Positions 1 to 64,000 of a stretch of DNA of 64,000 bases are shown piece after piece. Numbering within the stretch: position 1 is the stretch's first letter; every line of letters starts with the position of its first letter. The stretch comes from an uncultured Gemmatimonadota bacterium (lineage in GTDB: Bacteria > Gemmatimonadota > Gemmatimonadetes > Gemmatimonadales > Gemmatimonadaceae), in assembly GCA_903910555.1 (NCBI GenBank), contig CAIVZZ010000001.1, positions 248,001 to 312,000 of the forward strand, given 5' to 3'. The notes below the pieces were generated by a model. The model had not been told where the DNA came from. It saw only the letters and a program-made list of their open reading frames with translations, and did no database searches. Made by a program: the position numbers and the translations under genes.

Positions 1-2816
1 ATGCGGCTCACATTCAGGTGCAGGGAACGACGTACACAGCGATCTCGTCGGATGACGGGTCGTTCACGACTCTCGTGCCTGATGGGTCGCAAGTTCTTCA
101 GGTTCGTCGCATCGGTTACAAGCGCACGGACTTCATTCTCACGGCGACCGCGACCGACGCCAAGATCGAGATGACGAAGGACGTGCTCGAACTCGAGCAG
201 ATGGTCGTCACGGGCACGACGACCAGCGTCTCCAGCGTCAACTCGGCGAACGCCGTGACAACAGTGTCCGGTGCGGAACTCACCGAAGTTCAGTCGCCAA
301 CTATTGAAAACGCGCTCCAGGGAAAAATCCCCGGTGCCGTTATCTCGACGAACTCGGGAGCACCGGGCGGCGGCGCGCAGATTCAGTTGCGCGGCACGAC
401 GTCGATCAACGGTTCTTCTAGCCCGCTCTACGTCGTTGACGGTGTGCTCGTCAGCAATGCGGCGATCGGAACTGGCCTGAACTCGATCACCAGCGCTGGC
501 GGCGGTATCTCAGGCAGCCAGGACCAGATGGTCAACCGCATTGCCGACATCAATCCTGAAGACATCGAGAGCATCGATGTGCTTAAGGGCGCGTCGGCCG
601 GCGCCATCTATGGATCGAAAGCATCGAACGGCGTCATCGTCATCACGACGAAGCGCGGTTCGAGCGGCAAGCCGAAGATCTCAGTCTCGCAGTCGGTCGG
701 ACAGTTCCAGATGTCACACGAGCTCGGACTGCGCTGCTTCACTTCGGCGGCTCAGGCACTGAACTGGTGGGACAACGTGGTTGGCGCCGGAGCTGGGGCA
801 CCGCTGCCTTATCCGTATAGCCCGGTCTGCAACAACTTCGAAAAGCAGTTCTATGGTGGCAACTCACCGTCGTACGAGACCAACATCAACATCACCGGCG
901 GCACACCGCAGACGTCGTACGTAATCGGCGGAACCGTCCACCGCGACAACGCGATCCAGCTTGCATCGTACTATCAGCGTCAGTCGTTGATGGCGAATCT
1001 GAGCCAGCTGATCGGCGATCACCTCACGGTTCGGTTCAACAACAACTTCGTTCACTCGCTGACGGATCGCGGCATTTCGGGCAACGACAACAGCCCGATT
1101 GTTTCGCCGGGCGACATTTTTTCGGGTACGCCGACGTGGGTGCCGCTCGCGTCAAAGCCATACATCTCAAACCCGTTCCTTTCGGACGGTGCGAACCCGT
1201 TTGCTGATGCCACGCAGATCACCAACCCTGAAGAGGTGTTCCGCTACATCGGCAGCATCAACGCCACGTGGTCTGCTTACTCGTCGCAGCGGCAGTCACT
1301 CGACTTCACCTTCATCGGCGGTGTCGATTCGTACTCCGACAATTCCAACCTGTATGCGCCGCCAAGCAACTTTGTCGAGCAGGCAAGCGGCCAGCCGGGC
1401 CTCGTCGTCACGAATCGCACGTCGGTTACGAATGCAAACCTGAACCTCTCTGGCCAGCATAAGTACATCAACGACTCGTTCACGGCGACGACGACGTTCG
1501 GGTTGCGTCAGGAAACCCGCGGGTTCAGCCAGATCTTGAACCAGGGCAAGCAGCTTCCGCCGGGAATCACCGATGTGAACTTCGGCGTGAACCAGTCGCT
1601 CACCGAACAGCAGCAGCTGATCCACGACTTCGGCTACTTCGCTCAGGAAGAACTGCTCATCAAGGATCGCCTCCTGCTCACGGGCGCGATCAACGAAGAC
1701 CGCTCGAGTGTGAACGGCAACGACAGCAAGTTCTATTCGTATCCGAAGTTCTCGGCATCGTACCGAATTCCGGTCCTGCCGAACTTCATCAACGATTTCA
1801 AAGTTCGCGCAGCATGGGGACAGGCGGGCAACCAGCCGCCGTACGGCTTCAAGTACACGTCGCTCCCGATCGGCACGTACTCCACACAGCTCGGAGCAAC
1901 ACCGTCGGCAACGGCCGGCAATCCGAACATCGTGCCGGAAACGTCGACGGAGACTGAAGGCGGCTTCGACATGCAGATGTTCCACAGCCGCGCCGCATTC
2001 AGCGTGACTGTGTTCCGCAAGAACATCACGAACCTCGTTCTTGCAGCAGCGCTCGCGCCAAGCACCGGCTTCACGCAGGAGTTTGTGAACGGCGGCTCGA
2101 TGACGAACACGGGCGTCGAGTATTCGCTCGAACTCACACCGGTTCAGAACAAGAACTTCAGCTGGGTTTCGCGCACGACGTTTGCAAACGTCGCGAGCCA
2201 CGTCACCGCGCTCAGCGTTCCGTGCTTCAACGGAGGATCGTTCTTCTCGGTTCAGTTCGGTGCGCCGTACGTGTGTCAGGGACTGTCGGCGACAACGGTT
2301 CAGGTCGACAACGGCCGAAACGCCGCAGGCGCGCGCATCGTGCAGGACCTTGAATCTGCACCGAAGTACACGGTCGGAATTTCGAACGAATTCAAGTTCG
2401 GATCGATGCGCGTGTTCGCACTCATCGACTGGCGCCAGGGTGGCTACGCGGTCGACCTCACGCAGCTCTACTACGATCCCGTTCAGCTGCTCGCGGATAC
2501 GGCGGCGTCAATCGCGCGTCTCAACTCGTTCGGTGCCGGAAACGGCGTCTACCTGCAGCCGGCCGGCTTCGTGAAGTTCCGCGAGTTGTCCGTGTCGTAC
2601 GCGGTGCCGAAGTCGTTCATGCAGAGCATGAACATCAACTCGGCGTCGAATCTTCGTCTCGAAGTGAGCGGTCGCAATCTGTGGACCTGGACGAAATACG
2701 GCGGCTACGATCCAGAAGTCTCGAACTTCAGCAACCAGAACATCGGTCGCTTCCAGGACGTGACGCCTTACCCGCCATCGCGAAGCTTCTTCTTCACCAT
2801 CAAGGCAGACTTCTGA
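1..2816 (+). CDS. SusC/RagA-type TonB-dependent outer-membrane receptor (5' partial)
   Basis: The frame is open from base 3, so the true start lies before the window; a GTG at 18 is internal. The visible N-terminus is the end of a carboxypeptidase-regulatory-like domain. The TonB plug follows (VVTGTTTSVSSVNSANAVTT, then QLRGTTSI, PLYVVDGV and VLKGASAGAIYGSKASNGV). The remainder is a long beta-barrel ending in Phe. SusC proteins import oligomeric nutrients through the outer membrane, powered by TonB, with a SusD lipoprotein as lid; the susD-like gene starts 40 bp downstream, as expected for the pair. The substrate cannot be read from sequence, and no glycoside hydrolase lies next to it inside the window. 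Confidence 0.93.
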   Translation, partial: AAHIQVQGTTYTAISSDDGSFTTLVPDGSQVLQVRRIGYKRTDFILTATATDAKIEMTKDVLELEQMVVTGTTTSVSSVNSANAVTTVSGAELTEVQSPTIENALQGKIPGAVISTNSGAPGGGAQIQLRGTTSINGSSSPLYVVDGVLVSNAAIGTGLNSITSAGGGISGSQDQMVNRIADINPEDIESIDVLKGASAGAIYGSKASNGVIVITTKRGSSGKPKISVSQSVGQFQMSHELGLRCFTSAAQALNWWDNVVGAGAGAPLPYPYSPVCNNFEKQFYGGNSPSYETNINITGGTPQTSYVIGGTVHRDNAIQLASYYQRQSLMANLSQLIGDHLTVRFNNNFVHSLTDRGISGNDNSPIVSPGDIFSGTPTWVPLASKPYISNPFLSDGANPFADATQITNPEEVFRYIGSINATWSAYSSQRQSLDFTFIGGVDSYSDNSNLYAPPSNFVEQASGQPGLVVTNRTSVTNANLNLSGQHKYINDSFTATTTFGLRQETRGFSQILNQGKQLPPGITDVNFGVNQSLTEQQQLIHDFGYFAQEELLIKDRLLLTGAINEDRSSVNGNDSKFYSYPKFSASYRIPVLPNFINDFKVRAAWGQAGNQPPYGFKYTSLPIGTYSTQLGATPSATAGNPNIVPETSTETEGGFDMQMFHSRAAFSVTVFRKNITNLVLAAALAPSTGFTQEFVNGGSMTNTGVEYSLELTPVQNKNFSWVSRTTFANVASHVTALSVPCFNGGSFFSVQFGAPYVCQGLSATTVQVDNGRNAAGARIVQDLESAPKYTVGISNEFKFGSMRVFALIDWRQGGYAVDLTQLYYDPVQLLADTAASIARLNSFGAGNGVYLQPAGFVKFRELSVSYAVPKSFMQSMNINSASNLRLEVSGRNLWTWTKYGGYDPEVSNFSNQNIGRFQDVTPYPPSRSFFFTIKADF

Positions 2817-2856
2817 GCCAACCATGATCAATCCAACCACTAAGGTGAGGCCGATC

Positions 2857-4260
2857 ATGACCAAGCGCATCATGGCGCTCGTCGCAGCACTGGCGCTGAC
2901 GACGGCAGCTTGCAAAGATGCCACGTCGATTCCGGACCTCAACAACGTTTCATCGTCACTGCTGGCGACGGGACTGAACCGCGCATCGGTTCAACTCCTT
3001 GCGACAGGCCTTTTGAATGCGGACCGCGGCAACGCGGGTGAGACGTACATCGTCTTCCCGGAGACGATGGCGCGTGACCTCTATCGCATCGACAACGCGG
3101 AAAATCGCTGGATCACGCAGATGATCGGCCAGGCCGCCGATCCAAGCGCGTTCACCGGCGGCTCACTTTGGGCCGGCTATTACGTCGCGATCAAGTCCGC
3201 AAACAACATCATCGACAACATCAAGACAGCAACGGATCTGTCACCCGCCGAACAGGCGGCAACGGTCGGACTCGCGCAAACCTTCAAGGCGCTGCAGTAC
3301 TGGCACGTCGTGGAGATGCGCGATTCGCTGGGTCTGCCGATCGCGGTGGACAATCCGATCAGTGCACCGCCCGCAGCGTTCGTCTGCAAATCGGATGGCC
3401 TCGCGTATATATCGTCTCTGCTCGACAGCGCCTACACGAGTCTGCAGGCGGCGGGGGCAACAGCATTCCCGTTTGCACTCCCGGCAGGTTTCACGTCGAA
3501 CGGCGACTACTCGACACCCGCCGCATTCGCGTTGTGGAATCGCGGCATCAAGGGGAAGGTCGAGTTCTATCGCGGTATGGATCACACGCATCCGAACGTG
3601 GCGAGCTTTGCCACCTCGGTCGCGGCACTGACGCAGGCGCTGGGAACGCTGGGTGCATCGACACTCACGAACTCAGTCTACTACACGTACAGCACGTCGC
3701 CGGGCGAGCGCGAGAGCCCGTTTGCAGGCGATGCCGCTGTGCACCTGAACCCGTCGGCTGGAGACAGTCTTCAGGCGGGCGACCTGCGCGGCTCCAAGAT
3801 CCTCCATACGTGCACCGGCCTGTGCTCTGGATCCGGCGTGACGACGACGTACGATATGGCGTACGCGGTCGCGGCAGATCCGACGAACCTCACACGTCCG
3901 TTCGCGATTCTCAAGAATGATGAGATGATTCTGCTTCGCGCCCAGGCTGAGATTGAGGCAGGGCAGCTCGCTGCCGCGACGGCGGACGTAAACTTCGTTC
4001 GCACGAATGAGGGTGGCTTGCCGGCGTTGGCAACATTTGCCTCGGCAACGGCCGGTCGCGCGGCAGTCATGTATGAGAAGCGTTACTCCCTGCTGTTCGA
4101 AGGAGCGCAGCGCTTCGTCGACCTGCGGGCGTACGGCTTTCTCAACGCCGCACACTTGAAGAAGGAAACGGCGGCTGACATTTTCCAGTCGACGCTTCCG
4201 ATTCCACAGGCAGAGATCAACGGTCGCGGCGGTGCACAGCCGACGGTGACCTGCCCGTAA
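2857..4260 (+). CDS. SusD/RagB-type outer-membrane lipoprotein
   Basis: This 467-residue protein partners the SusC receptor. I chose the ATG at 2857 because AAGGTGAGG at 2842-2850 is a good Shine-Dalgarno 6 bases upstream and the product then opens with a lipoprotein signal (MTKRIMALVAALALTTAAC, Cys19 as lipidation site). An in-frame ATG at 2824 would add 11 residues. A helical solute-binding body follows, with the C-terminal RYSLLFEGAQRFVDLRAYG segment typical of SusD-like proteins. It should sit on the outer leaflet of the outer membrane and deliver ligand to the receptor. Transcription ends at the hairpin at 4292-4329. Confidence 0.9.
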   Translation: MTKRIMALVAALALTTAACKDATSIPDLNNVSSSLLATGLNRASVQLLATGLLNADRGNAGETYIVFPETMARDLYRIDNAENRWITQMIGQAADPSAFTGGSLWAGYYVAIKSANNIIDNIKTATDLSPAEQAATVGLAQTFKALQYWHVVEMRDSLGLPIAVDNPISAPPAAFVCKSDGLAYISSLLDSAYTSLQAAGATAFPFALPAGFTSNGDYSTPAAFALWNRGIKGKVEFYRGMDHTHPNVASFATSVAALTQALGTLGASTLTNSVYYTYSTSPGERESPFAGDAAVHLNPSAGDSLQAGDLRGSKILHTCTGLCSGSGVTTTYDMAYAVAADPTNLTRPFAILKNDEMILLRAQAEIEAGQLAAATADVNFVRTNEGGLPALATFASATAGRAAVMYEKRYSLLFEGAQRFVDLRAYGFLNAAHLKKETAADIFQSTLPIPQAEINGRGGAQPTVTCP

Positions 4261-4291
4261 GGGATTGAGAAGGGATTGAGTGAGAAGAAAA

Positions 4292-4329
4292 GAAATCGCC
4301 CCGGCACGTTGCCGGGGCGATTTCTTTTT
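4292..4329. terminator. Bidirectional intrinsic terminator
   Basis: A perfect 15-bp stem (GAAATCGCCCCGGCA paired with TGCCGGGGCGATTTC) with loop CGT is followed by TTTTT on the plus strand. On the minus strand the hairpin runs into TTTTCTTCTC. It lies between the convergent susD-like gene and the HD-domain gene and can serve both. Confidence 0.95.
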
Positions 4330-4358
4330 CGTGCCAGGTGCGTTGTGAGCGATGCCGG

Positions 4359-4961
4359 TTAAGTCGAGTAGTGCTCCAGCGCTTCAGCCACGTCGCGGAG
4401 TTCCTCGAGAATCGATCCATCGAACCCAACCTCGTTCAGGCGATCGTACACGGCTCGATACCACCGAATCGTTCCTTCGCGTCCGACTGAAAAACGATTC
4501 CACACAGTGTCGGGATCGATCGTTCGGCGCAAATCAGCGAGGATTGAGCTGCCGTTGTGCACTTTGTCCGCCGCGCAGACCCAGCGCGCGCATTCGTTCG
4601 CGCTTTCGAGGCGGCGCAGGTAGTCAATTTTCTTTTCGTCTTTGTCGAATTCGTTGCCGTCTTCATCCACGCGGCGGTGCGTCACCGCGAGCACCGCTTC
4701 GAGAACATTCGCGCCGAACTTTTCGCCGATCCGCTCTTCCAGCATTTCCTGCGTCCAGCCACCGCGCACGCAGTCCTCAATCACATCGTGCAAAATGCCG
4801 GCAATCACGGTCTCGTCATCGCGGCCATAGCGCGTGAGAATGATCGCGACGTTGGCCGGATGGGTGAGATAGGGCAGGGCGGTTCCTTTGCGCACCTGAC
4901 GGTCGTGATGCTTCGCTGCAAATGCGAATGCGTGATTGATGCGATCGGAATAGCCGGTCAC
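4359..4961 (-). CDS. HD-domain phosphohydrolase, RelA/SpoT-hydrolase (MESH1)-like
   Basis: A 200-residue protein starting at GTG 4961, which overlaps the TGA of the upstream gene as GTGA. A longer in-frame reading upstream is antisense to that gene and is discarded. The metal-binding HD motifs are visible: H in YLTHPANVA (about 34), HD in AGILHDVIED (58-59), and D in CAADKVHN. Small single-domain proteins of this layout resemble the (p)ppGpp 3'-pyrophosphohydrolase domain of SpoT/MESH1. A role in hydrolysing ppGpp or another nucleotide is therefore likely but not proven. It is co-transcribed with the Wzz/BY-kinase-like membrane protein; the functional link is unknown. Confidence 0.8.
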   Translation of the reverse strand: MTGYSDRINHAFAFAAKHHDRQVRKGTALPYLTHPANVAIILTRYGRDDETVIAGILHDVIEDCVRGGWTQEMLEERIGEKFGANVLEAVLAVTHRRVDEDGNEFDKDEKKIDYLRRLESANECARWVCAADKVHNGSSILADLRRTIDPDTVWNRFSVGREGTIRWYRAVYDRLNEVGFDGSILEELRDVAEALEHYST

Positions 4962-6622
4962 TGCCCCTCCGGAGTCGGACGACGCACACGCGCGGCCGTG
5001 GTCTTCGTCATAAGCTCGCTGCGCGGCGCCACGCGCGGCAACTCCGCATCCCAAATTGCGAGCCCGTGCAACAGCGCGCCCGACCCGCGCACATGGGTGG
5101 CCATGCCCTGGAGCCGCATGAGTTCGGTGCGTCCGATCTCGGCGCAGAGCACAGTCACCGGCTTGTCGACGAGCGTGCAGGCAAGCACGAGCGAGGCGTC
5201 CGTGGGCGCAACGATCACGCAGAAATCGTACTCGCTGCAAAAACGCGCGAATTCCAAACGTCCTGATTCCCTCGTCTCGCTGTCGGGGATTTCGGCCCTG
5301 ATCGCACCGGCGGGCACAACATCAATTGAGAGCCCGTCGCTCGCGCCGATCGGCCGTGTGACCTCGCGCCAGAGCCGCACGCCGGCGATCGCATCAGAAA
5401 ACCCCGGTTCGGGGCGCTCGCCATAAAAACCTGCGACAGAACTTCCTTCTGCATCGACATCGATCACCAGCGTCGCGCGCGCATCTGCAGCGGCAGCGAG
5501 CGCCAGGCGCCCGGCTACTGTCGAAACCACGGCCCGATCATCACCGGTCACCGCCACTGTTCGCGTGCGCGTTCCAGTTGCAGTGAGCCCGAGATACAGC
5601 ATTCGGAACGGATCAATGCCGCCGATGCGCGGTGTGCGGTCTGCATCGCGCGCAACAGCGAGGATCGGCGCACGCGCAATACGCTCCGCTTCACGCGGCG
5701 TCGCAAGCGTCGGCTTGTTAATTTCAGCCGAGAGATTAAACGAGAACCCCGCGATCACGGCGAGCACCATCGCGGCGAAGAGCATCGCGATCGGCGGGAC
5801 GCGCCGCGTCGCCTGCGATTTTGCTGCGGCGGCGTCGCGGTCGACCGCGGCGTTTCGCACTCGCAGTGCGCGGAGAGCGGAATCGCTTGCGCTGGCGATA
5901 TGGCGCACGCTGTCGCGCAGCGCACGAGGCGCGACCGTGTCGATCGGCGCGGCGTTGCCGTTTGCGGACGCGTCGAGATCCGATGTGGCGCGCGCCAGCG
6001 AGCCGCGCCGGCGCACCGCCGCGTCGCGGATCGCGACGCCAACTTCGTTCACGCTCGCGGTGAGATCTGCATACGGCGGATCTGTGGCGCCTTTTGGCGC
6101 GAGCGCGGCGCGGCGCTTCTCGAGTGCATCTAGGGAATCGGTGAGCTTCGCGGTGCGCGTGTCACCGTGCAGCGCGGCAGCGGCTGCGAGCGCACGATAC
6201 GACGCCGGGAGCGGCGCGTTCGTTGCGCGCGCAATGAGCGCGTCGAGTTCAGTCGCGAGAAGCTGAAGCGAATCGCGTTTCGCCCGCTGTGGCGCGGTCA
6301 GTCCTGTCGGTTCGCCGGCGAGAAATTCCGCCGCGAGTACCGTAGCCGAATATTCCGAATCCGCGTGCGCCGCCGCGCGATGCGCGCTGTCGGCGTGCAG
6401 CAGCAGCGGAACGGAATCATCGCGCTGAAGAGCGCCCGGAGCTCCGCGCGACGTGCCGTTGTCTTTCGGCACGAAGAACAGCACGACAACTACGACGATG
6501 AACGTTGCGATGGTGCCGACCGCGAATCGTCCGCTGCGCTGCCCCGCGAGTGCGGCGCGCGCGCCAAGCCATTCAGGGCGCGATGCGACGGGAGGTGTTG
6601 ACGGGGCAGGCATGGAGATCAC
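4958..6622 (-). CDS. Wzz/BY-kinase-like membrane protein with degenerate P-loop
   Basis: A 554-residue protein with a first membrane helix at about 33-51, an Ala/Arg-rich and probably helical periplasmic region to about 275, and a second helix at about 276-296. A linker then resembles the Wzc linker (INKPTLATPREAERIARAPI), followed by a cytoplasmic Rossmann-like domain. This is the topology of polysaccharide co-polymerase/bacterial tyrosine kinases. However, the Walker A position reads VTGDDRAVVS with no GKS/T, the Walker A' strand is LVIDVD, and there is no C-terminal Tyr cluster. It probably does not phosphorylate; a structural role in envelope polysaccharide assembly is inferred. Start is GTG 6622 or ATG 6613; neither has a clear ribosome site. 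It overlaps the HD gene by 4 bases. Confidence 0.65.
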   Translation of the reverse strand: MISMPAPSTPPVASRPEWLGARAALAGQRSGRFAVGTIATFIVVVVVLFFVPKDNGTSRGAPGALQRDDSVPLLLHADSAHRAAAHADSEYSATVLAAEFLAGEPTGLTAPQRAKRDSLQLLATELDALIARATNAPLPASYRALAAAAALHGDTRTAKLTDSLDALEKRRAALAPKGATDPPYADLTASVNEVGVAIRDAAVRRRGSLARATSDLDASANGNAAPIDTVAPRALRDSVRHIASASDSALRALRVRNAAVDRDAAAAKSQATRRVPPIAMLFAAMVLAVIAGFSFNLSAEINKPTLATPREAERIARAPILAVARDADRTPRIGGIDPFRMLYLGLTATGTRTRTVAVTGDDRAVVSTVAGRLALAAAADARATLVIDVDAEGSSVAGFYGERPEPGFSDAIAGVRLWREVTRPIGASDGLSIDVVPAGAIRAEIPDSETRESGRLEFARFCSEYDFCVIVAPTDASLVLACTLVDKPVTVLCAEIGRTELMRLQGMATHVRGSGALLHGLAIWDAELPRVAPRSELMTKTTAARVRRPTPEGQ

Positions 6623-6635
6623 GAAGGTAACGCAA

Positions 6636-6662
6636 ACGGGCGCCCGATAACCGGGCGCCCGT
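6636..6662 (-). terminator. GC-rich hairpin after the cupredoxin gene
   Basis: ACGGGCGCCCG and CGGGCGCCCGT form a perfect 11-bp stem around a 5-base loop, 33 bases after the cupredoxin stop codon. The minus-strand tail is only TTTGCG, so termination may be partial and some transcription could continue into the downstream membrane-protein gene. Confidence 0.55.
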
Positions 6663-6694
6663 CATGTTGAACAGGGTGTTGCCGTTTACCGCGA

Positions 6695-7207
6695 TTACTG
6701 AACGGTGACGGTTCCCTTCATGTTCATCGCGAGGTGCGGCGTGCAGTTGAACGAGTACTTGCCGGCCTTGATGCCCGCGAACGAGATCGTGTACGAATCA
6801 CCAATGTTGAGCAGGAGCGGGCTGGAGAGCTCGCCGATCTTGCCGCCGCCCATGTTCGCGTCGAGCTGCGCCTTCACGGCAGCGTCGGCGAGACCCGGCT
6901 GAGCAACGTCGAACGCAACGTTGTGCGGCGGGGTCGAGACAACGGTGAACTTGATGCCGTCGCCGGCTTTGATCGTGAGATCTGCGGGATCGAACTTATA
7001 GGTATTGCCATCGCCGATCATCTTCACTTCCCACGTCTTGCCCGTGATGGGCATCCCGGTACCCGTCGCCGCTGCGCCCGCTGCCGGGGCCGCTGCTGCC
7101 GCACCAGCTGCCGGCGCGCCCGCCGCAGGCGTCGCGTCCTTGGCACCACCACCGCACGCGCCGAGAACAATGGCGCTCGAGACAAGAGCTACACCGAGGA
7201 ACCGCAT
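6695..7207 (-). CDS. Cupredoxin (plastocyanin/azurin-like) lipoprotein
   Basis: A 170-residue predicted lipoprotein. ATG 7207 is chosen because GGAGG (7222-7218 on the minus strand) lies 10 bases upstream and a lipobox follows (VSSAIVLGACGGG). After the lipidated Cys comes a low-complexity Ala/Pro/Gly linker of about 25 residues, then a cupredoxin fold. Likely type 1 copper ligands are His in PPHNVAFD, Cys and His in FNCTPH, and a Met in the following LAMNMKG. It is probably a membrane-tethered periplasmic electron carrier. A promoter (TTGCAT, 17 bp, TAATTT) with an overlapping Crp/Fnr-like palindrome lies upstream. Confidence 0.85.
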   Translation of the reverse strand: MRFLGVALVSSAIVLGACGGGAKDATPAAGAPAAGAAAAAPAAGAAATGTGMPITGKTWEVKMIGDGNTYKFDPADLTIKAGDGIKFTVVSTPPHNVAFDVAQPGLADAAVKAQLDANMGGGKIGELSSPLLLNIGDSYTISFAGIKAGKYSFNCTPHLAMNMKGTVTVQ

Positions 7208-7277
7208 TACTGAAAGGCCTCCAGAACCGAACACAAATGGATGGTTGACATGCTCAATGCGGAGTGAATCCGAAGTA

Positions 7278-7293
7278 TGTGAAATTATTCACA
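7278..7293. promoter_or_regulatory. Crp/Fnr-family operator-like palindrome
   Basis: TGTGAAATTATTCACA is a perfect palindrome matching the TGTGA-N6-TCACA pattern bound by Crp-type regulators. It covers the -10 of the minus-strand cupredoxin promoter. It lies about 70 bp upstream of the -35 of the histidine promoter on the plus strand. It is AT-rich in a GC-rich region, so chance occurrence is less likely. No Crp/Fnr regulator gene is in the window. Confidence 0.5.
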
Positions 7294-7310
7294 ACCAACG
7301 GGAAATGCAA
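7282..7310 (-). promoter_or_regulatory. Candidate promoter of the cupredoxin gene
   Basis: Read on the minus strand: TTGCAT (7310-7305), 17-bp spacer, TAATTT (7287-7282). A start near 7275 would give a leader of about 70 bases before ATG 7207. The spacing is ideal and the -35 has four of six consensus bases. This is a prediction only. Confidence 0.45.
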
Positions 7311-7360
7311 TCTTTTGACGAACAAATCCCAGCGGCGTCCCCGTCCCGCGACCGGAAAAG

Positions 7361-7389
7361 TTGACTGGGCCCGCGGCCCCGACTACTCT
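7361..7389 (+). promoter_or_regulatory. Promoter of the histidine operon
   Basis: TTGACT (7361-7366), exactly 17 bp, then TACTCT (7384-7389). Transcription would begin near 7395-7397, only a few bases before the leader-peptide ATG at 7400, so the leader peptide may be translated from a nearly leaderless mRNA. This is the best sigma70-type match in the intergenic region. Confidence 0.7.
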
Positions 7390-7399
7390 TCGCTCCATC

Positions 7400-7486
7400 A
7401 TGGTCACTCAGAACCTCCATCATGTGCATCGCCACCACGGCCCGTCGGGCCGCGGCGAGGTTGCACGTGTCCGGATGACCGCCTAA
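7400..7486 (+). CDS. hisL: his operon leader peptide (attenuator peptide)
   Basis: A 28-codon reading frame, ATG 7400 to TAA 7484-7486. Codons 7-13 read HHVHRHH: five His codons (CAT at 7418, 7421, 7427; CAC at 7433, 7436) in seven. It lies between the strong promoter at 7361-7389 and hisG. The His run ends at 7438, exactly where the first RNA stem of the attenuator begins, so a ribosome waiting for charged His-tRNA would block that stem. No Shine-Dalgarno is visible; the transcript probably starts 3-5 bases upstream. The peptide itself is expected to have no function beyond sensing His-tRNA charging. Confidence 0.88.
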   Translation: MVTQNLHHVHRHHGPSGRGEVARVRMTA

Positions 7487-7544
7487 GAAGCGCGTTCGAC
7501 ACCCCTGCTCCGAGCCCGGCCCGTCCCAACGGACGGGCTTTTTT
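7438..7544 (+). promoter_or_regulatory. Histidine attenuator: competing RNA stems
   Basis: Three pairings compete. Stem 1:2 is CGGCCC (7438-7443) with GGGCCG (7447-7452). Stem 2:3, the anti-terminator, is CGGGCCG (7446-7452) with CGGCCCG (7517-7523). Stem 3:4, the terminator, is GCCCGTCC (7519-7526) with GGACGGGC (7531-7538), then T6. Stem 2:3 uses most of the 5' arm of the terminator. Stalling at the His codons covers segment 1 and favours 2:3, giving read-through into hisG. With ample His-tRNA the ribosome moves on, 1:2 or segment 2 occlusion frees 3, and the terminator forms. The pairings are read directly from the sequence; energies were not computed. Confidence 0.8.
7519..7544 (+). terminator. 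Attenuator terminator upstream of hisG
   Basis: A perfect 8-bp GC-rich stem (GCCCGTCC / GGACGGGC) with loop CAAC and a run of six T ends 44 bases before the hisG ATG. It lies downstream of the His-rich leader peptide, as expected for transcription attenuation. Confidence 0.9.
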
Positions 7545-7587
7545 CATTTCGGCACCAAAACTCTCCCTCGTCAAACGGTCTAACTCC

Positions 7588-8448
7588 ATGCTGCGCATAG
7601 CACTACCGAACAAAGGCAGGCTCAATCAGGAATGTCGTGATCTGCTCAACGATGCCGGGCTCGAAGTCCGGGCCAGCAACGAGCGCGCACTCACGGCATC
7701 ACTCGGCGGAGAGTTCGAGGCCATCTTCGTCCGCGCCCAGGATATCCCGGAATTTGTCGCCGACGGCGCCGCGGACGCCGGGATCACGGGCTGGGATCTG
7801 GTCGCCGAATCTGAGCGGGCGCTCGAGTCGCGCCTCGATCTCGGATTTGGTCGCTGCCGGCTGGTCGTCGCTGCGCGCGAAGACAGCGACGTCCGATCGC
7901 TGAAGGATCTCCAGGGCACGCCGCGCGTTGCGACGGTCTTCCCAAACCTCACGCGAAGTTTTTTTGCGGTGAGCGGAAAAATGGTGCAGGTCGTTCCGGT
8001 GTCGGGTGCCGTAGAAGTTGCCCCGCATCTCGGAATCGCGGAGCTCATCGTCGATCTCACCTCAACCGGCTCGACGCTCAAGGTAAACGGGCTCCGCGAA
8101 ATCACGACGGTGCTGCAGTCGAGCGCGCGGCTCATCACGGCCGCAAACGCTGCGGACGAATCGCGAGAGCGTTCGCTCACGGAACTAGTCCAAGCCCTCG
8201 CGTCCGTCATCGCCGCTCGCGACAAACGGTACGTCATGGCCAACGTCCCGCGCGCGCAACTCGACGCGGTGAAGAAAATTCTCCCCGGAATATCCGGCCC
8301 CACCATCATCGATGTCATGAACGGCGGCACAATGGTCGCCGTGCACGCGGTCGCCCCTGCAGCCTCGATCTATAAGACGCTCACCGCACTCAAGCAGCTC
8401 GGTGGCGAAGGCATCCTCGTGACACGCATCGAAAGGTTGATGGCATGA
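7588..8448 (+). CDS. hisG: ATP phosphoribosyltransferase, long form
   Basis: Catalyses the first and committed step of histidine synthesis: ATP plus PRPP to phosphoribosyl-ATP. Translation from ATG 7588 gives 286 residues beginning MLRIALPNKGRL, the conserved HisG start; the open frame upstream covers the attenuator and is discarded. DAGITGWDL and the DLTSTGSTL phosphoribosyl-binding loop are visible. The C-terminal about 75 residues form the regulatory domain of the long, hexameric HisG, usually inhibited by histidine, so no HisZ partner is needed. It is the first gene of a nine-gene operon and overlaps hisD as ATGA. Confidence 0.96.
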   Translation: MLRIALPNKGRLNQECRDLLNDAGLEVRASNERALTASLGGEFEAIFVRAQDIPEFVADGAADAGITGWDLVAESERALESRLDLGFGRCRLVVAAREDSDVRSLKDLQGTPRVATVFPNLTRSFFAVSGKMVQVVPVSGAVEVAPHLGIAELIVDLTSTGSTLKVNGLREITTVLQSSARLITAANAADESRERSLTELVQALASVIAARDKRYVMANVPRAQLDAVKKILPGISGPTIIDVMNGGTMVAVHAVAPAASIYKTLTALKQLGGEGILVTRIERLMA

Positions 8449-9758
8449 CCAAAGCGAGACTTTTGCTCAAGCTTGCCGTGCGCGGCGCGCCGCCAAAGCG
8501 CGGCACGATCGCGTGGAATGCACTGTTCGATCGCTCTACAAGCGCCGACAAATCGATTCGCACGCGCACGGCGAAAATCATCGCGCGCGTTCGCCGCGAT
8601 GGTGATCGTGCTCTCCGCGCGCTCGCGCTTGAGTTCGACGGCGCGAAACTCGAATCACTCGAAGTGCCTCGCGTGCTCTGGCGTCGCGCGCTCGAGTCTC
8701 TCGATCCGGAGCTCCGCCGCACTCTCAAGCGCGCCGCTTCGAACATTCGCGCCGCACACAGCGCGTTTCGTCCCGTCGCCGAGTCGTTCACGACCGTCGA
8801 CGGTATCGTGCTCACGCGACGGCCGGATCCGCTCGCACGGGTCGGCGTGTACGCACCCGGCGGACGCGCTGCGTATCCGAGCAGCGTTCTCATGGGTGTC
8901 GTGCCGGCGAAAGTCGCCGGCGTTGCCGAAGTGATCGTCTGTTCGCCACCTGGTTCCAATGGATATCCGTCACCGGTGATTCTCGCTGCGGCAGAAATCG
9001 CCGGCGCGGACCGTGTGTTCGCCGTGGGTGGTGCCGGCGCGATTGCGGCGATGGCGTGGGGAACGCAGAGCATCTCGCGCGTCGATCGGATTGTAGGCCC
9101 GGGTAACGCGTACGTGGCGGAAGCAAAGCTTCAGGCGGCGGGTGTTGTTGCAATCGACGCGCCGGCCGGGCCGAGTGAGCTGCTCGTGATCGCGGACAGT
9201 TCCGCGAACCCGGAAATAGTCGCGCGTGAAATGACCGCGCAGGCAGAGCACGATCCGCTGGCGGCGGTCGTGCTGGTCTCGACATCGCGCAAGCTTGCCG
9301 GTGACGTCGAACGCGTGCTCGCCCGTTTGACGCCGGCCGAACCGCGTGCCGCAATCATCCGCGCGGCGTTCGCGGCCCGCGGCGGCATCGTCACCGTTTC
9401 ATCAATTGACGCGGCCCTGGCATTTGCTGCGGATTATGCTGCCGAGCACGTCCTCGTGTGCTGCCGCAACGGCGTCGCGGTCACGGCCAGAGTGCGCAAT
9501 GCCGGGACGATTTTCCTCGGGGCGGCGGGAAGCGTCGCGTTCGGCGATTATATGACTGGCGCGAACCACGTGTTGCCAACAGGTGGACTCGCGCGCGGAT
9601 ATTCGGGCCTTTCGACAGAAGATTTCTACCGTTGGACGACTACGCAACGCATCTCGCGTTCCGCTGCACGCGCGCTGGCGGCCGATGTTGGATTATTTGC
9701 AGACGCTGAAGGGCTGCCGGGGCACGCCGCCGCGGCAAGACAATGGAGAACGGCATGA
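8445..9758 (+). CDS. hisD: Histidinol dehydrogenase
   Basis: Zinc- and NAD-dependent enzyme for the last two oxidations, histidinol to histidine. The 437-residue length is normal. Conserved stretches include GVYAPGGRAAYPSSVLMG, the NAD-binding region VGPGNAYVAEAK, TAQAEHDP, the catalytic Glu-His in YAAEHVLV, and FGDYMTGANHVLPT. The start ATG overlaps the hisG stop (ATGA at 8445), and its own stop overlaps the chosen hisC start at 9755, so translation is likely coupled. Confidence 0.97.
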   Translation: MTKARLLLKLAVRGAPPKRGTIAWNALFDRSTSADKSIRTRTAKIIARVRRDGDRALRALALEFDGAKLESLEVPRVLWRRALESLDPELRRTLKRAASNIRAAHSAFRPVAESFTTVDGIVLTRRPDPLARVGVYAPGGRAAYPSSVLMGVVPAKVAGVAEVIVCSPPGSNGYPSPVILAAAEIAGADRVFAVGGAGAIAAMAWGTQSISRVDRIVGPGNAYVAEAKLQAAGVVAIDAPAGPSELLVIADSSANPEIVAREMTAQAEHDPLAAVVLVSTSRKLAGDVERVLARLTPAEPRAAIIRAAFAARGGIVTVSSIDAALAFAADYAAEHVLVCCRNGVAVTARVRNAGTIFLGAAGSVAFGDYMTGANHVLPTGGLARGYSGLSTEDFYRWTTTQRISRSAARALAADVGLFADAEGLPGHAAAARQWRTA

Positions 9759-10822
9759 CGCAGCCGAATCGCATCACACCAAGCGAATTGCCGCGCGCAG
9801 ATTTTGCGTCGATCCCGCGTTACTCCGCGGGCGCCGACGCCGAAATCGATTTGAGCGACAACACAAATCAGTGGGGCGCGCCGCCCGCTGCGGCCGCCGT
9901 GTTGCGGCAAGCGCTCGAGATCTCGCGCTACCCGGATATGTACGGCGACTCGCTCAAGCGCACGGTCGCGAAAATGACAGGGCTCGGTCCCGAGCGTGTC
10001 GTTACGGGCAACGGTTCCGACGATGTACTGGATTGTGTGATTCGCGCGTTCGCCGCACCCGGTGACACCGTCGCCCATCCCGATCCGACCTTCGTGATGG
10101 TTCCCGTGTTTTCGCGCATCAACGGCATCACGCCCGTGCCGGTTCCGCTCGCCGCAGATTTTTCGATGGATGCCGACGCGCTGCTCGCGACGAACGCGCG
10201 CATCATCTATCTCTGCTCGCCGAACAACCCCACGGCAACACCGACGAGTGTCGACACGATCCGGCACGTCATCGCCAACGCACGCGGGCTTGTCCTGATC
10301 GACGAGGCGTACGCGGAGTTCACTGGTCTCGAAGGATTTCTCGCGGAGGCACCGGCACTTGAACGCGTGGTAGTGTGCCGCACGCTGTCGAAAGCGTACG
10401 GTCTCGCGGGATTGCGCGTCGGCTACGCGACTGCGTCGGCGAAGATCATCGAGATCATAGAAAAGTCACGAGGGCCGTTCAAGCTCAACATGATGGCCGA
10501 GCGCGCGGCAGTCGAGGCGCTCACGACGGATGCCGAATGGGTCGCCGCGCGCGTTCGCGATGCGGTTGCGAGTCGCGACCGGCTGGCCGGCGCATTGAGT
10601 GCGATCGGCCTCACGCCGCTCCCGTCGGTCGCAAATTTTCTGCTCGTACCCACATCGAAAGCGTTCGCGCTCGCAGCGGCCGTGCGCGAGAAGGGGATCG
10701 CGATCCGTCCGTTTCGCGGACTGACCGGAATCGGCGACGCATTCCGGATTACCGCGGGCCCGTGGCCGGTAATGGAGCGCGTACTTGCCGCGCTTGCCGA
10801 CGCACAGCGCAGCGCCGCGTGA
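9755..10822 (+). CDS. hisC: Histidinol-phosphate aminotransferase
   Basis: A PLP-dependent class I/II aminotransferase of 355 residues that converts imidazole-acetol phosphate to histidinol phosphate. The PLP lysine lies in CRTLSKAYGLAGLRVGY; other fold markers are CSPNNPTATP and LIDEAYAEF. ATG 9755 is preferred over ATG 9743 because it forms the ATGA overlap used throughout this operon and has GGAGA 5-6 bases upstream. The gene is 10 bases short of hisH. Confidence 0.95.
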   Translation: MTQPNRITPSELPRADFASIPRYSAGADAEIDLSDNTNQWGAPPAAAAVLRQALEISRYPDMYGDSLKRTVAKMTGLGPERVVTGNGSDDVLDCVIRAFAAPGDTVAHPDPTFVMVPVFSRINGITPVPVPLAADFSMDADALLATNARIIYLCSPNNPTATPTSVDTIRHVIANARGLVLIDEAYAEFTGLEGFLAEAPALERVVVCRTLSKAYGLAGLRVGYATASAKIIEIIEKSRGPFKLNMMAERAAVEALTTDAEWVAARVRDAVASRDRLAGALSAIGLTPLPSVANFLLVPTSKAFALAAAVREKGIAIRPFRGLTGIGDAFRITAGPWPVMERVLAALADAQRSAA

Positions 10823-10832
10823 ATGTGACGTT

Positions 10833-11432
10833 ATGCGCATAACGCTTTTCGACTACGGCGCCGGAAATCTGCACTCGCTCGCGAAAGCGCTGCGCGGTGA
10901 CGGACGCGATGTGCGCGCAGAGACGGACGCGCGCGCCGCATTGGTTACGGATCTTCTCGTTCTTCCGGGCGTCGGCGCGTTCGAGCCCGCCGCGCGTGCG
11001 CTCGATGGCGGACGCGAAGCCATGCGCGATGCGATTCAATCGGGACTCCCGTGTCTGGGAATCTGCCTCGGCATGCAACTGCTATTCGACTCGAGCGACG
11101 AAGGCGAGGGTGCCGGTCTCGGCGTTTTTTCGGGACGTGTGACCAAGCTCCGCACAAAGCGCACGCCGCAGATCGGGTGGAACAGCATCGATGACACGAC
11201 CGATCCGCTGTTCGCCGGCGCGCACCTCGAGACCGCGTACTATGCAAACAGTTTCGCATGTCGCGCCGCGGACGAATCGGCGGTCACCGCCTGGTCTTCG
11301 CATGAAGGCGACCGCTTTCCCGCCGCCGTCCGGTCCGGCAACACATTGGGTGTGCAGTTTCATCCCGAAAAAAGCTCGGCGCCAGGCGTGGCGTTCATTC
11401 GCGACTATCTGAACATCATCTCGAACTCATAG
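10833..11432 (+). CDS. hisH: Imidazole glycerol phosphate synthase, glutaminase subunit
   Basis: Class I glutamine amidotransferase of 199 residues that feeds ammonia to HisF. The nucleophile Cys is in GLPCLGICLGMQLLF and the His-Glu pair in VQFHPEKSS. ATG 10833 gives the canonical start MRITLFDYGAGNLHS; an upstream in-frame start inside hisC is not needed. HisF, its partner, is encoded 1.3 kb downstream in the same operon. Confidence 0.96.
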   Translation: MRITLFDYGAGNLHSLAKALRGDGRDVRAETDARAALVTDLLVLPGVGAFEPAARALDGGREAMRDAIQSGLPCLGICLGMQLLFDSSDEGEGAGLGVFSGRVTKLRTKRTPQIGWNSIDDTTDPLFAGAHLETAYYANSFACRAADESAVTAWSSHEGDRFPAAVRSGNTLGVQFHPEKSSAPGVAFIRDYLNIISNS

Positions 11433-11435
11433 CAC

Positions 11436-12149
11436 ATGCTTGCGATCCCTGCGATCGATCTTCGCGAGGGCTGCGTCGTGCAGCTCGTCGGCGGTGACTT
11501 CGACAAAGAAAAAATCCGCCTCGGCGACCCGCGCGATGTTGCGCGTCGATGGGCCGGCTACGGCTTTCAGCGGCTCCACGTCGTCGATCTCGACGCCGCG
11601 ATGGGACGCGGGACCAATCGCACCGTGGTGCGCGACCTTCTCGCCGACGCCACCGCGCCCGTACAAGTTGGCGGCGGAATTCGCGAAACGTCTGACATCG
11701 AAAGTTTGTTCGCCGACGGTGCGAACCGTGTGGTCGTCGGCACGCGCGCGATCGACGACCCGGACTGGCTCCGCGAAATTGCCGACGCCTATCCCGGTGC
11801 GATCGTACTCGCGGCCGATGTCCGCGACCGCCGCATCGTCACCCACGGTTGGACGCGCGAGCTGCCGCGAAACATTCTCGATCTCATCGACGAACTCGAC
11901 GGCATTCCGCTCGGCGGCCTGCTCGTGACCGCAGTGCACCGCGAGGGACAGCTCGCTGGAACGGATCTGCCTCTTATGGAGGACGTCGCAGAAGCGAGCG
12001 ACTGGCCGGTCATCGCATCGGGCGGGATCGCCTCAATGAACGATCTTCGCGCGCTGGAGGATCGCGGGCTCGCCGGCGCTGTGGTCGGGATGGCGCTCTA
12101 CACTGGAATTTTGGATCCGCGCATTCTCGCGGAGGAGTTCGCCGAATGA
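11436..12149 (+). CDS. hisA: ProFAR isomerase
   Basis: A (beta/alpha)8-barrel isomerase of 237 residues (phosphoribosylformimino-5-aminoimidazole carboxamide ribotide isomerase). The catalytic aspartates are in IPAIDLREG near the N-terminus and in LAADVRDRR; phosphate-binding loops include QVGGGIRE and IASGGIAS. It starts 3 bases after hisH stops and overlaps hisB as ATGA. Confidence 0.95.
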   Translation: MLAIPAIDLREGCVVQLVGGDFDKEKIRLGDPRDVARRWAGYGFQRLHVVDLDAAMGRGTNRTVVRDLLADATAPVQVGGGIRETSDIESLFADGANRVVVGTRAIDDPDWLREIADAYPGAIVLAADVRDRRIVTHGWTRELPRNILDLIDELDGIPLGGLLVTAVHREGQLAGTDLPLMEDVAEASDWPVIASGGIASMNDLRALEDRGLAGAVVGMALYTGILDPRILAEEFAE

Positions 12150-12706
12150 CACAGAAGAAGATTGTCGAACGCAAAACCAAGGAAACGACAATTCGTGTCG
12201 AGGCGGCGATCGGCCGCGGTCGGGCCGTGGTCGACACGACCGTGCCGTTCCTCGATCACATGATGACCGCGCTCGCGAAATACAGCGGCCTCGATCTCAC
12301 GATCAGAGCGCGCGGCGATTTGCGCCATCACATTGTGGAAGACGTTGCCCTGACGGTTGGTCAGGCTGTCGCGGCGCTCGTGCCGAAGGGCGCGGCACGG
12401 TACGGCGAACGCACGGTTCCGATGGATGACGCGCTCGTGCAGGCTGTGATCGACGTCGGCGGGCGCCCGTTCTATAGAGGACCGATACCGAGCACTTTTT
12501 TTGAGCACTGGATGCGTTCGTTCTGCGACGCGGGAAAGTTTACGCTGCACATTCGGGTGCTGCGGGGCGAGGATCGTCATCACGTAGTAGAGGCCGCATT
12601 CAAGGCACTCGGGTTCTCGCTCGCGCAGGCGCTCGCGGATACCGGCAGTGTGTTCAGCACGAAGGGGTCTGTATCATTGCGCACCAAACAGCGCCGCCGC
12701 GCATGA
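12146..12706 (+). CDS. hisB: Imidazoleglycerol-phosphate dehydratase (monofunctional)
   Basis: A manganese-dependent dehydratase of 186 residues. Metal-binding His clusters are visible: FLDHMM, RHHIVEDVA, and DRHHVVEAAFKA. It lacks the N-terminal phosphatase domain of enterobacterial HisB; that activity is supplied by the downstream hisN. ATG 12146 is set by the ATGA overlap with hisA; an open frame extending further upstream is only hisA read out of frame. Confidence 0.95.
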   Translation: MTQKKIVERKTKETTIRVEAAIGRGRAVVDTTVPFLDHMMTALAKYSGLDLTIRARGDLRHHIVEDVALTVGQAVAALVPKGAARYGERTVPMDDALVQAVIDVGGRPFYRGPIPSTFFEHWMRSFCDAGKFTLHIRVLRGEDRHHVVEAAFKALGFSLAQALADTGSVFSTKGSVSLRTKQRRRA

Positions 12707-13467
12707 GCCTTACTCGTCGTCTGATTGTCTGTCTCGACGTGCGCGAGGGGCGGGTCGTGAAGGGCGTGCAATTCGAGGGGCTTCGCGATGTCGGAGATCC
12801 AGTCGAACTCGCCGAGCGCTACGAACGTGATGGCGCGGATGAAATTGTTTTTCTCGACATCGGCGCGACACATGAAGCGCGCGCGACAATGCTCGATCTT
12901 GCGCGTCGAACAGCAGAGCGGCTGTTCATTCCGCTTACGATCGGCGGCGGAATTCGCACGGTCGACGACATGGCGAGCGCGCTTCGCGCGGGCGCGGACA
13001 AAGTCGGCGTGAATTCGGCGGCGGTGCTGCGGCCGGAGATCATGACCGAGGGCGCGCGTCGCTTTGGGACGCAGTGTATTGTCGCCAGCATCGATGCCAA
13101 ACGTGACGGGAGCTCTTGGCGCGTGTACACGTCCGGTGCGCGCGTTCGCACGGATCTCGATGCAGTCGAGTGGGCCCGGGAGTGTGTGTCGCGCGGTGCC
13201 GGCGAGATTCTGCTCACCAGTATCGACCGCGACGGTGCGCGCACCGGGTACGACGTCGAACTCACGCGTGCGGTTTCTGCAGCGGTGGACGTGCCGGTGA
13301 TCGCGAGTGGTGGAGCGGGAGCTGCCGCGCACGTTCGCGATGTGCTCGTGAACGGCGGTGCCGATGCGGCGCTTGTGGCTGGTATCGTTCACGATGGCGT
13401 TGCGACGATCGATGAACTCAAGCGCGCGATGCGCGAAGCAAACATTCCGGTGAGGATGGTCGCGTGA
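12703..13467 (+). CDS. hisF: Imidazole glycerol phosphate synthase, cyclase subunit
   Basis: A (beta/alpha)8-barrel of 254 residues that pairs with HisH to make imidazole glycerol phosphate and AICAR. The catalytic aspartates lie in [15 protein letters not shown] and in [20 protein letters not shown] and ASGGAGA are phosphate-binding loops. It is a paralogue of hisA in the same operon. ATGA overlap with hisB and a GTGA overlap with the next gene. Confidence 0.96.
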
Positions 13468-14243
13468 CTCGTGTTGAATCGCAGGAAACACTGCTCCAGG
13501 CCGTGCGCGAATGCGCGGAACTCGCGGGGGCGTTTGCGCTGAACCACTATCGCGCCGACGTTGCGGTCGAGGTCAAACAGGACGGCTCACCGGTCACGAT
13601 TGCAGATCGCGGCGCCGAGGAGCGGGCGCGTGATTGGATTCGCGCGCGCTTTCCCGCGGACGGAATCGTCGGTGAGGAATTCGGTGAGACTCCGGGTACG
13701 AGCGGACGTCGCTGGATCATCGATCCGATCGACGGCACAAAATCGTTTGTGCGCGGTGTGCCGCTTTGGGGATCGCTCGTTGCCGTACTCGAGGGCGAAC
13801 GTGTGCTCGCGGGCGCCGCAAATTTTCCTGCAACCGCTGAGAACGTTGCAGCCGCGGTCGGTTGCGGCAGCTGGCACAACGGGTCGCGCGCAGCAGTAAG
13901 CACCGTTGCGAAACTCAGTGACGCGACGGTGTTGATCACCGACGATCGCGGATTCACGTCGCCCGAGCGTCAGCGAAAGTGGGAAGAACTCTGGAAAGCC
14001 GCCGCCATCAGCCGCACGTGGGGCGACGCGTTCGGTTATCTCATGGTCGCAACCGGACGCGCCGAAGCCATGGTCGATGCGAGAATCCGCGCATGGGATA
14101 TCGCCTGCTTCGTCCCGATCATCGAAGAGGCCGGCGGTGTATTCACCGATCTCGATGGCAAGAATACCGCATTTGGCGAACACTCGATCGGCACCAACGC
14201 CGCGCTCGCGGCCGAAACGCGAAGGATTCTATGCTTGACCTGA
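13464..14243 (+). CDS. hisN: Histidinol-phosphatase, inositol-monophosphatase type
   Basis: A 259-residue IMPase-superfamily phosphatase starting at GTG 13464 (GTGA overlap with hisF). Metal-binding motifs: [29 protein letters not shown], and the C-terminal [20 protein letters not shown]. In this position it most likely removes phosphate from histidinol phosphate, the step done by a PHP or HAD enzyme in other bacteria. That fills the only gap in the pathway here. The assignment to histidinol phosphate rests on context; the fold alone could fit other sugar phosphates. Confidence 0.9.
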
Positions 14244-14818
14244 GTTCGCTCGATTTTGAGAAAGGCGGCGGACTTGTGTCCGTCGTCGCGCAGCATGCAT
14301 CGACGGGGCAGGTGCTCATGGTCGCGTTCGCATCGCCGGAATCACTGGCGCGCACGGTAGAGACGGGCGAGATGCACTATCACTCGCGCGCGCGCGGATT
14401 GTGGCACAAGGGCGCCACCAGCGGAAACACGCAGCGCGTCGTCAGCCTCACCGCCGACTGCGATCGCGACGCGGTCTTGGCGCGCGTGTTGCCGGCCGGC
14501 CCGGCCTGTCACACGGGTGCAGTCACCTGTTTTGGCGACGTGGCCGCCGAGACAATAGCCGAACTCGACGCGACGATCGATGAGCGTGCGGATTCACCTT
14601 CGACCAGCAGCTACACCGCAAAACTCCTCAGCGACCGCAACCTTCGCCTGAAAAAAATCGGCGAGGAGGCGAGCGAATTCGTCACCGCGTGCGCCGATGG
14701 CGACGCAACTCGGGCGAACGAAGAAGCCGCCGATCTGTTCTATCACACCCTCGTCGCGTTGCACGCGGCGGGAGGGTCACTCACCGCCGTTCGCGACGTG
14801 CTGCGGGCGCGCCGCTAA
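14231..14818 (+). CDS. hisI: Phosphoribosyl-AMP cyclohydrolase / phosphoribosyl-ATP pyrophosphatase
   Basis: A bifunctional HisI-HisE fusion of 195 residues (also called hisIE) catalysing steps two and three. The HisI half carries [20 protein letters not shown] and metal ligands DCDRDA and CHTG. The HisE half carries [10 protein letters not shown] and [17 protein letters not shown] 14231 lies 13 bases inside hisN; the frame continues further upstream but only as hisN out of frame. It is the last gene of the operon and faces the M16 pair with 2 bases between stops; no terminator hairpin is visible. Confidence 0.95.
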
Positions 14819-14820
14819 CT

Positions 14821-16119
14821 TTAAAAAAGCAGCAGGCGTTCGAGCTTGATGTGCGTGGGGTCCCCAACGTACGCCCAGCGGACATTCTTGAAATAGGTGC
14901 GTGCAACACGCCGCACATCGGCGCCTGTAACCGCCTTCAGGTCGGACACAAACCGCGCGCCCGCGTGAAAATCGCCGCGATACAACTGATTCCGCGCGAG
15001 AAAGTCGGCCTGCGCCGTTATCGTCTCGTTGTCGAGAAAATATTCCGTGATGAATTGCTGGACGAGCGGGCGAAGCCGCTCTGTTTCGATTTCGCCATCC
15101 TGAAGCTCGTGCACCTGCTCCGACATCAGCGCAACAGTTGTGTCCGGCGAGGTCGTCGTCACGTAGAGCTCGATCGACGTCAGTCCGCGATCGCGGAAAC
15201 TCGCACTCACGGCATACGTGAGATTTCGGCGCGACCGAATCTCGGCAAACATGCGACCCGAGAGAACCGCAGCCGCGATGCGCAGCGCCGGCGCGTCCGG
15301 ACTGTTCGGTGGCGGGCCGTTGATGAATCCCTGGATGTAGTTCGTCGGCAGAGGGCGCTGATCGAAAACAACATCGGTCGGCCGCGTGGGCATCGTGTCG
15401 GGCATTGCCCAGACGTACTTGCCGGCCGGCAGTTTGCCGATCGTCGACCCAATCAACGCTTCGACCTTCGCGCGCGGCACGTTGCCAACGATCACGAGCA
15501 GCATTCGTGATGTGACCATTTGATCCCGCTCGTACGCACGCAATTCCGCACGCGTGATGTGCGACAGCGATCCCTCCGTTCCCACAGGCGACAGTGCATA
15601 GGCGCTTCCCGCATAAGCGATGCTGTCGGAGAGATAGTCCAGCGTCGCATCCGGACTGTCGACGCGCTGGCGAATCCCGCTCACCATCTGATCGCGCACG
15701 AACTCGACGTCGCTGGAATCCAGCGTCGGGTGCATCAGTTTATCGGCGAAAATAGCCCAGGTCGAATCGAGTTCGCTCGTCGTCGTGTGAATGCCGACAA
15801 GCGTCCAGTCCTCGCCCGGCGCAACGCCGATCTCGCTGCCGGTGCGTGCGAGCGCGCGGCGCAGAACGTCCTTTGGATATTTCTGCGTTCCACGGTCGCT
15901 CACGGTCAGAAGAAAATTCTCGATCCCCGCATTCCGCGCGGTCGTCTGCCGGACACCGCCGAGCAGGTACAAATTTGCGACGACGATAGACGCCGTCGTT
16001 TTCCGTTGAATCACGCGCACGCCGTTTACGACGTAGCTCACCGTCGCCGTGTCGGACTGCGCCTGCGCGATTTGTGTCGTCCCGGCCGCCAGCGCGAGAG
16101 CCAGTAGAAGGCGCTTCAT
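14821..16119 (-). CDS. M16-family peptidase homologue lacking the zinc site
   Basis: A 432-residue secreted protein with signal peptide MKRLLLALALAAGTTQIAQA. It has the two-lobe M16 fold, but the usual HxxEH position reads GIENFLLTV, so zinc cannot be bound there. The C-terminal Arg/Tyr substrate-binding region (MFAEIRSRRNLTYAVSA) is preserved. This is the pattern of the non-catalytic partner of heterodimeric M16B proteases. Its start overlaps the stop of the catalytic M16 gene as ATGA, so the two products are probably made together and pair in the periplasm. Confidence 0.87.
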   Translation of the reverse strand: MKRLLLALALAAGTTQIAQAQSDTATVSYVVNGVRVIQRKTTASIVVANLYLLGGVRQTTARNAGIENFLLTVSDRGTQKYPKDVLRRALARTGSEIGVAPGEDWTLVGIHTTTSELDSTWAIFADKLMHPTLDSSDVEFVRDQMVSGIRQRVDSPDATLDYLSDSIAYAGSAYALSPVGTEGSLSHITRAELRAYERDQMVTSRMLLVIVGNVPRAKVEALIGSTIGKLPAGKYVWAMPDTMPTRPTDVVFDQRPLPTNYIQGFINGPPPNSPDAPALRIAAAVLSGRMFAEIRSRRNLTYAVSASFRDRGLTSIELYVTTTSPDTTVALMSEQVHELQDGEIETERLRPLVQQFITEYFLDNETITAQADFLARNQLYRGDFHAGARFVSDLKAVTGADVRRVARTYFKNVRWAYVGDPTHIKLERLLLF

Positions 16120-17540
16120 GGCGTTACTCCCGGCGGGCCGCCGATCTTTGTGAGTTCGTCTTCCGTCAGCTTGATCCGCACGCGGTCTTCATGTGTCATC
16201 AGCACGCCGACAACATGCGGTTTGCCAATGATGTACTTGTTGGAATAATCGCGAAGATCCTGCGGCGTGCGCTTGGCCATTTCGTCGATGTACTTCATAT
16301 AGTACTCGAGACCCGACACCGCCCACCAGAATCCAATCGTGTGCGAGAAATCAGAACTCTTCTCCACGCCGAACGCGGTCGTCACCGCACGATTCGCTTT
16401 CGTTGCGTTGAGCTCTTCCTGTGAGAAGTAACCCGGCTTCACCGACTCGCCGAGTTCGAACATCATCGCCTTCAGCGCCTCCCGCAGCTTGTCAGGCGTC
16501 GTCTGTCCGCTCACCGTGATCGGTCCGACATTGTTGAGCGTGTAGTAATTCACCACAACGTCCTGCCAGAGACCGCTGTCCACCAGCTTGTGCCAGAACC
16601 GCGACTGCGGATTGTTCAGCACATCCGAGTACACGTCGGCGGAGAACGTCGCGTTTTCATCACCGCGCACGCTCGGCCCCTGCCACTGCACCAACGCCGA
16701 CACGGCGTTTACCGGCTCTTCGTCGATCACCGCAAGATTTTTCGTCAGCTTCGGCATCGGCGGAACCGGCGCCTTCACAAACGGATCTTCTCCGCGCTTC
16801 CATGGCGTGAAGATTTTCTCTGCGGACGCAAACGCCGCAGCGGGGTTCACATCTCCCGAAATGATCAAGACCGAATTGTTTGGCACGTAATACAAACTCT
16901 TGATCGCGCGCATTTTGTCCGGGGTCACCGTCGCCAGGACATGCCGGTCGCCGATGACATTCTTCCGGCTCCACTCGCCGTCCCACAGCTTCATCCCCAT
17001 TTCCTGCTCAAGTTTGAAGCCGGGCGACGATTCATTGCGATCGTATTCGCCGAGCACAACCTGCCGCTCGCGCTCGAGCTCATCCTGACGGAACTTCGGC
17101 GCGAGGAGTGCGGAGACGAGAAACTTGAGGCCGCCCTCGAGCGAGTCCGCCGAAAGAGTCAGGTAATAGTTGACCTGTTCTTCCTTCGTCGACGCATTGA
17201 ATACGGCGCCCATCTCCGATCCGCGATCCATGAACTGATCGGGGTTTGGATATGTGTCGTTGGCCTTGAAGAACATGTGCTCGAACATGTGTGCGAGCCC
17301 GGCGTACTCAGGCGTCTGCGTGAACGAGCCGTTGCGCACGGTGATCTCGACGGTCACGAGCGGCACGCCGTGATTCTCCACGACGATCACTTCGAGTCCG
17401 TTCGCCATCACCCGCCGCTGGATCGTCTTCTCGAGCTCTGCCCGCTGCGCATGCGCCTGAGGCGCCGCGACCAGCGCGGACAAAACAATGAACGCCGCGC
17501 TGGCGGCCATCGCCGCCCGCCCTTTGATTACCCGCATCAT
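16116..17540 (-). CDS. M16-family zinc metalloprotease (catalytic subunit)
   Basis: A 474-residue secreted protease. The zinc motif HMFEH (H84, E87, H88) is intact. ATG 17540 gives a plausible signal peptide with basic residues, a hydrophobic core and cleavage at AQAHAQ. ATG 17510 would drop the basic residues; the long open frame upstream is murB antisense. The start codon overlaps the murB start codon on the other strand, so each gene's promoter must lie inside the other gene or translation starts slightly further in. Together with the downstream inactive homologue it likely forms a periplasmic M16B heterodimer. Confidence 0.88.
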   Translation of the reverse strand: MMRVIKGRAAMAASAAFIVLSALVAAPQAHAQRAELEKTIQRRVMANGLEVIVVENHGVPLVTVEITVRNGSFTQTPEYAGLAHMFEHMFFKANDTYPNPDQFMDRGSEMGAVFNASTKEEQVNYYLTLSADSLEGGLKFLVSALLAPKFRQDELERERQVVLGEYDRNESSPGFKLEQEMGMKLWDGEWSRKNVIGDRHVLATVTPDKMRAIKSLYYVPNNSVLIISGDVNPAAAFASAEKIFTPWKRGEDPFVKAPVPPMPKLTKNLAVIDEEPVNAVSALVQWQGPSVRGDENATFSADVYSDVLNNPQSRFWHKLVDSGLWQDVVVNYYTLNNVGPITVSGQTTPDKLREALKAMMFELGESVKPGYFSQEELNATKANRAVTTAFGVEKSSDFSHTIGFWWAVSGLEYYMKYIDEMAKRTPQDLRDYSNKYIIGKPHVVGVLMTHEDRVRIKLTEDELTKIGGPPGVTP

Positions 17541-18480
17541 GGCCACTGCCGTATCCGCCCTTCTCGGGAAAAGTTCGTTGGTCGCCGAGCGCCTGCGGAC
17601 CAATGTTCCGCTCGCGCCCTTTACGACATTCAAGATCGGCGGCCCCGCCGACATGCTGTACGATGCCACAGGGGCAGACGACCTCGCAAACTCCGTGACT
17701 GCCGCGCGCGCTGCCGGGATCCCCTTTTTCGTCCTTGGACTGGGCGCCAACATCCTTATTGGCGACGGTGGCTTCAGGGGTCTGGTCATTAGAAACACCG
17801 CGGCCGCCCTCCGGTTTCCCACCTCGACCACCCTTCGCGCCGAAAGCGGCGCGGTGATGGCCGATGTCATCCGCGTGGCGGTCGATCGTGGCCTGTCCGG
17901 TCTGGAGCACTACGTCGGCATTCCGAGCACCGTTGGCGGTGCTGTCTGGCAAAATCTGCACTTTCTCTCGCCCGCGCCGGCACGCGAGCGCACGATGTTC
18001 ATCGCCGAGGTAACGTCGAGCGTCGAGCTGCTCACGCCCATCGGGGGACGATTCGCGGTTAGCGGTGAGGAAATGCGATTTGGGTACGACACCAGCCGTT
18101 TACACGGTTCGGGCGAAGTCGCGCTGGCAGTGACGTTCAATCTCGCGGAGGGCGATCCGATCGCGATGCACCGGGTGATGCAGGAGAATCTGAGCTGGCG
18201 CGGCTCGCGCCACCCGTGGCTCGAGCACCATCCGAGCGCCGGGTCAATCTTCCAGAAGATCGAGGGCGTCGGAGCCGGCCGGCTCATCGATCAATGCGGG
18301 TTGAAGGGTTACGCGATTGGCGGCGCGCAGATTTCTCACATGCACGCCAACATCATCGTCAACCTCGGCGGCGCCACAGCCGGCGACGTGCGCGCGCTGA
18401 TCGCCTTCGCACAGCACGCGGTGTTCGAGAAGTTTGGGCAGAAGCTCGAACCCGAAATCGGGTTTATCGGAGAGTTCTAG
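17539..18480 (+). CDS. murB: UDP-N-acetylmuramate dehydrogenase
   Basis: FAD/NADPH enzyme that reduces UDP-GlcNAc-enolpyruvate to UDP-MurNAc in peptidoglycan synthesis; 313 residues. Visible motifs are the FAD-binding NVPLAPFTTFKIGGPADML and GLGANILIGDGGF, YVGIPSTVGG, the catalytic Ser in HPSAGSIFQK, and the C-terminal Glu in KLEPEIGFIG. ATG 17539 is chosen because an earlier ATG (17488) lies inside the divergent protease signal peptide. It stands alone, apart from the usual mur cluster. Confidence 0.94.
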   Translation: MATAVSALLGKSSLVAERLRTNVPLAPFTTFKIGGPADMLYDATGADDLANSVTAARAAGIPFFVLGLGANILIGDGGFRGLVIRNTAAALRFPTSTTLRAESGAVMADVIRVAVDRGLSGLEHYVGIPSTVGGAVWQNLHFLSPAPARERTMFIAEVTSSVELLTPIGGRFAVSGEEMRFGYDTSRLHGSGEVALAVTFNLAEGDPIAMHRVMQENLSWRGSRHPWLEHHPSAGSIFQKIEGVGAGRLIDQCGLKGYAIGGAQISHMHANIIVNLGGATAGDVRALIAFAQHAVFEKFGQKLEPEIGFIGEF

Positions 18481-18503
18481 TCTGTTTCTGTTCGCCGCGG
18501 CCG

Positions 18504-20705
18504 CTAAAAGATCTGGCCGAAGTCGACCTGCGCCCGCCAGCGATCGATGTGATCCACAGCGCGCGCCATGGAAACCCCCAATGCGCCGCCAAAGAATCGT
18601 AGGCCCAACGCCACGGTAGCGCGCGCATTGCCGGTCACCGTCGACACGGGCAGTGCCGTTGTTCCGCCGAGCCGCAGTATTGATCCCTTCGCGGCGGCGT
18701 CCGACGCACCGGTCCACCCTGTTTGTATCGACGCAGCGAGCGCCGGTGCGAGCGCCGGCAGCCAGTAAATCCTGGTGATCTTGATCGGCGCATCGAGAAT
18801 ATTCAGCCGGTACATCGCGAGCGAGCGGAGAAGGACCGCCTGATTGCCGGCAAATTGTTTGTAGTTGTATCCGGGCAACCCTTCGCTGCTTCCGATTTCA
18901 AAGAGTTGCTGCGGCGGCGCTGCGCCCAGGACGACACCTGCATCAAAACGCGATGCGAACGTCCAGCGTCCCGCGTTTTCACGCATGCTGACGCGCAAAT
19001 CGATGCGCTGAAAATTCAGCTGGCCGTCGCCGCGTAAGTATCCGAGCGCCGCGCCAAATCCCGGCCGGAGATATTCGGCGTTCGCGTCGGAGTGCCACCC
19101 GAGCGTGAACGCGGTGCGAAGATAATTCCCGTTGTCGACACCGCGGTTGGGCAGGTAGCTGGTGTGAAACGGATTTTGCGAGAGCGCTTCGGTCACCGCA
19201 CGGTCGTCGGCCCAACCCGCCTCGAGCCGTGCTTGAAGTCCGGTACTCGCGAACGAACGCGTGACTGACGCGCCGGCACTGTACCGGTCGACGTAGTCAT
19301 AGTCGTCGGTGCTTACGAGTGCGCCGAGTGTCGAGCCGGAATCGAGCGGATCGCGAAAGTCATTGGTGATGTCGAGCGATCGGCCAGCTCGCACGGCGTA
19401 CGACCAGGGGCCCTGAAGGAGCGTCGCGCTCGCGCGTGCGCGTGCGGTGCGCTCATTCCATGCATAGCCGCCGACAGCCCGGAACGTGAGGCCGGGCGCG
19501 GCATCGCGCATCCGCATGACCACGCCGGTTCCGGTGTACAATCCTTCGATGCGATTGAACCGGATGAGATCGCTCAATCGCTCTGCTTCGAGACCGAACT
19601 TCGGCGGACCGTCGGTGCGCCATCGTGCAGGCGCCACGTCCATGAAATCTTCTGTGGTCGTCGTTTGGGTGGCTGCGCCGATATCGCTTTTCCACGCGTG
19701 AAATGCGGACAGTGAATCACGCGTCGCAATCGAGAGAACGTGCGGCCGGGCGCGGAGGGTATCGCGCGGCACGCCTCCGACGATCACCGCACTGTCGGGC
19801 GGCGTGATGACATAATCGCTGAATCGTGAGATGATTCGAAATGCGGCTTTCGCGTCGCCGATGACCGGAAGCATCGCCTGTGCTTCGAATCGTTGGTACG
19901 ACGGCAGCCAGAACTGACCATTCACTTCGCTGTTTACAAGTTCAACGAACGCAATACCGGTCGGACGCACACTGCTGAGCAATTCGCCGAGCACGCCGCC
20001 GGGTGGTCCTTCTGCTGTGGTCGAGAACGAACCGCGCATGCGAACGACATGCTTGCGGTCCGCGTCGAGATCCATTTCGCCGCTGAACACGACTGTGTTG
20101 AACGGCAGCTTTGCTTTCGGCTCGACCAGCAGGCGAACAATGCGTATCTCGCGGTCGCCGACTCGCAGGTGCTCGACCGTGTCGCCACCGCTGAAGCGGT
20201 AGAGGTGCTCGCGATCCACCGAGAGGGGGTGGATCGCGAAGAACGTCGTCGTCGGGCTCGGTTTCCCCCCCGACGCCGAGGGTCGCGATCCGCCGGTACC
20301 GGGACGACGAAACGACGTATCAACACCGAATAAGAGTGAGAGCCGATTGCCATACAGCGACGGAACCACCCACGCGTTGCGAAAGAATCCGATCGTCGCG
20401 ATCTGAAGACCGATCGCCTGCGATCTGTAGCCGATGACGTGCTGTTCGAAGTCGCCCGACCGGCTCCATTGCAGTTCGCTCGCAACCTGCTCGAGCGATT
20501 CCTCGGTCTCGTGCCCTCCGCCATCCCGTTCGCCGATCGCGATCTCGCTCTCGAGCTTTGCGTGGTAACGTCCGAGCGCGGCCGGGACGTGATTGTTCAC
20601 TCTCACCGCGTCGCTCACGAGCGCGCGGAGCGCAGGCGACGAATACGTTGCGGTGTCCGGGACGGTCGCGACCGCGATTTGAGCGGCAAGAAAAAGCGTC
20701 AGCAT
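18504..20705 (-). CDS. Outer-membrane beta-barrel protein, Omp85/surface-antigen-like C-terminus
   Basis: A 733-residue protein beginning with a short signal-like segment (MLTLFLAAQIAVA) and ending in Phe (VDFGQIF), as beta-barrels do. The N-terminal half is soluble-looking; the C-terminal half has alternating amphipathic strands. The stretch GSSEGLPGYNYKQFAGNQAV resembles the GxRGY...GN region of Omp85-family barrels. Function is unknown. Its ATG overlaps the stop of the nucleotidyltransferase-like gene by 7 bases, so it belongs to the three-gene unit whose promoter lies at 21949-21977. Confidence 0.7.
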   Translation of the reverse strand: MLTLFLAAQIAVATVPDTATYSSPALRALVSDAVRVNNHVPAALGRYHAKLESEIAIGERDGGGHETEESLEQVASELQWSRSGDFEQHVIGYRSQAIGLQIATIGFFRNAWVVPSLYGNRLSLLFGVDTSFRRPGTGGSRPSASGGKPSPTTTFFAIHPLSVDREHLYRFSGGDTVEHLRVGDREIRIVRLLVEPKAKLPFNTVVFSGEMDLDADRKHVVRMRGSFSTTAEGPPGGVLGELLSSVRPTGIAFVELVNSEVNGQFWLPSYQRFEAQAMLPVIGDAKAAFRIISRFSDYVITPPDSAVIVGGVPRDTLRARPHVLSIATRDSLSAFHAWKSDIGAATQTTTTEDFMDVAPARWRTDGPPKFGLEAERLSDLIRFNRIEGLYTGTGVVMRMRDAAPGLTFRAVGGYAWNERTARARASATLLQGPWSYAVRAGRSLDITNDFRDPLDSGSTLGALVSTDDYDYVDRYSAGASVTRSFASTGLQARLEAGWADDRAVTEALSQNPFHTSYLPNRGVDNGNYLRTAFTLGWHSDANAEYLRPGFGAALGYLRGDGQLNFQRIDLRVSMRENAGRWTFASRFDAGVVLGAAPPQQLFEIGSSEGLPGYNYKQFAGNQAVLLRSLAMYRLNILDAPIKITRIYWLPALAPALAASIQTGWTGASDAAAKGSILRLGGTTALPVSTVTGNARATVALGLRFFGGALGVSMARAVDHIDRWRAQVDFGQIF

Positions 20706-21406
20706 GCGACGCGGAGCATGCGCGCGCGCACGCGCGCCGCGAGAGACGGAATGACGATCGCGTCGGGAATGGCGCGCTGAATCATCAGCTGGACCGAATC
20801 ATTATTGGCGACGCGCTCCAGCGTCAGCGCGAAAACCGCGCGCAGCTCCTGCGGCGCTGCAGCGCATTCTTTCTCGATTTCTCCCCGGCCTGCAATTAGC
20901 TGAATCGCGCGTTCGAGTTCCGCGCTATCGAGCGCGCTGACGCTGCTCTTCTCAAACGCTGCGCATTCAAGCGCGAGCATCGCCGGCGCTCCGGCGATGC
21001 GAACCGTGATGTGGTCGGCGACGGCCAGTGGGAGGGTAAGCAGCGTTGCGTACTCCAGACAGATTTGCTCCGAATCTCCGTCATCGGCGCGTACCTGTAT
21101 GAGATCGAACGAAGCATCGTCGGCAGCGCGCCAGCGATCTCCGTTTGCAGAACGCCCGACTCGCGTCAGCCCGAGCTTCTGCAAATCAACGGCAAGCCGG
21201 TCGACCATCGAGGTTGATAGCAGCTGCAGGATCGAATCGGCGGCGAAGGTGAGCTGCGGAACTCGCACGGCCGGATCGTTCAGTAGAAGCCCGATGACGG
21301 GCGGACCCGCGAGCACCACTCGGTTGAGGATCGGCTCGATAGCCGCCGCGACCAAGCTCAGGCGCGCACGCGCCGGCAGGATTGCGACCGGCTGAGCGCC
21401 GATCAT
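20699..21406 (-). CDS. Degenerate nucleotidyltransferase-like protein
   Basis: A 235-residue protein. Its layout resembles nucleotidyltransferases that occur beside small HTH proteins (AbiEii-like pairs): VVLAGPPVIGLLLNDP near residue 32 aligns with their VGGAVVGLL-TDP start. The later ADHITVRIAGAPAMLALECAAF and ELERAIQLIAGRGE resemble the conserved IRL-SAP-LATKL and DI-DL-ALI-GR blocks. But the Gly-Gly becomes Gly-Pro and the expected DxD becomes TFAADS, so nucleotidyl transfer is unlikely. The homology is my reading and was not searched. ATGA overlap with the HTH gene upstream; 7-base overlap with the outer-membrane gene downstream. Confidence 0.5.
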   Translation of the reverse strand: MIGAQPVAILPARARLSLVAAAIEPILNRVVLAGPPVIGLLLNDPAVRVPQLTFAADSILQLLSTSMVDRLAVDLQKLGLTRVGRSANGDRWRAADDASFDLIQVRADDGDSEQICLEYATLLTLPLAVADHITVRIAGAPAMLALECAAFEKSSVSALDSAELERAIQLIAGRGEIEKECAAAPQELRAVFALTLERVANNDSVQLMIQRAIPDAIVIPSLAARVRARMLRVAC

Positions 21407-21924
21407 CGTGCGGCGGGTACCGCCAGACGCTCGGCGATCAGGTCGGCCGCGGCGCGTCTGATTCGAGTCGTGCCGACGCGGAGGGCATCGACGATCGTGA
21501 GAAGCTCGTATAACGGCGCATTCGAGCCGGCCAACATGGGCGCTCCAGGAAACAATGGAACGAGCGACTGACCTCTGACTGCACCGCCGGAGTCTGGCCA
21601 GACGAAGCGGTCCGTTGTTTCCACGATTGTCGCGAAGGGATGGGCAGAGTGTGCCGTTGGAACCCCGATGGTCTCAGCCCCGACGATTGGCGGGAACGCG
21701 AACGGTACTCCATTCACAAGAAAGTTCGCGAGTACATCGCCGGCCGGTCGGCGGTCATCGATCAAGACGATGCGAGCCTGGCGCATCCGGCGGACAGCGT
21801 TGTGGCACTCGCCAGTGCTCAAGCCTGTCGATTGAGCGAGCTGTATGAACTGGACGTCAGGAGTTATCGTAAGTTGGCAAGCGACAACAACATCGCTTGG
21901 CCTAAGTGTTGACTGTTTAGCCAT
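21403..21924 (-). CDS. Helix-turn-helix protein paired with the nucleotidyltransferase-like gene
   Basis: A 173-residue protein with an N-terminal winged-helix-like segment (residues 8-55: LRPSDVVVACQLTI, IQLAQSTGLSTGECHNAVRR, ARIVL). A conserved-looking middle follows (NFLVNGVPFAFPP, GVPTAHSAHP, VWPDSGGAVRGQSLVPLFPGA), then a helical C-terminus. The arrangement resembles antitoxin-like regulators encoded just upstream of a nucleotidyltransferase. A perfect 17-bp palindrome lies 10 bases upstream of its ATG and overlaps the predicted -10, which suggests autoregulation. Confidence 0.6.
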   Translation of the reverse strand: MAKQSTLRPSDVVVACQLTITPDVQFIQLAQSTGLSTGECHNAVRRMRQARIVLIDDRRPAGDVLANFLVNGVPFAFPPIVGAETIGVPTAHSAHPFATIVETTDRFVWPDSGGAVRGQSLVPLFPGAPMLAGSNAPLYELLTIVDALRVGTTRIRRAAADLIAERLAVPAAR

Positions 21925-21934
21925 TAAATATAGG

Positions 21935-21951
21935 ATTCATGAATCATGAAT
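21935..21951. promoter_or_regulatory. Perfect palindrome, candidate operator of the HTH operon
   Basis: ATTCATGA-A-TCATGAAT is an 8-bp perfect inverted repeat around one base. It lies 10-27 bases before the HTH start codon and overlaps the predicted -10 element. Its AT content contrasts with the surrounding GC-rich DNA. It is a good candidate site for the HTH protein itself. Confidence 0.6.
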
Positions 21952-21977
21952 ATATGTTGTAACTCCTTGTAAATCAA
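21949..21977 (-). promoter_or_regulatory. Promoter of the HTH / nucleotidyltransferase-like / outer-membrane operon
   Basis: On the minus strand: TTGATT (21977-21972), 17-bp spacer, TATATT (21954-21949). Transcription would start inside or just after the palindrome, giving a short leader of about 15-20 bases. Confidence 0.6.
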
Positions 21978-21987
21978 TACAATCAGA

Positions 21988-22962
21988 TCAATTCCACTTC
22001 AATCCGCGCAGCTGGTCCAAATTCACGTTTCCACCACTGACCACGCTCACAATTTTTGAGCCGGCCGGGGCCTTGATCAGCCCTTTCAGCAACGCTCCGA
22101 CCGGGGCCGCCGCTGCCCCCTCGACCACCAACTTGCTGTGGTGCATGACCCAAAGCATCGCATCAAAAATCTCTGAATCCGGCAACGTTACGATCTCGTC
22201 CACGTTCTCGCGGACAATGTCGAGATTGTGCTGGCCGACCCGTTTCACCCTAAGCCCATCGATTATACAGTCGACCTGATCCAAGGTCACCAGCTCACCA
22301 GCCGCCACACTCCTTTGCATCCCAGGGGCGCCCGATGACTCAACCCCAATAATCCGAACCTTCGGATTGATGCTCTTGATCGCCAGCGAAACTCCGGAAA
22401 TCAGTCCGCCGCCGCCGATCGGAACCAGCACGACATCCACATCCGGCCAGTCCTCCATGATCTCGAGTCCGACCGTCCCCTGGCCGGCAATCAGTTGCAG
22501 ATCATCAAACGGGTGGATGTAGGTAAGACCTCGCTCCTCCACGAGCTGCTTCGCCTTTTCGTTCGCCTCATCCCAAATCAATCCATGCAACACGACCTCG
22601 GCGCCATACGCCTTGGTCGCCTCGATCTTCGACGGCGTGGCGTTCTTCGCCATCACGACCACGGCCTTCATGCCGTGAATTCTCGCGGCGAGCGCCACAC
22701 CCTGGGCATGATTTCCCGCAGACGAGCAAATCACCCCGCTGCGGCGCTGCTCGTCGGTGAGCTGCGGAAATTTGTTGAGCGGCCCGCGGAGCTTGTATGA
22801 CCCCGTTCGCTGGAGGTTTTCCGCCTTGATTCGAACGTCAAACCCCGTGCGTTCGCTCAGCGTCCGCGATGTCAGCAGTGGTGTGTGGTACGCATGCTCC
22901 GACACACGACGCCTCGCGTCTGCGAACTCCGCTTTCCCGGGGTGCTTTTCGTGCGCCGCCAT
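21988..22962 (-). CDS. Threonine/serine dehydratase (PLP, no ACT domain)
   Basis: A fold-type II PLP enzyme of 324 residues that deaminates threonine to 2-oxobutyrate (and serine to pyruvate). The PLP lysine is in GSYKLRGP; the phosphate loop is PIGGGGLISG; SSAGNHAQGVA is the substrate loop. It lacks the C-terminal ACT-like regulatory domains of biosynthetic IlvA, so it fits the shorter catabolic (TdcB-like) or ACT-less biosynthetic form. ATG 22962 is preceded by AGAGGCTGGA, a fair ribosome site. Divergent from the M1 aminopeptidase gene; no other branched-chain gene is nearby. Confidence 0.92.
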   Translation of the reverse strand: MAAHEKHPGKAEFADARRRVSEHAYHTPLLTSRTLSERTGFDVRIKAENLQRTGSYKLRGPLNKFPQLTDEQRRSGVICSSAGNHAQGVALAARIHGMKAVVVMAKNATPSKIEATKAYGAEVVLHGLIWDEANEKAKQLVEERGLTYIHPFDDLQLIAGQGTVGLEIMEDWPDVDVVLVPIGGGGLISGVSLAIKSINPKVRIIGVESSGAPGMQRSVAAGELVTLDQVDCIIDGLRVKRVGQHNLDIVRENVDEIVTLPDSEIFDAMLWVMHHSKLVVEGAAAAPVGALLKGLIKAPAGSKIVSVVSGGNVNLDQLRGLKWN

Positions 22963-23042
22963 TCCAGCCTCTTTCTATAAGAAGTGATGCCAGTCGTTTA
23001 ATCTCGCCGGATCCGCACACGCTCGTAAGACCGGTATCCGTA

Positions 23043-23061
23043 GGTTGCACCTGGTTGCACC
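23043..23061 (+). repeat. Short direct repeat upstream of the M1 aminopeptidase gene
   Basis: GGTTGCACC occurs twice, at 23043-23051 and 23053-23061, one base apart, followed by AACC that could pair with the second copy. It lies about 60 bases before the GTG start at 23123 and might be part of a promoter or operator. Evidence is limited to the repeat itself. Confidence 0.4.
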
Positions 23062-23122
23062 AACCGCGACGCCTCGGCACGTTCCAGTGCCCGACCCAAC
23101 CATTCGGCTTAGAGCAACCCAC

Positions 23123-25753
23123 GTGCGCATTCACCACGCTCCAGTTCTCGCGCTTCTCGTCGCCTCGACACTCGCTGCTCAGCAGCCCTCCGGTGCCAAA
23201 GCCGTCGACCCACTGACCGCCTACCTCGGCCACGGCGTCTCGCATCCGCTCGCCATTTGGCGCGCGAACACCATCAAGGATGTTCGCTACGATCTGAGCC
23301 TCGACGTCACCGCGGCGGACTCGGCCATCGGCCACGTCACGGCGCGCTTCAATCGCAGCGGATCCGCCGACGTGATTCTCGATTGGCGCGGCCGGCGGCT
23401 CACTCGAATCACATCGAACGGCAGTGCTGTTCCGCTCACCGTGGCAAATGGCGCACATGTTCGCGTGCCCGCCAAGCTGCTGACCGAGGGCGAGAACGCC
23501 GTAGAGCTCTGGTTTGTCTCCGACATCGCGCCGAGTGGCGCGAGCATCATCCGCACACACGATCAAACCGACGGCAGCGACTACCTCTACACGCTGCTCG
23601 TTCCCGCTGACGCAGATCAGCTGTTCCCGTGCTTTGATCAGCCAGATCTGAAGGCGCGCGTGACATTCACACTCGTCACGCCGCGGACGTGGACCGCGCT
23701 CGCAAACGGATCGATCGCACGTGCCGACACAAGCGCCGACCGCATCGCGCGGCACTTCATCGAAACGCGTCCGCTCTCGACCTATCTCATCGCATTCTCT
23801 GCCGGCCCGTGGCAGCGGACGACGTCGGTCGTGAACGGACGGTCGATCAGCGTCTACATCAGAAAGTCACGCGCGAAAGAAGCTGACGCTGACACGCTGC
23901 TCGCGCTGACGCATCGCGCGATTGGTTGGATGGAGCAGTACTTCGGCCGGCCGTATCCGTTTGAGAAGTTCGACCTGATGCTCGCACCGGCGTTTCCGTT
24001 CGGCGGTATGGAACATCCGGGCGTCGTCATGTTCAACGAAGACCGTTTCATTTTTCGCGAGCGACCCACGCTCACGCGAAAACTCGGACGCTTCTCCACC
24101 ATCCTGCACGAAGTCGCGCATCAGTGGTTCGGTGATCTCGTGACTATGCGCTGGTTCGACGATCTCTGGCTCAAGGAAGGATTCGCGACATACATGGCCG
24201 CAAAAGCGATGGCCGATCTCGAACCCACGAGCGATGCATGGAAGACGTTCTATCAGGGGAACAAGCCGCTCGCATACGGAGTCGATCAAACCACCGGCAC
24301 AACTCCGCTCTGGCAGGAACTCGCAAATCTCGATCAGGCTAAGAGCGCATATGGTCCGATCGTATACAACAAAGCGCCGAGTGTTCTGAAGCAGCTCAAC
24401 TATCTCGTCGGCGAGAAGGCGTTTCAGGCCGGCGTGCACCAGTTCCTCAGCGACCACGCCTACGCGAACGCGACGTGGCAGGATTTGCTCGGCGCGATTG
24501 GCAAGGCGGGCAAAAAATCGCTCGATGCATTTGGAAGGAATTTCATGCTGCGGCCGGGTATGCCGGAGGTGCAGCAGCGCCTCTCGGTGCACGACGGCAA
24601 GATTGTGAAACTCGAGCTCGTGCAGAAACCGGCGCAGTCGCTTTCAGGCGCCGGCGCATGGCCGATGCGGACACAACTGCTCCTCGCATATCCGGAAGCG
24701 AGTGGGCGTCCGCCGGAAACAATTCCCGTCGAGCTGTCGACGGTCACAACGGAAGTTGTTGCGGCGCGCGGAAAACCCGCGCCGGCATTCGTTTTTGCCA
24801 ACTATCAAGATTACGGCTATTTCCTGTCGCTCCTCGATAGCGTGAGCGTTCAGTCGCTCATGACCGGCGAGCTCGGAAATGTGCCTGACGGATTTCTTCG
24901 CACGATGCTCTGGGGCGCACTTTGGGATCAAGTGCGCGATGCACAACTCGACCCGGAACGCTTCGCCGCGCTGGCGCTCGCTGAAATCCCGCGGGAAAAG
25001 GACGAGCAGATCGTTCCCGTGCTGATCGGACGGCTTGAACGTGCGATTCGCGCATATGTCCCGCCGGCGAAGGTCGGCGGTATCTCGTCAAGTGCAGAGC
25101 GCATGCTTTGGGACGGCGCGCGCGACACCACAAAGCCTTACGGAATTCGCCGCGCGTTTCTTGATGCGTTCATCGGCCTCGCATCAACTGCCGATGGCGT
25201 CACGAAACTGGAATCGCTGCTGAGTGCGGATTCCGCGGCCGGCGAGCCGGTCCGCGATCCCACTCGCTGGGCCGTCGTTAACCGTATGGTCGTACTCGGC
25301 ACTGCAAGCGCGGAGCGATCACTCGCAGCCCAGATCGCGAGAGACACAACCCCCGACGGCCGCCGCCGCGCATTTGTCGCCGGAGCCGCGCGCAGATCAC
25401 CCGCAGCGAAGGCGGAGTACTTCAACCGCTACTTTGCCGACAAAGCCCTCAACGAAGACTGGGCCAGCGGAAGCCTCGGTGAGTTCAACGCGCTCGAGCA
25501 TCAGGACATCACGCTGCAGTACCTGCGCCCCGCTCTCGACTCGCTCCCGTTCATTCAAGCGAACCGGCGGATCTTCTTCCTTGGCAGCTGGCTCGGTTCT
25601 TTTATCGGCGGTCACACAACCGATGCCGCACTGCAAACGGTGAAGAAATTTCTCGCCGACCATCCGAAATTACCGAAGGACCTCCGTGAGAAGGTCCTTC
25701 AGAGCTCGGATGAACTGGAGCGAACGGTTCGTATTCGCAAACGCTGGCAGTAG
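23123..25753 (+). CDS. Secreted M1-family zinc aminopeptidase
   Basis: An 876-residue gluzincin aminopeptidase. GTG 23123 is chosen because it opens a short signal peptide (VRIHHAPVLALLVASTLAAQ); the upstream frame is divergent-promoter DNA. The exopeptidase motif reads GGMEHPG (near 294, a GAMEN variant) and the zinc site is HEVAHQWFGD (329-338) with the third ligand Glu about 352 in LWLKEGFATYMA. A C-terminal helical domain with many short repeats follows, as in full-length M1 enzymes. It likely removes N-terminal amino acids from peptides in the periplasm or outside the cell. Confidence 0.92.
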   Translation: MRIHHAPVLALLVASTLAAQQPSGAKAVDPLTAYLGHGVSHPLAIWRANTIKDVRYDLSLDVTAADSAIGHVTARFNRSGSADVILDWRGRRLTRITSNGSAVPLTVANGAHVRVPAKLLTEGENAVELWFVSDIAPSGASIIRTHDQTDGSDYLYTLLVPADADQLFPCFDQPDLKARVTFTLVTPRTWTALANGSIARADTSADRIARHFIETRPLSTYLIAFSAGPWQRTTSVVNGRSISVYIRKSRAKEADADTLLALTHRAIGWMEQYFGRPYPFEKFDLMLAPAFPFGGMEHPGVVMFNEDRFIFRERPTLTRKLGRFSTILHEVAHQWFGDLVTMRWFDDLWLKEGFATYMAAKAMADLEPTSDAWKTFYQGNKPLAYGVDQTTGTTPLWQELANLDQAKSAYGPIVYNKAPSVLKQLNYLVGEKAFQAGVHQFLSDHAYANATWQDLLGAIGKAGKKSLDAFGRNFMLRPGMPEVQQRLSVHDGKIVKLELVQKPAQSLSGAGAWPMRTQLLLAYPEASGRPPETIPVELSTVTTEVVAARGKPAPAFVFANYQDYGYFLSLLDSVSVQSLMTGELGNVPDGFLRTMLWGALWDQVRDAQLDPERFAALALAEIPREKDEQIVPVLIGRLERAIRAYVPPAKVGGISSSAERMLWDGARDTTKPYGIRRAFLDAFIGLASTADGVTKLESLLSADSAAGEPVRDPTRWAVVNRMVVLGTASAERSLAAQIARDTTPDGRRRAFVAGAARRSPAAKAEYFNRYFADKALNEDWASGSLGEFNALEHQDITLQYLRPALDSLPFIQANRRIFFLGSWLGSFIGGHTTDAALQTVKKFLADHPKLPKDLREKVLQSSDELERTVRIRKRWQ

Positions 25754-25784
25754 CTGGCAATAGCCGGCCGAGCTGAACGGCGCG

Positions 25785-26195
25785 TTACGTCAGAACTGTT
25801 TTCGACAGCCAGTAGCCAACGCCGCAGACCGTGGCGGCAAGCGTCGCGCCCCACGCGAGGTCGACGAGCGCGATCGTGAGCGGAAAATCTTTGAGCAACG
25901 CGAGACTCGTGAGATCGAACGCCGAGTACGCCGCTATTCCGAAGAACGCGCCGAGCCCGATCGCGCGCGGCAGTGAATTACGGTCGAGCGCGGGCTGCAC
26001 CACGAATATGATCATCGCGGCAACATAGACGAGATAAAACAGAACCGCCGGCACCCATTGCGTGTCCGGACGCAACAAATGGCCCATCTGTTTGTCGTAG
26101 AAACTCTTCGCGAAAACACCAAGCCAGAGAATATCGAGACCAAAGCACACCACCAGACTTGCCGCATACAGTTTGAAGAACTGTGTCACGGTCAT
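25785..26195 (-). CDS. DUF2177-family membrane protein
   Basis: A 136-residue protein with about four membrane helices (KLYAASLVVCFGLDILWLGV; AVLFYLVYVAAMIIFVVQP; AIGLGAFFGIAAYSAFDLTS; WGATLAATVCGVGYWLSK). ATG 26195 forms an ATGA overlap with the methyltransferase gene. DUF2177 proteins are of unknown function but recur beside Cfa-like methyltransferases and DUF1365 genes, and here it ends the six-gene lipid operon. A role in moving or supplying the modified lipid is speculation. Confidence 0.85.
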   Translation of the reverse strand: MTVTQFFKLYAASLVVCFGLDILWLGVFAKSFYDKQMGHLLRPDTQWVPAVLFYLVYVAAMIIFVVQPALDRNSLPRAIGLGAFFGIAAYSAFDLTSLALLKDFPLTIALVDLAWGATLAATVCGVGYWLSKTVLT

Positions 26196-27223
26196 TGCGC
26201 TGATCCTCCGGACGACGCCCGCGTCTTCGCGAGCCGGTAGTGCGCGACGCCCCATTCAGCGCCGCCGCGGTATCCAAACAATTCTTCGCACGCGAGAAAG
26301 AACAGCCGCCAGCGATGATACCAGGTTCGCGCTTCGGCGCCGTAGTGTGCACGAAAGAGGTCGAGGATTTCGTTGCGCCGCGCTTCGAGATTCTCGCGCC
26401 ACGCGGCCGCCGTCTTCTGGTAGTGGACGCCACTCAGCAGCCAGCTCTCCTCGACCGTCATCGGCCCCTCGAGCCGCGGCAGGAGGTCGAAAGCCGGCAT
26501 GATGCCGCCGGTGAAGAAGTACCTGCCCATCCAGTTGTCGTCGCCCTCGGTTTCGAATGGATACGCATGCTTCGTGTGACAGAACACGTGAATAAACAGG
26601 CGGCCGTCGTCGCGCAGCCAGCGTGAGATCCGCGTGAGCAGCTCGGGCCAGTTCCGCATGTGCTCGAACATCTCGACGCTGACGATCCGATCGAACTGAC
26701 GCCCCGGGTCGAAGCCGTTCATGTCTGCAGTCACGACCTGCAGGTTCGGCGTGGCGCGCGCTGTGATGAACTCGCGCTGCGTCGCGGAATTTGAGACGGC
26801 GGTAACGCGTGAATTTGGAAAACGCCGCGCCATGAAACGCGAGAGCGAACCCCAGCCGCAGCCGAGTTCGAGAATATCCTGGCCGTCCTCGAGTTGCGCC
26901 CGCTCGCACGTGAGCTCAAGCATTGCTTCTTCTGCCGCGTCGAGCTGCGTGACTCCAGCCGGCCAATACGCGCTCGAGTACTTGAGGTGTGCTCCGAGCG
27001 CCAGTTCGAAAAATCGCGCCGGCACTTCGTAGTGCTGCGCGTTCGCTTCATGCGGCACAGGCGCGACGGGCGCTGTGGCCATTTCGCGCACAAACGCATC
27101 GAGTCCGCCGGTCGCGTCGATTTCCGTGAGCCGGTCCGCGCACAGGCGTCGCATCGCGCCGCGTAACAGCGGCGTCGGCACCAGGCCACGTTCGGCCAGT
27201 GCGATCCCCGGTCCGAGGCTCAT
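26192..27223 (-). CDS. Cfa-like SAM-dependent methyltransferase
   Basis: A 343-residue class I methyltransferase, paralogous to the Cfa gene just upstream but divergent. SAM motif I is ILELGCGWGSLSRFMARRF; HYEVPARFFELALG matches the start of the Cfa catalytic domain; VSVEMFEHMRNW is the motif with the acidic residue. It lacks the longer N-terminal domain of true Cfa. It probably methylates a double bond of an acyl chain, or another lipid intermediate, in the membrane. ATG 27223 overlaps the Cfa stop as ATGA; the upstream frame is Cfa out of frame. Confidence 0.82.
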   Translation of the reverse strand: MSLGPGIALAERGLVPTPLLRGAMRRLCADRLTEIDATGGLDAFVREMATAPVAPVPHEANAQHYEVPARFFELALGAHLKYSSAYWPAGVTQLDAAEEAMLELTCERAQLEDGQDILELGCGWGSLSRFMARRFPNSRVTAVSNSATQREFITARATPNLQVVTADMNGFDPGRQFDRIVSVEMFEHMRNWPELLTRISRWLRDDGRLFIHVFCHTKHAYPFETEGDDNWMGRYFFTGGIMPAFDLLPRLEGPMTVEESWLLSGVHYQKTAAAWRENLEARRNEILDLFRAHYGAEARTWYHRWRLFFLACEELFGYRGGAEWGVAHYRLAKTRASSGGSAQ

Positions 27224-28467
27224 GCGGCCGCTCCGGATTTTTCGCTCACGCGACGAGGCTGCCAATGGGGAACGGTCGCGACTGCGAGCGGCTTGGTAAA
27301 CGCGATCTGCACATCGCCAATCGCGCCCTCGAGAAAGCCGCCTTCGCAGTAGCAGAAGTAAAACTCCCACAGCCGCATGAAGTTGTCGTCGAACCCGAGT
27401 GCGCGGATGTGTTCGATATTTTCCGCGAACGCAATGCGCCAACGGCGCAGCGTTTCCGCGTAGTGCAGTCCAATTTCATTCGCCTGCACCAGGCGGAGCT
27501 CAGTCTTACTCGCCGCCATGCACAGTGCTGTAACCGACGGAATGTTGCTGCCGGGGAAAATATATTTTTTGATAAAATCGACTTCGCGCCGCGTGGCTTC
27601 ATAGCGATGATCTTCGATCGTGATCGCTTGCAGCGCCATCCGTCCACCGGGTGCAAGCAGCGATGCGCATTTCTCAAAGAAGGTCCCGTAGTACTCGTGG
27701 CCGACGGCCTCAATCATCTCAATAGAGACGAGCCGGTCGTAGCTTCCGGTGAGATCGCGATAGTCCTGCTTGATCACCGTGATCCGATCTTCAAGACGCG
27801 CTTCGCGAACGCGCTGCGTCGCGAGGTCGAACTGCTGCGTTGAAATAGTCGTCGTCGTGACCTTGCACCCATATTCGCGCGCGGCATGGATCGCAAAACC
27901 ACCCCAGCCGGTTCCGATCTCCAGCACATGATGCTGCGATCCAAGCTCCATCAGGGCAGCCATGTGCTCGTACTTCGCGATCGAGGCGTCGCGGAGCGAA
28001 GCGTCCGGCCGTTCGAATATGCCGCACGAATACGTCATCGTTTCATCGAGAAACAGCTGGAAAAATTCGTTGCTCAGATCGTAGTGCGCGCTGATGTTGC
28101 GACGGCTTCCATCGCGGGTATTGCGATGCCGCGCATGTGCGAGCCAGCGCACAGGCTTGAGCAGTCGCGCCCATCCGGTTTCGAGCGCTTCGAGCGTCGC
28201 GCGATTTCGCAGCATCAGCCGGACGACCCCGGTGAGGTCGCTCGCCGACCACCATCCCATGGCATACGACTCGCCCGATCCGAGATGGCCGTCGAACGCG
28301 ATCGCCGCGTAGAAGCGCGCGTCGTGCACGGTGATCTCCACCGGCTCCGCGTTCGGATCTCCGTATCGTTCCGTGCTGTTTCCGTCGTGCACGACGAGAC
28401 ATCCGTCACGCAGTGAACGGAACGTTGCGCGAACTCCGCGCTCAGCGAACCGCTGGAGCAGCGACAT
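27220..28467 (-). CDS. cfa: Cyclopropane-fatty-acyl-phospholipid synthase
   Basis: A 415-residue SAM-dependent enzyme that adds a methylene bridge across a cis double bond in phospholipid acyl chains. The N-terminal lipid-binding domain is followed by SAHYDLSNEFFQLFLDETMT, SAM motif VLEIGTGWGGFAIHAA, the SIEMIEAVGHEYYGTFF region, and KKYIFPGSNIPS. The start overlaps the DUF1365 gene by 26 bases. The desaturase two genes further upstream would provide the unsaturated chain. The second, shorter paralogue next door makes a modified product other than plain cyclopropane possible. Confidence 0.92.
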   Translation of the reverse strand: MSLLQRFAERGVRATFRSLRDGCLVVHDGNSTERYGDPNAEPVEITVHDARFYAAIAFDGHLGSGESYAMGWWSASDLTGVVRLMLRNRATLEALETGWARLLKPVRWLAHARHRNTRDGSRRNISAHYDLSNEFFQLFLDETMTYSCGIFERPDASLRDASIAKYEHMAALMELGSQHHVLEIGTGWGGFAIHAAREYGCKVTTTTISTQQFDLATQRVREARLEDRITVIKQDYRDLTGSYDRLVSIEMIEAVGHEYYGTFFEKCASLLAPGGRMALQAITIEDHRYEATRREVDFIKKYIFPGSNIPSVTALCMAASKTELRLVQANEIGLHYAETLRRWRIAFAENIEHIRALGFDDNFMRLWEFYFCYCEGGFLEGAIGDVQIAFTKPLAVATVPHWQPRRVSEKSGAAA

Positions 28468-29233
28468 CGGATTTCCTCTTTGCTGGGTGTGTGTGGAACG
28501 GCACTCGCTTTAGGTAAAGCCGGAGTGCCTGCCAATAAATTCCGGCGGCGACCTTCGCCGTCATCCATGGATGTGTCGCCAGCGCGGTCGCGAGCGACCA
28601 GCCATCGAGCGGTTCGCGCTTCAGTGCGAGCGTGGCATCGAACAACTTTCCGCGGCGTTCGAAATTTTCCATGTGCACTACGAGACGGGCACCGGGCGCC
28701 GAGAAGCGCCAGTCATACTGTTGTTCCATCGGCATGAACGGCGAGACATGAAAGTCTTTCGGAAAACGAAAACGTTGTGTCGCGTTCGGACTGCTGCGTT
28801 CTGTCGCCGCGAGCACATATGCATGCCGTTCGCCCCACGGCGTGTTTGTAATCTCCGTGACGATTGTCTCGACCGTCGTCCCGCGGGCGTCATAGCAATA
28901 GTAGAAACTCACGGGGTTCATCACGTATCCGAAAAAACGCAGATGCGTCAGCAGCCGGATCGGCCCGCGCGGACGTTTTCCTGTTCGCTGCTCGACGAGA
29001 TCACGCACCGCTTCACCGAGCGGCACTGTGGGATCGCCGAGATAATCCGCACGGCGAAACCAGGCGAGCGCGGGACGGCGCGAGGACCAGAACCAACGCC
29101 CATCGAACACGTGCGGCAACTCATCAAGATCGAGATAGAGCATGAACAGCGAATACCGGAACGCGTTGCCAACCGGCGCGAGCCGGCGATGCCGAATCGT
29201 TCCCGTATAAACGCAGCTGTTCATGGCTTTCAC
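28442..29233 (-). CDS. DUF1365-family protein
   Basis: A 263-residue protein with typical DUF1365 blocks: CVYTGTIRHRRLAPVGNAFRY, LLTHLRFFGYVMNPVSFYYC, VTEITNTPWGERHAYVL, KDFHVSPFMPME. The function is not established; the family almost always lies between an FAD oxidoreductase and a Cfa-type gene, as here. GTG 29233 overlaps the oxidoreductase stop as GTGA; ATG 29224 is the alternative. Confidence 0.9.
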   Translation of the reverse strand: MKAMNSCVYTGTIRHRRLAPVGNAFRYSLFMLYLDLDELPHVFDGRWFWSSRRPALAWFRRADYLGDPTVPLGEAVRDLVEQRTGKRPRGPIRLLTHLRFFGYVMNPVSFYYCYDARGTTVETIVTEITNTPWGERHAYVLAATERSSPNATQRFRFPKDFHVSPFMPMEQQYDWRFSAPGARLVVHMENFERRGKLFDATLALKREPLDGWSLATALATHPWMTAKVAAGIYWQALRLYLKRVPFHTHPAKRKSDVAAPAVR

Positions 29234-30489
29234 GCGACCGCCGCTGGCTGCACGACATTCTCAGCGTGACCGATCTCGCGCACGACGTCGAGGCCGCTCG
29301 TCGCACCGGCTTCGTGGAATCCGTTTCCCCAGTACGCACCGCAGAAGTGCGTCCGGTTCGGTCCGCTGATCTCGCTGCGCCGCGCCTGTGCCGCCGCCCC
29401 GGCGAGTGTGTACATCGGATGGTGATAGCGAACGCGACCAATGATTCGCGACCGATCGATCCCGGTGTCGTCATTGAGCGTTACGCAATACGTCTCGCGC
29501 GCCGCGAGCGACTGCAGAATGTTCATGTTGTATGTCACGGTCGCAGGCGCGTCCGGATCCGCTGAGACTCTGTAATTCCACGCGCCCCACGCGCCGCGGG
29601 CGCGCGGCAACACAGAGATATCGGTGTGCACGACGGCTTCGTTCTGCTGATAGGGCAGCGCGCCGAGCACGTCGCGTTCGGCGCGCGTTGGATCGACAAG
29701 CATCGCGAGAGCCTGATCGCTGTGACAGGCGATGACGACGCGATCGAAAGCCACCCCGTCCACTTCAACCCGGTCGTCAAAGCGTTCTACGCGGCGAACA
29801 GGATGGTCGGTCTCGATCCGATCGCGGAACGGCGCGATGAGCGCCTCAACGTACCGCGTCGACCCGCCGCGTACGACGCGCCACTGCGGCCGGTCGTTCA
29901 CGGTGAGCATTCCGTGATTCTCGAAAAACTGTACGAAAAACTGCGCGGGCATGTCCAGAACCTGCGTGCGCGGCACACTCCACAGCGCGGACCCCATCGG
30001 CAGCAGATACTGTTCGCGAAACATCGCCGAGTAGCCGCCGCGGTCGAGCAGGTCGCCGAGCGTCGCTGATTCTGCTCCATTGCGAACAGCGATCGGCGCC
30101 TCGCGATTGAAGCGGAGAATCTCGCGGATCATCCGCCAGAACGATGACTTGATGAGATTGCGCCGCTGCACAAACAACTGGTTGACCGTCGTGCCGTTGT
30201 ATTCGAGGCCGGTGCGATCGCATCGCACGCCGAAGCTCATCGCGGTCGGCTGGGTCGCCACGCCCAGCTCGGCGAGCAGCCGGCTGAAGTTCGGGTAGTT
30301 GTATTCGTTGTAGACAATAAACCCGGAATCAATCGACAGTCGTTCGCCGCCGGCGGCTCCGACATCCCACGTGTGCACATGACCGCCAATGCGCGAATCG
30401 GCTTCGAACACGGTGATCTCGTGCTTGCTGGCGAGCGCACGCGCCGCCACCAACCCCGAGACACCGCTGCCAACAATCGCGATTCGCAT
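29230..30489 (-). CDS. FAD-dependent oxidoreductase (amine-oxidase/desaturase-like)
   Basis: A 419-residue flavoprotein. The dinucleotide-binding start is MRIAIVGSGVSGLVAARAL, followed by FEADSRIGGHVHTW; a C-terminal GNGFHEAGATSGLD stretch completes the FAD site. ATG 30489 overlaps the desaturase stop (TGATG). In clusters with DUF1365 and Cfa this family is thought to act on acyl chains, for example by desaturation or oxidation, but the reaction here is unproven. Confidence 0.87.
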   Translation of the reverse strand: MRIAIVGSGVSGLVAARALASKHEITVFEADSRIGGHVHTWDVGAAGGERLSIDSGFIVYNEYNYPNFSRLLAELGVATQPTAMSFGVRCDRTGLEYNGTTVNQLFVQRRNLIKSSFWRMIREILRFNREAPIAVRNGAESATLGDLLDRGGYSAMFREQYLLPMGSALWSVPRTQVLDMPAQFFVQFFENHGMLTVNDRPQWRVVRGGSTRYVEALIAPFRDRIETDHPVRRVERFDDRVEVDGVAFDRVVIACHSDQALAMLVDPTRAERDVLGALPYQQNEAVVHTDISVLPRARGAWGAWNYRVSADPDAPATVTYNMNILQSLAARETYCVTLNDDTGIDRSRIIGRVRYHHPMYTLAGAAAQARRSEISGPNRTHFCGAYWGNGFHEAGATSGLDVVREIGHAENVVQPAAVA

Positions 30490-31367
30490 CACGCCGCTCG
30501 CAGGAGCCGCTCCGGCACCGGCCGAAGATCGCGCACGATCCGCAGTTTCTGCAGAATCACCAATCCGCAGTATGTGATGTCGAGCTCCCACCAGAAAAAT
30601 CCCTGACGTGCGGCACCTGGATACTTGTGATGGTTGTTATGCCACCCTTCGCCGAGCGTGATCACGGCGAGCGCAAAACTATTCCCGCTTTCATCGTGCG
30701 TGTCGTAGCGCTGACTTCCGATCCGGTGCGCGAGCGAATTGATGAAGCACGTGCAATGGAACAGGAACACGGTGCTGATGAAGAATCCCCAGATGACGAA
30801 CGGCCACCCGCCAATCAGCAGCAGCAGATAGCCAAGCAGAACTGGCACGAGAATGTCGAACCGATCGAGAAACCGCAGTTCGGGATACTTCGCGAGGTCG
30901 CGCACTTCATCGAAGTCCGTGGGAAAATTCGCCGGCGACGTGATCCAACCCATGTGACTCCAAAAGAAGCCGTGCTCTTTGGGCGAGTGGACGTCGAGCT
31001 CGGTATCCGAATGCCGGTGATGCTTCCGGTGATGCGCGGCCCACCAGAGCGGCCCGCGCTGTGCGGCGCTCGCGCCAAGCACGGCGAACGCGAACTGCGC
31101 GGCGCGGCTGGTCTGGAACGTGCGATGTGAAAAGTACCGGTGGTAGAAGCCGGTGATCGCGAACATACGGAGCGCGTACATACCCAACGCGAGCGCGACG
31201 AGGTTCGCGCTCCATCCGACCCAGATCACGCCAAAGCACATTAAATGGACGCCAACGAACGGGGCGACACGCACCCAGTCCACGCGCTTGGTCGACGCCC
31301 GTGCGGCTTCGGCCGTTGCCCCGGCGTCGAACCAGAGCGCCAGCTTCTTAAGGAGAGAACTCATCAC
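30489..31367 (-). CDS. Acyl-CoA delta-9-type fatty acid desaturase
   Basis: A 292-residue membrane di-iron desaturase. Histidine boxes: HRYFSH (76-81), HHRKHH (112-117) and HNNHH (near 250). Hydrophobic segments flank the boxes, and there is no fused cytochrome b5. It introduces a cis double bond, most likely in a saturated acyl-CoA or phospholipid chain, which can then serve the two Cfa-type enzymes downstream. It is the first gene of the operon; the 49 bases before the next gene show no obvious promoter consensus. Confidence 0.92.
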   Translation of the reverse strand: MMSSLLKKLALWFDAGATAEAARASTKRVDWVRVAPFVGVHLMCFGVIWVGWSANLVALALGMYALRMFAITGFYHRYFSHRTFQTSRAAQFAFAVLGASAAQRGPLWWAAHHRKHHRHSDTELDVHSPKEHGFFWSHMGWITSPANFPTDFDEVRDLAKYPELRFLDRFDILVPVLLGYLLLLIGGWPFVIWGFFISTVFLFHCTCFINSLAHRIGSQRYDTHDESGNSFALAVITLGEGWHNNHHKYPGAARQGFFWWELDITYCGLVILQKLRIVRDLRPVPERLLRAA

Positions 31368-31416
31368 GGGAATATACGACCAAAGGCCGCAACCCGGATC
31401 TATCGCGCGGAGGACC

Positions 31417-32808
31417 TTATTTCGTCCAGATCAGGATCGCCCCACACGAGGCGGATTTGTACTGAGCCGGGACATTGATGCTCGAGGCGTAGACCTCGAT
31501 CCCATGGATGGAGCTGGGCGCGATATCGTTCATCGTCCCGGCGCTCGGGCTCCCATTCACATAGAGCGCCGGTGCACAGATACGATTCATGTTGTTTCCG
31601 ATCTCGGTGGCGCCCCGGGACGAATACACGGTATCCATCATCACGTAAAAACCCCGAACCTGCTGCATGAGCTCGGCGGTCTCGAGCACAGAGGCCTTCG
31701 AGATCATATCCTCGGTGATGTACTGACCGGATCCATGTGCGCTCCGTTGATCAAACTCGCGATGCAACGATGCCACGCCCTGCTTTTTCGCGATAATCCG
31801 GACCGAGTCGAGCACTGGTGCCATTTCGAGCAACGGGATCGACACTTTGGGCACGTCACCGGGGCGAACTTCCACGGCATATCGGCGCGGATAGTACCCG
31901 AGTGCGGTAACCTCGATGGATTGCGTGCCGTACGGGACATCGCTCAGCCGGAACGATCCATCGGGCGCGCTAACGACCTCGGCCGCGGCACCGTACAAAT
32001 GGATGTGCGCTCCCGGGATCGCCCGTCCCGACCCCGACTTCCGCACGTCGCCACCAACAGAAGTCTTCCCGGAAGGGCTCGCGTCTAGCCGCATGGTCTG
32101 GACCAGCACGCCGCTCGCGGGAACTTCGACCTCGACCGCTCCGGTAGCTTCGTGCGCTCCGATTTGTGCCTGCACGAGCAACGGACGCATCACCGGAACC
32201 CCGCACATGCGAAAGGTGCCGTCGCGCCCACTGGTCACTGCGACCAGGCGTTTGTGCTCCGTGCTGCGCGCCGAACGACTGTCGACATCGAAGTCGTCCC
32301 ACGCGAACACGACCCGCGCGCCCGCGACCGGATGGTCGGAGTTCACATCCTTTACGTAGCCCGCAACCAAGCCGAGGGTGCTGTCGCGCCCGGAGATCGG
32401 ACAAAACGCGGCCCGAATCGTCGCGCCCGACGGAACCGCCAGATTCACCGTCGCGACCGGCTGGCTCGAAATCGAAACCGTCTGCGCTGGAACGCCGAGC
32501 CCTGTGGAATCGAGCCACGGGTGTTCGACGGTCACGATGTACACACCCGGACGGATTGCGTCGAACGAATAGCGGCCGCGTACATCTGTCGTCGTGGTGA
32601 AATCGGCCGCTGCGTTCCCGCGAGCCGCAGTCTGGGTCGCGATCACGGTCGCTCCCGAAAGCGGGATGTGCCGAATGCTGTCGGTCACCGTCCCGCGCAG
32701 CGAGGGGGGTGCTTCCTGCGTGCCTGCGCGTGACACCGCGAAGCTCGCAAGAACCGCTGCGAGCGACAGTGCGCGGAGAAGCTTGAGGGGAATCATCATG
32801 GCGCGCAT
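31417..32808 (-). CDS. Carboxypeptidase-regulatory repeats with TonB plug domain but no barrel
   Basis: A 463-residue secreted protein (signal MIPLKLLRALSLAAVLASFA). Carboxypeptidase-regulatory-like modules follow, seen as SLRGTVTDSIRHIPLSGATV, the GYVKDVNSDHPVAGARVVFA region and GGDVRKSGSGRAIPGAHIH. The last about 110 residues read like a TonB-receptor plug, for example ALYVNGSPSAGTMNDIAPSS and IHGIEVYASSINVPAQYK, ending GAILIWTK. A receptor would continue with some 500 barrel residues; here translation stops. It may act as a soluble binding or signalling module at the outer membrane. Start ATG 32808, 32799 or 32796; no clear ribosome site. Confidence 0.75.
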   Translation of the reverse strand: MRAMMIPLKLLRALSLAAVLASFAVSRAGTQEAPPSLRGTVTDSIRHIPLSGATVIATQTAARGNAAADFTTTTDVRGRYSFDAIRPGVYIVTVEHPWLDSTGLGVPAQTVSISSQPVATVNLAVPSGATIRAAFCPISGRDSTLGLVAGYVKDVNSDHPVAGARVVFAWDDFDVDSRSARSTEHKRLVAVTSGRDGTFRMCGVPVMRPLLVQAQIGAHEATGAVEVEVPASGVLVQTMRLDASPSGKTSVGGDVRKSGSGRAIPGAHIHLYGAAAEVVSAPDGSFRLSDVPYGTQSIEVTALGYYPRRYAVEVRPGDVPKVSIPLLEMAPVLDSVRIIAKKQGVASLHREFDQRSAHGSGQYITEDMISKASVLETAELMQQVRGFYVMMDTVYSSRGATEIGNNMNRICAPALYVNGSPSAGTMNDIAPSSIHGIEVYASSINVPAQYKSASCGAILIWTK

Positions 32809-32899
32809 TTCGCGTGACGTGACTTTGGGTTCTCCAACACTTCCAGCCGGCATCGGTTCGAACGATTATGTCGTGCTATTCCAGGAACACTCTCTGCTA

Positions 32900-33064
32900 C
32901 TATGGCTCCGCGGGAGGCACAGTGCCAGCATCTGGATCATCATCGGACGGCTCGGACTGCTCGCCTCGATTCTCGAGCTTCCTCAGACGCTTCTCCTCTT
33001 TCTTCTTTTTGCGGTCCTGCTCTCTGCGATTCTTTTCGAGATTGTAGTTCGGCTTCTTTGCCAA
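32900..33064 (-). CDS. Small Lys/Arg/Glu-rich protein with TTG start
   Basis: A 54-residue charged protein beginning LAKKPNYNLEKNRREQDRKK at TTG 33064. GGAGAG (33077-33072) lies 7 bases upstream, an excellent ribosome site that decides the start. Small proteins with this opening (AKKPNYNxEKxxREx, then a KKKEEKR helix) are widespread and uncharacterised. The tail is acidic and Pro-rich. It is divergent from the UPF0182 gene. Confidence 0.65.
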   Translation of the reverse strand: MAKKPNYNLEKNRREQDRKKKKEEKRLRKLENRGEQSEPSDDDPDAGTVPPAEP

Positions 33065-33150
33065 CGTGCGGCTCTCCGAAGGGGGCGTGTGCAAGATAAC
33101 CCCCGTTACGATTGGTGCCGGGGTGTCCGAAGTGGCATGTTGGTAGGATA

Positions 33151-35907
33151 ATGACCAACCCTCCTGCAATACCGCTCCGGGGAACCGGCCGCGCTGCCCG
33201 CCCCTCCCCACGAAAAGTCATTTTCGTGGGTTTGGCGGTCGCCTTCCTCGCATTCATCGTATTCCCGTGGCTTGGCGGTGTCGCGACTGACTGGCTCTGG
33301 TTCCGGGAAGTGAACTTCGAGACGGTTTTTCTGACTTCCCTGAAGTGGCGTGCCGGGCTGTTCGCGCTCGGCGCGGCGATTTCCTTTGGTTTTGTCTACG
33401 GCAACGTACGTATAGCGACCGCGGAACTCGCCGGCTTTCCCGCGCTGTTCGTTGATCGCGGCGGCGGCGTTCGAGTGGATATCTCGCGCTTCGTACCGAA
33501 GTTGTTCCTCGCCGGATCGCTGTTCATTGCATTCATCACCGGCCTGTCGGCGTCTGTTTTATGGATGACCGCGCTGATGGCGGTCGACGGCGCGACAGTC
33601 GGATCCGTCGATTCACTCTTCGGACGCGATATCGGTTTCTATCTGTTCACGCTTCCAGCTGTTTCGGCGCTGCTTAGCACGCTCGTCGCACTCACCGTCG
33701 TGTCACTGGCAGGCACCGCCATCGTATACGGACTGCGCGGCGAGCTGGTGCTCCCTCCGCGAAAGACTTCAGCAGGTCCGGGCGCGACGCGTCATCTCGG
33801 TGCGCTCCTCGCGCTGCTGTTCGTGCTGTTCGCGATCAGGCTCTGGATTGTAGGTTCATCGGAATTGCTGTACTCCGGCACCGGTCCGCTGATGGGTGCG
33901 AGCTACACCGACGTCCACGTCCGGCTGCCTGCGATCCGCCTTTCTGCGCTCATCGCGCTGCTCGGGGCCGCGACTGTCATGTACGGCGTCGCACGCCGGC
34001 AATTGATATGGTATGCGTTCATATCCACGCTCTTGTACGCGGGCGTCGGAGTTGTGTTTCGCGGCATTGCGCCGGCGATGGTACAAAAGTTTGGCGTGGC
34101 ACCGAACGAACTTTCTCGCGAGCGGCCGTACATCGCGCAGCACATCGAGGCGACACGCCGTGCGTGGAACATCGACAGCGTCCAGACGCGTGCCCTTGAG
34201 GGCGACGTGCAGCTGACGATGGCCGACATAAAGGCGAACGCGGCGACGATCGACAACGTCCGCCTATGGGAGCGCGATCTTCTCAAGCAAACGTTCGGCC
34301 AGCTGCAGGAGATTCGCACCTACTACGATTTCTTCTCGGTCAACGACGATCGCTATATGATCGACGGCCGTTACAGGCAGGTTCACCTGTCCGCGCGCGA
34401 ACTCAACACCGCATCGCTGCCGACAAGAAATTTCATTAATGACCGCCTGACGTTCACGCATGGAATGGGCGTGACGATGGCACCCGTAAATCAGGTGACG
34501 TCGGAAGGACTTCCCGTGCTGTTCATCAAAGATGTGCCGCCAGTCTCGACGGTCTCGGTGAAAGTCACGCGTCCGCAGATCTACTACGGCGAGATGACGA
34601 ACAGTTACGTGTTCGTCGGTACCGGGCAGAAGGAGTTCGATTATCCCGCCGGCGAAACGAATACGTACACGAACTATACCGGGCATGGCGGCATTCCCGT
34701 CGGATCAGCACTGCGCCGCGCGCTGTACGCATGGCAGTTCGACGCGCCGGATATCGTCCTCTCCTCGTACATCACGCCGGGCGCCAAGATTCTGTATCAC
34801 CGCAACATCGTCGATCGTGCGAAGACCGCGCTGCCCTTTCTCGATTTCGACGGCGACCCGTATTTGATCGTGACCGATGCCGGCGAGCTGAAATGGATTC
34901 TCGACGCGTATACATCGAGTGAGAATTATCCGTATTCGCAGCGCGTACAGGACGGCACGAACTACATGCGCAACAGCGTGAAGGTCGTGATCGATGCGTA
35001 CGACGGCACGGTGAACGCGTATCTCGCAGATCCGCACGATCCCGTGGCGTTGACCTACGCCGCGATTTTCCCGGGGATATTCAAGCCGCTCACGACGATC
35101 GCGCCGGACATTCGGCGCCACCTGCGCTACCCCGCGGATCTCTTCAGGCTCCAGACAGAATTGCACGCGACATACCATATGGTCGACCCCGACGCGTTCT
35201 ATCACCGGGAAGATCAGTGGCAGTATCCGACGGTCGCGACCGGCTCGCCCGCTGGAAACACCTTCATGCGCCACATCATCCTGCGGCTCCCGGGCGAGAA
35301 AGATCCCGAATACATCTTCATGACGCCCTTCACGCCGCGCGGAAAGGACAACCTTGCCGCGTGGATGGTCGCGCGGATGGACGGTGATCATTATGGCCAG
35401 TTGGTTGTCTACAAGTTTCCAAAGCAAAGTCTGATCTACGGTCCAAAGCAAATCGCAAACCGTATCAACCAGGATACGGACATCTCGGGGCAGATGACGC
35501 TCTGGGATCAAAAGGGCTCCCAGGTTATTCGTGGAGAGTTGCTCGTGATCCCGATGCAGGAATCGCTCATTTACGTGCAGCCGATTTATCTGCGCGCGGA
35601 GGGCGGCACGATTCCGGAACTCAAGCGAGTCGTGGTCGCTCACGAAAACCGCGTTGCCATGGCGGAGACGCTCGAAGAAGGTCTCAACATCCTTTTCGGC
35701 GGTGCCGCAAATACGTCGGGCCACACAACCGTAGCCGCAACGAACGGCACGCCCGGGATTCCGACGGTCGATGCAAACGCGATCGGACAGGCGCAGCAGC
35801 ATTACGATCGCGCGATCGCCGCACAGCGTGCGGGCGACTGGGCCACATACGGTCGCGAGATCGAGCAGCTCGGAACAATTCTCAAACAGCTTCGCGCGCG
35901 TAAATAG
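33151..35907 (+). CDS. UPF0182-family membrane protein
   Basis: A 918-residue protein with about seven membrane helices in the first 300 residues and a large extracytoplasmic domain behind them. Family blocks visible include WLWFREVNFETVFLTSLKWR, IEATRRAWNID, IRTYYDFFSVNDDRYMIDG, and the AYDGTVNAYLADPHDPVA region. ATG 33151 has a weak AGGA ribosome site; the frame upstream to 33112 is not needed. UPF0182 (COG1615) has no known function. It stands between the small Lys-rich gene and the M1 peptidase. Confidence 0.93.
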   Translation: MTNPPAIPLRGTGRAARPSPRKVIFVGLAVAFLAFIVFPWLGGVATDWLWFREVNFETVFLTSLKWRAGLFALGAAISFGFVYGNVRIATAELAGFPALFVDRGGGVRVDISRFVPKLFLAGSLFIAFITGLSASVLWMTALMAVDGATVGSVDSLFGRDIGFYLFTLPAVSALLSTLVALTVVSLAGTAIVYGLRGELVLPPRKTSAGPGATRHLGALLALLFVLFAIRLWIVGSSELLYSGTGPLMGASYTDVHVRLPAIRLSALIALLGAATVMYGVARRQLIWYAFISTLLYAGVGVVFRGIAPAMVQKFGVAPNELSRERPYIAQHIEATRRAWNIDSVQTRALEGDVQLTMADIKANAATIDNVRLWERDLLKQTFGQLQEIRTYYDFFSVNDDRYMIDGRYRQVHLSARELNTASLPTRNFINDRLTFTHGMGVTMAPVNQVTSEGLPVLFIKDVPPVSTVSVKVTRPQIYYGEMTNSYVFVGTGQKEFDYPAGETNTYTNYTGHGGIPVGSALRRALYAWQFDAPDIVLSSYITPGAKILYHRNIVDRAKTALPFLDFDGDPYLIVTDAGELKWILDAYTSSENYPYSQRVQDGTNYMRNSVKVVIDAYDGTVNAYLADPHDPVALTYAAIFPGIFKPLTTIAPDIRRHLRYPADLFRLQTELHATYHMVDPDAFYHREDQWQYPTVATGSPAGNTFMRHIILRLPGEKDPEYIFMTPFTPRGKDNLAAWMVARMDGDHYGQLVVYKFPKQSLIYGPKQIANRINQDTDISGQMTLWDQKGSQVIRGELLVIPMQESLIYVQPIYLRAEGGTIPELKRVVVAHENRVAMAETLEEGLNILFGGAANTSGHTTVAATNGTPGIPTVDANAIGQAQQHYDRAIAAQRAGDWATYGREIEQLGTILKQLRARK

Positions 35908-35953
35908 CAGCACCAGACTCATTTCGTTCGAACTCCAAACCCGATCTCTCCAG

Positions 35954-37633
35954 ATGCCAATGCCGTCATCACCGCGCCGCGTGTCATTCGCCGTCCTCGC
36001 GCTTGCCGCGATCGCACTTGGCGCACCGCTCAATGCGCAGAACCGCCCGCAATTCACTCACGCCGACACACTGCGCGGCTCGAACGGCCCCGCCCGCGCA
36101 TGGTGGAAGACAACGTTCTACGACTTGCACGTTCGCGTAAATCCGACTGACAGCAGCATCGCGGGCTACAACGGCATCGTGTATCGCGTGCTGAAGCCGA
36201 GTCAGGAAATGCAGATCGACCTGCAGCCGCCGATGATCGTCGACAGCATGGTGCAGGACGGTCGTGGCGTGACCTATCGCCGTGACGGCAATGCATTTTT
36301 CGTTGCGCTCTCAAAAGTCCAGCGCGCCGGCGATCGCAATACGATCACCGTCTACTATCACGGAAAACCGGTTGCTGCAAAGCGACCGCCATGGGACGGC
36401 GGCTACATCTGGCAACACGACAGCCTCGGCAACACATGGACTTCAACCGCGAACGAGGGACTCGGCGCGAGCGTCTGGTGGCCGAACAAGGATATTCTCT
36501 CCGAAGAGCCCGACAGCCAGCGCATCGCGATCACCGTGCCGGACCCGATGATGGACGTGTCGAACGGCCGGCTGCGCAGCACCAAACACAACGGCGATGG
36601 CACGACAACGTACGAGTGGTTCGTCGTGAGCCCGATCAACAACTACAGCGTTTCAGTGAACGCCGGCACGTACGCGCACTTCTCCGAAGTTTTTGACGGT
36701 GAGGCCGGCAAACTGTCGATGGACTACTGGCCGCTCGCGTATCATCTCGACGTGGCGAAAGCGCAGTTCAAGCAGGCGACGTCGATGATGACCTGCTTCG
36801 AACATTGGTTCGGTCCCTTTCCGTGGTACGAAGACGGATACAAACTCGTCGAAGCTCCGCATCTGGGAATGGAGCATCAGAGCGCCGTCGCGTACGGAAA
36901 TCACTATCACAACGGCTACCTCGGCCGCGATCTCTCGAAAACCGGCCACGGATTGAAATGGGATTTCATCATCGTGCACGAGAGCGCGCACGAATGGTGG
37001 GGCAACAGCATCACCGACAAAGACGGCGCTGATATGTGGGTCCACGAGAGCTTCGCGAATTATTCGGAAAGCCTCTACACCGAATGCCAGGAAGGCACGA
37101 AGGCCGGCGCGGAATACCAGATCGGCACTCGTGTTCTCGTGAAGAACGACATTCCGATCATCGGGCACTATGGCGTCAACGATGAAGGATCAGGCGATAA
37201 GTATTACAAGGGCGGCAACATGCTGCACACCATTCGTCAGCTGGTCGACAACGACGAGAAGTGGCGCGGCATCCTGCGCGGCGCGCAGAAAACTTTCCGC
37301 CATCAAACGATCATGGGAACGCAGCTCGAGGAGTACATCAGCAAAGAATCTGGAATCGACCTCGGCAAATTCTTCACGCAGTATCTGCGCACGACGATGA
37401 TCCCCGTGTTCGAATACAAGACCGACGGCACCACGCTGTCATATCGATGGGCAAACGTCGTCCCGGGATTCGACATGCCACTGCGCGTTGCCGTTGGCGC
37501 TGGCACCTATTCGCGGATCAAGCCGACTGAAGCCTGGCAAACGATGAAGCTTCCCGCCGCGAACGCCGAAGTTCGTGTCGATGAAAACTTCTATGTCGAT
37601 GTGAAGAACGTCGGCGCGCCTGCGAAGCCCTGA
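35954..37633 (+). CDS. Secreted M1-family metallopeptidase (short form)
   Basis: A 559-residue protein with signal peptide (RRVSFAVLALAAIALGAPLNAQ). Zinc site HESAHEWWGN (342-351) with the third ligand Glu about 365 in MWVHESFANY; LGMEHQSAVAYGN replaces the GAMEN motif. It lacks the long C-terminal helical domain of the other M1 enzyme in this window. ATG 35954 is the first in-frame start outside the UPF0182 gene; ATG 35960 is also possible. Likely a periplasmic aminopeptidase. Confidence 0.9.
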   Translation: MPMPSSPRRVSFAVLALAAIALGAPLNAQNRPQFTHADTLRGSNGPARAWWKTTFYDLHVRVNPTDSSIAGYNGIVYRVLKPSQEMQIDLQPPMIVDSMVQDGRGVTYRRDGNAFFVALSKVQRAGDRNTITVYYHGKPVAAKRPPWDGGYIWQHDSLGNTWTSTANEGLGASVWWPNKDILSEEPDSQRIAITVPDPMMDVSNGRLRSTKHNGDGTTTYEWFVVSPINNYSVSVNAGTYAHFSEVFDGEAGKLSMDYWPLAYHLDVAKAQFKQATSMMTCFEHWFGPFPWYEDGYKLVEAPHLGMEHQSAVAYGNHYHNGYLGRDLSKTGHGLKWDFIIVHESAHEWWGNSITDKDGADMWVHESFANYSESLYTECQEGTKAGAEYQIGTRVLVKNDIPIIGHYGVNDEGSGDKYYKGGNMLHTIRQLVDNDEKWRGILRGAQKTFRHQTIMGTQLEEYISKESGIDLGKFFTQYLRTTMIPVFEYKTDGTTLSYRWANVVPGFDMPLRVAVGAGTYSRIKPTEAWQTMKLPAANAEVRVDENFYVDVKNVGAPAKP

Positions 37634-37646
37634 TCAGTCGCTCTAG

Positions 37647-39650
37647 TCAGCGAAGCGCGAACGCCACCACGTAGTCTCCGCGGCCCCATTCGTCACCTCC
37701 GCCCACGGAGATCACGACATATTGCTTGCCGCCGGGGCTGAGCTGATATGTCATCGGCGTCGCGCGCGCGCCACCGGGAAGTTTTCCTTTCCACAGTTCC
37801 CTGCCTGTCTTGATATCGAACGCGCGCAGCACGGGATCCATTGTTGCGCCGATGAACACCACACCGCCTGCCGTAGCAATCGGACCGCCGAGGTTCGGAG
37901 CGCCGAGCTGCGTCTTTGAAGTGCCGGCAAGGCCGGGTGCGATGGCAGAGGCATCCCCAAGCGGGACTTCCCACTCACGAGCGCCTGTCGAAAGATTGAT
38001 CGCCACCAGCGCGCCCCAGGGCGGCGGTGTGCACGGCGCGCGACTTGGGCTCGTGAGCATCCGGCGGCGCATGACGTACGGCGTGCCATGCATCCGCGTG
38101 TACTGATCGCCGAGCCGGCTCTGATTCTGCGACACTTCCGCCGGATCGAGCTTCTCGATTGGAATCAATTGTACAAACGCCGGAATTCGATTGACCGGAA
38201 TCACTGCGATATTGTGCACGGGATCGAACGTCAGGCCGCCCCAATGCGCACCGCCGACGTTCGACGGAACCTGCAGCGTTCCTTCGAGGCTCGGTGGAGT
38301 GAACACGCCGTCATTGCGCAGCGGGCGAATCTGCGCGAGGCATGCCTCCCGATCTGCAGCTGTCGGCCCCCAGACGCTGTCGAGCGAGAGCGACTGGGGA
38401 CTCAGCGGCGGAATCACCGTATTGAACGGCTGCGTCAGGGACGCGTGCTCACCTGCGATGTTGCTGGCGGGAACCGCGCGTTCCTCAACCGGAAAAACAG
38501 GAACGCCGGTATCGCGATCGAGAACGAACAGCTGGCCTGTTTTCAGTGTCTGCAGTACGACGGCGCGCTTCCGGCCATCGCGCACGATCTCCACCAGGGC
38601 CGGCGGTGACGCGACGTCGTAGTCCCAGAGGTCGTGGTGCACGGCCTGAAAACTCCACACAACTTTTCCCGTCGACGCGCGCAGTGCAACAATGGAGTTC
38701 GCATAACGGTTGTCGCCGAGTCGTTCGCCGCCGTAGTAGTCCGGGCTCGCACTCCCTGTTGGCACAAAGACGAGATCGCGCGCAGAATCAGCCGCGATCA
38801 CACTCCAAGCGTTCGCGGCACCGGTCGTATGCGCCATGATGCCGCCCCACGATTTCCACGCTGCATCGGTGGAATCTCGCGGCACCGGATCCCAGCTCCA
38901 GCGAAGCTTTCCGGTGCGTGCGTCGAACGCGCGAACTTCGCCGCTCGCCGCGTTCGTGCGCCCGTTGTCGGCGACGGATGATCCGGTAACGATCATGCCG
39001 TTGATGACGGCGGGCGGCGACGTGAGTTCATACTCCTCCGCGAATCCGGGTGCGTTTCGCAGGCCATCCTTCAGCGAAATGACACCGTTCGCGCCAAACC
39101 CCTTGCACGCGATTCCTGTTTTGGCATCGAGGGCAAAAATCCGTGCGTCGACCGTGCCTACATAAATGCGCCGGCGGCACGCGCTGCCAGGCGCGGCTTT
39201 CGAATCGAGCCAGGTCGATACGCCGCGATTCGCCCAGTCGCCCCAATTCATTCCGCGATCCGTGTTCGGATCGAATGTCCATTTCTCGCGGCCGGTGGAG
39301 GGATCGAGCGCAATCACGCGCGCGAACGGCGTCGAGAGATACAGCGTGCCGTCGACCATCAGCGGGGTTGCTTCGAACTTCGCCGGCTGCCGCGTGTGGG
39401 TGGTATCGCCCGTTCTATAAATCCACGCGACATCGAGTCCGCTCACATTCTCGCGGGTGATCTGCGTGAGCGGCGAGAACCTGCTGCCCAACGCGTCGTG
39501 CCCATACGCGAGCCATTCACCGTTCGACGCCGCGCTCTGTCCGCGCAAGCGGAGCGGACCGATCGCGGCCGTCAGCGCAAACAAAACGGCGAGCGGGACG
39601 CGCGAACCGAAGTTCGAGCGGCTCCCGCTCGCCGTCGCGTATTGCCGCAT
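37647..39650 (-). CDS. PQQ-dependent dehydrogenase (quinoprotein beta-propeller)
   Basis: A 667-residue secreted quinoprotein with a signal-like N-terminus and repeated propeller blades ending in motifs such as VIALDPSTGREKWTFD, FDARTGKLRWSWDP, FDIKTGRELWKGKL. VWSFQAVHHDLWDYDVASPP and ALVEIVRDGRKRAVV are typical of membrane-type glucose/quinate dehydrogenases. Here the usual N-terminal membrane domain is absent, so it is probably periplasmic and oxidises a sugar or alcohol with PQQ, passing electrons to quinone or a cytochrome. No PQQ synthesis genes are in the window. Its ATG directly abuts the M28 stop codon. Confidence 0.87.
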   Translation of the reverse strand: MRQYATASGSRSNFGSRVPLAVLFALTAAIGPLRLRGQSAASNGEWLAYGHDALGSRFSPLTQITRENVSGLDVAWIYRTGDTTHTRQPAKFEATPLMVDGTLYLSTPFARVIALDPSTGREKWTFDPNTDRGMNWGDWANRGVSTWLDSKAAPGSACRRRIYVGTVDARIFALDAKTGIACKGFGANGVISLKDGLRNAPGFAEEYELTSPPAVINGMIVTGSSVADNGRTNAASGEVRAFDARTGKLRWSWDPVPRDSTDAAWKSWGGIMAHTTGAANAWSVIAADSARDLVFVPTGSASPDYYGGERLGDNRYANSIVALRASTGKVVWSFQAVHHDLWDYDVASPPALVEIVRDGRKRAVVLQTLKTGQLFVLDRDTGVPVFPVEERAVPASNIAGEHASLTQPFNTVIPPLSPQSLSLDSVWGPTAADREACLAQIRPLRNDGVFTPPSLEGTLQVPSNVGGAHWGGLTFDPVHNIAVIPVNRIPAFVQLIPIEKLDPAEVSQNQSRLGDQYTRMHGTPYVMRRRMLTSPSRAPCTPPPWGALVAINLSTGAREWEVPLGDASAIAPGLAGTSKTQLGAPNLGGPIATAGGVVFIGATMDPVLRAFDIKTGRELWKGKLPGGARATPMTYQLSPGGKQYVVISVGGGDEWGRGDYVVAFALR

Positions 39651-40910
39651 CTACTTCTTGAGCTTCGCTCCGGTAAGCGTCGCGACGCCACTGAGCGTCG
39701 TCTGCGCGGCGTTGAGTCCAAGACGGAAATCTTTATCGCTGTACGTCGAGTAGAGATCCGTCACCTGATGCCACTGCGGATCCCACCCTGCGCCGATGTC
39801 GCGGCCGCGCTCGTCCTCGCGCAGGCTGATCGCGGCGACGATATCCTGGAACGGGCCGCTGTCCGTGTTGGTCATGTGCTGGCCGACCTGCGCCGGATAA
39901 TCTGTCGCGTACTTGTCGTTTGCGGTGGCCAGCGCCCACGCAAGTTTCTGCGCGCCCTCCGACATTTTCGACGTCATCGCAAACTCGATGTTCACGTCGG
40001 CTTCCGGACGCTGATCGGGGCTCATCGTGCCGTCGGCACGCGGCATCCCGTGATCGAACATCATCATGTCGTGCTGGATCATGCCGAGCCATTTCGGTTC
40101 GGGATATTTCCCCGAGCCTGCGGGATCTTCTTTCCCCTGCAATGCCTGCCGCTGCACGATGTATGCACGCGCACCATTCGTTCCCGTCTCTTCGTTATTC
40201 CACAACACGAACCGGATCGAACGGTCCGTCTGCACGTCGGGGCTGCTGAAGACGCGGGCGAGTTCCATCACGAGCGCCGTACCCGAACCGTCATCGTTCG
40301 CCGCTTCACCCCAGCCGTGGCCATCCATGTGACCGCCAACGATGTACATCTCCTCCGGATGCGTCGTCCCGACTTTCGTGCAGTACACTTCCTGCCGCTC
40401 GCCGTCTGTTGCGGGCTCCGAGTTCAGGGCGCGCAGTTTCGGATCGAGCTGTTTGAGCGAGTCTACGTTCACACCGGTGCGGGTTCGCACGCCGCGATAG
40501 CGCGCGCCGCCCTGTGCCCAGTCACCGCGGCCGGCGCCAGCGCCGGCACCGCCTGCACCACCCGCGCGTCCGCCGCGGCCGGTCGTATCCACAGGCGCAC
40601 GGCGCACCGGAGTCGTATACGTATAGATGATGCGCTCGGTATTCGTGCAGCCATAGCTCTTGAGCTGCGCTTCGATCCAGTCAACAGCTTGGCGATTGCG
40701 TGCGGTTCCCTGACGCCGATCGCCAAACTGCGTGAGCCCCTTCACGGTCGCTTTGTATTTGTCGAGTTCGAGACGCGCAACCATCGTTTGGATTTCTGGA
40801 TTGCGAAGCGTGTCGAGGCGAACCGGCGGGTCGGCCTGCGCGTGTGCGGCCGGCACGGCGGCAAAAGTGGCGAGCGCGAAAGCGATGACGAGGTATGGCT
40901 TGCGATGCAT
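39651..40910 (-). CDS. Secreted M28-family peptidase
   Basis: A 419-residue zinc exopeptidase with signal peptide ending in AHA-QA. Metal-binding and catalytic blocks: GGHMDGHGWGEAANDDGSGT, LWNNEETGTNGA, and a C-terminal His in DPQWHQVTD. A Gly/Ala/Arg-rich insert (RGGRAGGAGGAGAGAGRGD) sits near residues 111-129. GGAGATCAGCA precedes the ATG, a good ribosome site. It probably cleaves N-terminal amino acids from peptides and is co-transcribed with the PQQ dehydrogenase. Confidence 0.9.
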   Translation of the reverse strand: MHRKPYLVIAFALATFAAVPAAHAQADPPVRLDTLRNPEIQTMVARLELDKYKATVKGLTQFGDRRQGTARNRQAVDWIEAQLKSYGCTNTERIIYTYTTPVRRAPVDTTGRGGRAGGAGGAGAGAGRGDWAQGGARYRGVRTRTGVNVDSLKQLDPKLRALNSEPATDGERQEVYCTKVGTTHPEEMYIVGGHMDGHGWGEAANDDGSGTALVMELARVFSSPDVQTDRSIRFVLWNNEETGTNGARAYIVQRQALQGKEDPAGSGKYPEPKWLGMIQHDMMMFDHGMPRADGTMSPDQRPEADVNIEFAMTSKMSEGAQKLAWALATANDKYATDYPAQVGQHMTNTDSGPFQDIVAAISLREDERGRDIGAGWDPQWHQVTDLYSTYSDKDFRLGLNAAQTTLSGVATLTGAKLKK

Positions 40911-40973
40911 TGCTGATCTCCAGGAATGTGAAACGCGTTCTATTCTAACGTTCAGCCGTGATCCGTCGCTGAG

Positions 40974-41876
40974 TCACGGCGATTTGTGCGATCTGCCCTT
41001 GTTCGTCGCGCGCGCGATGATGACGGTGATGTTGTCGGACCCGCCGCGCTCCAGCGCGAGATCGAGCAGCTTCCGGCAACTCGCTTCCGACGAAGTCAGC
41101 GCCTTCAGTTCGGCGGCAATTTCGTCGTCCTTCACGTGCTTTGTGAGGCCGTCGCTGCACAGCAGAAATACACCACGCCCGTCCATTTTCACGCGTGACA
41201 CCTCCGGCAGCGCCGCGTCGGCGCCGATCGCGCTCGCCAGCACATTGCTGAACGGCGATTTCGCCACGCGATCCGGTGCCAGCACCCCCTGATCGACGAG
41301 ATCCTGCGCGATCGTCTGATCGCGGGTCATCTGCTTCAGCTCGCCACTGTGATAGTGGTACGCGCGACTGTCACCCACTTGCATCACATACGCCCACGGC
41401 CACACGGCAATGAACAGCGTGAGCGTCGTCGCCATGCGGTGCACTTCGGGCCGCTGCGCCGACTCGGCGCGCACCGCTGCGTGGGCTTCAAGCGCCGCTG
41501 CACGGAGCGCATCGACGAACTCTTCTTCTTCGGACGAACCGGCCGCGTGATAGCAGCGGAGTGTCGACGACACGTATTTCATGATCGACTCGATCGCGAG
41601 CTGACTCGCTTCGCGCCCTCCCGTACTTCCACCGACGCCGTCTGCGACCAGCATCACCGTCGCGAGCCGTGTGCCGTGAATCGGCAGCGATTGCGGCCTC
41701 GGAAGGCTCGTCTCATGCAGAACGAGCTCCGGATGCACCGTCGCAACGAGAAAATGGTCCTGGTTTTCGGTGCGCACCTTCCCGACATGCGTGATACCGA
41801 ACAGATCAAGCTCGTCGTCGCGCGGACGTGCGTTGAATTCTGCGGACGTGGTCGAACTGTTGTGGGTGTGTGTCAT
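40974..41876 (-). CDS. PP2C-type serine/threonine phosphatase
   Basis: A 300-residue soluble phosphatase. PP2C motifs in order: GKVRTENQDHFLV, VADGVGGSTGG, VGDSRAYHYHSGELKQMTRD, LLCSDGLTKHV, GGSDNITVIIA, giving all metal-binding aspartates. It would reverse serine/threonine phosphorylation by Hanks-type kinases; no such kinase lies in the window. Last gene of an ArsC-like, TerC, PP2C unit, overlapping terC as ATGA. Confidence 0.93.
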   Translation of the reverse strand: MTHTHNSSTTSAEFNARPRDDELDLFGITHVGKVRTENQDHFLVATVHPELVLHETSLPRPQSLPIHGTRLATVMLVADGVGGSTGGREASQLAIESIMKYVSSTLRCYHAAGSSEEEEFVDALRAAALEAHAAVRAESAQRPEVHRMATTLTLFIAVWPWAYVMQVGDSRAYHYHSGELKQMTRDQTIAQDLVDQGVLAPDRVAKSPFSNVLASAIGADAALPEVSRVKMDGRGVFLLCSDGLTKHVKDDEIAAELKALTSSEASCRKLLDLALERGGSDNITVIIARATNKGRSHKSP

Positions 41877-42862
41877 CTGCGTTGCGATCTCCGGTCTGCC
41901 AGGATGCTCGCCCCGGCGCCTGTCATCAATACCACCGCCACCGTTCCGAGCATCCAGAAGTTCACCGCGTCGCCAAAGATCGCGTCACTCCAGTCCGCCG
42001 CCAACATCTTCACTCCGACGAGCCCGAGTATCAAGGCAAGCGACGTCTTGAGATACCGGAACTTCGCGAGCATGTGGGCGAGACCAAAGTACAGCGACCG
42101 CAGACAAAGAATGGCAAATACATTCGACGTAAAGACGAGAAATGCGTCGGTTGTGATCGCGAAGACCGCAGGAATGCTGTCGACGGCAAAGATCAGATCG
42201 GTGCTTTCAACGAGCAACAGCGCGACGAGCAGCGGCGTAACCCAGTTCTTGCCGTCGATCGCGACACGGAATTTCCCGCCGTGAAATTCCTGCGTCACAC
42301 GAAGATTCTTATTGAGAAAACGGACGAGCCGCGACGTCTCCGGCGCTTCTTCCTCGTCTTTTTCCAGAAGCATTTTGGCCGCTGTGAAAACGAGGAACGC
42401 TCCCATTGCATATAGCACCCAGTGGTAGCGCGCGACGAGCGCCGTGCCACCCGCGATCATCGTGCCTCTCATCACCAGCGCGCCGAGCACGCCCCAGAAT
42501 AGCACGCGATGCTGCTGCGCCATCGGAACGCGCAGGTGCACGAAGATCAGCGCGATCACAAAGACATTGTCCATCGAGAGCGACAACTCGACGACATAGC
42601 CCGTGAGAAACTTCACGGCCGCGAGACGGCCGTCGATCAAACGATTATCTACTGCGTCGGCGGCGAGCCCGAGCCCGGCCCAATGATTCGCGTACGCTTG
42701 ATATAGGAAGCCGGCAAAGATCAGAGCCAGCACGGCTGTTGCGGCGGCGAATCCGAGCGCGGCTGAAACGGTCGGCGCCTTGGGTGTCCGGTTGAATACG
42801 CCGAGGTCGAGCGCGAGGATCAGCAGCACAAGCGCGATGAACCCGCCCCACATCGCGATCAC
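41873..42862 (-). CDS. TerC-family (Alx-like) integral membrane protein
   Basis: A 329-residue protein with about nine membrane helices. Conserved acidic membrane motifs: VVELSLSMDNVFVIALIFVHL and LLLVESTDLIFAVDSIPAVFA. TerC/Alx proteins export metal ions, mainly manganese, and some assist metal loading of secreted proteins. GTG 42862 overlaps the upstream stop (GTGA); ATG 42853 is the alternative. No yybP-ykoY riboswitch-like structure could be placed, because the gene starts inside the operon. Confidence 0.92.
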   Translation of the reverse strand: MIAMWGGFIALVLLILALDLGVFNRTPKAPTVSAALGFAAATAVLALIFAGFLYQAYANHWAGLGLAADAVDNRLIDGRLAAVKFLTGYVVELSLSMDNVFVIALIFVHLRVPMAQQHRVLFWGVLGALVMRGTMIAGGTALVARYHWVLYAMGAFLVFTAAKMLLEKDEEEAPETSRLVRFLNKNLRVTQEFHGGKFRVAIDGKNWVTPLLVALLLVESTDLIFAVDSIPAVFAITTDAFLVFTSNVFAILCLRSLYFGLAHMLAKFRYLKTSLALILGLVGVKMLAADWSDAIFGDAVNFWMLGTVAVVLMTGAGASILADRRSQRR

Positions 42863-43215
42863 TTCTTGGCCGCCTCGAGCCAGCTCTTCCAGTCATCCTC
42901 GGCCAAGCCGACAGTCACTTTATGTTGGCATCGCACGAGCGGAGCGCGCAGCACCAGCGGTTCTTCGACGAGCGTATCGAGCCATCGGTTGTCGTCGTAT
43001 CGCACGACGCCGAGACCGAGTTCCGCATAGCGTTTTGACGTTTTGTCGATCAGCGCGGTGATGCCGAACTTCTGCGCGAATCGCTGGAGCTCGCCTTTGC
43101 TCGCGGCGCGCTCGTTAAGATCAACAAAATGCACGTTGATACGCCGCTCTTTGAAGAAGCGCAGCGCTTTGCGAACATCCGCATTCTTGTGAGTGCCGAA
43201 TACCTGAACGTCCAT
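42859..43215 (-). CDS. ArsC/Spx-family thioredoxin-fold protein without the catalytic Cys
   Basis: A 118-residue ArsC-fold protein: VQVFGTHKNADVRKALRFFKERRI, HFVDLNERAASKGEL, then ALIDKTSKRYAELGLG and PLVLRAPLVRC. In ArsC/YffB the first loop reads KNCD; here it is KNAD, so the reducing cysteine is missing and arsenate reduction is unlikely. ATG 43215 is used; an upstream in-frame start adds unrelated residues. It leads the TerC-PP2C unit. Confidence 0.85.
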   Translation of the reverse strand: MDVQVFGTHKNADVRKALRFFKERRINVHFVDLNERAASKGELQRFAQKFGITALIDKTSKRYAELGLGVVRYDDNRWLDTLVEEPLVLRAPLVRCQHKVTVGLAEDDWKSWLEAAKK

Positions 43216-43316
43216 TTCTCTTGATGGCGGGCGCGGATGGCAGGCTCGGACGGCGGAAAGGCGGGCGCGACTATAATATGACTCGCTGCGCCAACCGGTC
43301 ACATCCTCGACAGACA

Positions 43317-44297
43317 ATGCCCGAGCTGATTTCGCACTTTAGGCCCGCTTGGTGGCTCCCCGGCCCGCATCTTCCGACAATCTGGGGCAAGATGGTGCGC
43401 AGGCGGCCGCCGGTTCACGATCGGCTGGAGCGAGTCGCGACTCCCGATGGCGACCACGTCACCCTCGTGCGGATGGGCACAATTACCGCCGGCGTGCCCC
43501 ACCTCTTTATCCTGCACGGCCTCGAGGGAAAGATCACGGCAAAGTACGCGCACGGGATGCTCGACGAAGCCCGCAAACTGGGATGGAGCGGCGACATGAT
43601 GATGTTCCGCTCCTGCGACGGCGAGGTGAACAGCGCCCGGCGTTTCTATCACTCGGGTGAGACGACGGATCTCGACTTTGTCGTACGCCGGATTCTCGCG
43701 GAACATCCCGATGCGCAGCTGATGATGTGCGGCGTTTCGCTCGGGGGAAACGTTCTATTGAAGTGGCTCGGCGAACAGGGCAAGAGTGTGCCGGCGCAGA
43801 TCAAGCGAGCGGCAGCCGTTAGCGTCCCGTTCGACCTCGAAGCCGGCGCGCGACTGATGGAGAACGGATTCGCGCGCGTGTACGTGCGCCACTTCCTGGC
43901 GACGCTCGTTGCCAAGACAATCAAGAAGCTCGAGCGGTACCCGGATCTCTGCGACATTTCAAAGCTCCGCGCCGCGCGAACTTTCTTTGACTTCGATGAC
44001 CTCCTGACCGGTCCAGTGCACGGATTTACCGGGGCACACGACTACTACCAACAATCGAGCTCAATCCATTTCCTGAATAGAGTCAGCGTTCCGACGTTGC
44101 TCATGAGCGCGTGGAACGACCCCTTCCTGCCTCGGTCTGTCTTGGAGAAAGTCCGCACGATCGCGATGCAGAATCCGCACCTTTGGGTCGAATTCCCAGC
44201 GACCGGAGGTCATGTGGGGTGGGTCGCCGGCCAGCCGTGGTCGCAGCGATACTTTATGGAAGCACGTGTCGTCGAATGGTTGAGCATGGCCAATTAA
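43317..44297 (+). CDS. YheT-family alpha/beta hydrolase
   Basis: A 326-residue alpha/beta hydrolase of the YheT/ABHD1-3 type. Opening FRPAWWLPGPHLPTIWGKM is diagnostic. The nucleophile Ser is in CGVSLGGNVLLKWLG, the Asp in SAWNDPFLP, and the His in TGGHVGWVAG. It is probably an esterase on short-chain or lipid esters; the physiological substrate is unknown. ATG 43317 is used. A TATAAT at 43272-43277 is 45 bases upstream, without a good -35. Confidence 0.92.
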   Translation: MPELISHFRPAWWLPGPHLPTIWGKMVRRRPPVHDRLERVATPDGDHVTLVRMGTITAGVPHLFILHGLEGKITAKYAHGMLDEARKLGWSGDMMMFRSCDGEVNSARRFYHSGETTDLDFVVRRILAEHPDAQLMMCGVSLGGNVLLKWLGEQGKSVPAQIKRAAAVSVPFDLEAGARLMENGFARVYVRHFLATLVAKTIKKLERYPDLCDISKLRAARTFFDFDDLLTGPVHGFTGAHDYYQQSSSIHFLNRVSVPTLLMSAWNDPFLPRSVLEKVRTIAMQNPHLWVEFPATGGHVGWVAGQPWSQRYFMEARVVEWLSMAN

Positions 44298-44365
44298 GTA
44301 CAAAATTGTGAAGAGTTCCGACAAAAAAGTTGCACTTTAAATGTGTGTAGTTAGTATCTGAATAA
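44298..44365 (+). promoter_or_regulatory. AT-rich promoter-like gap before the orphan gene
   Basis: The 68 bases are strikingly AT-rich against the flanks. They contain TTGCAC (44330-44335) followed 18-19 bases later by GTATCT/TATCTG as a weak -10. No terminator hairpin for the upstream hydrolase is visible. Confidence 0.35.
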
Positions 44366-44977
44366 ATGACGTACAGTCAAATGGCCATCGCGACGCGCTC
44401 CGATCGAACCTGGCTTAACAACGCCCGGCGGATTCTCGGGAAACGGATGCATCGCACGCCGAGCGGTGCGCGTTGGTGGGGGATGGTCAGAATGCTCAAT
44501 TATGAGCTGGGTCTTCCCCTGAAGTCCGCTGCTCGGGTCGCAGATCTGGTGCTCCATTCAACGACCGGGCCGCATCGGGTACGTCTGGCTGCCACGTCCG
44601 ATGGGGCAATCGCTCTGAGAATCGACCTCGAGCGTTTTCATTCAACGGCGAACGCCTCGTTATCAGCGGCCTTCGCATTCGGTCAGCCGCGCACCCGCGG
44701 GCGCCCTCGCAAGCCGCCGCGCCGGCGCCCGCTGGTCGATGTGTTTCCGTCCGTTTGGGAGATGCGCGTCGAGCGCGAGCCCGCAAAACTCGATCGGCTC
44801 GGTCAGCAGTTGCGCGAGTGGAACGCCTATCCACGCGGCATCGAGTCCGGCCTCACCTTCATTATGGATGCGGCGACTCTTCGCGCGGTCCCCCGTCTCG
44901 CGCTCACCACCGCCAAGGGCGACATCGACGTCTTTCTCGTCGAGAACCCAGATGCGAACGACCGCCATGGTGCGTAG
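44366..44977 (+). CDS. Orphan basic protein with nucleotidyltransferase-like C-terminus
   Basis: A 203-residue protein I cannot assign firmly. The N-terminal half is basic and ends in a Pro/Arg-rich stretch (RTRGRPRKPPRRRP, near 112-125) that may bind nucleic acid. The C-terminus (KLDRLGQQLREW, GLTFIMDAATLRAVPRLALT, TAKGDIDVFL) resembles the later half of AbiEii-like nucleotidyltransferases, where the last acidic strand reads GDLDL. The first acidic pair is replaced by VDVF. An AT-rich 68-base gap precedes it, with TTGCAC at 44330 as possible -35. ATG 44366 or 44381. Confidence 0.5.
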   Translation: MTYSQMAIATRSDRTWLNNARRILGKRMHRTPSGARWWGMVRMLNYELGLPLKSAARVADLVLHSTTGPHRVRLAATSDGAIALRIDLERFHSTANASLSAAFAFGQPRTRGRPRKPPRRRPLVDVFPSVWEMRVEREPAKLDRLGQQLREWNAYPRGIESGLTFIMDAATLRAVPRLALTTAKGDIDVFLVENPDANDRHGA

Positions 44978-45001
44978 GTTAGTGTTCGCACCTTTCCCTT
45001 C

Positions 45002-46075
45002 ATGAGATTTTCATCGATGCGTCGTTCACGAGCTCTCGTTCTCGCCGCGATTTTCCTTTCCGCCTGCACGCTTCAGCGCTGGCAGCCTGAACGGGCTGCC
45101 TCTCTCGACGACCATATGGCGCACATGAGCGCCTCAGAGATGAGCGCGCCGACGATCACGGCGATGAGCACGTCGCAGGGAACGCCTGGATTTCCCGCGA
45201 GCAACAACAACGCGGCCGCGCGCCTCGCGGCCAGTCCGCGTCACGCCGAATGGGTGAAGATCCCGTGGGGTGCCGGGTCGACCGACTCCATCATGGCGTG
45301 GATCGTGTACCCAAAGACGAACGGCAAGGCGCCGGTCGTTGTGGTTGTGCACGAAATCTTTGGACTGTCCACATGGGTTCGCGGTGTTGCTGATCAGGTT
45401 GCGGCCGATGGATTCATCGCGATCGCGCCCGACTTTCTCTCGAGAGTCCGCGGCGGGCCGACGAGCGACGAGCTCCGCAGTGATTCCGCGACGAAAATAA
45501 TTCGTGGCGTTACCACGGCCGACCAGGCCGCTGTGATCGACGCGGCGGCGAACTACGCGATGACGCGCCCCGCTGCCCTGCCGCGCTATGCGGTGATCGG
45601 GTATTGCTGGGGCGGTTCGGCAACGTGGAGTCACGCAATCAACGGCGGCTTGATGGGCTTCTCGGGCGGCGTCGCGTTCTACGGCACGCCATATACGTCT
45701 CGCGGAACGCCGGCGACGGCGACGACTCCGGCCGTTGCGGGTGCTCTCATCGCCGACTCGATGGCGAAGATCAACAAACCGATCATGCTGCTGAGCGGTT
45801 CGAAAGATGCTCGTATCACGGCGCTGATGCCTTCGATCGATTCGGCGATGAAAGCGATGCATAAGCCATACGACTATACGAACTACAACAATGCCATCCA
45901 CGGCTTCCTGCGCGCGCAGGATGATGTGAAGGCGCCCTCCGCAGATCCGGATCCGGCAAAGCGGGCCGCCGCAGATGCTGCGAACCGTGAAGAAGAAGCC
46001 GCGAACCTTGCAGGCGTGAAGGACGGCTGGCCCAAGACCGTCGCGTTCCTGAAAAAGAATCTCGGAGTGAAGTAG
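45002..46075 (+). CDS. Dienelactone-hydrolase-family lipoprotein
   Basis: A 357-residue alpha/beta hydrolase with a lipoprotein signal (MRRSRALVLAAIFLSAC if ATG 45017 is used; ATG 45002 adds five residues). The nucleophile Cys is in VIGYCWGGSATWS, preceded by VVVHEIFGLSTWVRGVAD, and the His is in NAIHGFLR, as in dienelactone hydrolases. A linker of about 55 residues between the lipidated Cys and the domain could span to the membrane. It probably hydrolyses lactones or esters in the periplasm; substrate unknown. Confidence 0.88.
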   Translation: MRFSSMRRSRALVLAAIFLSACTLQRWQPERAASLDDHMAHMSASEMSAPTITAMSTSQGTPGFPASNNNAAARLAASPRHAEWVKIPWGAGSTDSIMAWIVYPKTNGKAPVVVVVHEIFGLSTWVRGVADQVAADGFIAIAPDFLSRVRGGPTSDELRSDSATKIIRGVTTADQAAVIDAAANYAMTRPAALPRYAVIGYCWGGSATWSHAINGGLMGFSGGVAFYGTPYTSRGTPATATTPAVAGALIADSMAKINKPIMLLSGSKDARITALMPSIDSAMKAMHKPYDYTNYNNAIHGFLRAQDDVKAPSADPDPAKRAAADAANREEEAANLAGVKDGWPKTVAFLKKNLGVK

Positions 46076-46078
46076 CGC

Positions 46079-46411
46079 GTGTCAGTCATCGTCGGCCTCA
46101 CGCTGATCGCCGTACTGACGGTGGGCGTGCTCTTCATGATCAACGGCGTCGGTTTGTTCGCGCCGTCATTGAGGCCGAAGGTGGAGTTCGACCCGGAAGT
46201 GCTGACTGGTCACATCGCCCGCGTGACCGCCGCGATTAGCGCGGCGGCCGCGGGCGCTGTGGCATACACACTGGAAGGGCACCAGCACGTCGTCGCCGCG
46301 ATGAGTCTCGACGGCACGCCGATTCAGGCGGGCGTGGACGTCGTGATCGAACGAATCGAGAACGGACTGGCGTTCGTGGAACGTTGGGAGGTTGTCGAAG
46401 CCCGTATCTGA
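46079..46411 (+). CDS. NfeD-like membrane protein with OB-fold domain
   Basis: A 110-residue protein: one N-terminal membrane helix (SVIVGLTLIAVLTVGVLFMI) and a soluble beta-rich region (GVDVVIERIENGLAFVERWE) like the C-terminal domain of NfeD proteins. No stomatin-like gene is next to it. GTG 46079 starts 3 bases after the previous stop. It ends 2 bases from the convergent small gene. Assignment is by pattern. Confidence 0.6.
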   Translation: MSVIVGLTLIAVLTVGVLFMINGVGLFAPSLRPKVEFDPEVLTGHIARVTAAISAAAAGAVAYTLEGHQHVVAAMSLDGTPIQAGVDVVIERIENGLAFVERWEVVEARI

Positions 46412-46413
46412 CC

Positions 46414-46704
46414 TCAGCTCGCCCGCGAGAGCGCAAAGACCGAGAGCCACTCCGGCCAGTTCCCGCTCATCTCGAAGAAATCGTCGAAATAGACGAGACC
46501 GTGTTTTTCAAACGCCTCGACCAGCGATGCGAATCCGGCCTCGTCGTAGATCGGCCCGATCGCGACCAGATCGAGTTCGACGCGAAATTCCTCGTCGGTA
46601 AGGGTCAGCGCCTCGTCTATCTGTGCGCGTGTAATTCCCGAGCGTTCGTAGGCGGCCTTTTTCACCACGAGGGTGGGCGCCCCAAAAGAGAGTGGAAGTG
46701 GCAT
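46414..46704 (-). CDS. Small acidic protein of unknown function
   Basis: A 96-residue soluble protein (MPLPLSFGAPTLVVKKAAYE, GITRAQIDEALTLTDEEFRV, then FEKHGLVYFDDFFEMSGNWP). No known domain is recognised. A sound codon pattern, its place between two genes, and the divergent start 23 bases from mnmG support it being real. Nothing in the context suggests a job. Confidence 0.65.
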   Translation of the reverse strand: MPLPLSFGAPTLVVKKAAYERSGITRAQIDEALTLTDEEFRVELDLVAIGPIYDEAGFASLVEAFEKHGLVYFDDFFEMSGNWPEWLSVFALSRAS

Positions 46705-46727
46705 GCGAGAAGGCTAGCTTTCGGGCA

Positions 46728-48659
46728 ATGACCGAAGCAACAGCATCTGCGACAGCACTTTCAGGAGTTTCCACTTTCGACGTGATCGTCGTTGGTGGCG
46801 GGCACGCAGGCGCAGAGGCCGCGATGGCTGCCTCGCGCGTGCTCGGGGCCGACGCGCGCGTCGCGCTCGTGACGAGCTCGCTCGACACCATCGGGCAGAT
46901 GTCGTGCAATCCGGCCATCGGCGGCGTCGCGAAAGGCACAGTCGTCCGCGAGATCGACGCGCTCGGCGGGGTCATGGGGCGCGCCACCGATATGGCGTCG
47001 ATCCAGTTCCGCATGCTCAACCGCGGAAAAGGGCCGGCCGTGTGGGCACCGCGCGCACAGTGCGATCGTGCTTTGTACCGCAAAGCTGTTCGAGAGCTCC
47101 TTGAGTCGCAGCCGGGAATCACGCTTGTCGAAGGCACCGTGCGCCGACTGTTGTTCGCAAGTGGAGATCCGCGCGTGGCCGGCATTGAAACCATGTCCGG
47201 TGTCCAGCTGCGAGGCCGCTCCGTTGTCATCACGACGGGCACTTTTTTGCGCGGCCGCATTCATATAGGAATGGACACGCAGGTGAGCGGCGGTCGCGCC
47301 GGCGAAGAGGCGACGACTCACCTCGCCGAACAGATCGCGGAAGTCGGAATCACGACCGCGCGCTTCAAGACCGGCACGCCGCCGCGCATTGAAGGGAACA
47401 CCGTCGATCGTTCGAAGCTCGAGCGACAAGACTCGGAGATCGGTGATTTCGAGTACGCCTGGTCGGCGTTCTGGCGCGGATCGCGAACGTTCACCCCGCT
47501 CGAGCAAGCGCCGTGCTGGATCACGTTCGCGGGTGCGGCAACGAAAGAGATCGTCGCGACGCATCTCAAGGAATCTGCGATGTACGGCGGCGCGATCGGA
47601 TCGCGCGGCCCGCGCTATTGCCCGTCGATCGAAGATAAAATTCTTCGCTTTCCGGACGCTGAGCGCCATCAGATTTTTCTTGAACCGGAAGGACTCGGTA
47701 CGAGCGAGATGTACGTGAATGGGTTGTCGACGTCGCTGCCTGCGGACATCCAGCTCCAAATGCTGCGCTCGGTTCCGGGGTTGGAGCGTGTGGAGATGAC
47801 GCGGCCGGGTTATGCGATTGAGTACGACTATTATCCGCCGACGCAGCTTTTCCCGTGGCTCGAAGTCCGTGCGATCGCGGGCTTGTTCTTCGCGGGGCAG
47901 ATCAACGGAACCACCGGCTACGAAGAAGCGGGTGCGCAGGGCGTAGTTGCAGGCTTGAACGCCGCACTTCGTGCGCGCGACCTCGATACGGTCACGTTCG
48001 GCCGCGAGACTTCATATATAGGAGTGCTCTGCGACGACCTCGTAACGCGCGGCGTCGACGAGCCGTACCGCCTCTTCACGTCGCGATCGGAGTTTCGACT
48101 CACGGTGCGACAAGACAACGCGCTCCGCAGGATGTCGGACATCGGGCTTTCGCTCGGCTTGTACGATGATCACGAGCGGGAAATCATCGCGCGGCGCGCC
48201 GACGATGAAGTGCGGATCCTTCGCCTTGCTCGCGAGACGCAGGCGCGAAGCGAACATGTCGACGCGCAGCTTGTTGCTGCCGGCACGGCTCCGCTTTTGC
48301 ATCCCGTGCGCGTGGCGGAGCTCGCGAAGCGGCAGGGTGCGTCGCTCAGCGCATTGTTCGCGGCGACTGGTGTGACGGAAGAGTTGCCGCGCGAAGCATT
48401 GATCACCGTTGAGCTCGAGCTCAAGTACGCCGGATACTTCGCCAAGGAACGCTACGCTGCTGATCGGCTGCGCCGCATGAGCGAATATCCGCTGCCGGAC
48501 GACGCGCCGTACGCGGAGATGCGAACGCTGTCGGTTGAGTCGCGGCAGAAGCTTGCGGCACGAAGACCGCTTTCGCTCGCACAAGCGGCGAGTGTGCCGG
48601 GTGTGAGTCCGGCGGATTTGCAAAATCTCATTCTGGAGATCGAGCGATCGCGCTCTTAA
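46728..48659 (+). CDS. mnmG: tRNA uridine 5-carboxymethylaminomethyl synthase subunit MnmG (GidA)
   Basis: FAD enzyme of 643 residues that with MnmE modifies the wobble uridine of certain tRNAs. FAD-binding VVGGGHAGAEAAMAASR, then QMSCNPAIGGVAKGTVVREID, GRAGEEATTHLAEQIAE and RFKTGTPPRI are canonical. The catalytic Cys region PRYCPSIEDKI and GYAIEYDYYPPTQL are present. ATG 46728 is used. In many bacteria it sits near the replication origin with rsmG, parA and parB; here rsmG is missing and a membrane protein intervenes. Confidence 0.97.
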   Translation: MTEATASATALSGVSTFDVIVVGGGHAGAEAAMAASRVLGADARVALVTSSLDTIGQMSCNPAIGGVAKGTVVREIDALGGVMGRATDMASIQFRMLNRGKGPAVWAPRAQCDRALYRKAVRELLESQPGITLVEGTVRRLLFASGDPRVAGIETMSGVQLRGRSVVITTGTFLRGRIHIGMDTQVSGGRAGEEATTHLAEQIAEVGITTARFKTGTPPRIEGNTVDRSKLERQDSEIGDFEYAWSAFWRGSRTFTPLEQAPCWITFAGAATKEIVATHLKESAMYGGAIGSRGPRYCPSIEDKILRFPDAERHQIFLEPEGLGTSEMYVNGLSTSLPADIQLQMLRSVPGLERVEMTRPGYAIEYDYYPPTQLFPWLEVRAIAGLFFAGQINGTTGYEEAGAQGVVAGLNAALRARDLDTVTFGRETSYIGVLCDDLVTRGVDEPYRLFTSRSEFRLTVRQDNALRRMSDIGLSLGLYDDHEREIIARRADDEVRILRLARETQARSEHVDAQLVAAGTAPLLHPVRVAELAKRQGASLSALFAATGVTEELPREALITVELELKYAGYFAKERYAADRLRRMSEYPLPDDAPYAEMRTLSVESRQKLAARRPLSLAQAASVPGVSPADLQNLILEIERSRS

Positions 48660-48802
48660 TCGCGATCGTACTGGCGATACTCGGATTTCTTCCGATCGCC
48701 AACTGGCTTCCCGGCGGCGAAGTCGACATCGCGTATGCGCATCGGTACGTCGGCTGGGGATACGGGACCGCGATCTGCCTTGGAGTTGCGATCATCGCCG
48801 CG
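48647..48802 (+). other. In-frame N-terminal extension of the glycosyltransferase, no canonical start codon
   Basis: The frame of the next gene stays open back to a TGA at 48536-48538 and reads, from 48647, a convincing membrane helix and loop (LLIAIVLAILGFLPIANWLP, then HRYVGWGYGTAICLGVAII). It contains no ATG, GTG or TTG. ATC at 48647 has GGAG (48635-48638) 8 bases upstream and overlaps the mnmG stop by 13 bases, so an AUC start or a sequence error is possible. Confidence 0.45.
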
Positions 48803-50647
48803 ATGTGGTGGGGTCGGGGATCGCCCGAGAATCACGCGCCGGCGCTGGGCGATGCAGCACGTGCGCGATGGTTCGAACTCGCGACGCCTTTGATTCCGTT
48901 TGCAGCGTTCGTGCTCTACGCAGTTATTGCGCGCGTGGTGTTCTCTGGACGTCCGCTCTTGATCGATGAAGTCGTGCAGCTGTTTCAGGCGCGCATTTAC
49001 ACAGCGGGGCATCTCTCGCTGCCAGCTGCAGCGCATCGGGAATTTTTTTCGATTCTGCACGTCGTCGACACCGGCGACAAGGTGTATTCCCAGTTTCCAC
49101 CCGGCGGTCCGGCGATGCTCGCGCTCGGCGAGCTCGTGCGCGCGCCGTGGCTGGTCGGGCCGGTGTGCGGTGCGCTCTCGGTGGCGCTCTTCGCGCGACT
49201 CATTCGGTTCACCGATCCGGACGGCTCGCGTGCATTTTATGCGGGCGCAACAGTTTTGTTCGCCGTCGCGCCGTTTGGCGCGTTCATGTTCGGATCGCAC
49301 ATGAATCATGCGACGACGCTGCTCTGGCTCCTCGTCGCGACGCTCGCGCTCGCGAAAGTTGCAGAGAGCAAGACGCCTCGGATTGGCTGGGCATTCTTGA
49401 ACGGCATCGGTCTCGGCGCCGCGGCGTCTATCCGTCCCCTTGATGCCTTCGCATTCGCGTTGCCCGCTGCGGCGTGGCTTCTCTTGCTCGCATGGCGCGA
49501 CAAGAAGCGTTGGACGGATGCGGTTGCATCGGGAATCGGCGTCGCCATTCCGTTCGGTGCGATGATGTGGGTGAACGCGCAGACCACAGGGTCACCGCTG
49601 CTGTTCGGGTATGAAGTCTTGTGGGGAAAGGCGCACGGCCTGGGATTCCACACGGCGCCATGGGGAATGACGCATACACCGTCGCGCGGCCTCGAGCTGA
49701 TCTCTCTCTACGTCACGCGGTTGCAGACCTATTTGTTCGAGACGCCGTTTCCGTCGATGCTGCCGGTCATTGCCGCACTTGCGCTCACTAAGCGGCTGTC
49801 GGCGCTCGACCGCTATCTCCTGGTAAGCGCGACGCTGCTCGGCGCGCTGTACTTCGCGTACTGGCACGACGGATTTTTCCTCGGCCCACGGTTTGTATTT
49901 CCATGGCTGCCGGTTCTCGTGCTATTTGCGGCGCGGTTGCCGCGTTTGGTGCGTGAGCAATTTGGCCGCGGACGTGTGTGGGCGGGGACCAATGCCGCGC
50001 TCGCGACGGGTGCGGTGATGGCCGTGGGTTTTTCGCTGCCGGAGCGCGTGCCGACTTACGAGAGTGGACTCGCGTCGATGCGCGTCGATTACACGGCAGA
50101 ATCCGCAGGCGCCGGCGTGAGGGATGCAATCGTATTCGTACGTGAGAGCTGGGGTGCTCAGCTCACGGCGAGGATGTGGGAACGCGGGATATCACGGAGC
50201 GCGGCGGCGGCATTGTACCATGGCGTCGATGCGTGCCTGCTCGACAAAGGGCTTCGAAAGATCGAAGCAGCGGATGTGCGAGGAACCGCAGCCGAAGCGC
50301 AACTCGAGCCACTGCTCGCGGATTCGGCCTTGGTGCGGTCGAGCCCGTATTCGCCCGACAGTACGGAAAAACTGCTCAGGAACGCGCCGTACGACCGGAC
50401 CTGTGTTGCCCGAATCAACGAGGATCGGCGCGGATATACCCATCTCGCGCCGCTGCTGCTCGAGCGGGGGAGCGGAAATGTGTACGCCCGGGATATGCAG
50501 GGGCGCGATTCGCTCATAACAGCAGCGTATCCGGGGCGGCCGGTGTATTTGCTGCGGCGGAAGTATGCCGTGGCGGATTCGGCGTTCGAGTGGCTGCCGC
50601 TGAAGCGGGATTCGCTGGCGGCGGCCTGGCGGAGTAGCGCGCCGTAA
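48803..50647 (+). CDS. Integral membrane GT-C glycosyltransferase-like protein
   Basis: At least 614 residues from ATG 48803, with about ten membrane helices and a C-terminal soluble domain of about 200 residues. The first extracytoplasmic loop carries RPLLIDEVVQLFQARIY, an acidic motif as in ArnT/PMT-type GT-C enzymes, and SQFPPGGPAMLAL. Such enzymes transfer sugars from polyprenyl-phosphate carriers to lipid or protein. Its true N-terminus is probably upstream (see 48647-48802), since a further helix is encoded in frame; ATG 48803 falls inside the second helix. It is very likely translated with mnmG. Confidence 0.75.
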   Translation: MWWGRGSPENHAPALGDAARARWFELATPLIPFAAFVLYAVIARVVFSGRPLLIDEVVQLFQARIYTAGHLSLPAAAHREFFSILHVVDTGDKVYSQFPPGGPAMLALGELVRAPWLVGPVCGALSVALFARLIRFTDPDGSRAFYAGATVLFAVAPFGAFMFGSHMNHATTLLWLLVATLALAKVAESKTPRIGWAFLNGIGLGAAASIRPLDAFAFALPAAAWLLLLAWRDKKRWTDAVASGIGVAIPFGAMMWVNAQTTGSPLLFGYEVLWGKAHGLGFHTAPWGMTHTPSRGLELISLYVTRLQTYLFETPFPSMLPVIAALALTKRLSALDRYLLVSATLLGALYFAYWHDGFFLGPRFVFPWLPVLVLFAARLPRLVREQFGRGRVWAGTNAALATGAVMAVGFSLPERVPTYESGLASMRVDYTAESAGAGVRDAIVFVRESWGAQLTARMWERGISRSAAAALYHGVDACLLDKGLRKIEAADVRGTAAEAQLEPLLADSALVRSSPYSPDSTEKLLRNAPYDRTCVARINEDRRGYTHLAPLLLERGSGNVYARDMQGRDSLITAAYPGRPVYLLRRKYAVADSAFEWLPLKRDSLAAAWRSSAP

Positions 50648-50736
50648 TTCGTGCGCGTTCTGCTAATTAGTAACAAATACAAACTAAATACTATCATCGC
50701 GTGAGCGGGATTTATCATCGAGAAATCGCTGCATAT

Positions 50737-50764
50737 TTGTTATTTAGTATCGCTTTGATAATAT
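50737..50764 (+). promoter_or_regulatory. Candidate promoter for parAB
   Basis: TTGTTA (50737-50742), 16-bp spacer, TAATAT (50759-50764) in the AT-rich segment. If used, the transcript would have a leader of about 420 bases that includes the 10-bp repeats and parS before parA. Confidence 0.4.
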
Positions 50765-50980
50765 ATTCACCTCGTGCGAAGGAACCGTAGCCGCGAGCGC
50801 GCCGTTTTGTGCTCTCGGTTGTCGGACCGCTGCTGTGGGTTTGAGGCTGCCGGTCGTTGGCTTTCCGAAAACGGCGACGGGACCGGTCGGCTCGTGGCCG
50901 ACTTGGGCCAAATCGATCCGCTTGGCGTTCCAACCCTGGCAGCCTGTTGCAACAGATCGTCATCGAGCCGCTTGGCCGAC

Positions 50981-51050
50981 GAGATTCGGCGAGATTCCGC
51001 AAGACTCCGCAAGACTCCGCGAGTTCCAGCGTGTTTCCGCGGTTCCGCTG
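50981..51050 (+). repeat. 10-bp tandem repeats upstream of parS
   Basis: Seven consecutive 10-base units: GAGATTCGGC, GAGATTCCGC, AAGACTCCGC (twice, identical), then more degenerate GAGTTCCAGC, GTGTTTCCGC, GGTTCCGCTG. The core is (G/A)A(G)A(T/C)TCCGC. A 10-bp period places each unit on the same DNA face. It ends 47 bases before parS. Confidence 0.75.
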
Positions 51051-51097
51051 TAAAATCCAACCTCGCGCCCGGCTGCACCTCTGCCCAGGCAGCCCAA

Positions 51098-51113
51098 TGT
51101 TTCACGTGGAACA
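51098..51113. promoter_or_regulatory. parS centromere site
   Basis: TGTTTCACGTGGAACA differs by one base from the widely conserved parS consensus TGTTTCACGTGAAACA and keeps the CACGTG centre. It lies 81 bases before parA, with parB next to it. ParB is expected to load here and spread along the DNA. Confidence 0.92.
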
Positions 51114-51193
51114 ATTCGAGTTGCAGACTGATCGACCACGGGTCTAAGTTGGATCTACAGACCAGCAACATCCAGCTCAAGGACCAGGATAAC

Positions 51194-51982
51194 GTGGCTC
51201 GTATCATTGCGATCGCCAACCAAAAGGGTGGCGTCGGTAAAACAACTACTGCAGTCAATCTCGCCGCGAGTCTCGCGGCGGCGGAGCAGCGCGTGCTCCT
51301 CGTAGACGGAGATCCGCAAGGCAACGCTACGAGTGGGATTGGCCTGCAGAAGGAGACCTTCGAGACCACCGTCTATGACGTTCTCCTCGATCCGTCGTCC
51401 ATCAACGAAGCCATTGTACGAGAGGTGCAGTTCCGCCATCTCGATGTGATTCCGGCCACTCCAGATCTCGCCGGCGCGGAGCTTGAGCTCGTAAGCAAAC
51501 AGGACCGCGAGCTATCCATGAGCCGTGCGTTCGACCAAGTTCGTGACTCCTACGACTTCATCCTGATCGACTGTCCGCCGTCGCTCGGTTTGATCACGGT
51601 CAACATGCTTGCAGCGGCCGACGCCGTGCTCATTCCGCTCCAATGCGAGTACTATGCGCTCGAGGGTTTGTCCCAGCTGCTGAACACGGTGCACCTTGTG
51701 CAGCAGGGAGTAAACCCGTCACTCGGGATAGACGGTGTGCTACTGACGATGTACGATGCGCGACTGAACCTGTCGCGGCAGGTCGCCGCAGACGCGCGCG
51801 AATATTTCGGAGCAAAGGTTTTTCAGAGCGTTGTGCCGAGGAACGTTCGCCTGGCAGAAGCACCAAGTTTCGGCAAGCCGATCATCCTGTACGACGTCGC
51901 GTCCCTCGGTGCAAAAGCGTATATGGGAGTGGCAAAGGAGTTGATAGAACGGAATCACGTCCCGGCGCGATCCAAAGCATGA
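51194..51982 (+). CDS. parA: Chromosome partitioning ATPase ParA (Soj)
   Basis: A 262-residue deviant Walker ATPase. GTG 51194 opens [20 protein letters not shown], the standard ParA start with the signature Lys; AGGA lies 4-7 bases upstream. The Walker A' motif is [14 protein letters not shown] and the Walker B region [11 protein letters not shown]. It moves ParB-parS complexes to segregate replicated origins. Lacking an N-terminal HTH, it is the chromosomal (type Ia-short) form. The longer upstream frame crosses parS and is discarded. Confidence 0.95.
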
Positions 51983-51991
51983 CATAAAGCT

Positions 51992-52020
51992 TGTAACTTG
52001 TTATCATATAATGAGTTACA
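51992..52020. promoter_or_regulatory. Inverted repeat with TATAAT between parA and parB
   Basis: TGTAACT (51992-51998) and AGTTACA (52014-52020) form a 7-bp inverted repeat, with TATAAT at 52007-52012 between the arms. This could be a second promoter and operator for parB. No well-spaced -35 is visible. Confidence 0.45.
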
Positions 52021-52041
52021 CGATCCTCAGACCAGATTACC

Positions 52042-52971
52042 ATGCCAGCTGAAAAACCGCGACGATTAGGGAGAGGACTCGAGGCATTGCTGGCCGCTCG
52101 CCCAGCCTCTGGCGAGCCGCGGAAAAGCAGAGACGAAGCGCAGCGCAGCGCTCTGCGGTCAATCCCGATTGCGCAAATCCAGCCGAACCCGCAGCAGCCG
52201 CGAAAAGAATTCGACGCTACCGCTCTGCGCGATCTGGAGGCGAGCATTCGCGCGAATGGTTTGTTGCAACCGATTACCGTGCGCGCGCACTCCAACGGCC
52301 ACGATTTCTTTATTGTTGCCGGCGAACGCCGCTTTCGCGCAGTGCAGCGTTTGGGTTGGCGCGAGATTCCCGCGATCGTGCGCGACGAAACAGACGTCGA
52401 CGAAAAAGCGATGCTCACGCTCGCGCTCGTCGAAAACTTGCAGCGCTCCGATCTCAACCCGATCGAAGAGGGCGAGGGATATCAGCAGCTCATCTCGCAG
52501 TTCTCTCTGTCTCAGCAGGAAGTCGCCGACGTTGTCGGAAAAGATCGCTCGACCGTTGCGAACACACTTCGCCTGCTCGCGCTTCCGTCGCAGGTGCGAC
52601 GGATGGTTCGCGAAGGCGAGCTGACCATCGGTCACGCGCGTGCGCTGCTCTCGCTCGGCGATGACCATCGCATGATCGAACTCGCGAAAGTGATCGTCGC
52701 CGAAGGGCTGAACGTGCGGGAGGTCGAGCGTCGCGTGCGTGAGGCCGGCACAAAGCGCGCGGCCGCGCGCGGTGCTGCGCCTCGAGTGGAGGTCAAACGG
52801 CCGCCGGAAGTCACGAGAATCGAAGACGAGCTGCGCCGTCGTTTGCAGACCGACGCGAAAGTGCATCTCACATCGAAGAATGCGGGCGAACTCCGCATTC
52901 CGTTCTTTTCCGCTGATGATCTCGAGCGGCTTCTCGATCTCGTCCTGGGCGCATCACGGGAAGCGCTGTGA
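52042..52971 (+). CDS. parB: Chromosome partitioning protein ParB (Spo0J)
   Basis: A 309-residue CTP-dependent DNA clamp that binds parS. N-terminal RRLGRGLEALLA is the ParA-interacting patch; the CTP-binding motif is VAGERRFRAVQRLGW; TLALVENLQRSDLNPIEE follows, then the HTH (SQQEVADVVGKDRSTVANTL) that reads parS. The C-terminus is the dimerisation domain. It starts 59 bases after parA and overlaps the next gene as GTGA. Confidence 0.96.
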   Translation: MPAEKPRRLGRGLEALLAARPASGEPRKSRDEAQRSALRSIPIAQIQPNPQQPRKEFDATALRDLEASIRANGLLQPITVRAHSNGHDFFIVAGERRFRAVQRLGWREIPAIVRDETDVDEKAMLTLALVENLQRSDLNPIEEGEGYQQLISQFSLSQQEVADVVGKDRSTVANTLRLLALPSQVRRMVREGELTIGHARALLSLGDDHRMIELAKVIVAEGLNVREVERRVREAGTKRAAARGAAPRVEVKRPPEVTRIEDELRRRLQTDAKVHLTSKNAGELRIPFFSADDLERLLDLVLGASREAL

Positions 52972-53420
52972 CCGGGAAGGCAAAGAAGGAATCGAGATCG
53001 ACGCGACACGGGAATATTTTTTCCCGCGAAGCCGGCTCGATGTACGTGCACGTTCAGCGCGAAAACGGACTCGCGCACCACACCATGGTTTTGCGGCCAT
53101 GGCAGGTTCAGGCGCTGCGCGTCCTGACGTCGAAGTGGTTCTTGATCGCGCTCGCGGTGGGCCTCACGAGCTGGGGATACTTCGCGGTGGAAGCTGCGCG
53201 CGTCCCGCTGCTCAATTGGCGGATCACGCACTTGGAGCAGGATGCTCAGCGAATTGACTCGCTGCAGAAAACGTTGACGCAGCTGCAGTCGCGATATGAA
53301 CAGGTGCAGCGCATGTTGAGCGCGCCTGGTGCACCCAAGGTCGCGAAGCCCGATGCGGCGAAGCCTGCCGCGAAGACGACCACGAAACCAGATACCGCGA
53401 ACGATCGCGCGCATCCTTAA
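52968..53420 (+). CDS. Single-pass membrane protein with coiled coil, downstream of parB
   Basis: A 150-residue protein (GTG 52968, GTGA overlap with parB; ATG 53040, MYVHVQRENGL, is a plausible shorter start). One membrane helix (KWFLIALAVGLTSWGYFAV, about 57-75) is followed by a coiled coil (HLEQDAQRIDSLQKTL, LQSRYEQVQRML) and a Lys/Ala/Pro tail. The family is not recognised. Placed between parB and a bactofilin gene, it could anchor the segregation machinery or cytoskeleton to the membrane; this is inference. Confidence 0.7.
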   Translation: MTGKAKKESRSTRHGNIFSREAGSMYVHVQRENGLAHHTMVLRPWQVQALRVLTSKWFLIALAVGLTSWGYFAVEAARVPLLNWRITHLEQDAQRIDSLQKTLTQLQSRYEQVQRMLSAPGAPKVAKPDAAKPAAKTTTKPDTANDRAHP

Positions 53421-53453
53421 CAACAACGCAGGACTCACGCAGGCGGAGGAGCA

Positions 53454-53894
53454 ATGACGATGTTCGGAAAGGACGGAGGAACCGCGGTGCGATCGGATCC
53501 GCGCGGCAGCGCAGTTGCCGAGGCGCCAATGTCGATTATTTCGAGCGGGATGAAGATCACCGGTGATCTTGAGTGTGCCGGCGTGGTGAAGGTCGACGGG
53601 CGAATCGATGGCTCAGTGACCGGCGCACGCCAAGTGCTGCTCGGCCGCGGCGGTGCGGTTCATGGCAACGTGATCGCGGACGAAGTCGTAATCGGCGGAG
53701 TCGTCGATGGCGCGATACTCGCGGCCGAACGACTCGAGCTTCAAGGAACAGCCGTTGTGAACGGCGATATCGAGACGAAGTCGATCATCGTGCTCGAAGG
53801 TGCCCGGATCAATGGAGTTGTTCGCATGAGCGATTCAAGCGCCATGTCCCGTTCCGGACGGCCGGAACCGCTGCGAATTGCCACTGGCGCGTGA
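53454..53894 (+). CDS. Bactofilin (polymer-forming cytoskeletal protein)
   Basis: A 146-residue right-handed beta-helix protein: MSIISSGMKITGDLECAGVV, VDGRIDGSVTGARQVLLGRG, AVHGNVIADEVVIGGVVDGA, VVNGDIETKSIIVLEGARI, the repeated GxVxGxIxAxxV pattern of bactofilins. GGAGGA (53445-53450) is a strong ribosome site. Bactofilins polymerise without nucleotide and scaffold cell-shape or chromosome-segregation proteins; in Myxococcus they work with ParAB. The position after parB supports such a role. Confidence 0.93.
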   Translation: MTMFGKDGGTAVRSDPRGSAVAEAPMSIISSGMKITGDLECAGVVKVDGRIDGSVTGARQVLLGRGGAVHGNVIADEVVIGGVVDGAILAAERLELQGTAVVNGDIETKSIIVLEGARINGVVRMSDSSAMSRSGRPEPLRIATGA

Positions 53895-53950
53895 CACTAA
53901 GAAGCCAGTAACGACTCATTTGGGTCGGCTGCTTTTGCGAATCCACACAT

Positions 53951-53979
53951 TTGCCATCGTGCAAACTGATGTTTACAAA
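53951..53979 (+). promoter_or_regulatory. Candidate promoter of the BMP transporter operon
   Basis: TTGCCA (53951-53956), 17-bp spacer, TACAAA (53974-53979), 14 bases before ATG 53994. The region is AT-rich and also contains CTTGTAACT, which recurs in front of parB. If transcription starts later, GTG 54027 would be the start codon. Confidence 0.4.
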
Positions 53980-53993
53980 TCGCTTGTAACTAT

Positions 53994-55031
53994 ATGCTGA
54001 ATAATAGTGTTATACATTACAGAACTGTGCGCATATTTGCGCTTCTAACAGTTCTCAACATCGCTGTGGGAATCTCTGCGGCCTGTGGCGGCGCGCGCGA
54101 TTCGGCGGTAGGCGGCGCGAAATCATTCAAAGTCGCCCTCCTCACGCCAGGGCCGATCTCCGACCAATCCTGGAACGGAAGTGCGTACGCAGGCCTGATG
54201 CGCATCAAGGATAGCATCCCCGGTGCGCAGGTCAGCCACATCCAAACGAAGACGCCGGCGGAGTTCGAGGAAAACTTCAGGCAGTACGGCGCGGCCGGAT
54301 ATTCGCTCGTCATCGGACACGGTTTCGAATTTCAAGACGCAGCGGCGCGCGTCGGTCCTGAATTTCCGAAAACGATCTACATCACAACCGGTGGCAATAC
54401 GGTCGGAGCGAATTTTGGTGCGATGAGCTTTGCATTCGAAGAGCCCTCATACATCGCCGGCATCATTGCCGGAGCGATGACGAAGTCGGGCACTGTCGGC
54501 TGCATCGGCGGAACCGAACTTCCGCCAGTGAAGGCCGCGTTCGAAGCATTCACAGCAGGCGCGAAGAGTGTCAATCCAAAAGTGAACGTGATCGTGTCGT
54601 ACATCGGAAATTGGGAAGATGCGAGCGCGGGAAAAGAGCAGGCGCTCGCACAGCTCGGCAGAGGTGCCGATGTGATTTTTCAGGACGCAGACGCCGCGGG
54701 CCTTGGCGCATTTCAGGCCGTGCGCGAATCAAAGCACGCATACATCATCGGATCGAACGCCGACCAGAATGCGGTCGCGCCGGAAGTCACGCTCGGCAGT
54801 GTCGTCATCGACATTCCGCACGCATTCATGGTGGTCGCGAACGAAGTGAACGGCGGCCACTTCAAGCCTAGAATCGTAAAACTCGACATGCGGCTCGACG
54901 TTGTGCGATGGACCGTAAATCCGGCGCTCGCAGCGCAGATTCCCGCCGCGGCTGCGCATGCGGTCGATTCGGTGCGCACGCAGATGCTCGCCGGACAATT
55001 CACGATTCCCGCGGCGACGCTGACGAAATGA
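53994..55031 (+). CDS. BMP-family nucleoside-binding lipoprotein of an ABC importer
   Basis: A 345-residue substrate-binding protein (PnrA/BmpA family). The lipobox is LNIAVGISAACGG, with Cys near 31. Start is ATG 53994, or GTG 54027, which also opens the signal. Ligand-site segments: VALLTPGPISDQSWNGSAYA, YSLVIGHGFEFQDAA, GTVGCIGGTELPP, DVIFQDADAAGLGAFQA. BMP proteins bind purine nucleosides. It is followed, after Nif3, by an ATPase and two permeases, so it delivers ligand to that transporter. Confidence 0.92.
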   Translation: MLNNSVIHYRTVRIFALLTVLNIAVGISAACGGARDSAVGGAKSFKVALLTPGPISDQSWNGSAYAGLMRIKDSIPGAQVSHIQTKTPAEFEENFRQYGAAGYSLVIGHGFEFQDAAARVGPEFPKTIYITTGGNTVGANFGAMSFAFEEPSYIAGIIAGAMTKSGTVGCIGGTELPPVKAAFEAFTAGAKSVNPKVNVIVSYIGNWEDASAGKEQALAQLGRGADVIFQDADAAGLGAFQAVRESKHAYIIGSNADQNAVAPEVTLGSVVIDIPHAFMVVANEVNGGHFKPRIVKLDMRLDVVRWTVNPALAAQIPAAAAHAVDSVRTQMLAGQFTIPAATLTK

Positions 55032-55816
55032 GCGGTGTTCCAGGTATAGCCCTCGCGACGATCACAGCGCATCTCGACGAGCTGCTGCGCGTACGGGATA
55101 TACCGGACTATCCGCCGGCACTGAACGGCGTGCAAGTCGAACACCGCGGCCCTGTCACGAAGATTGCGGCCGCGGTAGACACATCCGCGCGCACTATCCG
55201 CGGCGCGGTGGATGCAGGCGCGAACATGCTGCTCGTTCACCACGGACTCTTCTGGGGCGGATTGCAGCCGCTCACGGGCCCGCACTACTCGCGCGTTCGC
55301 CTGTTGATGGATCATGACGTCGCGCTGTATTCCGCGCACCTTCCGCTGGATACACACGCAACGTTCGGCAATTCGTTCTTGCTCGCGCGCGAGATCGGCC
55401 TCGACGCCAGCTCAGGTTTTGCGCGGCACGAGACAATCGATTGCGGCGTTCGCGGAAAGAGCGACATCGCCACGACAGAGATTCTATCGCGACTGAATAC
55501 ATTTGCGAACAGTCACGGCGGCGCGGCGCTGGCGAGCACGATCGCCGCCGGACGCAGAACACGCCATTGGGCGATTTGTTCTGGCGCGGGCGCGAACGCC
55601 GACACGATTCGCGAAGCGGTAGCTCTCGGAGTCGACACACTGATCACCGGCGAGGGCCCGCACTGGAGCGCCGTCGACGCAGAAGAGAACGGACTCGTCA
55701 TCATCTACGCCGGCCACTATGCGACGGAAACGCTCGGCGTACGCGCGCTGGCAGAGCACCTGTCGGTGACATTCGGAATTCCGTGGACTTTCATCGCCGC
55801 GCCGACTGGGCTGTGA
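55028..55816 (+). CDS. Nif3-like dinuclear metal-centre protein (YbgI/NIF3)
   Basis: A 262-residue protein of the NIF3/DUF34 family. Metal-binding motifs: MLLVHHGLFWGG, LYSAHLPLDTHATFGNS, ITGEGPHWSAVDAEENGLVI and YAGHYATETLGV. The family has no firmly known reaction. ATG 55028 overlaps the BMP stop (ATGA) and its stop overlaps the ATPase start (GTGA), so it is embedded in the transporter operon. Confidence 0.9.
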   Translation: MSGVPGIALATITAHLDELLRVRDIPDYPPALNGVQVEHRGPVTKIAAAVDTSARTIRGAVDAGANMLLVHHGLFWGGLQPLTGPHYSRVRLLMDHDVALYSAHLPLDTHATFGNSFLLAREIGLDASSGFARHETIDCGVRGKSDIATTEILSRLNTFANSHGGAALASTIAAGRRTRHWAICSGAGANADTIREAVALGVDTLITGEGPHWSAVDAEENGLVIIYAGHYATETLGVRALAEHLSVTFGIPWTFIAAPTGL

Positions 55817-57264
55817 CGGACCCCGCGTACGCGCTCACGCTCCACGGCATCACGAAACAGTTCGGCAGCACGGTTGCGCTCGACGGAGCGGACTTCGACG
55901 TACGCGCCGGAACGCTTCACGCGCTGCTCGGTGAAAACGGTGCGGGCAAGACGACGCTGATGCGGCTCGCGTTCGGAATGCTTCGCGCCGACGCCGGCAC
56001 GATCGAAGTGGATGGAACGCCACGGCGCTGGCGTTCGAGTGCTGATGCGATCGCCGCGGGGATTGGCATGGTGCATCAGCACTTTCTGCTGATACCTGCG
56101 ATGACGGTCGCCGAAAATGTTTCGCTCGGCGACCGGGGAATATTGCGCGGCTTTAATCCGCGCGCCGCGGCGGATCGTGTCCGGCGAATCGGAACGGAGA
56201 CGGGCCTCGTGCTCGACCCCGCTGCCTGCGTGGCTGATCTCGCCGTCGGCGCCCAGCAACGTCTCGAAATCGTGAAAGCGCTCGCGCGCGATGCCAGGAT
56301 CCTGATTCTCGACGAACCGACAGCCGTGCTGTCTCCGGCAGAATCGCAGGAACTGTATGCATGGCTGCGCGCTTTCGTCGCGCGCGGTCACACCGTCGTG
56401 ATCATCACGCACAAAGTACGCGAGGCGCTCGCGATCGCTGACGACCTCACCGTTCTCCGGCGCGGACGCACGGTGCTTACCGGGTCATCACGCAATCTGG
56501 ATGAGATCGCGGTGATCGGTGCGATGATCGGCGCGTCCGTCACCGCCGACGCGCCTGCGACCGCGAACGTGTCGGCGCCGGGCGCTGCCGTGATGTCGCT
56601 CGAGCACGTATCGGTGATAGACGAGCGCGGCGTTCAGCGCCTTCGGGACGTTTCAATGGAAGTCCGCGCCGGCGAGATCGTTGGAATCGCCGGCGTCGAA
56701 GGATCCGGGCAGCACGAGTTGCTGCGCGTACTCGCCGGCCGGCTCACGGCTGACCGTGGGCATGTGAAAACTCCGGCGCACATCGGTTTCGTGCCCGCAG
56801 ATCGCCTGCGCGACGCGCTCGTCCCCGCGATGACGCTCACAGAGAATCTTGCGCTCAAAGATTCTGGAAGCGCGCGAGGAATCGTGAACTGGGATTCGTA
56901 CGAGGCGCGCGCAGCAGCAACCATTCGCGGGCACGACGTGCGAACGAGCGGACCCGAGGCGCTCGCGGGCGCACTCTCCGGCGGAAACCAACAAAAATTC
57001 GTACTCGGCCGTGAACTCGAAGGATCACCCGAAGCGCTCGTCGTCGAGAATCCCACGCGAGGTCTCGACATCCGTGCCGCCGCGCACGTGCTCGCAGAAC
57101 TCCGATCCGCTCGCGTCGCAGGCGTGGCGGTCGCCGTGTATTCAAGCGATCTCGACGAAGTGTTGTCGATCGCCGACAGAATGATCGTCTGCTTTGATGG
57201 CAACGCCACGGCGACCGCGGTTGATGCCGGCGCCGTCGCACGCGCGCTCGTGGGGCTCGGATGA
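55813..57264 (+). CDS. Nucleoside ABC importer, two-domain ATPase
   Basis: A 483-residue protein with two nucleotide-binding domains, as in NupO/YufO and sugar importers. Domain 1: Walker A LLGENGAGKTTLMRL, signature LAVGAQQRLEIVKAL, Walker B ARILILDEPTAVLSP. Domain 2: degenerate Walker A GIAGVEGSGQHELL, signature ALSGGNQQKFVLGREL, and VVENPTRGLDI at the Walker B position; such asymmetry is normal in the family. GTG 55813 is set by the GTGA overlap with nif3; a longer upstream frame is nif3 antisense-free but out of frame. Confidence 0.94.
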   Translation: MTDPAYALTLHGITKQFGSTVALDGADFDVRAGTLHALLGENGAGKTTLMRLAFGMLRADAGTIEVDGTPRRWRSSADAIAAGIGMVHQHFLLIPAMTVAENVSLGDRGILRGFNPRAAADRVRRIGTETGLVLDPAACVADLAVGAQQRLEIVKALARDARILILDEPTAVLSPAESQELYAWLRAFVARGHTVVIITHKVREALAIADDLTVLRRGRTVLTGSSRNLDEIAVIGAMIGASVTADAPATANVSAPGAAVMSLEHVSVIDERGVQRLRDVSMEVRAGEIVGIAGVEGSGQHELLRVLAGRLTADRGHVKTPAHIGFVPADRLRDALVPAMTLTENLALKDSGSARGIVNWDSYEARAAATIRGHDVRTSGPEALAGALSGGNQQKFVLGRELEGSPEALVVENPTRGLDIRAAAHVLAELRSARVAGVAVAVYSSDLDEVLSIADRMIVCFDGNATATAVDAGAVARALVGLG

Positions 57265-58331
57265 ACGCCCTCGCGCGAATGGTTCGCTCACAGGCTGGTG
57301 CCAGCGTGATCGCGACACTGCTCGCGCTTTTGATCGTCACGCTGGTGATCGCTGCCGGCGGCTATGACATCGGCCACGCGGCGACCGCGCTATGGAACGG
57401 TTCCGTGGGCAGTCCGTATTCGTTCTTTTCCGGAACGCTCGTACGCGCGACACCGTTGATCATTGTCGGCCTCGCGGTCGCCGTTGCATTTCAGGCCGGC
57501 GTGCTCAACATCGGCGCTGAAGGACAGCTGCTCGCGGGCGCCGCCGCGGCGATGACTGCCGGACTCGCGATGACCGGTTGGCCTGGATGGATTTCCGTTC
57601 CGGCGGAACTCATTGCGGGGATGCTCGCCGGCGCCGCATGCGCAGGAATAGCCGCGGTACTCAAGCGATCGTTCGGCGTTCTTGAAGTGATCAGCACGCT
57701 GATGCTCAACTTCGTCGCACTGTATGGTGTGAGTTACCTCGTGCGCGGTCCGCTCGAGGAACCGACGCACACATATCCCGAGACGCTGCGCCTCGCGGAA
57801 TCCGCGCGATTGCCCGTGATCATCCCCGGCCAGCGACTGCACCTCGGTTTCATCATCGCTGTCGTGCTCGCAATTGCCGCATGGTGGTTCGTTCGATCGA
57901 CTGCGACGGGATTTCGAATCCGCGCCGTCGGTGCGGGCGCGGCGGCGGCGGCGAGCGCCGGACGAGTTTCGGTCGATCGCGTTGTGTTCGGAACGTTCCT
58001 CGCCAGCGGCGCGCTCGCCGGCCTGGGCGGCGGCGTGCAAGTGACCGGCGTGACGTACAAACTGTTCGAACTCATCTCACCCGGTTACGGATACACGGCG
58101 ATTGCGGTCGCATTGCTCGCGCGGCTGAACCCGCTCGCCGTGGTCGTCGCTGGAATATTTTTTGGTGCGCTTGAAGCGGGCGGGGCCGGAATGCAGCGCG
58201 ACGCCGGCGTGCCAGCCGGTTTTGTATATGCAATCGAAGCGCTCGTCATACTGGGCGTGCTCGCCGTCGATCGTGTGCGCACGTACGCCGGCGCTCACAG
58301 CGCACCGGTGGCCGGAGAGCGCGCGGCATGA
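57261..58331 (+). CDS. Nucleoside ABC importer permease 1
   Basis: A 356-residue BPD_transp_2-type permease with about nine membrane helices; FQAGVLNIGAEGQLLAGAAA is the conserved loop that contacts the ATPase. ATGA overlap with the ATPase and with permease 2. It corresponds to NupP/YufP. Confidence 0.93.
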   Translation: MNALARMVRSQAGASVIATLLALLIVTLVIAAGGYDIGHAATALWNGSVGSPYSFFSGTLVRATPLIIVGLAVAVAFQAGVLNIGAEGQLLAGAAAAMTAGLAMTGWPGWISVPAELIAGMLAGAACAGIAAVLKRSFGVLEVISTLMLNFVALYGVSYLVRGPLEEPTHTYPETLRLAESARLPVIIPGQRLHLGFIIAVVLAIAAWWFVRSTATGFRIRAVGAGAAAAASAGRVSVDRVVFGTFLASGALAGLGGGVQVTGVTYKLFELISPGYGYTAIAVALLARLNPLAVVVAGIFFGALEAGGAGMQRDAGVPAGFVYAIEALVILGVLAVDRVRTYAGAHSAPVAGERAA

Positions 58332-59242
58332 GCGGCGGCGCGTTCACGGCATTTCTCGAGTCGGGTGTTCGCTTCGCGACGCCACTCGCGTACGCAGCGC
58401 TCGGCGAGCTCGTCGTCGAACGCGCGGGCGTGATCAACATCGGACTTGAAGGCGCGATCATCTGCGGCGCGTTCGGCGCGCTGATCGCCGCCGGTACGGG
58501 CAGTGTGTGGCTTGGTTTCGCAGGCGCCGCACTCGCTGGTGTGTTGCTTGCGGCGATCTTTGCGTTTTTTGTGGTCACGCTGAAGACCGACCAGATTATC
58601 ACCGGAACCGCGATGAGCATGCTCGGTCTCGGTCTCACCGGAACGCTGTATCGCACCATGTATGGCACGGCGGGTGCGTCGCTGCACATTGCGACTATTG
58701 CTCCAGCTCCGGTGCCCGGCTTGAGCGCCATTCCCGTGATCGGACGCGCATTCTTCGATCAGCCCGTCGTCACATACGCGCTCTATGCAATCGTACCGGC
58801 GCTCGCGTGGTGGTTCTATAGAACGACTGGAGGTCTCGCACTGCGCGCTGTCGGCGAACATCCGGAGGCGGCGAGAGGTGCTGGAATCTCACCAAGCAGA
58901 GTGCAGTGGGCCGCGCTGCTATTCGGTGGAGCGATGGGAGGGATAAGCGGCGGAACACTTGTACTCGCACAGGTCGGAACGTTTGCAGAGGGGATGTCCG
59001 CCGGGCGTGGGTTCATCGCCATCGCGATTGTGGTGCTCGGCCGCTGGACTCCATTCGGCGTGGCAGGCGCGGCTCTCCTCTTCGGCGCAGCGAGCGCGCT
59101 GCAAACGCTCGCACAGACAATGGGATGGGGGATGCCATACCAATTGCCTTTGGCGTTCCCGTATTTGCTCACGCTCGTGCTGCTGGCGAGTACTCGTGGG
59201 CGCACCGCGTCGCCGGCGGCACTCGGACAGCGTCCAGCTTAG
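58328..59242 (+). CDS. Nucleoside ABC importer permease 2
   Basis: A 304-residue permease of the same family (ERAGVINIGLEGAIICGAFG is the equivalent loop), corresponding to NupQ/YufQ. Last gene of the importer; its stop overlaps that of the convergent lipoprotein gene by 4 bases. Confidence 0.93.
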   Translation: MSGGAFTAFLESGVRFATPLAYAALGELVVERAGVINIGLEGAIICGAFGALIAAGTGSVWLGFAGAALAGVLLAAIFAFFVVTLKTDQIITGTAMSMLGLGLTGTLYRTMYGTAGASLHIATIAPAPVPGLSAIPVIGRAFFDQPVVTYALYAIVPALAWWFYRTTGGLALRAVGEHPEAARGAGISPSRVQWAALLFGGAMGGISGGTLVLAQVGTFAEGMSAGRGFIAIAIVVLGRWTPFGVAGAALLFGAASALQTLAQTMGWGMPYQLPLAFPYLLTLVLLASTRGRTASPAALGQRPA

Positions 59243-60126
59243 GGCTTCTGGCAGAGAAGGGCCGAGCTCGCCCAGCGTACTGCCCACACGCCGGGATTCG
59301 TGCGTTCGACAATTTCCAACTGCACCCCGGCATCACCTTCGCGCACGAGCGCCAGCGCCGGTCGCGCGTGGTGCAGCTCAAACGCGGCGAGCAAATCCAT
59401 TCCTTCGACACGATCCTCGGGGCCGGCCGAGCGCTCGGAGTAAGCCGTGCGCCACTGTCCGGTGCCGGATGAGGAGTCGGGCTCGGCGATCAATGTGATC
59501 GCCTCTGCTCTCGGATTCGATTCGACATTCAGTGAACGCGTCGCAATCGCGATCGAGACGATCGTGCTGTCAGCAAGTTTGATACGCCACGCGTCGCGCA
59601 CGACGATAGGCAACCCTCGAAAGGGTGAGGAGAGTGAGTCTTCCGGAATCGCGCTCACGAGACGGCTGATGCGCGCGACGAGCGCCGCTGAATCGCGCGG
59701 CAGCAGCTCGCCGACACCATCGATCCCGAACGGCCTCGCGACGCCGGGAGAGAGAGCAAGCGCCCAGCTGTTCGGCGCGGCGCGGCCATCTCCCTGCGTA
59801 ACCGCGGCGTGCCGGCTCCACGCGCAGGAACGAATCGCGGCTCCGGTGTGCAGCACCGCCTTTGATGTATGGTCGTCGTGATTGAACAATTCGACTTCGA
59901 AATCGGCAGCCGCTGCTGTGTCTCGCACGAATACGACGGCCGGACCACCATCGAGCGACTGCGTTGCGAGCAACGCGCCGAGTTCATCGTCCCATCGTTT
60001 CGCGGCACCCGCCGCCGCTCCCGCTGATACGGATGACGCGGTGGTCTTGGCGGCTGCCGGCGCTTTCGTTCCTTCGCATGCCGCGACGAACAAAACGCAG
60101 GAGAGATAAATCGCGCGGCGAATCAC
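59239..60126 (-). CDS. Lipoprotein of unknown function
   Basis: A 295-residue protein with lipoprotein signal (MIRRAIYLSCVLFVAACEG, Cys17) and an Ala/Thr/Ser-rich linker. The body shows no known domain. GTG 60126 overlaps the stop of the DUF4031-like gene (GTGA), so it is co-translated with it and lies in the pilin unit. Product location: periplasm or outer membrane. Confidence 0.72.
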   Translation of the reverse strand: MIRRAIYLSCVLFVAACEGTKAPAAAKTTASSVSAGAAAGAAKRWDDELGALLATQSLDGGPAVVFVRDTAAAADFEVELFNHDDHTSKAVLHTGAAIRSCAWSRHAAVTQGDGRAAPNSWALALSPGVARPFGIDGVGELLPRDSAALVARISRLVSAIPEDSLSSPFRGLPIVVRDAWRIKLADSTIVSIAIATRSLNVESNPRAEAITLIAEPDSSSGTGQWRTAYSERSAGPEDRVEGMDLLAAFELHHARPALALVREGDAGVQLEIVERTNPGVWAVRWASSALLCQKP

Positions 60127-60353
60127 GATTTAGCCGGTAGCCACGGACCGACGAGGTCCCAATGCCAGGCATCGCGGCGCACTCCATCGCGAGGATCACG
60201 CAAAGGTTTGTATTGCAGCCGCTCGGGGTTGAGGCCGACCGAACGGCCATACGCGATCAAGCTTTCACGATTGCTGGATACGAGATGCGCCATCGGATGT
60301 CCCATCCAGATATGCCGGTGCAGCCACATTCCACCAGACATCGCATGTACCAT
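60123..60353 (-). CDS. Small DUF4031-like protein
   Basis: A 76-residue protein (from ATG 60353) with WMGHPMAHLVSSNRESLIAY and VGLNPERLQYKPLRDPRDGV, which resembles the DUF4031 layout (a His/Trp-rich start, then a short helix and loop). An open frame continues upstream to 60482 without family resemblance, overlapping the pilin gene. Function unknown. It overlaps the lipoprotein gene as GTGA. Confidence 0.6.
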   Translation of the reverse strand: MVHAMSGGMWLHRHIWMGHPMAHLVSSNRESLIAYGRSVGLNPERLQYKPLRDPRDGVRRDAWHWDLVGPWLPAKS

Positions 60354-60409
60354 TCCAGCTCGGCGGTATTCAAACTCACGCCAGCGAACCGGAGCCACCG
60401 GAGCGCGAA

Positions 60410-60793
60410 CTACTGACAGCCGATAAGACCTTCGACCGTCGCGGGCGGCTGCGGCGGCACGTTGCCGATGTAGATCCCGCATGTGAGCGGATACGACGCA
60501 GGATGCGTGGCGGTCGCCGACCAGCCAGATGCTGTCGCGTTCGTGATGTTGAGAACAACGCCAGGCGAGGTGGTGAAGGTCAGCGAAGTCGCATCCGACG
60601 TATACGCGTTGTTGTCGAACAAATACGCTTCTTCGGCCGTCGCGAGGTTGCGCAGGTCAGACTTGATGGCGGTTACGTTGGCTTTGCCCTTGGTGTTCTG
60701 AAATTTCGGAATCGCAATCATCGCCAAAATGCCGATGATGACGACAACGATCAGAAGCTCGATGAGGGTGAAGCCAGCGCGTTTCACAGCCAT
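60410..60793 (-). CDS. Type IV pilin / pseudopilin-like protein
   Basis: A 127-residue prepilin. KRAG-FTLIELLIVVVIIG is the prepilin peptidase site (cut after Gly, Glu at +5) and hydrophobic helix. The rest is a globular domain with a C-terminal disulphide candidate (LTCGIYIGN, EGLIGCQ). ATG 60793 gives the usual short leader MAVKRAG; GTG 60808 would add five residues. No other pilus or type II secretion gene is in the window, so whether it is a pilus subunit or pseudopilin is open. Confidence 0.87.
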   Translation of the reverse strand: MAVKRAGFTLIELLIVVVIIGILAMIAIPKFQNTKGKANVTAIKSDLRNLATAEEAYLFDNNAYTSDATSLTFTTSPGVVLNITNATASGWSATATHPASYPLTCGIYIGNVPPQPPATVEGLIGCQ

Positions 60794-61032
60794 AATCTGT
60801 TCTGGCACCTCGTTGGCACTGCGTGGCGGTTTCAGCTACGAAAAGAAGTTTGTATCTCGTCGACCTAACCGGCAACTGCCCTATATACAAGCAATCACGG
60901 GGCCGTTGAGGGGGGTACTCTGTAAGGTATTTGTTTTCAACGTCTTGCAATGTGGATTGGCTGCTTTCACGTGCCGCTGCAAGGTTCTTTTCGCTACGAT
61001 TCTCGCACTCTGCAAGAGGGTTGCCGACGCTT
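60794..61032. other. Intergenic region between polA and the pilin gene
   Basis: 239 bases with no reading frame I can support. On the minus strand it has several poor -35/-10 like elements (for example TTGAAA and TATATA) but none well spaced. I saw no terminator for polA. Confidence 0.5.
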
Positions 61033-63948
61033 CTATAGCTTCGTTTCGAGCCAGTTTACCCCCGTCCCAACGTCCACGACCAATGGCACATCGAGCTTCA
61101 CCGCGGTGGTCATTTCATGCACAGCGAGTGCCTGAAGTTCGGGCAGTTCGTCGGGTGGACACTCGAATACGAGCTCGTCGTGGACCTGAAGCAGCATTTT
61201 GCTGTCCATTTTCTTCGCGATCAGCGCATGGTGGATATTGATCATCGCGACTTTGATCAGGTCAGCGGCCGAACCCTGAATCGGTGAGTTTTGCGCGATT
61301 CGCTCGCCAAATGCCCGGATGTTGAAGTTCCGGTCTTTCAGTTCGGGGATATAGCGTCGGCGCTTGAAAATTGTTTCGACGTAACCTCGCTCGCGCGCCT
61401 GTTCAACCGTGGTGTCCAAAAAGCGTCGCACACCCGCGAAACGTTCGAAGTAGGTCTCGATGAACGCCTTCGCCTCGGCGTGATCGACTTTGATCTGCCG
61501 CGAGAGTGAGTGCGCGCCCTGTCCATAGATCGTCGCGAAATTGATCGTCTTCGCGCGGCTGCGCATTTCCGATGACACTTCATCGATCGGCACTCCGAAA
61601 ATGATCGATGCCGTTTGTCGATGGATATCACCTCCCGCGCGAAAGGCATCGACAAATGCCGGATCGTGCGAGAGATGCGCGAGCAGACGAAGTTCGATCT
61701 GCGAATAATCGGCGGCGATCATCGTCCATCCCGTCTGCGGGATGAAACCGCGACGGATGTCCTTTCCGAGCTGCCGCCGAATCGGAATATTTTGGAGGTT
61801 CGGATCGCTCGACGAAAGACGCCCGGTGCTCGCCACGGTCTGGCTGTATGACGTGTGAAGACGGCCGTCCTTCGGATTCACCAGCCCCGGCAGGATGTCG
61901 AGATAGGTGTTCTCGAGTTTTGAAAGCTCGCGGTACTCCATGAGCAGTGTCGGCAACGCGTGGCCTTCATCCGCGAGTTCCTGCAACACGGATACATCGG
62001 TGCTCGGCCCGGTCGCCGTTTTTTTCTTAACCGGCATGCCAAGCTTTCCAAACATGATCGCGGCCAATTGCTTGTTCGACGCGATATTGAATTCTGCGCC
62101 GGCCGTTTCGTAGATCTGCTTTTCCACCTGCTCACGCTCTTTCATGAAGCGCGACTTCAGTGAATGGAACCACGGAATGTCGATGGTGATGCCGTGCCAC
62201 TCCATCTCCGCCAGCACGGTAATCAGCGGAATCTCCATGTCGTGCAGAAGCGCGGCGGTAGCTTCGACTTCCGCAAGCTTGGGTTCCAGCAATTCACGCA
62301 GGCGGAACGTCAGGTCGGCGTCAGCGCACGAGTAGTCGCGCGCCGCGGCGATCGGAACTTCGTCGAAGGGAATTTGGTTCTTTCCCTTCCCCGTCAGTTC
62401 GTCGTAGCCCGTCATCGGCAGCTGGAGGAATTCAATTGCGAGCGCGTCGAGCGCGTGCGACCTGCGGCCTGGATCGAGCAGAAAACTCGCCAGCATCGAA
62501 TCAAAGTCGAGCCCGGCGAGTTCCACGCCGGCGCGCCGAAACACGAGCAGGTCGTATTTCGCGTTGTGCGCGGTTTTTTTAACCTTCTTGTCGGCGAGCA
62601 GCGCGCGAAGCGGTTCCATTTCCGCCGAGAGGATCGGCGGCAGGTTTTTCACTGGCTGCGGCCCTTCGGCGGCGAGCATGCGCGAGGCAATGCTCGCGGT
62701 CGCCGCCTTTTCAGCCGCCTTTGGTGTGGCACCGAGCAAGAGATCGCCCTGTGCGGCCTCGCGCTGCTTGTGCGCGAAAGGCAAATAGAACGACTCGCCC
62801 GGTGCGACCGCGATCGAAATGCTCACGAGGTTCGCGCGCAATGGCGTGATAATCGGCGGCGCGCCGACATCGAGCACGGTTTCGGTGTCGACGGAAATGA
62901 ACGGTGCCTTCCGTGCGAGCGCGAGGAGCGCCTTCACGCCCTCAACGGTGTCGACCACCCGGTAGTTCTTCGCAACGGCCGGCTGCGCTGCCGGTTTCGC
63001 ATCACCAACGACTCCCGCTGCGGGCGGTTCCGCCGGCGTTCCCTCGGCCTGGGCCGCCGCTTCCTGCGCGTTGCCGCGAAACTCGAGTTCCACGAACAGG
63101 TCGCGCAGGCGGTTCCAGTCTGGCGTCTTGATCGCCAGCGACGGCAGATCAAGCGTCATGTCTAAATCTTCTCTAATTGTTACTAATTCTTTCGAGAGAA
63201 TGCCATTCGCTGCGAATTCCGTGAGTGCATTGCGTGCACGCGTCGGCTCCACTTCGCTGATATGCTCGAGAATTGATTCGAGCGGGCCCCATTTTTCTAT
63301 GAGTGCGTGCGCGGTTTTCTCACCGATTCCCTTCACTCCCGGCACGTTGTCGGATGTGTCGCCGAGGAGCGCGAGATAGTCGATGACTCGGTTCGGTGGC
63401 ACGCCGAGCCGTTCGGGCGCGTTCTCGAGATCGTACCACTTTTCCGATGTAAATCCGGGACGCCCGTGCCACGGATTCAGGATCCAGATGTTTTCATCCA
63501 CGCACTGCACAAAATCCTTGTCGCCCGAAACGATGACGGCGTGCACGTTCTTCGCGGCGGCTTGTTTGACCAGCGTTCCGATGACGTCGTCGGCTTCGTA
63601 GCCTTCGAGCGAAAGAACCGGAATCTTAAACGCTTCGAGGATCTGCGTGATGCGTTCGACACCCGTATCGAAATCCGCCTGCATTTCCGGGTCGAGGCGT
63701 TCGCGCGTCGCCTTGTACGCCGGATACCGTTCATGCCGAAACGACAAGCCGGCGTCATGCACCCACCCCAGATATTCAGGTTTGTGCTTGTCGATTAATC
63801 GCTTGAGAAAATCGTGCGCACCGCGCGCGATCGAGGTGTTCTCGCCCTTGCTGTTGATGAGTGGCTGGGCGCCGTACGCAAAGAAGGAGCGATAAATCAG
63901 CGCGTAGCCATCTACCAGAAAGAGCCGCGGACTCGGGGCTGGAGGCAT
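61033..63948 (-). CDS. polA: DNA polymerase I
   Basis: A 971-residue family A polymerase. The 5'-3' exonuclease domain opens with LVDGYALIYRSFFA and contains GYEADDVIGTL. The 3'-5' proofreading domain is intact, with the ISVDTET acidic pair near 350 and YSCADADLTFRL. The polymerase domain has motif A AADYSQIELRLLAHLS, motif B RSRAKTINFATIYGQG (with Phe, disfavouring dideoxynucleotides), and motif C LQVHDELVFE. It fills gaps and removes primers. It stands alone in the minus direction. Confidence 0.97.
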   Translation of the reverse strand: MPPAPSPRLFLVDGYALIYRSFFAYGAQPLINSKGENTSIARGAHDFLKRLIDKHKPEYLGWVHDAGLSFRHERYPAYKATRERLDPEMQADFDTGVERITQILEAFKIPVLSLEGYEADDVIGTLVKQAAAKNVHAVIVSGDKDFVQCVDENIWILNPWHGRPGFTSEKWYDLENAPERLGVPPNRVIDYLALLGDTSDNVPGVKGIGEKTAHALIEKWGPLESILEHISEVEPTRARNALTEFAANGILSKELVTIREDLDMTLDLPSLAIKTPDWNRLRDLFVELEFRGNAQEAAAQAEGTPAEPPAAGVVGDAKPAAQPAVAKNYRVVDTVEGVKALLALARKAPFISVDTETVLDVGAPPIITPLRANLVSISIAVAPGESFYLPFAHKQREAAQGDLLLGATPKAAEKAATASIASRMLAAEGPQPVKNLPPILSAEMEPLRALLADKKVKKTAHNAKYDLLVFRRAGVELAGLDFDSMLASFLLDPGRRSHALDALAIEFLQLPMTGYDELTGKGKNQIPFDEVPIAAARDYSCADADLTFRLRELLEPKLAEVEATAALLHDMEIPLITVLAEMEWHGITIDIPWFHSLKSRFMKEREQVEKQIYETAGAEFNIASNKQLAAIMFGKLGMPVKKKTATGPSTDVSVLQELADEGHALPTLLMEYRELSKLENTYLDILPGLVNPKDGRLHTSYSQTVASTGRLSSSDPNLQNIPIRRQLGKDIRRGFIPQTGWTMIAADYSQIELRLLAHLSHDPAFVDAFRAGGDIHRQTASIIFGVPIDEVSSEMRSRAKTINFATIYGQGAHSLSRQIKVDHAEAKAFIETYFERFAGVRRFLDTTVEQARERGYVETIFKRRRYIPELKDRNFNIRAFGERIAQNSPIQGSAADLIKVAMINIHHALIAKKMDSKMLLQVHDELVFECPPDELPELQALAVHEMTTAVKLDVPLVVDVGTGVNWLETKL

Positions 63949-64000
63949 GGTGGGAAGTTAACGCGTCGGAGGCGCGGCCACCGGAACTACACCGGAGCTA

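Follow-up and report, generated by a model that had tools for sequence, protein, structure and literature searches.

What role does a short reading frame crowded with histidine codons play immediately ahead of hisG in an uncultured Gemmatimonadota bacterium? A sequence-only reading had proposed a histidine attenuator at this locus, and we followed it up in the window, by which we mean the whole stretch of 64,000 nt that was analysed (CAIVZZ010000001.1, 248,001-312,000, forward strand) and to which all coordinates refer (Table 1). From the anatomy of the leader and its stems, together with comparison with relatives, we consider it very probable that the his operon is controlled here by ribosome-mediated transcription attenuation, with charged tRNA-His as the signal sensed. 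The organism groups with the Gemmatimonadota: among named genomes, the closest hisG loci belong to Gemmatimonadota MAGs (84-87% identity).

The 28-codon peptide with its HHVHRHH run was found at 7400-7486 as had been claimed, its His codons beginning at 7418, 7421, 7427, 7433 and 7436, and the leader ORF is enriched in codons for the pathway amino acid. Five His codons in seven within a short ORF did not arise once in 20,000 Markov sequences with the same dinucleotide make-up, and the leader is the sole short ORF to have them on either strand of the whole 64-kb window, from which it follows that the His run is not due to chance.

The final His codon ends on the first base of segment 1 (7438), and the alternative stems 1:2, 2:3 and 3:4 and the intrinsic terminator before hisG are present where the sequence-only reading had placed them. 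Folding of the RNA, a check which that reading had suggested, gave energies of -10.3 kcal/mol for the 1:2 stem (6 bp), -13.6 kcal/mol for the 2:3 stem (7 bp, in a proxy hairpin) and -17.4 kcal/mol for the 3:4 stem (9 bp). The 2:3 and 3:4 helices overlap at 7518-7523 and are, therefore, mutually exclusive, and the intrinsic terminator (7518-7544) is separated from hisG (7588), the first structural gene, by 43 nt. The statement that segment 2 pairs equally well with segments 1 and 3 holds approximately (6 versus 7 bp), although 1:2 is strengthened, to -28.8 kcal/mol, by an outer stem in which His codons themselves pair with downstream RNA. This outer stem is an addition to the earlier description, as are the predicted near-leaderless start, the Myxococcota copies and the re-coded aromatic leaders taken up below.

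Table 1. Features of the predicted attenuator and of the his genes in the window, followed by re-coded leaders of relatives, which are given by locus.
Feature	Position or loci	Strand	Details
-35 element TTGACT	7361..7366	+	direct sequence; TTGACN at same spacing in 80/91 leaders
-10 element TACTCT	7384..7389	+	17-nt spacer; ends 10 nt 5' of leader ATG
Leader peptide gene	7400..7486	+	ATG 7400, stop 7484-7486; 28 codons; peptide MVTQNLHHVHRHHGPSGRGEVARVRMTA
Control codons HHVHRHH (5 His in 7)	7418..7438	+	sequence; H-rich in 91/94 relatives
Outer stem 5' arm, made of control codons	7421..7428	+	pairs with 7462-7469; z -3.3; covariation in relatives
Segment 1	7438..7443	+	pairs with 7447-7452
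Segment 2	7446..7452	+	7447-7452 with segment 1, or 7446-7452 with segment 3
Outer stem 3' arm	7462..7469	+	pairs with 7421-7428
Segment 3	7517..7526	+	7517-7523 with segment 2 (antiterminator); 7518-7526 is terminator 5' arm
Segment 4, terminator 3' arm	7531..7539	+	pairs with 7518-7526
T-run of intrinsic terminator	7539..7544	+	six T, the first also in the stem
hisG, ATP phosphoribosyltransferase	7588..8448	+	first his operon gene; TIGR00070 217 bits, PF01634
hisD, histidinol dehydrogenase	8445..9758	+	TIGR00069 462 bits
hisC-like aminotransferase	9743..10822	+	TIGR01141 266 bits, slightly below cut-off 276.6
DAHP synthase leaders, Gemmatimonadota	L246-L275, L301-L330		Tyr/Phe-rich, predicted near-leaderless, same RNA framework
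Prephenate dehydratase leaders	L186, L332, L333, L345, L346, L347		Phe-rich (e.g. FGFFFSF), same framework
Phenylalanine 4-hydroxylase leaders	L131, L133, L161-L164, L166, L176, L348, L350-L353, L360, L364		Tyr-rich
Leaders of chorismate mutase gene and chorismate mutase/prephenate dehydrogenase gene	L349, L356		Tyr-rich

A promoter of the form TTGACN-17/18-TA ends 5-11 nt (mode 7) upstream of the start codon in 80 of the 91 His leaders that we compared, as against 5/1820 shuffles, and an SD-like sequence lies 5' of the leader ORF in just two of the 91; upstream of the window leader there is no Shine-Dalgarno-like sequence. Given the position of the -10 element and the usual distance between a sigma-70 -10 element and the start site, transcription is predicted to start at approximately 7395-7397, which would leave the leader mRNA with some 0-5 nt of 5' untranslated sequence. 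Because the promoter ends so close to the start codon in those 80 leaders, the mRNA from which the leader peptide is translated is probably near-leaderless. The intergenic region that holds the promoter is shared with a divergent gene on the minus strand (6695-7234), whose product is small and lipoprotein-like and resembles, by eye only, plastocyanin-type copper proteins.

How might this arrangement sense histidine? Transcription would begin at the leader ATG or a few bases 5' of it, and a ribosome would bind the near-leaderless transcript directly. Under histidine shortage the ribosome would stall in the His run and thereby disrupt the 1:2 hairpin and the outer stem; segment 2 would then pair with segment 3, segment 4 would be left single-stranded and RNA polymerase would proceed into hisG. 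When histidine is plentiful the ribosome would move on, covering segment 2 first and later letting 1:2 re-form, and segment 3 would pair with segment 4, with transcription stopping at 7539-7544. In masked-ribosome folding calculations, upstream RNA occupied the terminator 5' arm at 0.83 for a ribosome stalled on the first His codons and at 0.02-0.15 for one just past the His run, which supports a switch near that run. With no ribosome the occupancy was 0.77, a value that does not separate the starved from the untranslated state, and thus thermodynamics alone does not predict termination when the leader is untranslated.

Is the element peculiar to this genome? When 94 distinct hisG upstream regions, drawn from genomes near the window and from named genomes, were aligned, as the sequence-only reading had proposed, the His run was found to be kept in 91 of them, from relatives that include Gemmatimonadota, Myxococcaceae, Archangiaceae and 'Eisenbacteria'. 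Of the three regions with no leader call, one (L019) has Ns within a visible His run, another (L049) ends before the start codon, and the third (L026, from G047) has this hisG type with no leader found and is the sole apparent true absence among the 94. A terminator hairpin was called in 88/91 His leaders; in L005 and L006 the automatic call chose the wrong hairpin, the terminator being visible there. A covariance model of the His attenuator element (R1) had matches in 98 of the 249 Gemmatimonadota genomes searched and in 61 of the 144 from Myxococcota, as a rule at one locus per genome, and all 50 of the matches inspected for a downstream hisG and a His run had both. By these comparisons the predicted His attenuator is conserved across the Gemmatimonadota and is also present in myxobacteria.

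A distant HisG type (31-36% identity), found in the same genus, family and order (L148, L149, L146), likewise has a His leader and a terminator, with other stem sequences. Elsewhere, a leader before a distant hisG type (L344, G116:C27:138893-139023; MTNTHPFFGHYYYHRPRGGR) contains His, Phe and Tyr and is possibly of mixed specificity, and on a single contig (L134, G129:C210) a second His leader lies about 9.5 kb from the first and precedes a hisC-like gene, which suggests that the his genes there form two attenuated transcription units. In a HisG tree the Myxococcota and Eiseniibacteriota proteins nest among those of the Gemmatimonadota, suggesting that hisG was transferred together with its attenuator; because the sample was picked by similarity to the window, and is biased in that respect, and because many branches are weak, we take this as a lead and not as an established result.

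The relatives also bear on the pairings themselves. The outer stem is 80% paired in relatives, with changes on both sides in 6/7 pairs, and the 2:3 pairing of close relatives is formed in 87% of cells compared with 30-50% after sliding by 1-3 columns. Among the close His relatives alone, covariation of 2:3 was not significant (60/500 shuffles) because segments 2 and 3 hardly vary there, and wider sets were, therefore, used. Once distant leaders were added, the 2:3 partners of the same leader did better than swapped ones in 2000/2000 permutations, a result for which relatedness is partly responsible. There are also individual leaders in which segments 2, 3 and 4 are altered together, as in L280 (GACAGG/CCTGTC/GACAGG) and L016 (GGCGGG/CCCGCC/GGCGGG). 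The pairings are conserved in relatives with co-varying changes in these three segments, a check that the earlier reading had put forward.

Is the RNA tied to histidine? Secondary matches of R1 proved to be Tyr-rich leaders preceding phenylalanine 4-hydroxylase. At DAHP synthase loci a Tyr/Phe-rich leader (e.g., MNVGAATYFYYYYRTPVTGRGGRG) was present in 27/30, and leaders are coded for Phe before prephenate dehydratase (6/6) and for Tyr before phenylalanine hydroxylase (15/15; Fisher p 2e-5). In this comparison the identity of the leader codons tracks the pathway product, being His before hisG and Phe or Tyr before aromatic genes, and the Tyr-rich leaders upstream of phenylalanine 4-hydroxylase point to a biosynthetic, Tyr-making role for the enzyme here. 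The promoter and start of the aromatic leaders are laid out as in the His leaders. A second covariance model (R2), of aromatic leaders and trained without His leaders, recovers, at 70-84 bits, hydroxylase leaders on which it had not been trained, and detects His leaders as well, the window leader weakly at 17 bits; a search of the window's own genome with R2 found no aromatic leader, so the re-coded versions are shown in relatives only.

Between His and aromatic leaders the stems change in concert: segment 2 column 57 goes from G to C, segment 3 column 149 from C to G and segment 4 column 164 from G to C, such that pair 57/149 turns from G-C to C-G and pair 149/164 from C-G to G-C and both alternative helices are preserved. 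Over His and aromatic leaders together, 2:3 pairs are formed in 91% and 3:4 pairs in 98% of cells, and the covariation score exceeds that of every shuffle. The framework comprises segment 2 ACGGGYC, segment 3 GGCCCGT, segment 4 ACGGGCC and a predicted near-leaderless start; an exact pattern search for it misses the window leader, whose segment 2 is GTCGGGCC. What is the origin of this framework? We regard it as roughly an even call that it is a homologous, re-codable cassette, which would have been re-coded among His, Tyr and Phe in the Gemmatimonadota through its control codons and compensating stem changes and would have spread with hisG to the Myxococcota and Eiseniibacteriota; repeated convergence on the same stems may instead account for the likeness.

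Leaders for other amino acids were also seen. In two Myxococcota (L299 and L300, from G410 and G400) a leader with six consecutive Thr codons and an adjoining TTGACA promoter, VSFVSAITTTTTTATLFGGSGFVRA, precedes thrS and is a probable Thr attenuator, and a leader rich in Cys and Met (L354, G221:C220:3795-3960; MNPSACYCCRMMMALPPGRRSAACAQVA) precedes a RimK-like ATP-grasp gene, for which it is a possible Cys/Met attenuator.

Could the leader instead control hisG via translation or Rho, with intrinsic termination not used? Leader peptides of such a kind exist, as in the mycobacterial Cys leaders that lack terminators (PMC1262725), but the strong GC hairpin, called with its T-run in 88 of the 91 leaders, co-varies, and the terminator ends approximately 20-100 nt upstream of hisG and leaves its start codon uncovered, all of which makes this explanation improbable. 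Less probable still is that the short ORF encodes a functional His-rich peptide (e.g., for metal binding) to which the RNA stems are incidental. Trans-acting leader peptides are known, namely peTrpL (PMC7298713), and the GPTGRG part is most often in frame 0 (58/90), but the RNA motif is retained in other frames with the peptide C-terminus changed, the ACGGG segment being kept in leaders that read HHGPRAAARS (L002), HHGSRAGA (L027) and HHRLGPDGFD (Myxococcaceae). Since the segment is retained where the reading frame differs, these alignments indicate that selection acts on the leader RNA and that the peptide is not the conserved part; also against a functional peptide, Tyr or Phe codons replace the His codons before aromatic genes while the RNA is retained. 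A tRNA-His T-box or metabolite riboswitch, of interest in that his genes are under T-box control in Firmicutes (PMC9413887), can be practically discounted, the Rfam scan having returned no family at threshold anywhere in the window.

How does a ribosome-mediated His attenuator at this locus compare with known systems? Attenuation by amino-acid leaders is already known from Proteobacteria, Actinobacteria and some Firmicutes. The window element resembles hisL of Escherichia coli and Salmonella (Rfam His_leader, RF00514) in its His-rich leader peptide, competing stems, intrinsic terminator and hisG as the first gene, but differs in its stem sequences and predicted near-leaderless start and in that RF00514 (gathering threshold 49 bits) has no match in the window or its genome, although the model does match in E. 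coli. A His-codon leader peptide combined with a terminator and antiterminator has likewise been predicted by comparison for Firmicutes lineages (PMC9413887) and for hisZ/hisS in bacilli (PMC2965389); those were reported as separate local cases, whereas here one RNA family runs through the Gemmatimonadota and reaches the Myxococcota. The leader mRNA start predicted here, at or near the start codon, has precedents in Sinorhizobium meliloti trpL and Corynebacterium glutamicum ilvB (PMC7298713, PMC11857589), which differ in having Trp or branched-chain codons and unrelated RNA and in belonging to other phyla. In C. glutamicum, according to the account of Neshat 2014 given in PMC11802643, the Phe-Tyr-Phe leader aroR controls aroF (DAHP synthase); as far as that account goes, the Gemmatimonadota Tyr/Phe leaders before DAHP synthase are similar, but they have an RNA framework in common with the His attenuator. 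In the openly accessible literature that we searched, we found no attenuator described for Gemmatimonadota and no Myxococcus His leader.

We conclude that the mechanism is very probably classical attenuation, which is known, and that the RNA family is new and absent from Rfam. The known range of amino-acid leader attenuation is extended by these predictions to the Gemmatimonadota and Myxococcota, and the predicted near-leaderless leader peptide is relevant to how translation starts in Gemmatimonadota. What could surprise specialists is the shared, re-coded framework: since it occurs with His, Tyr and Phe codons, one can test directly how attenuator specificity changes and whether attenuators travel with operons.
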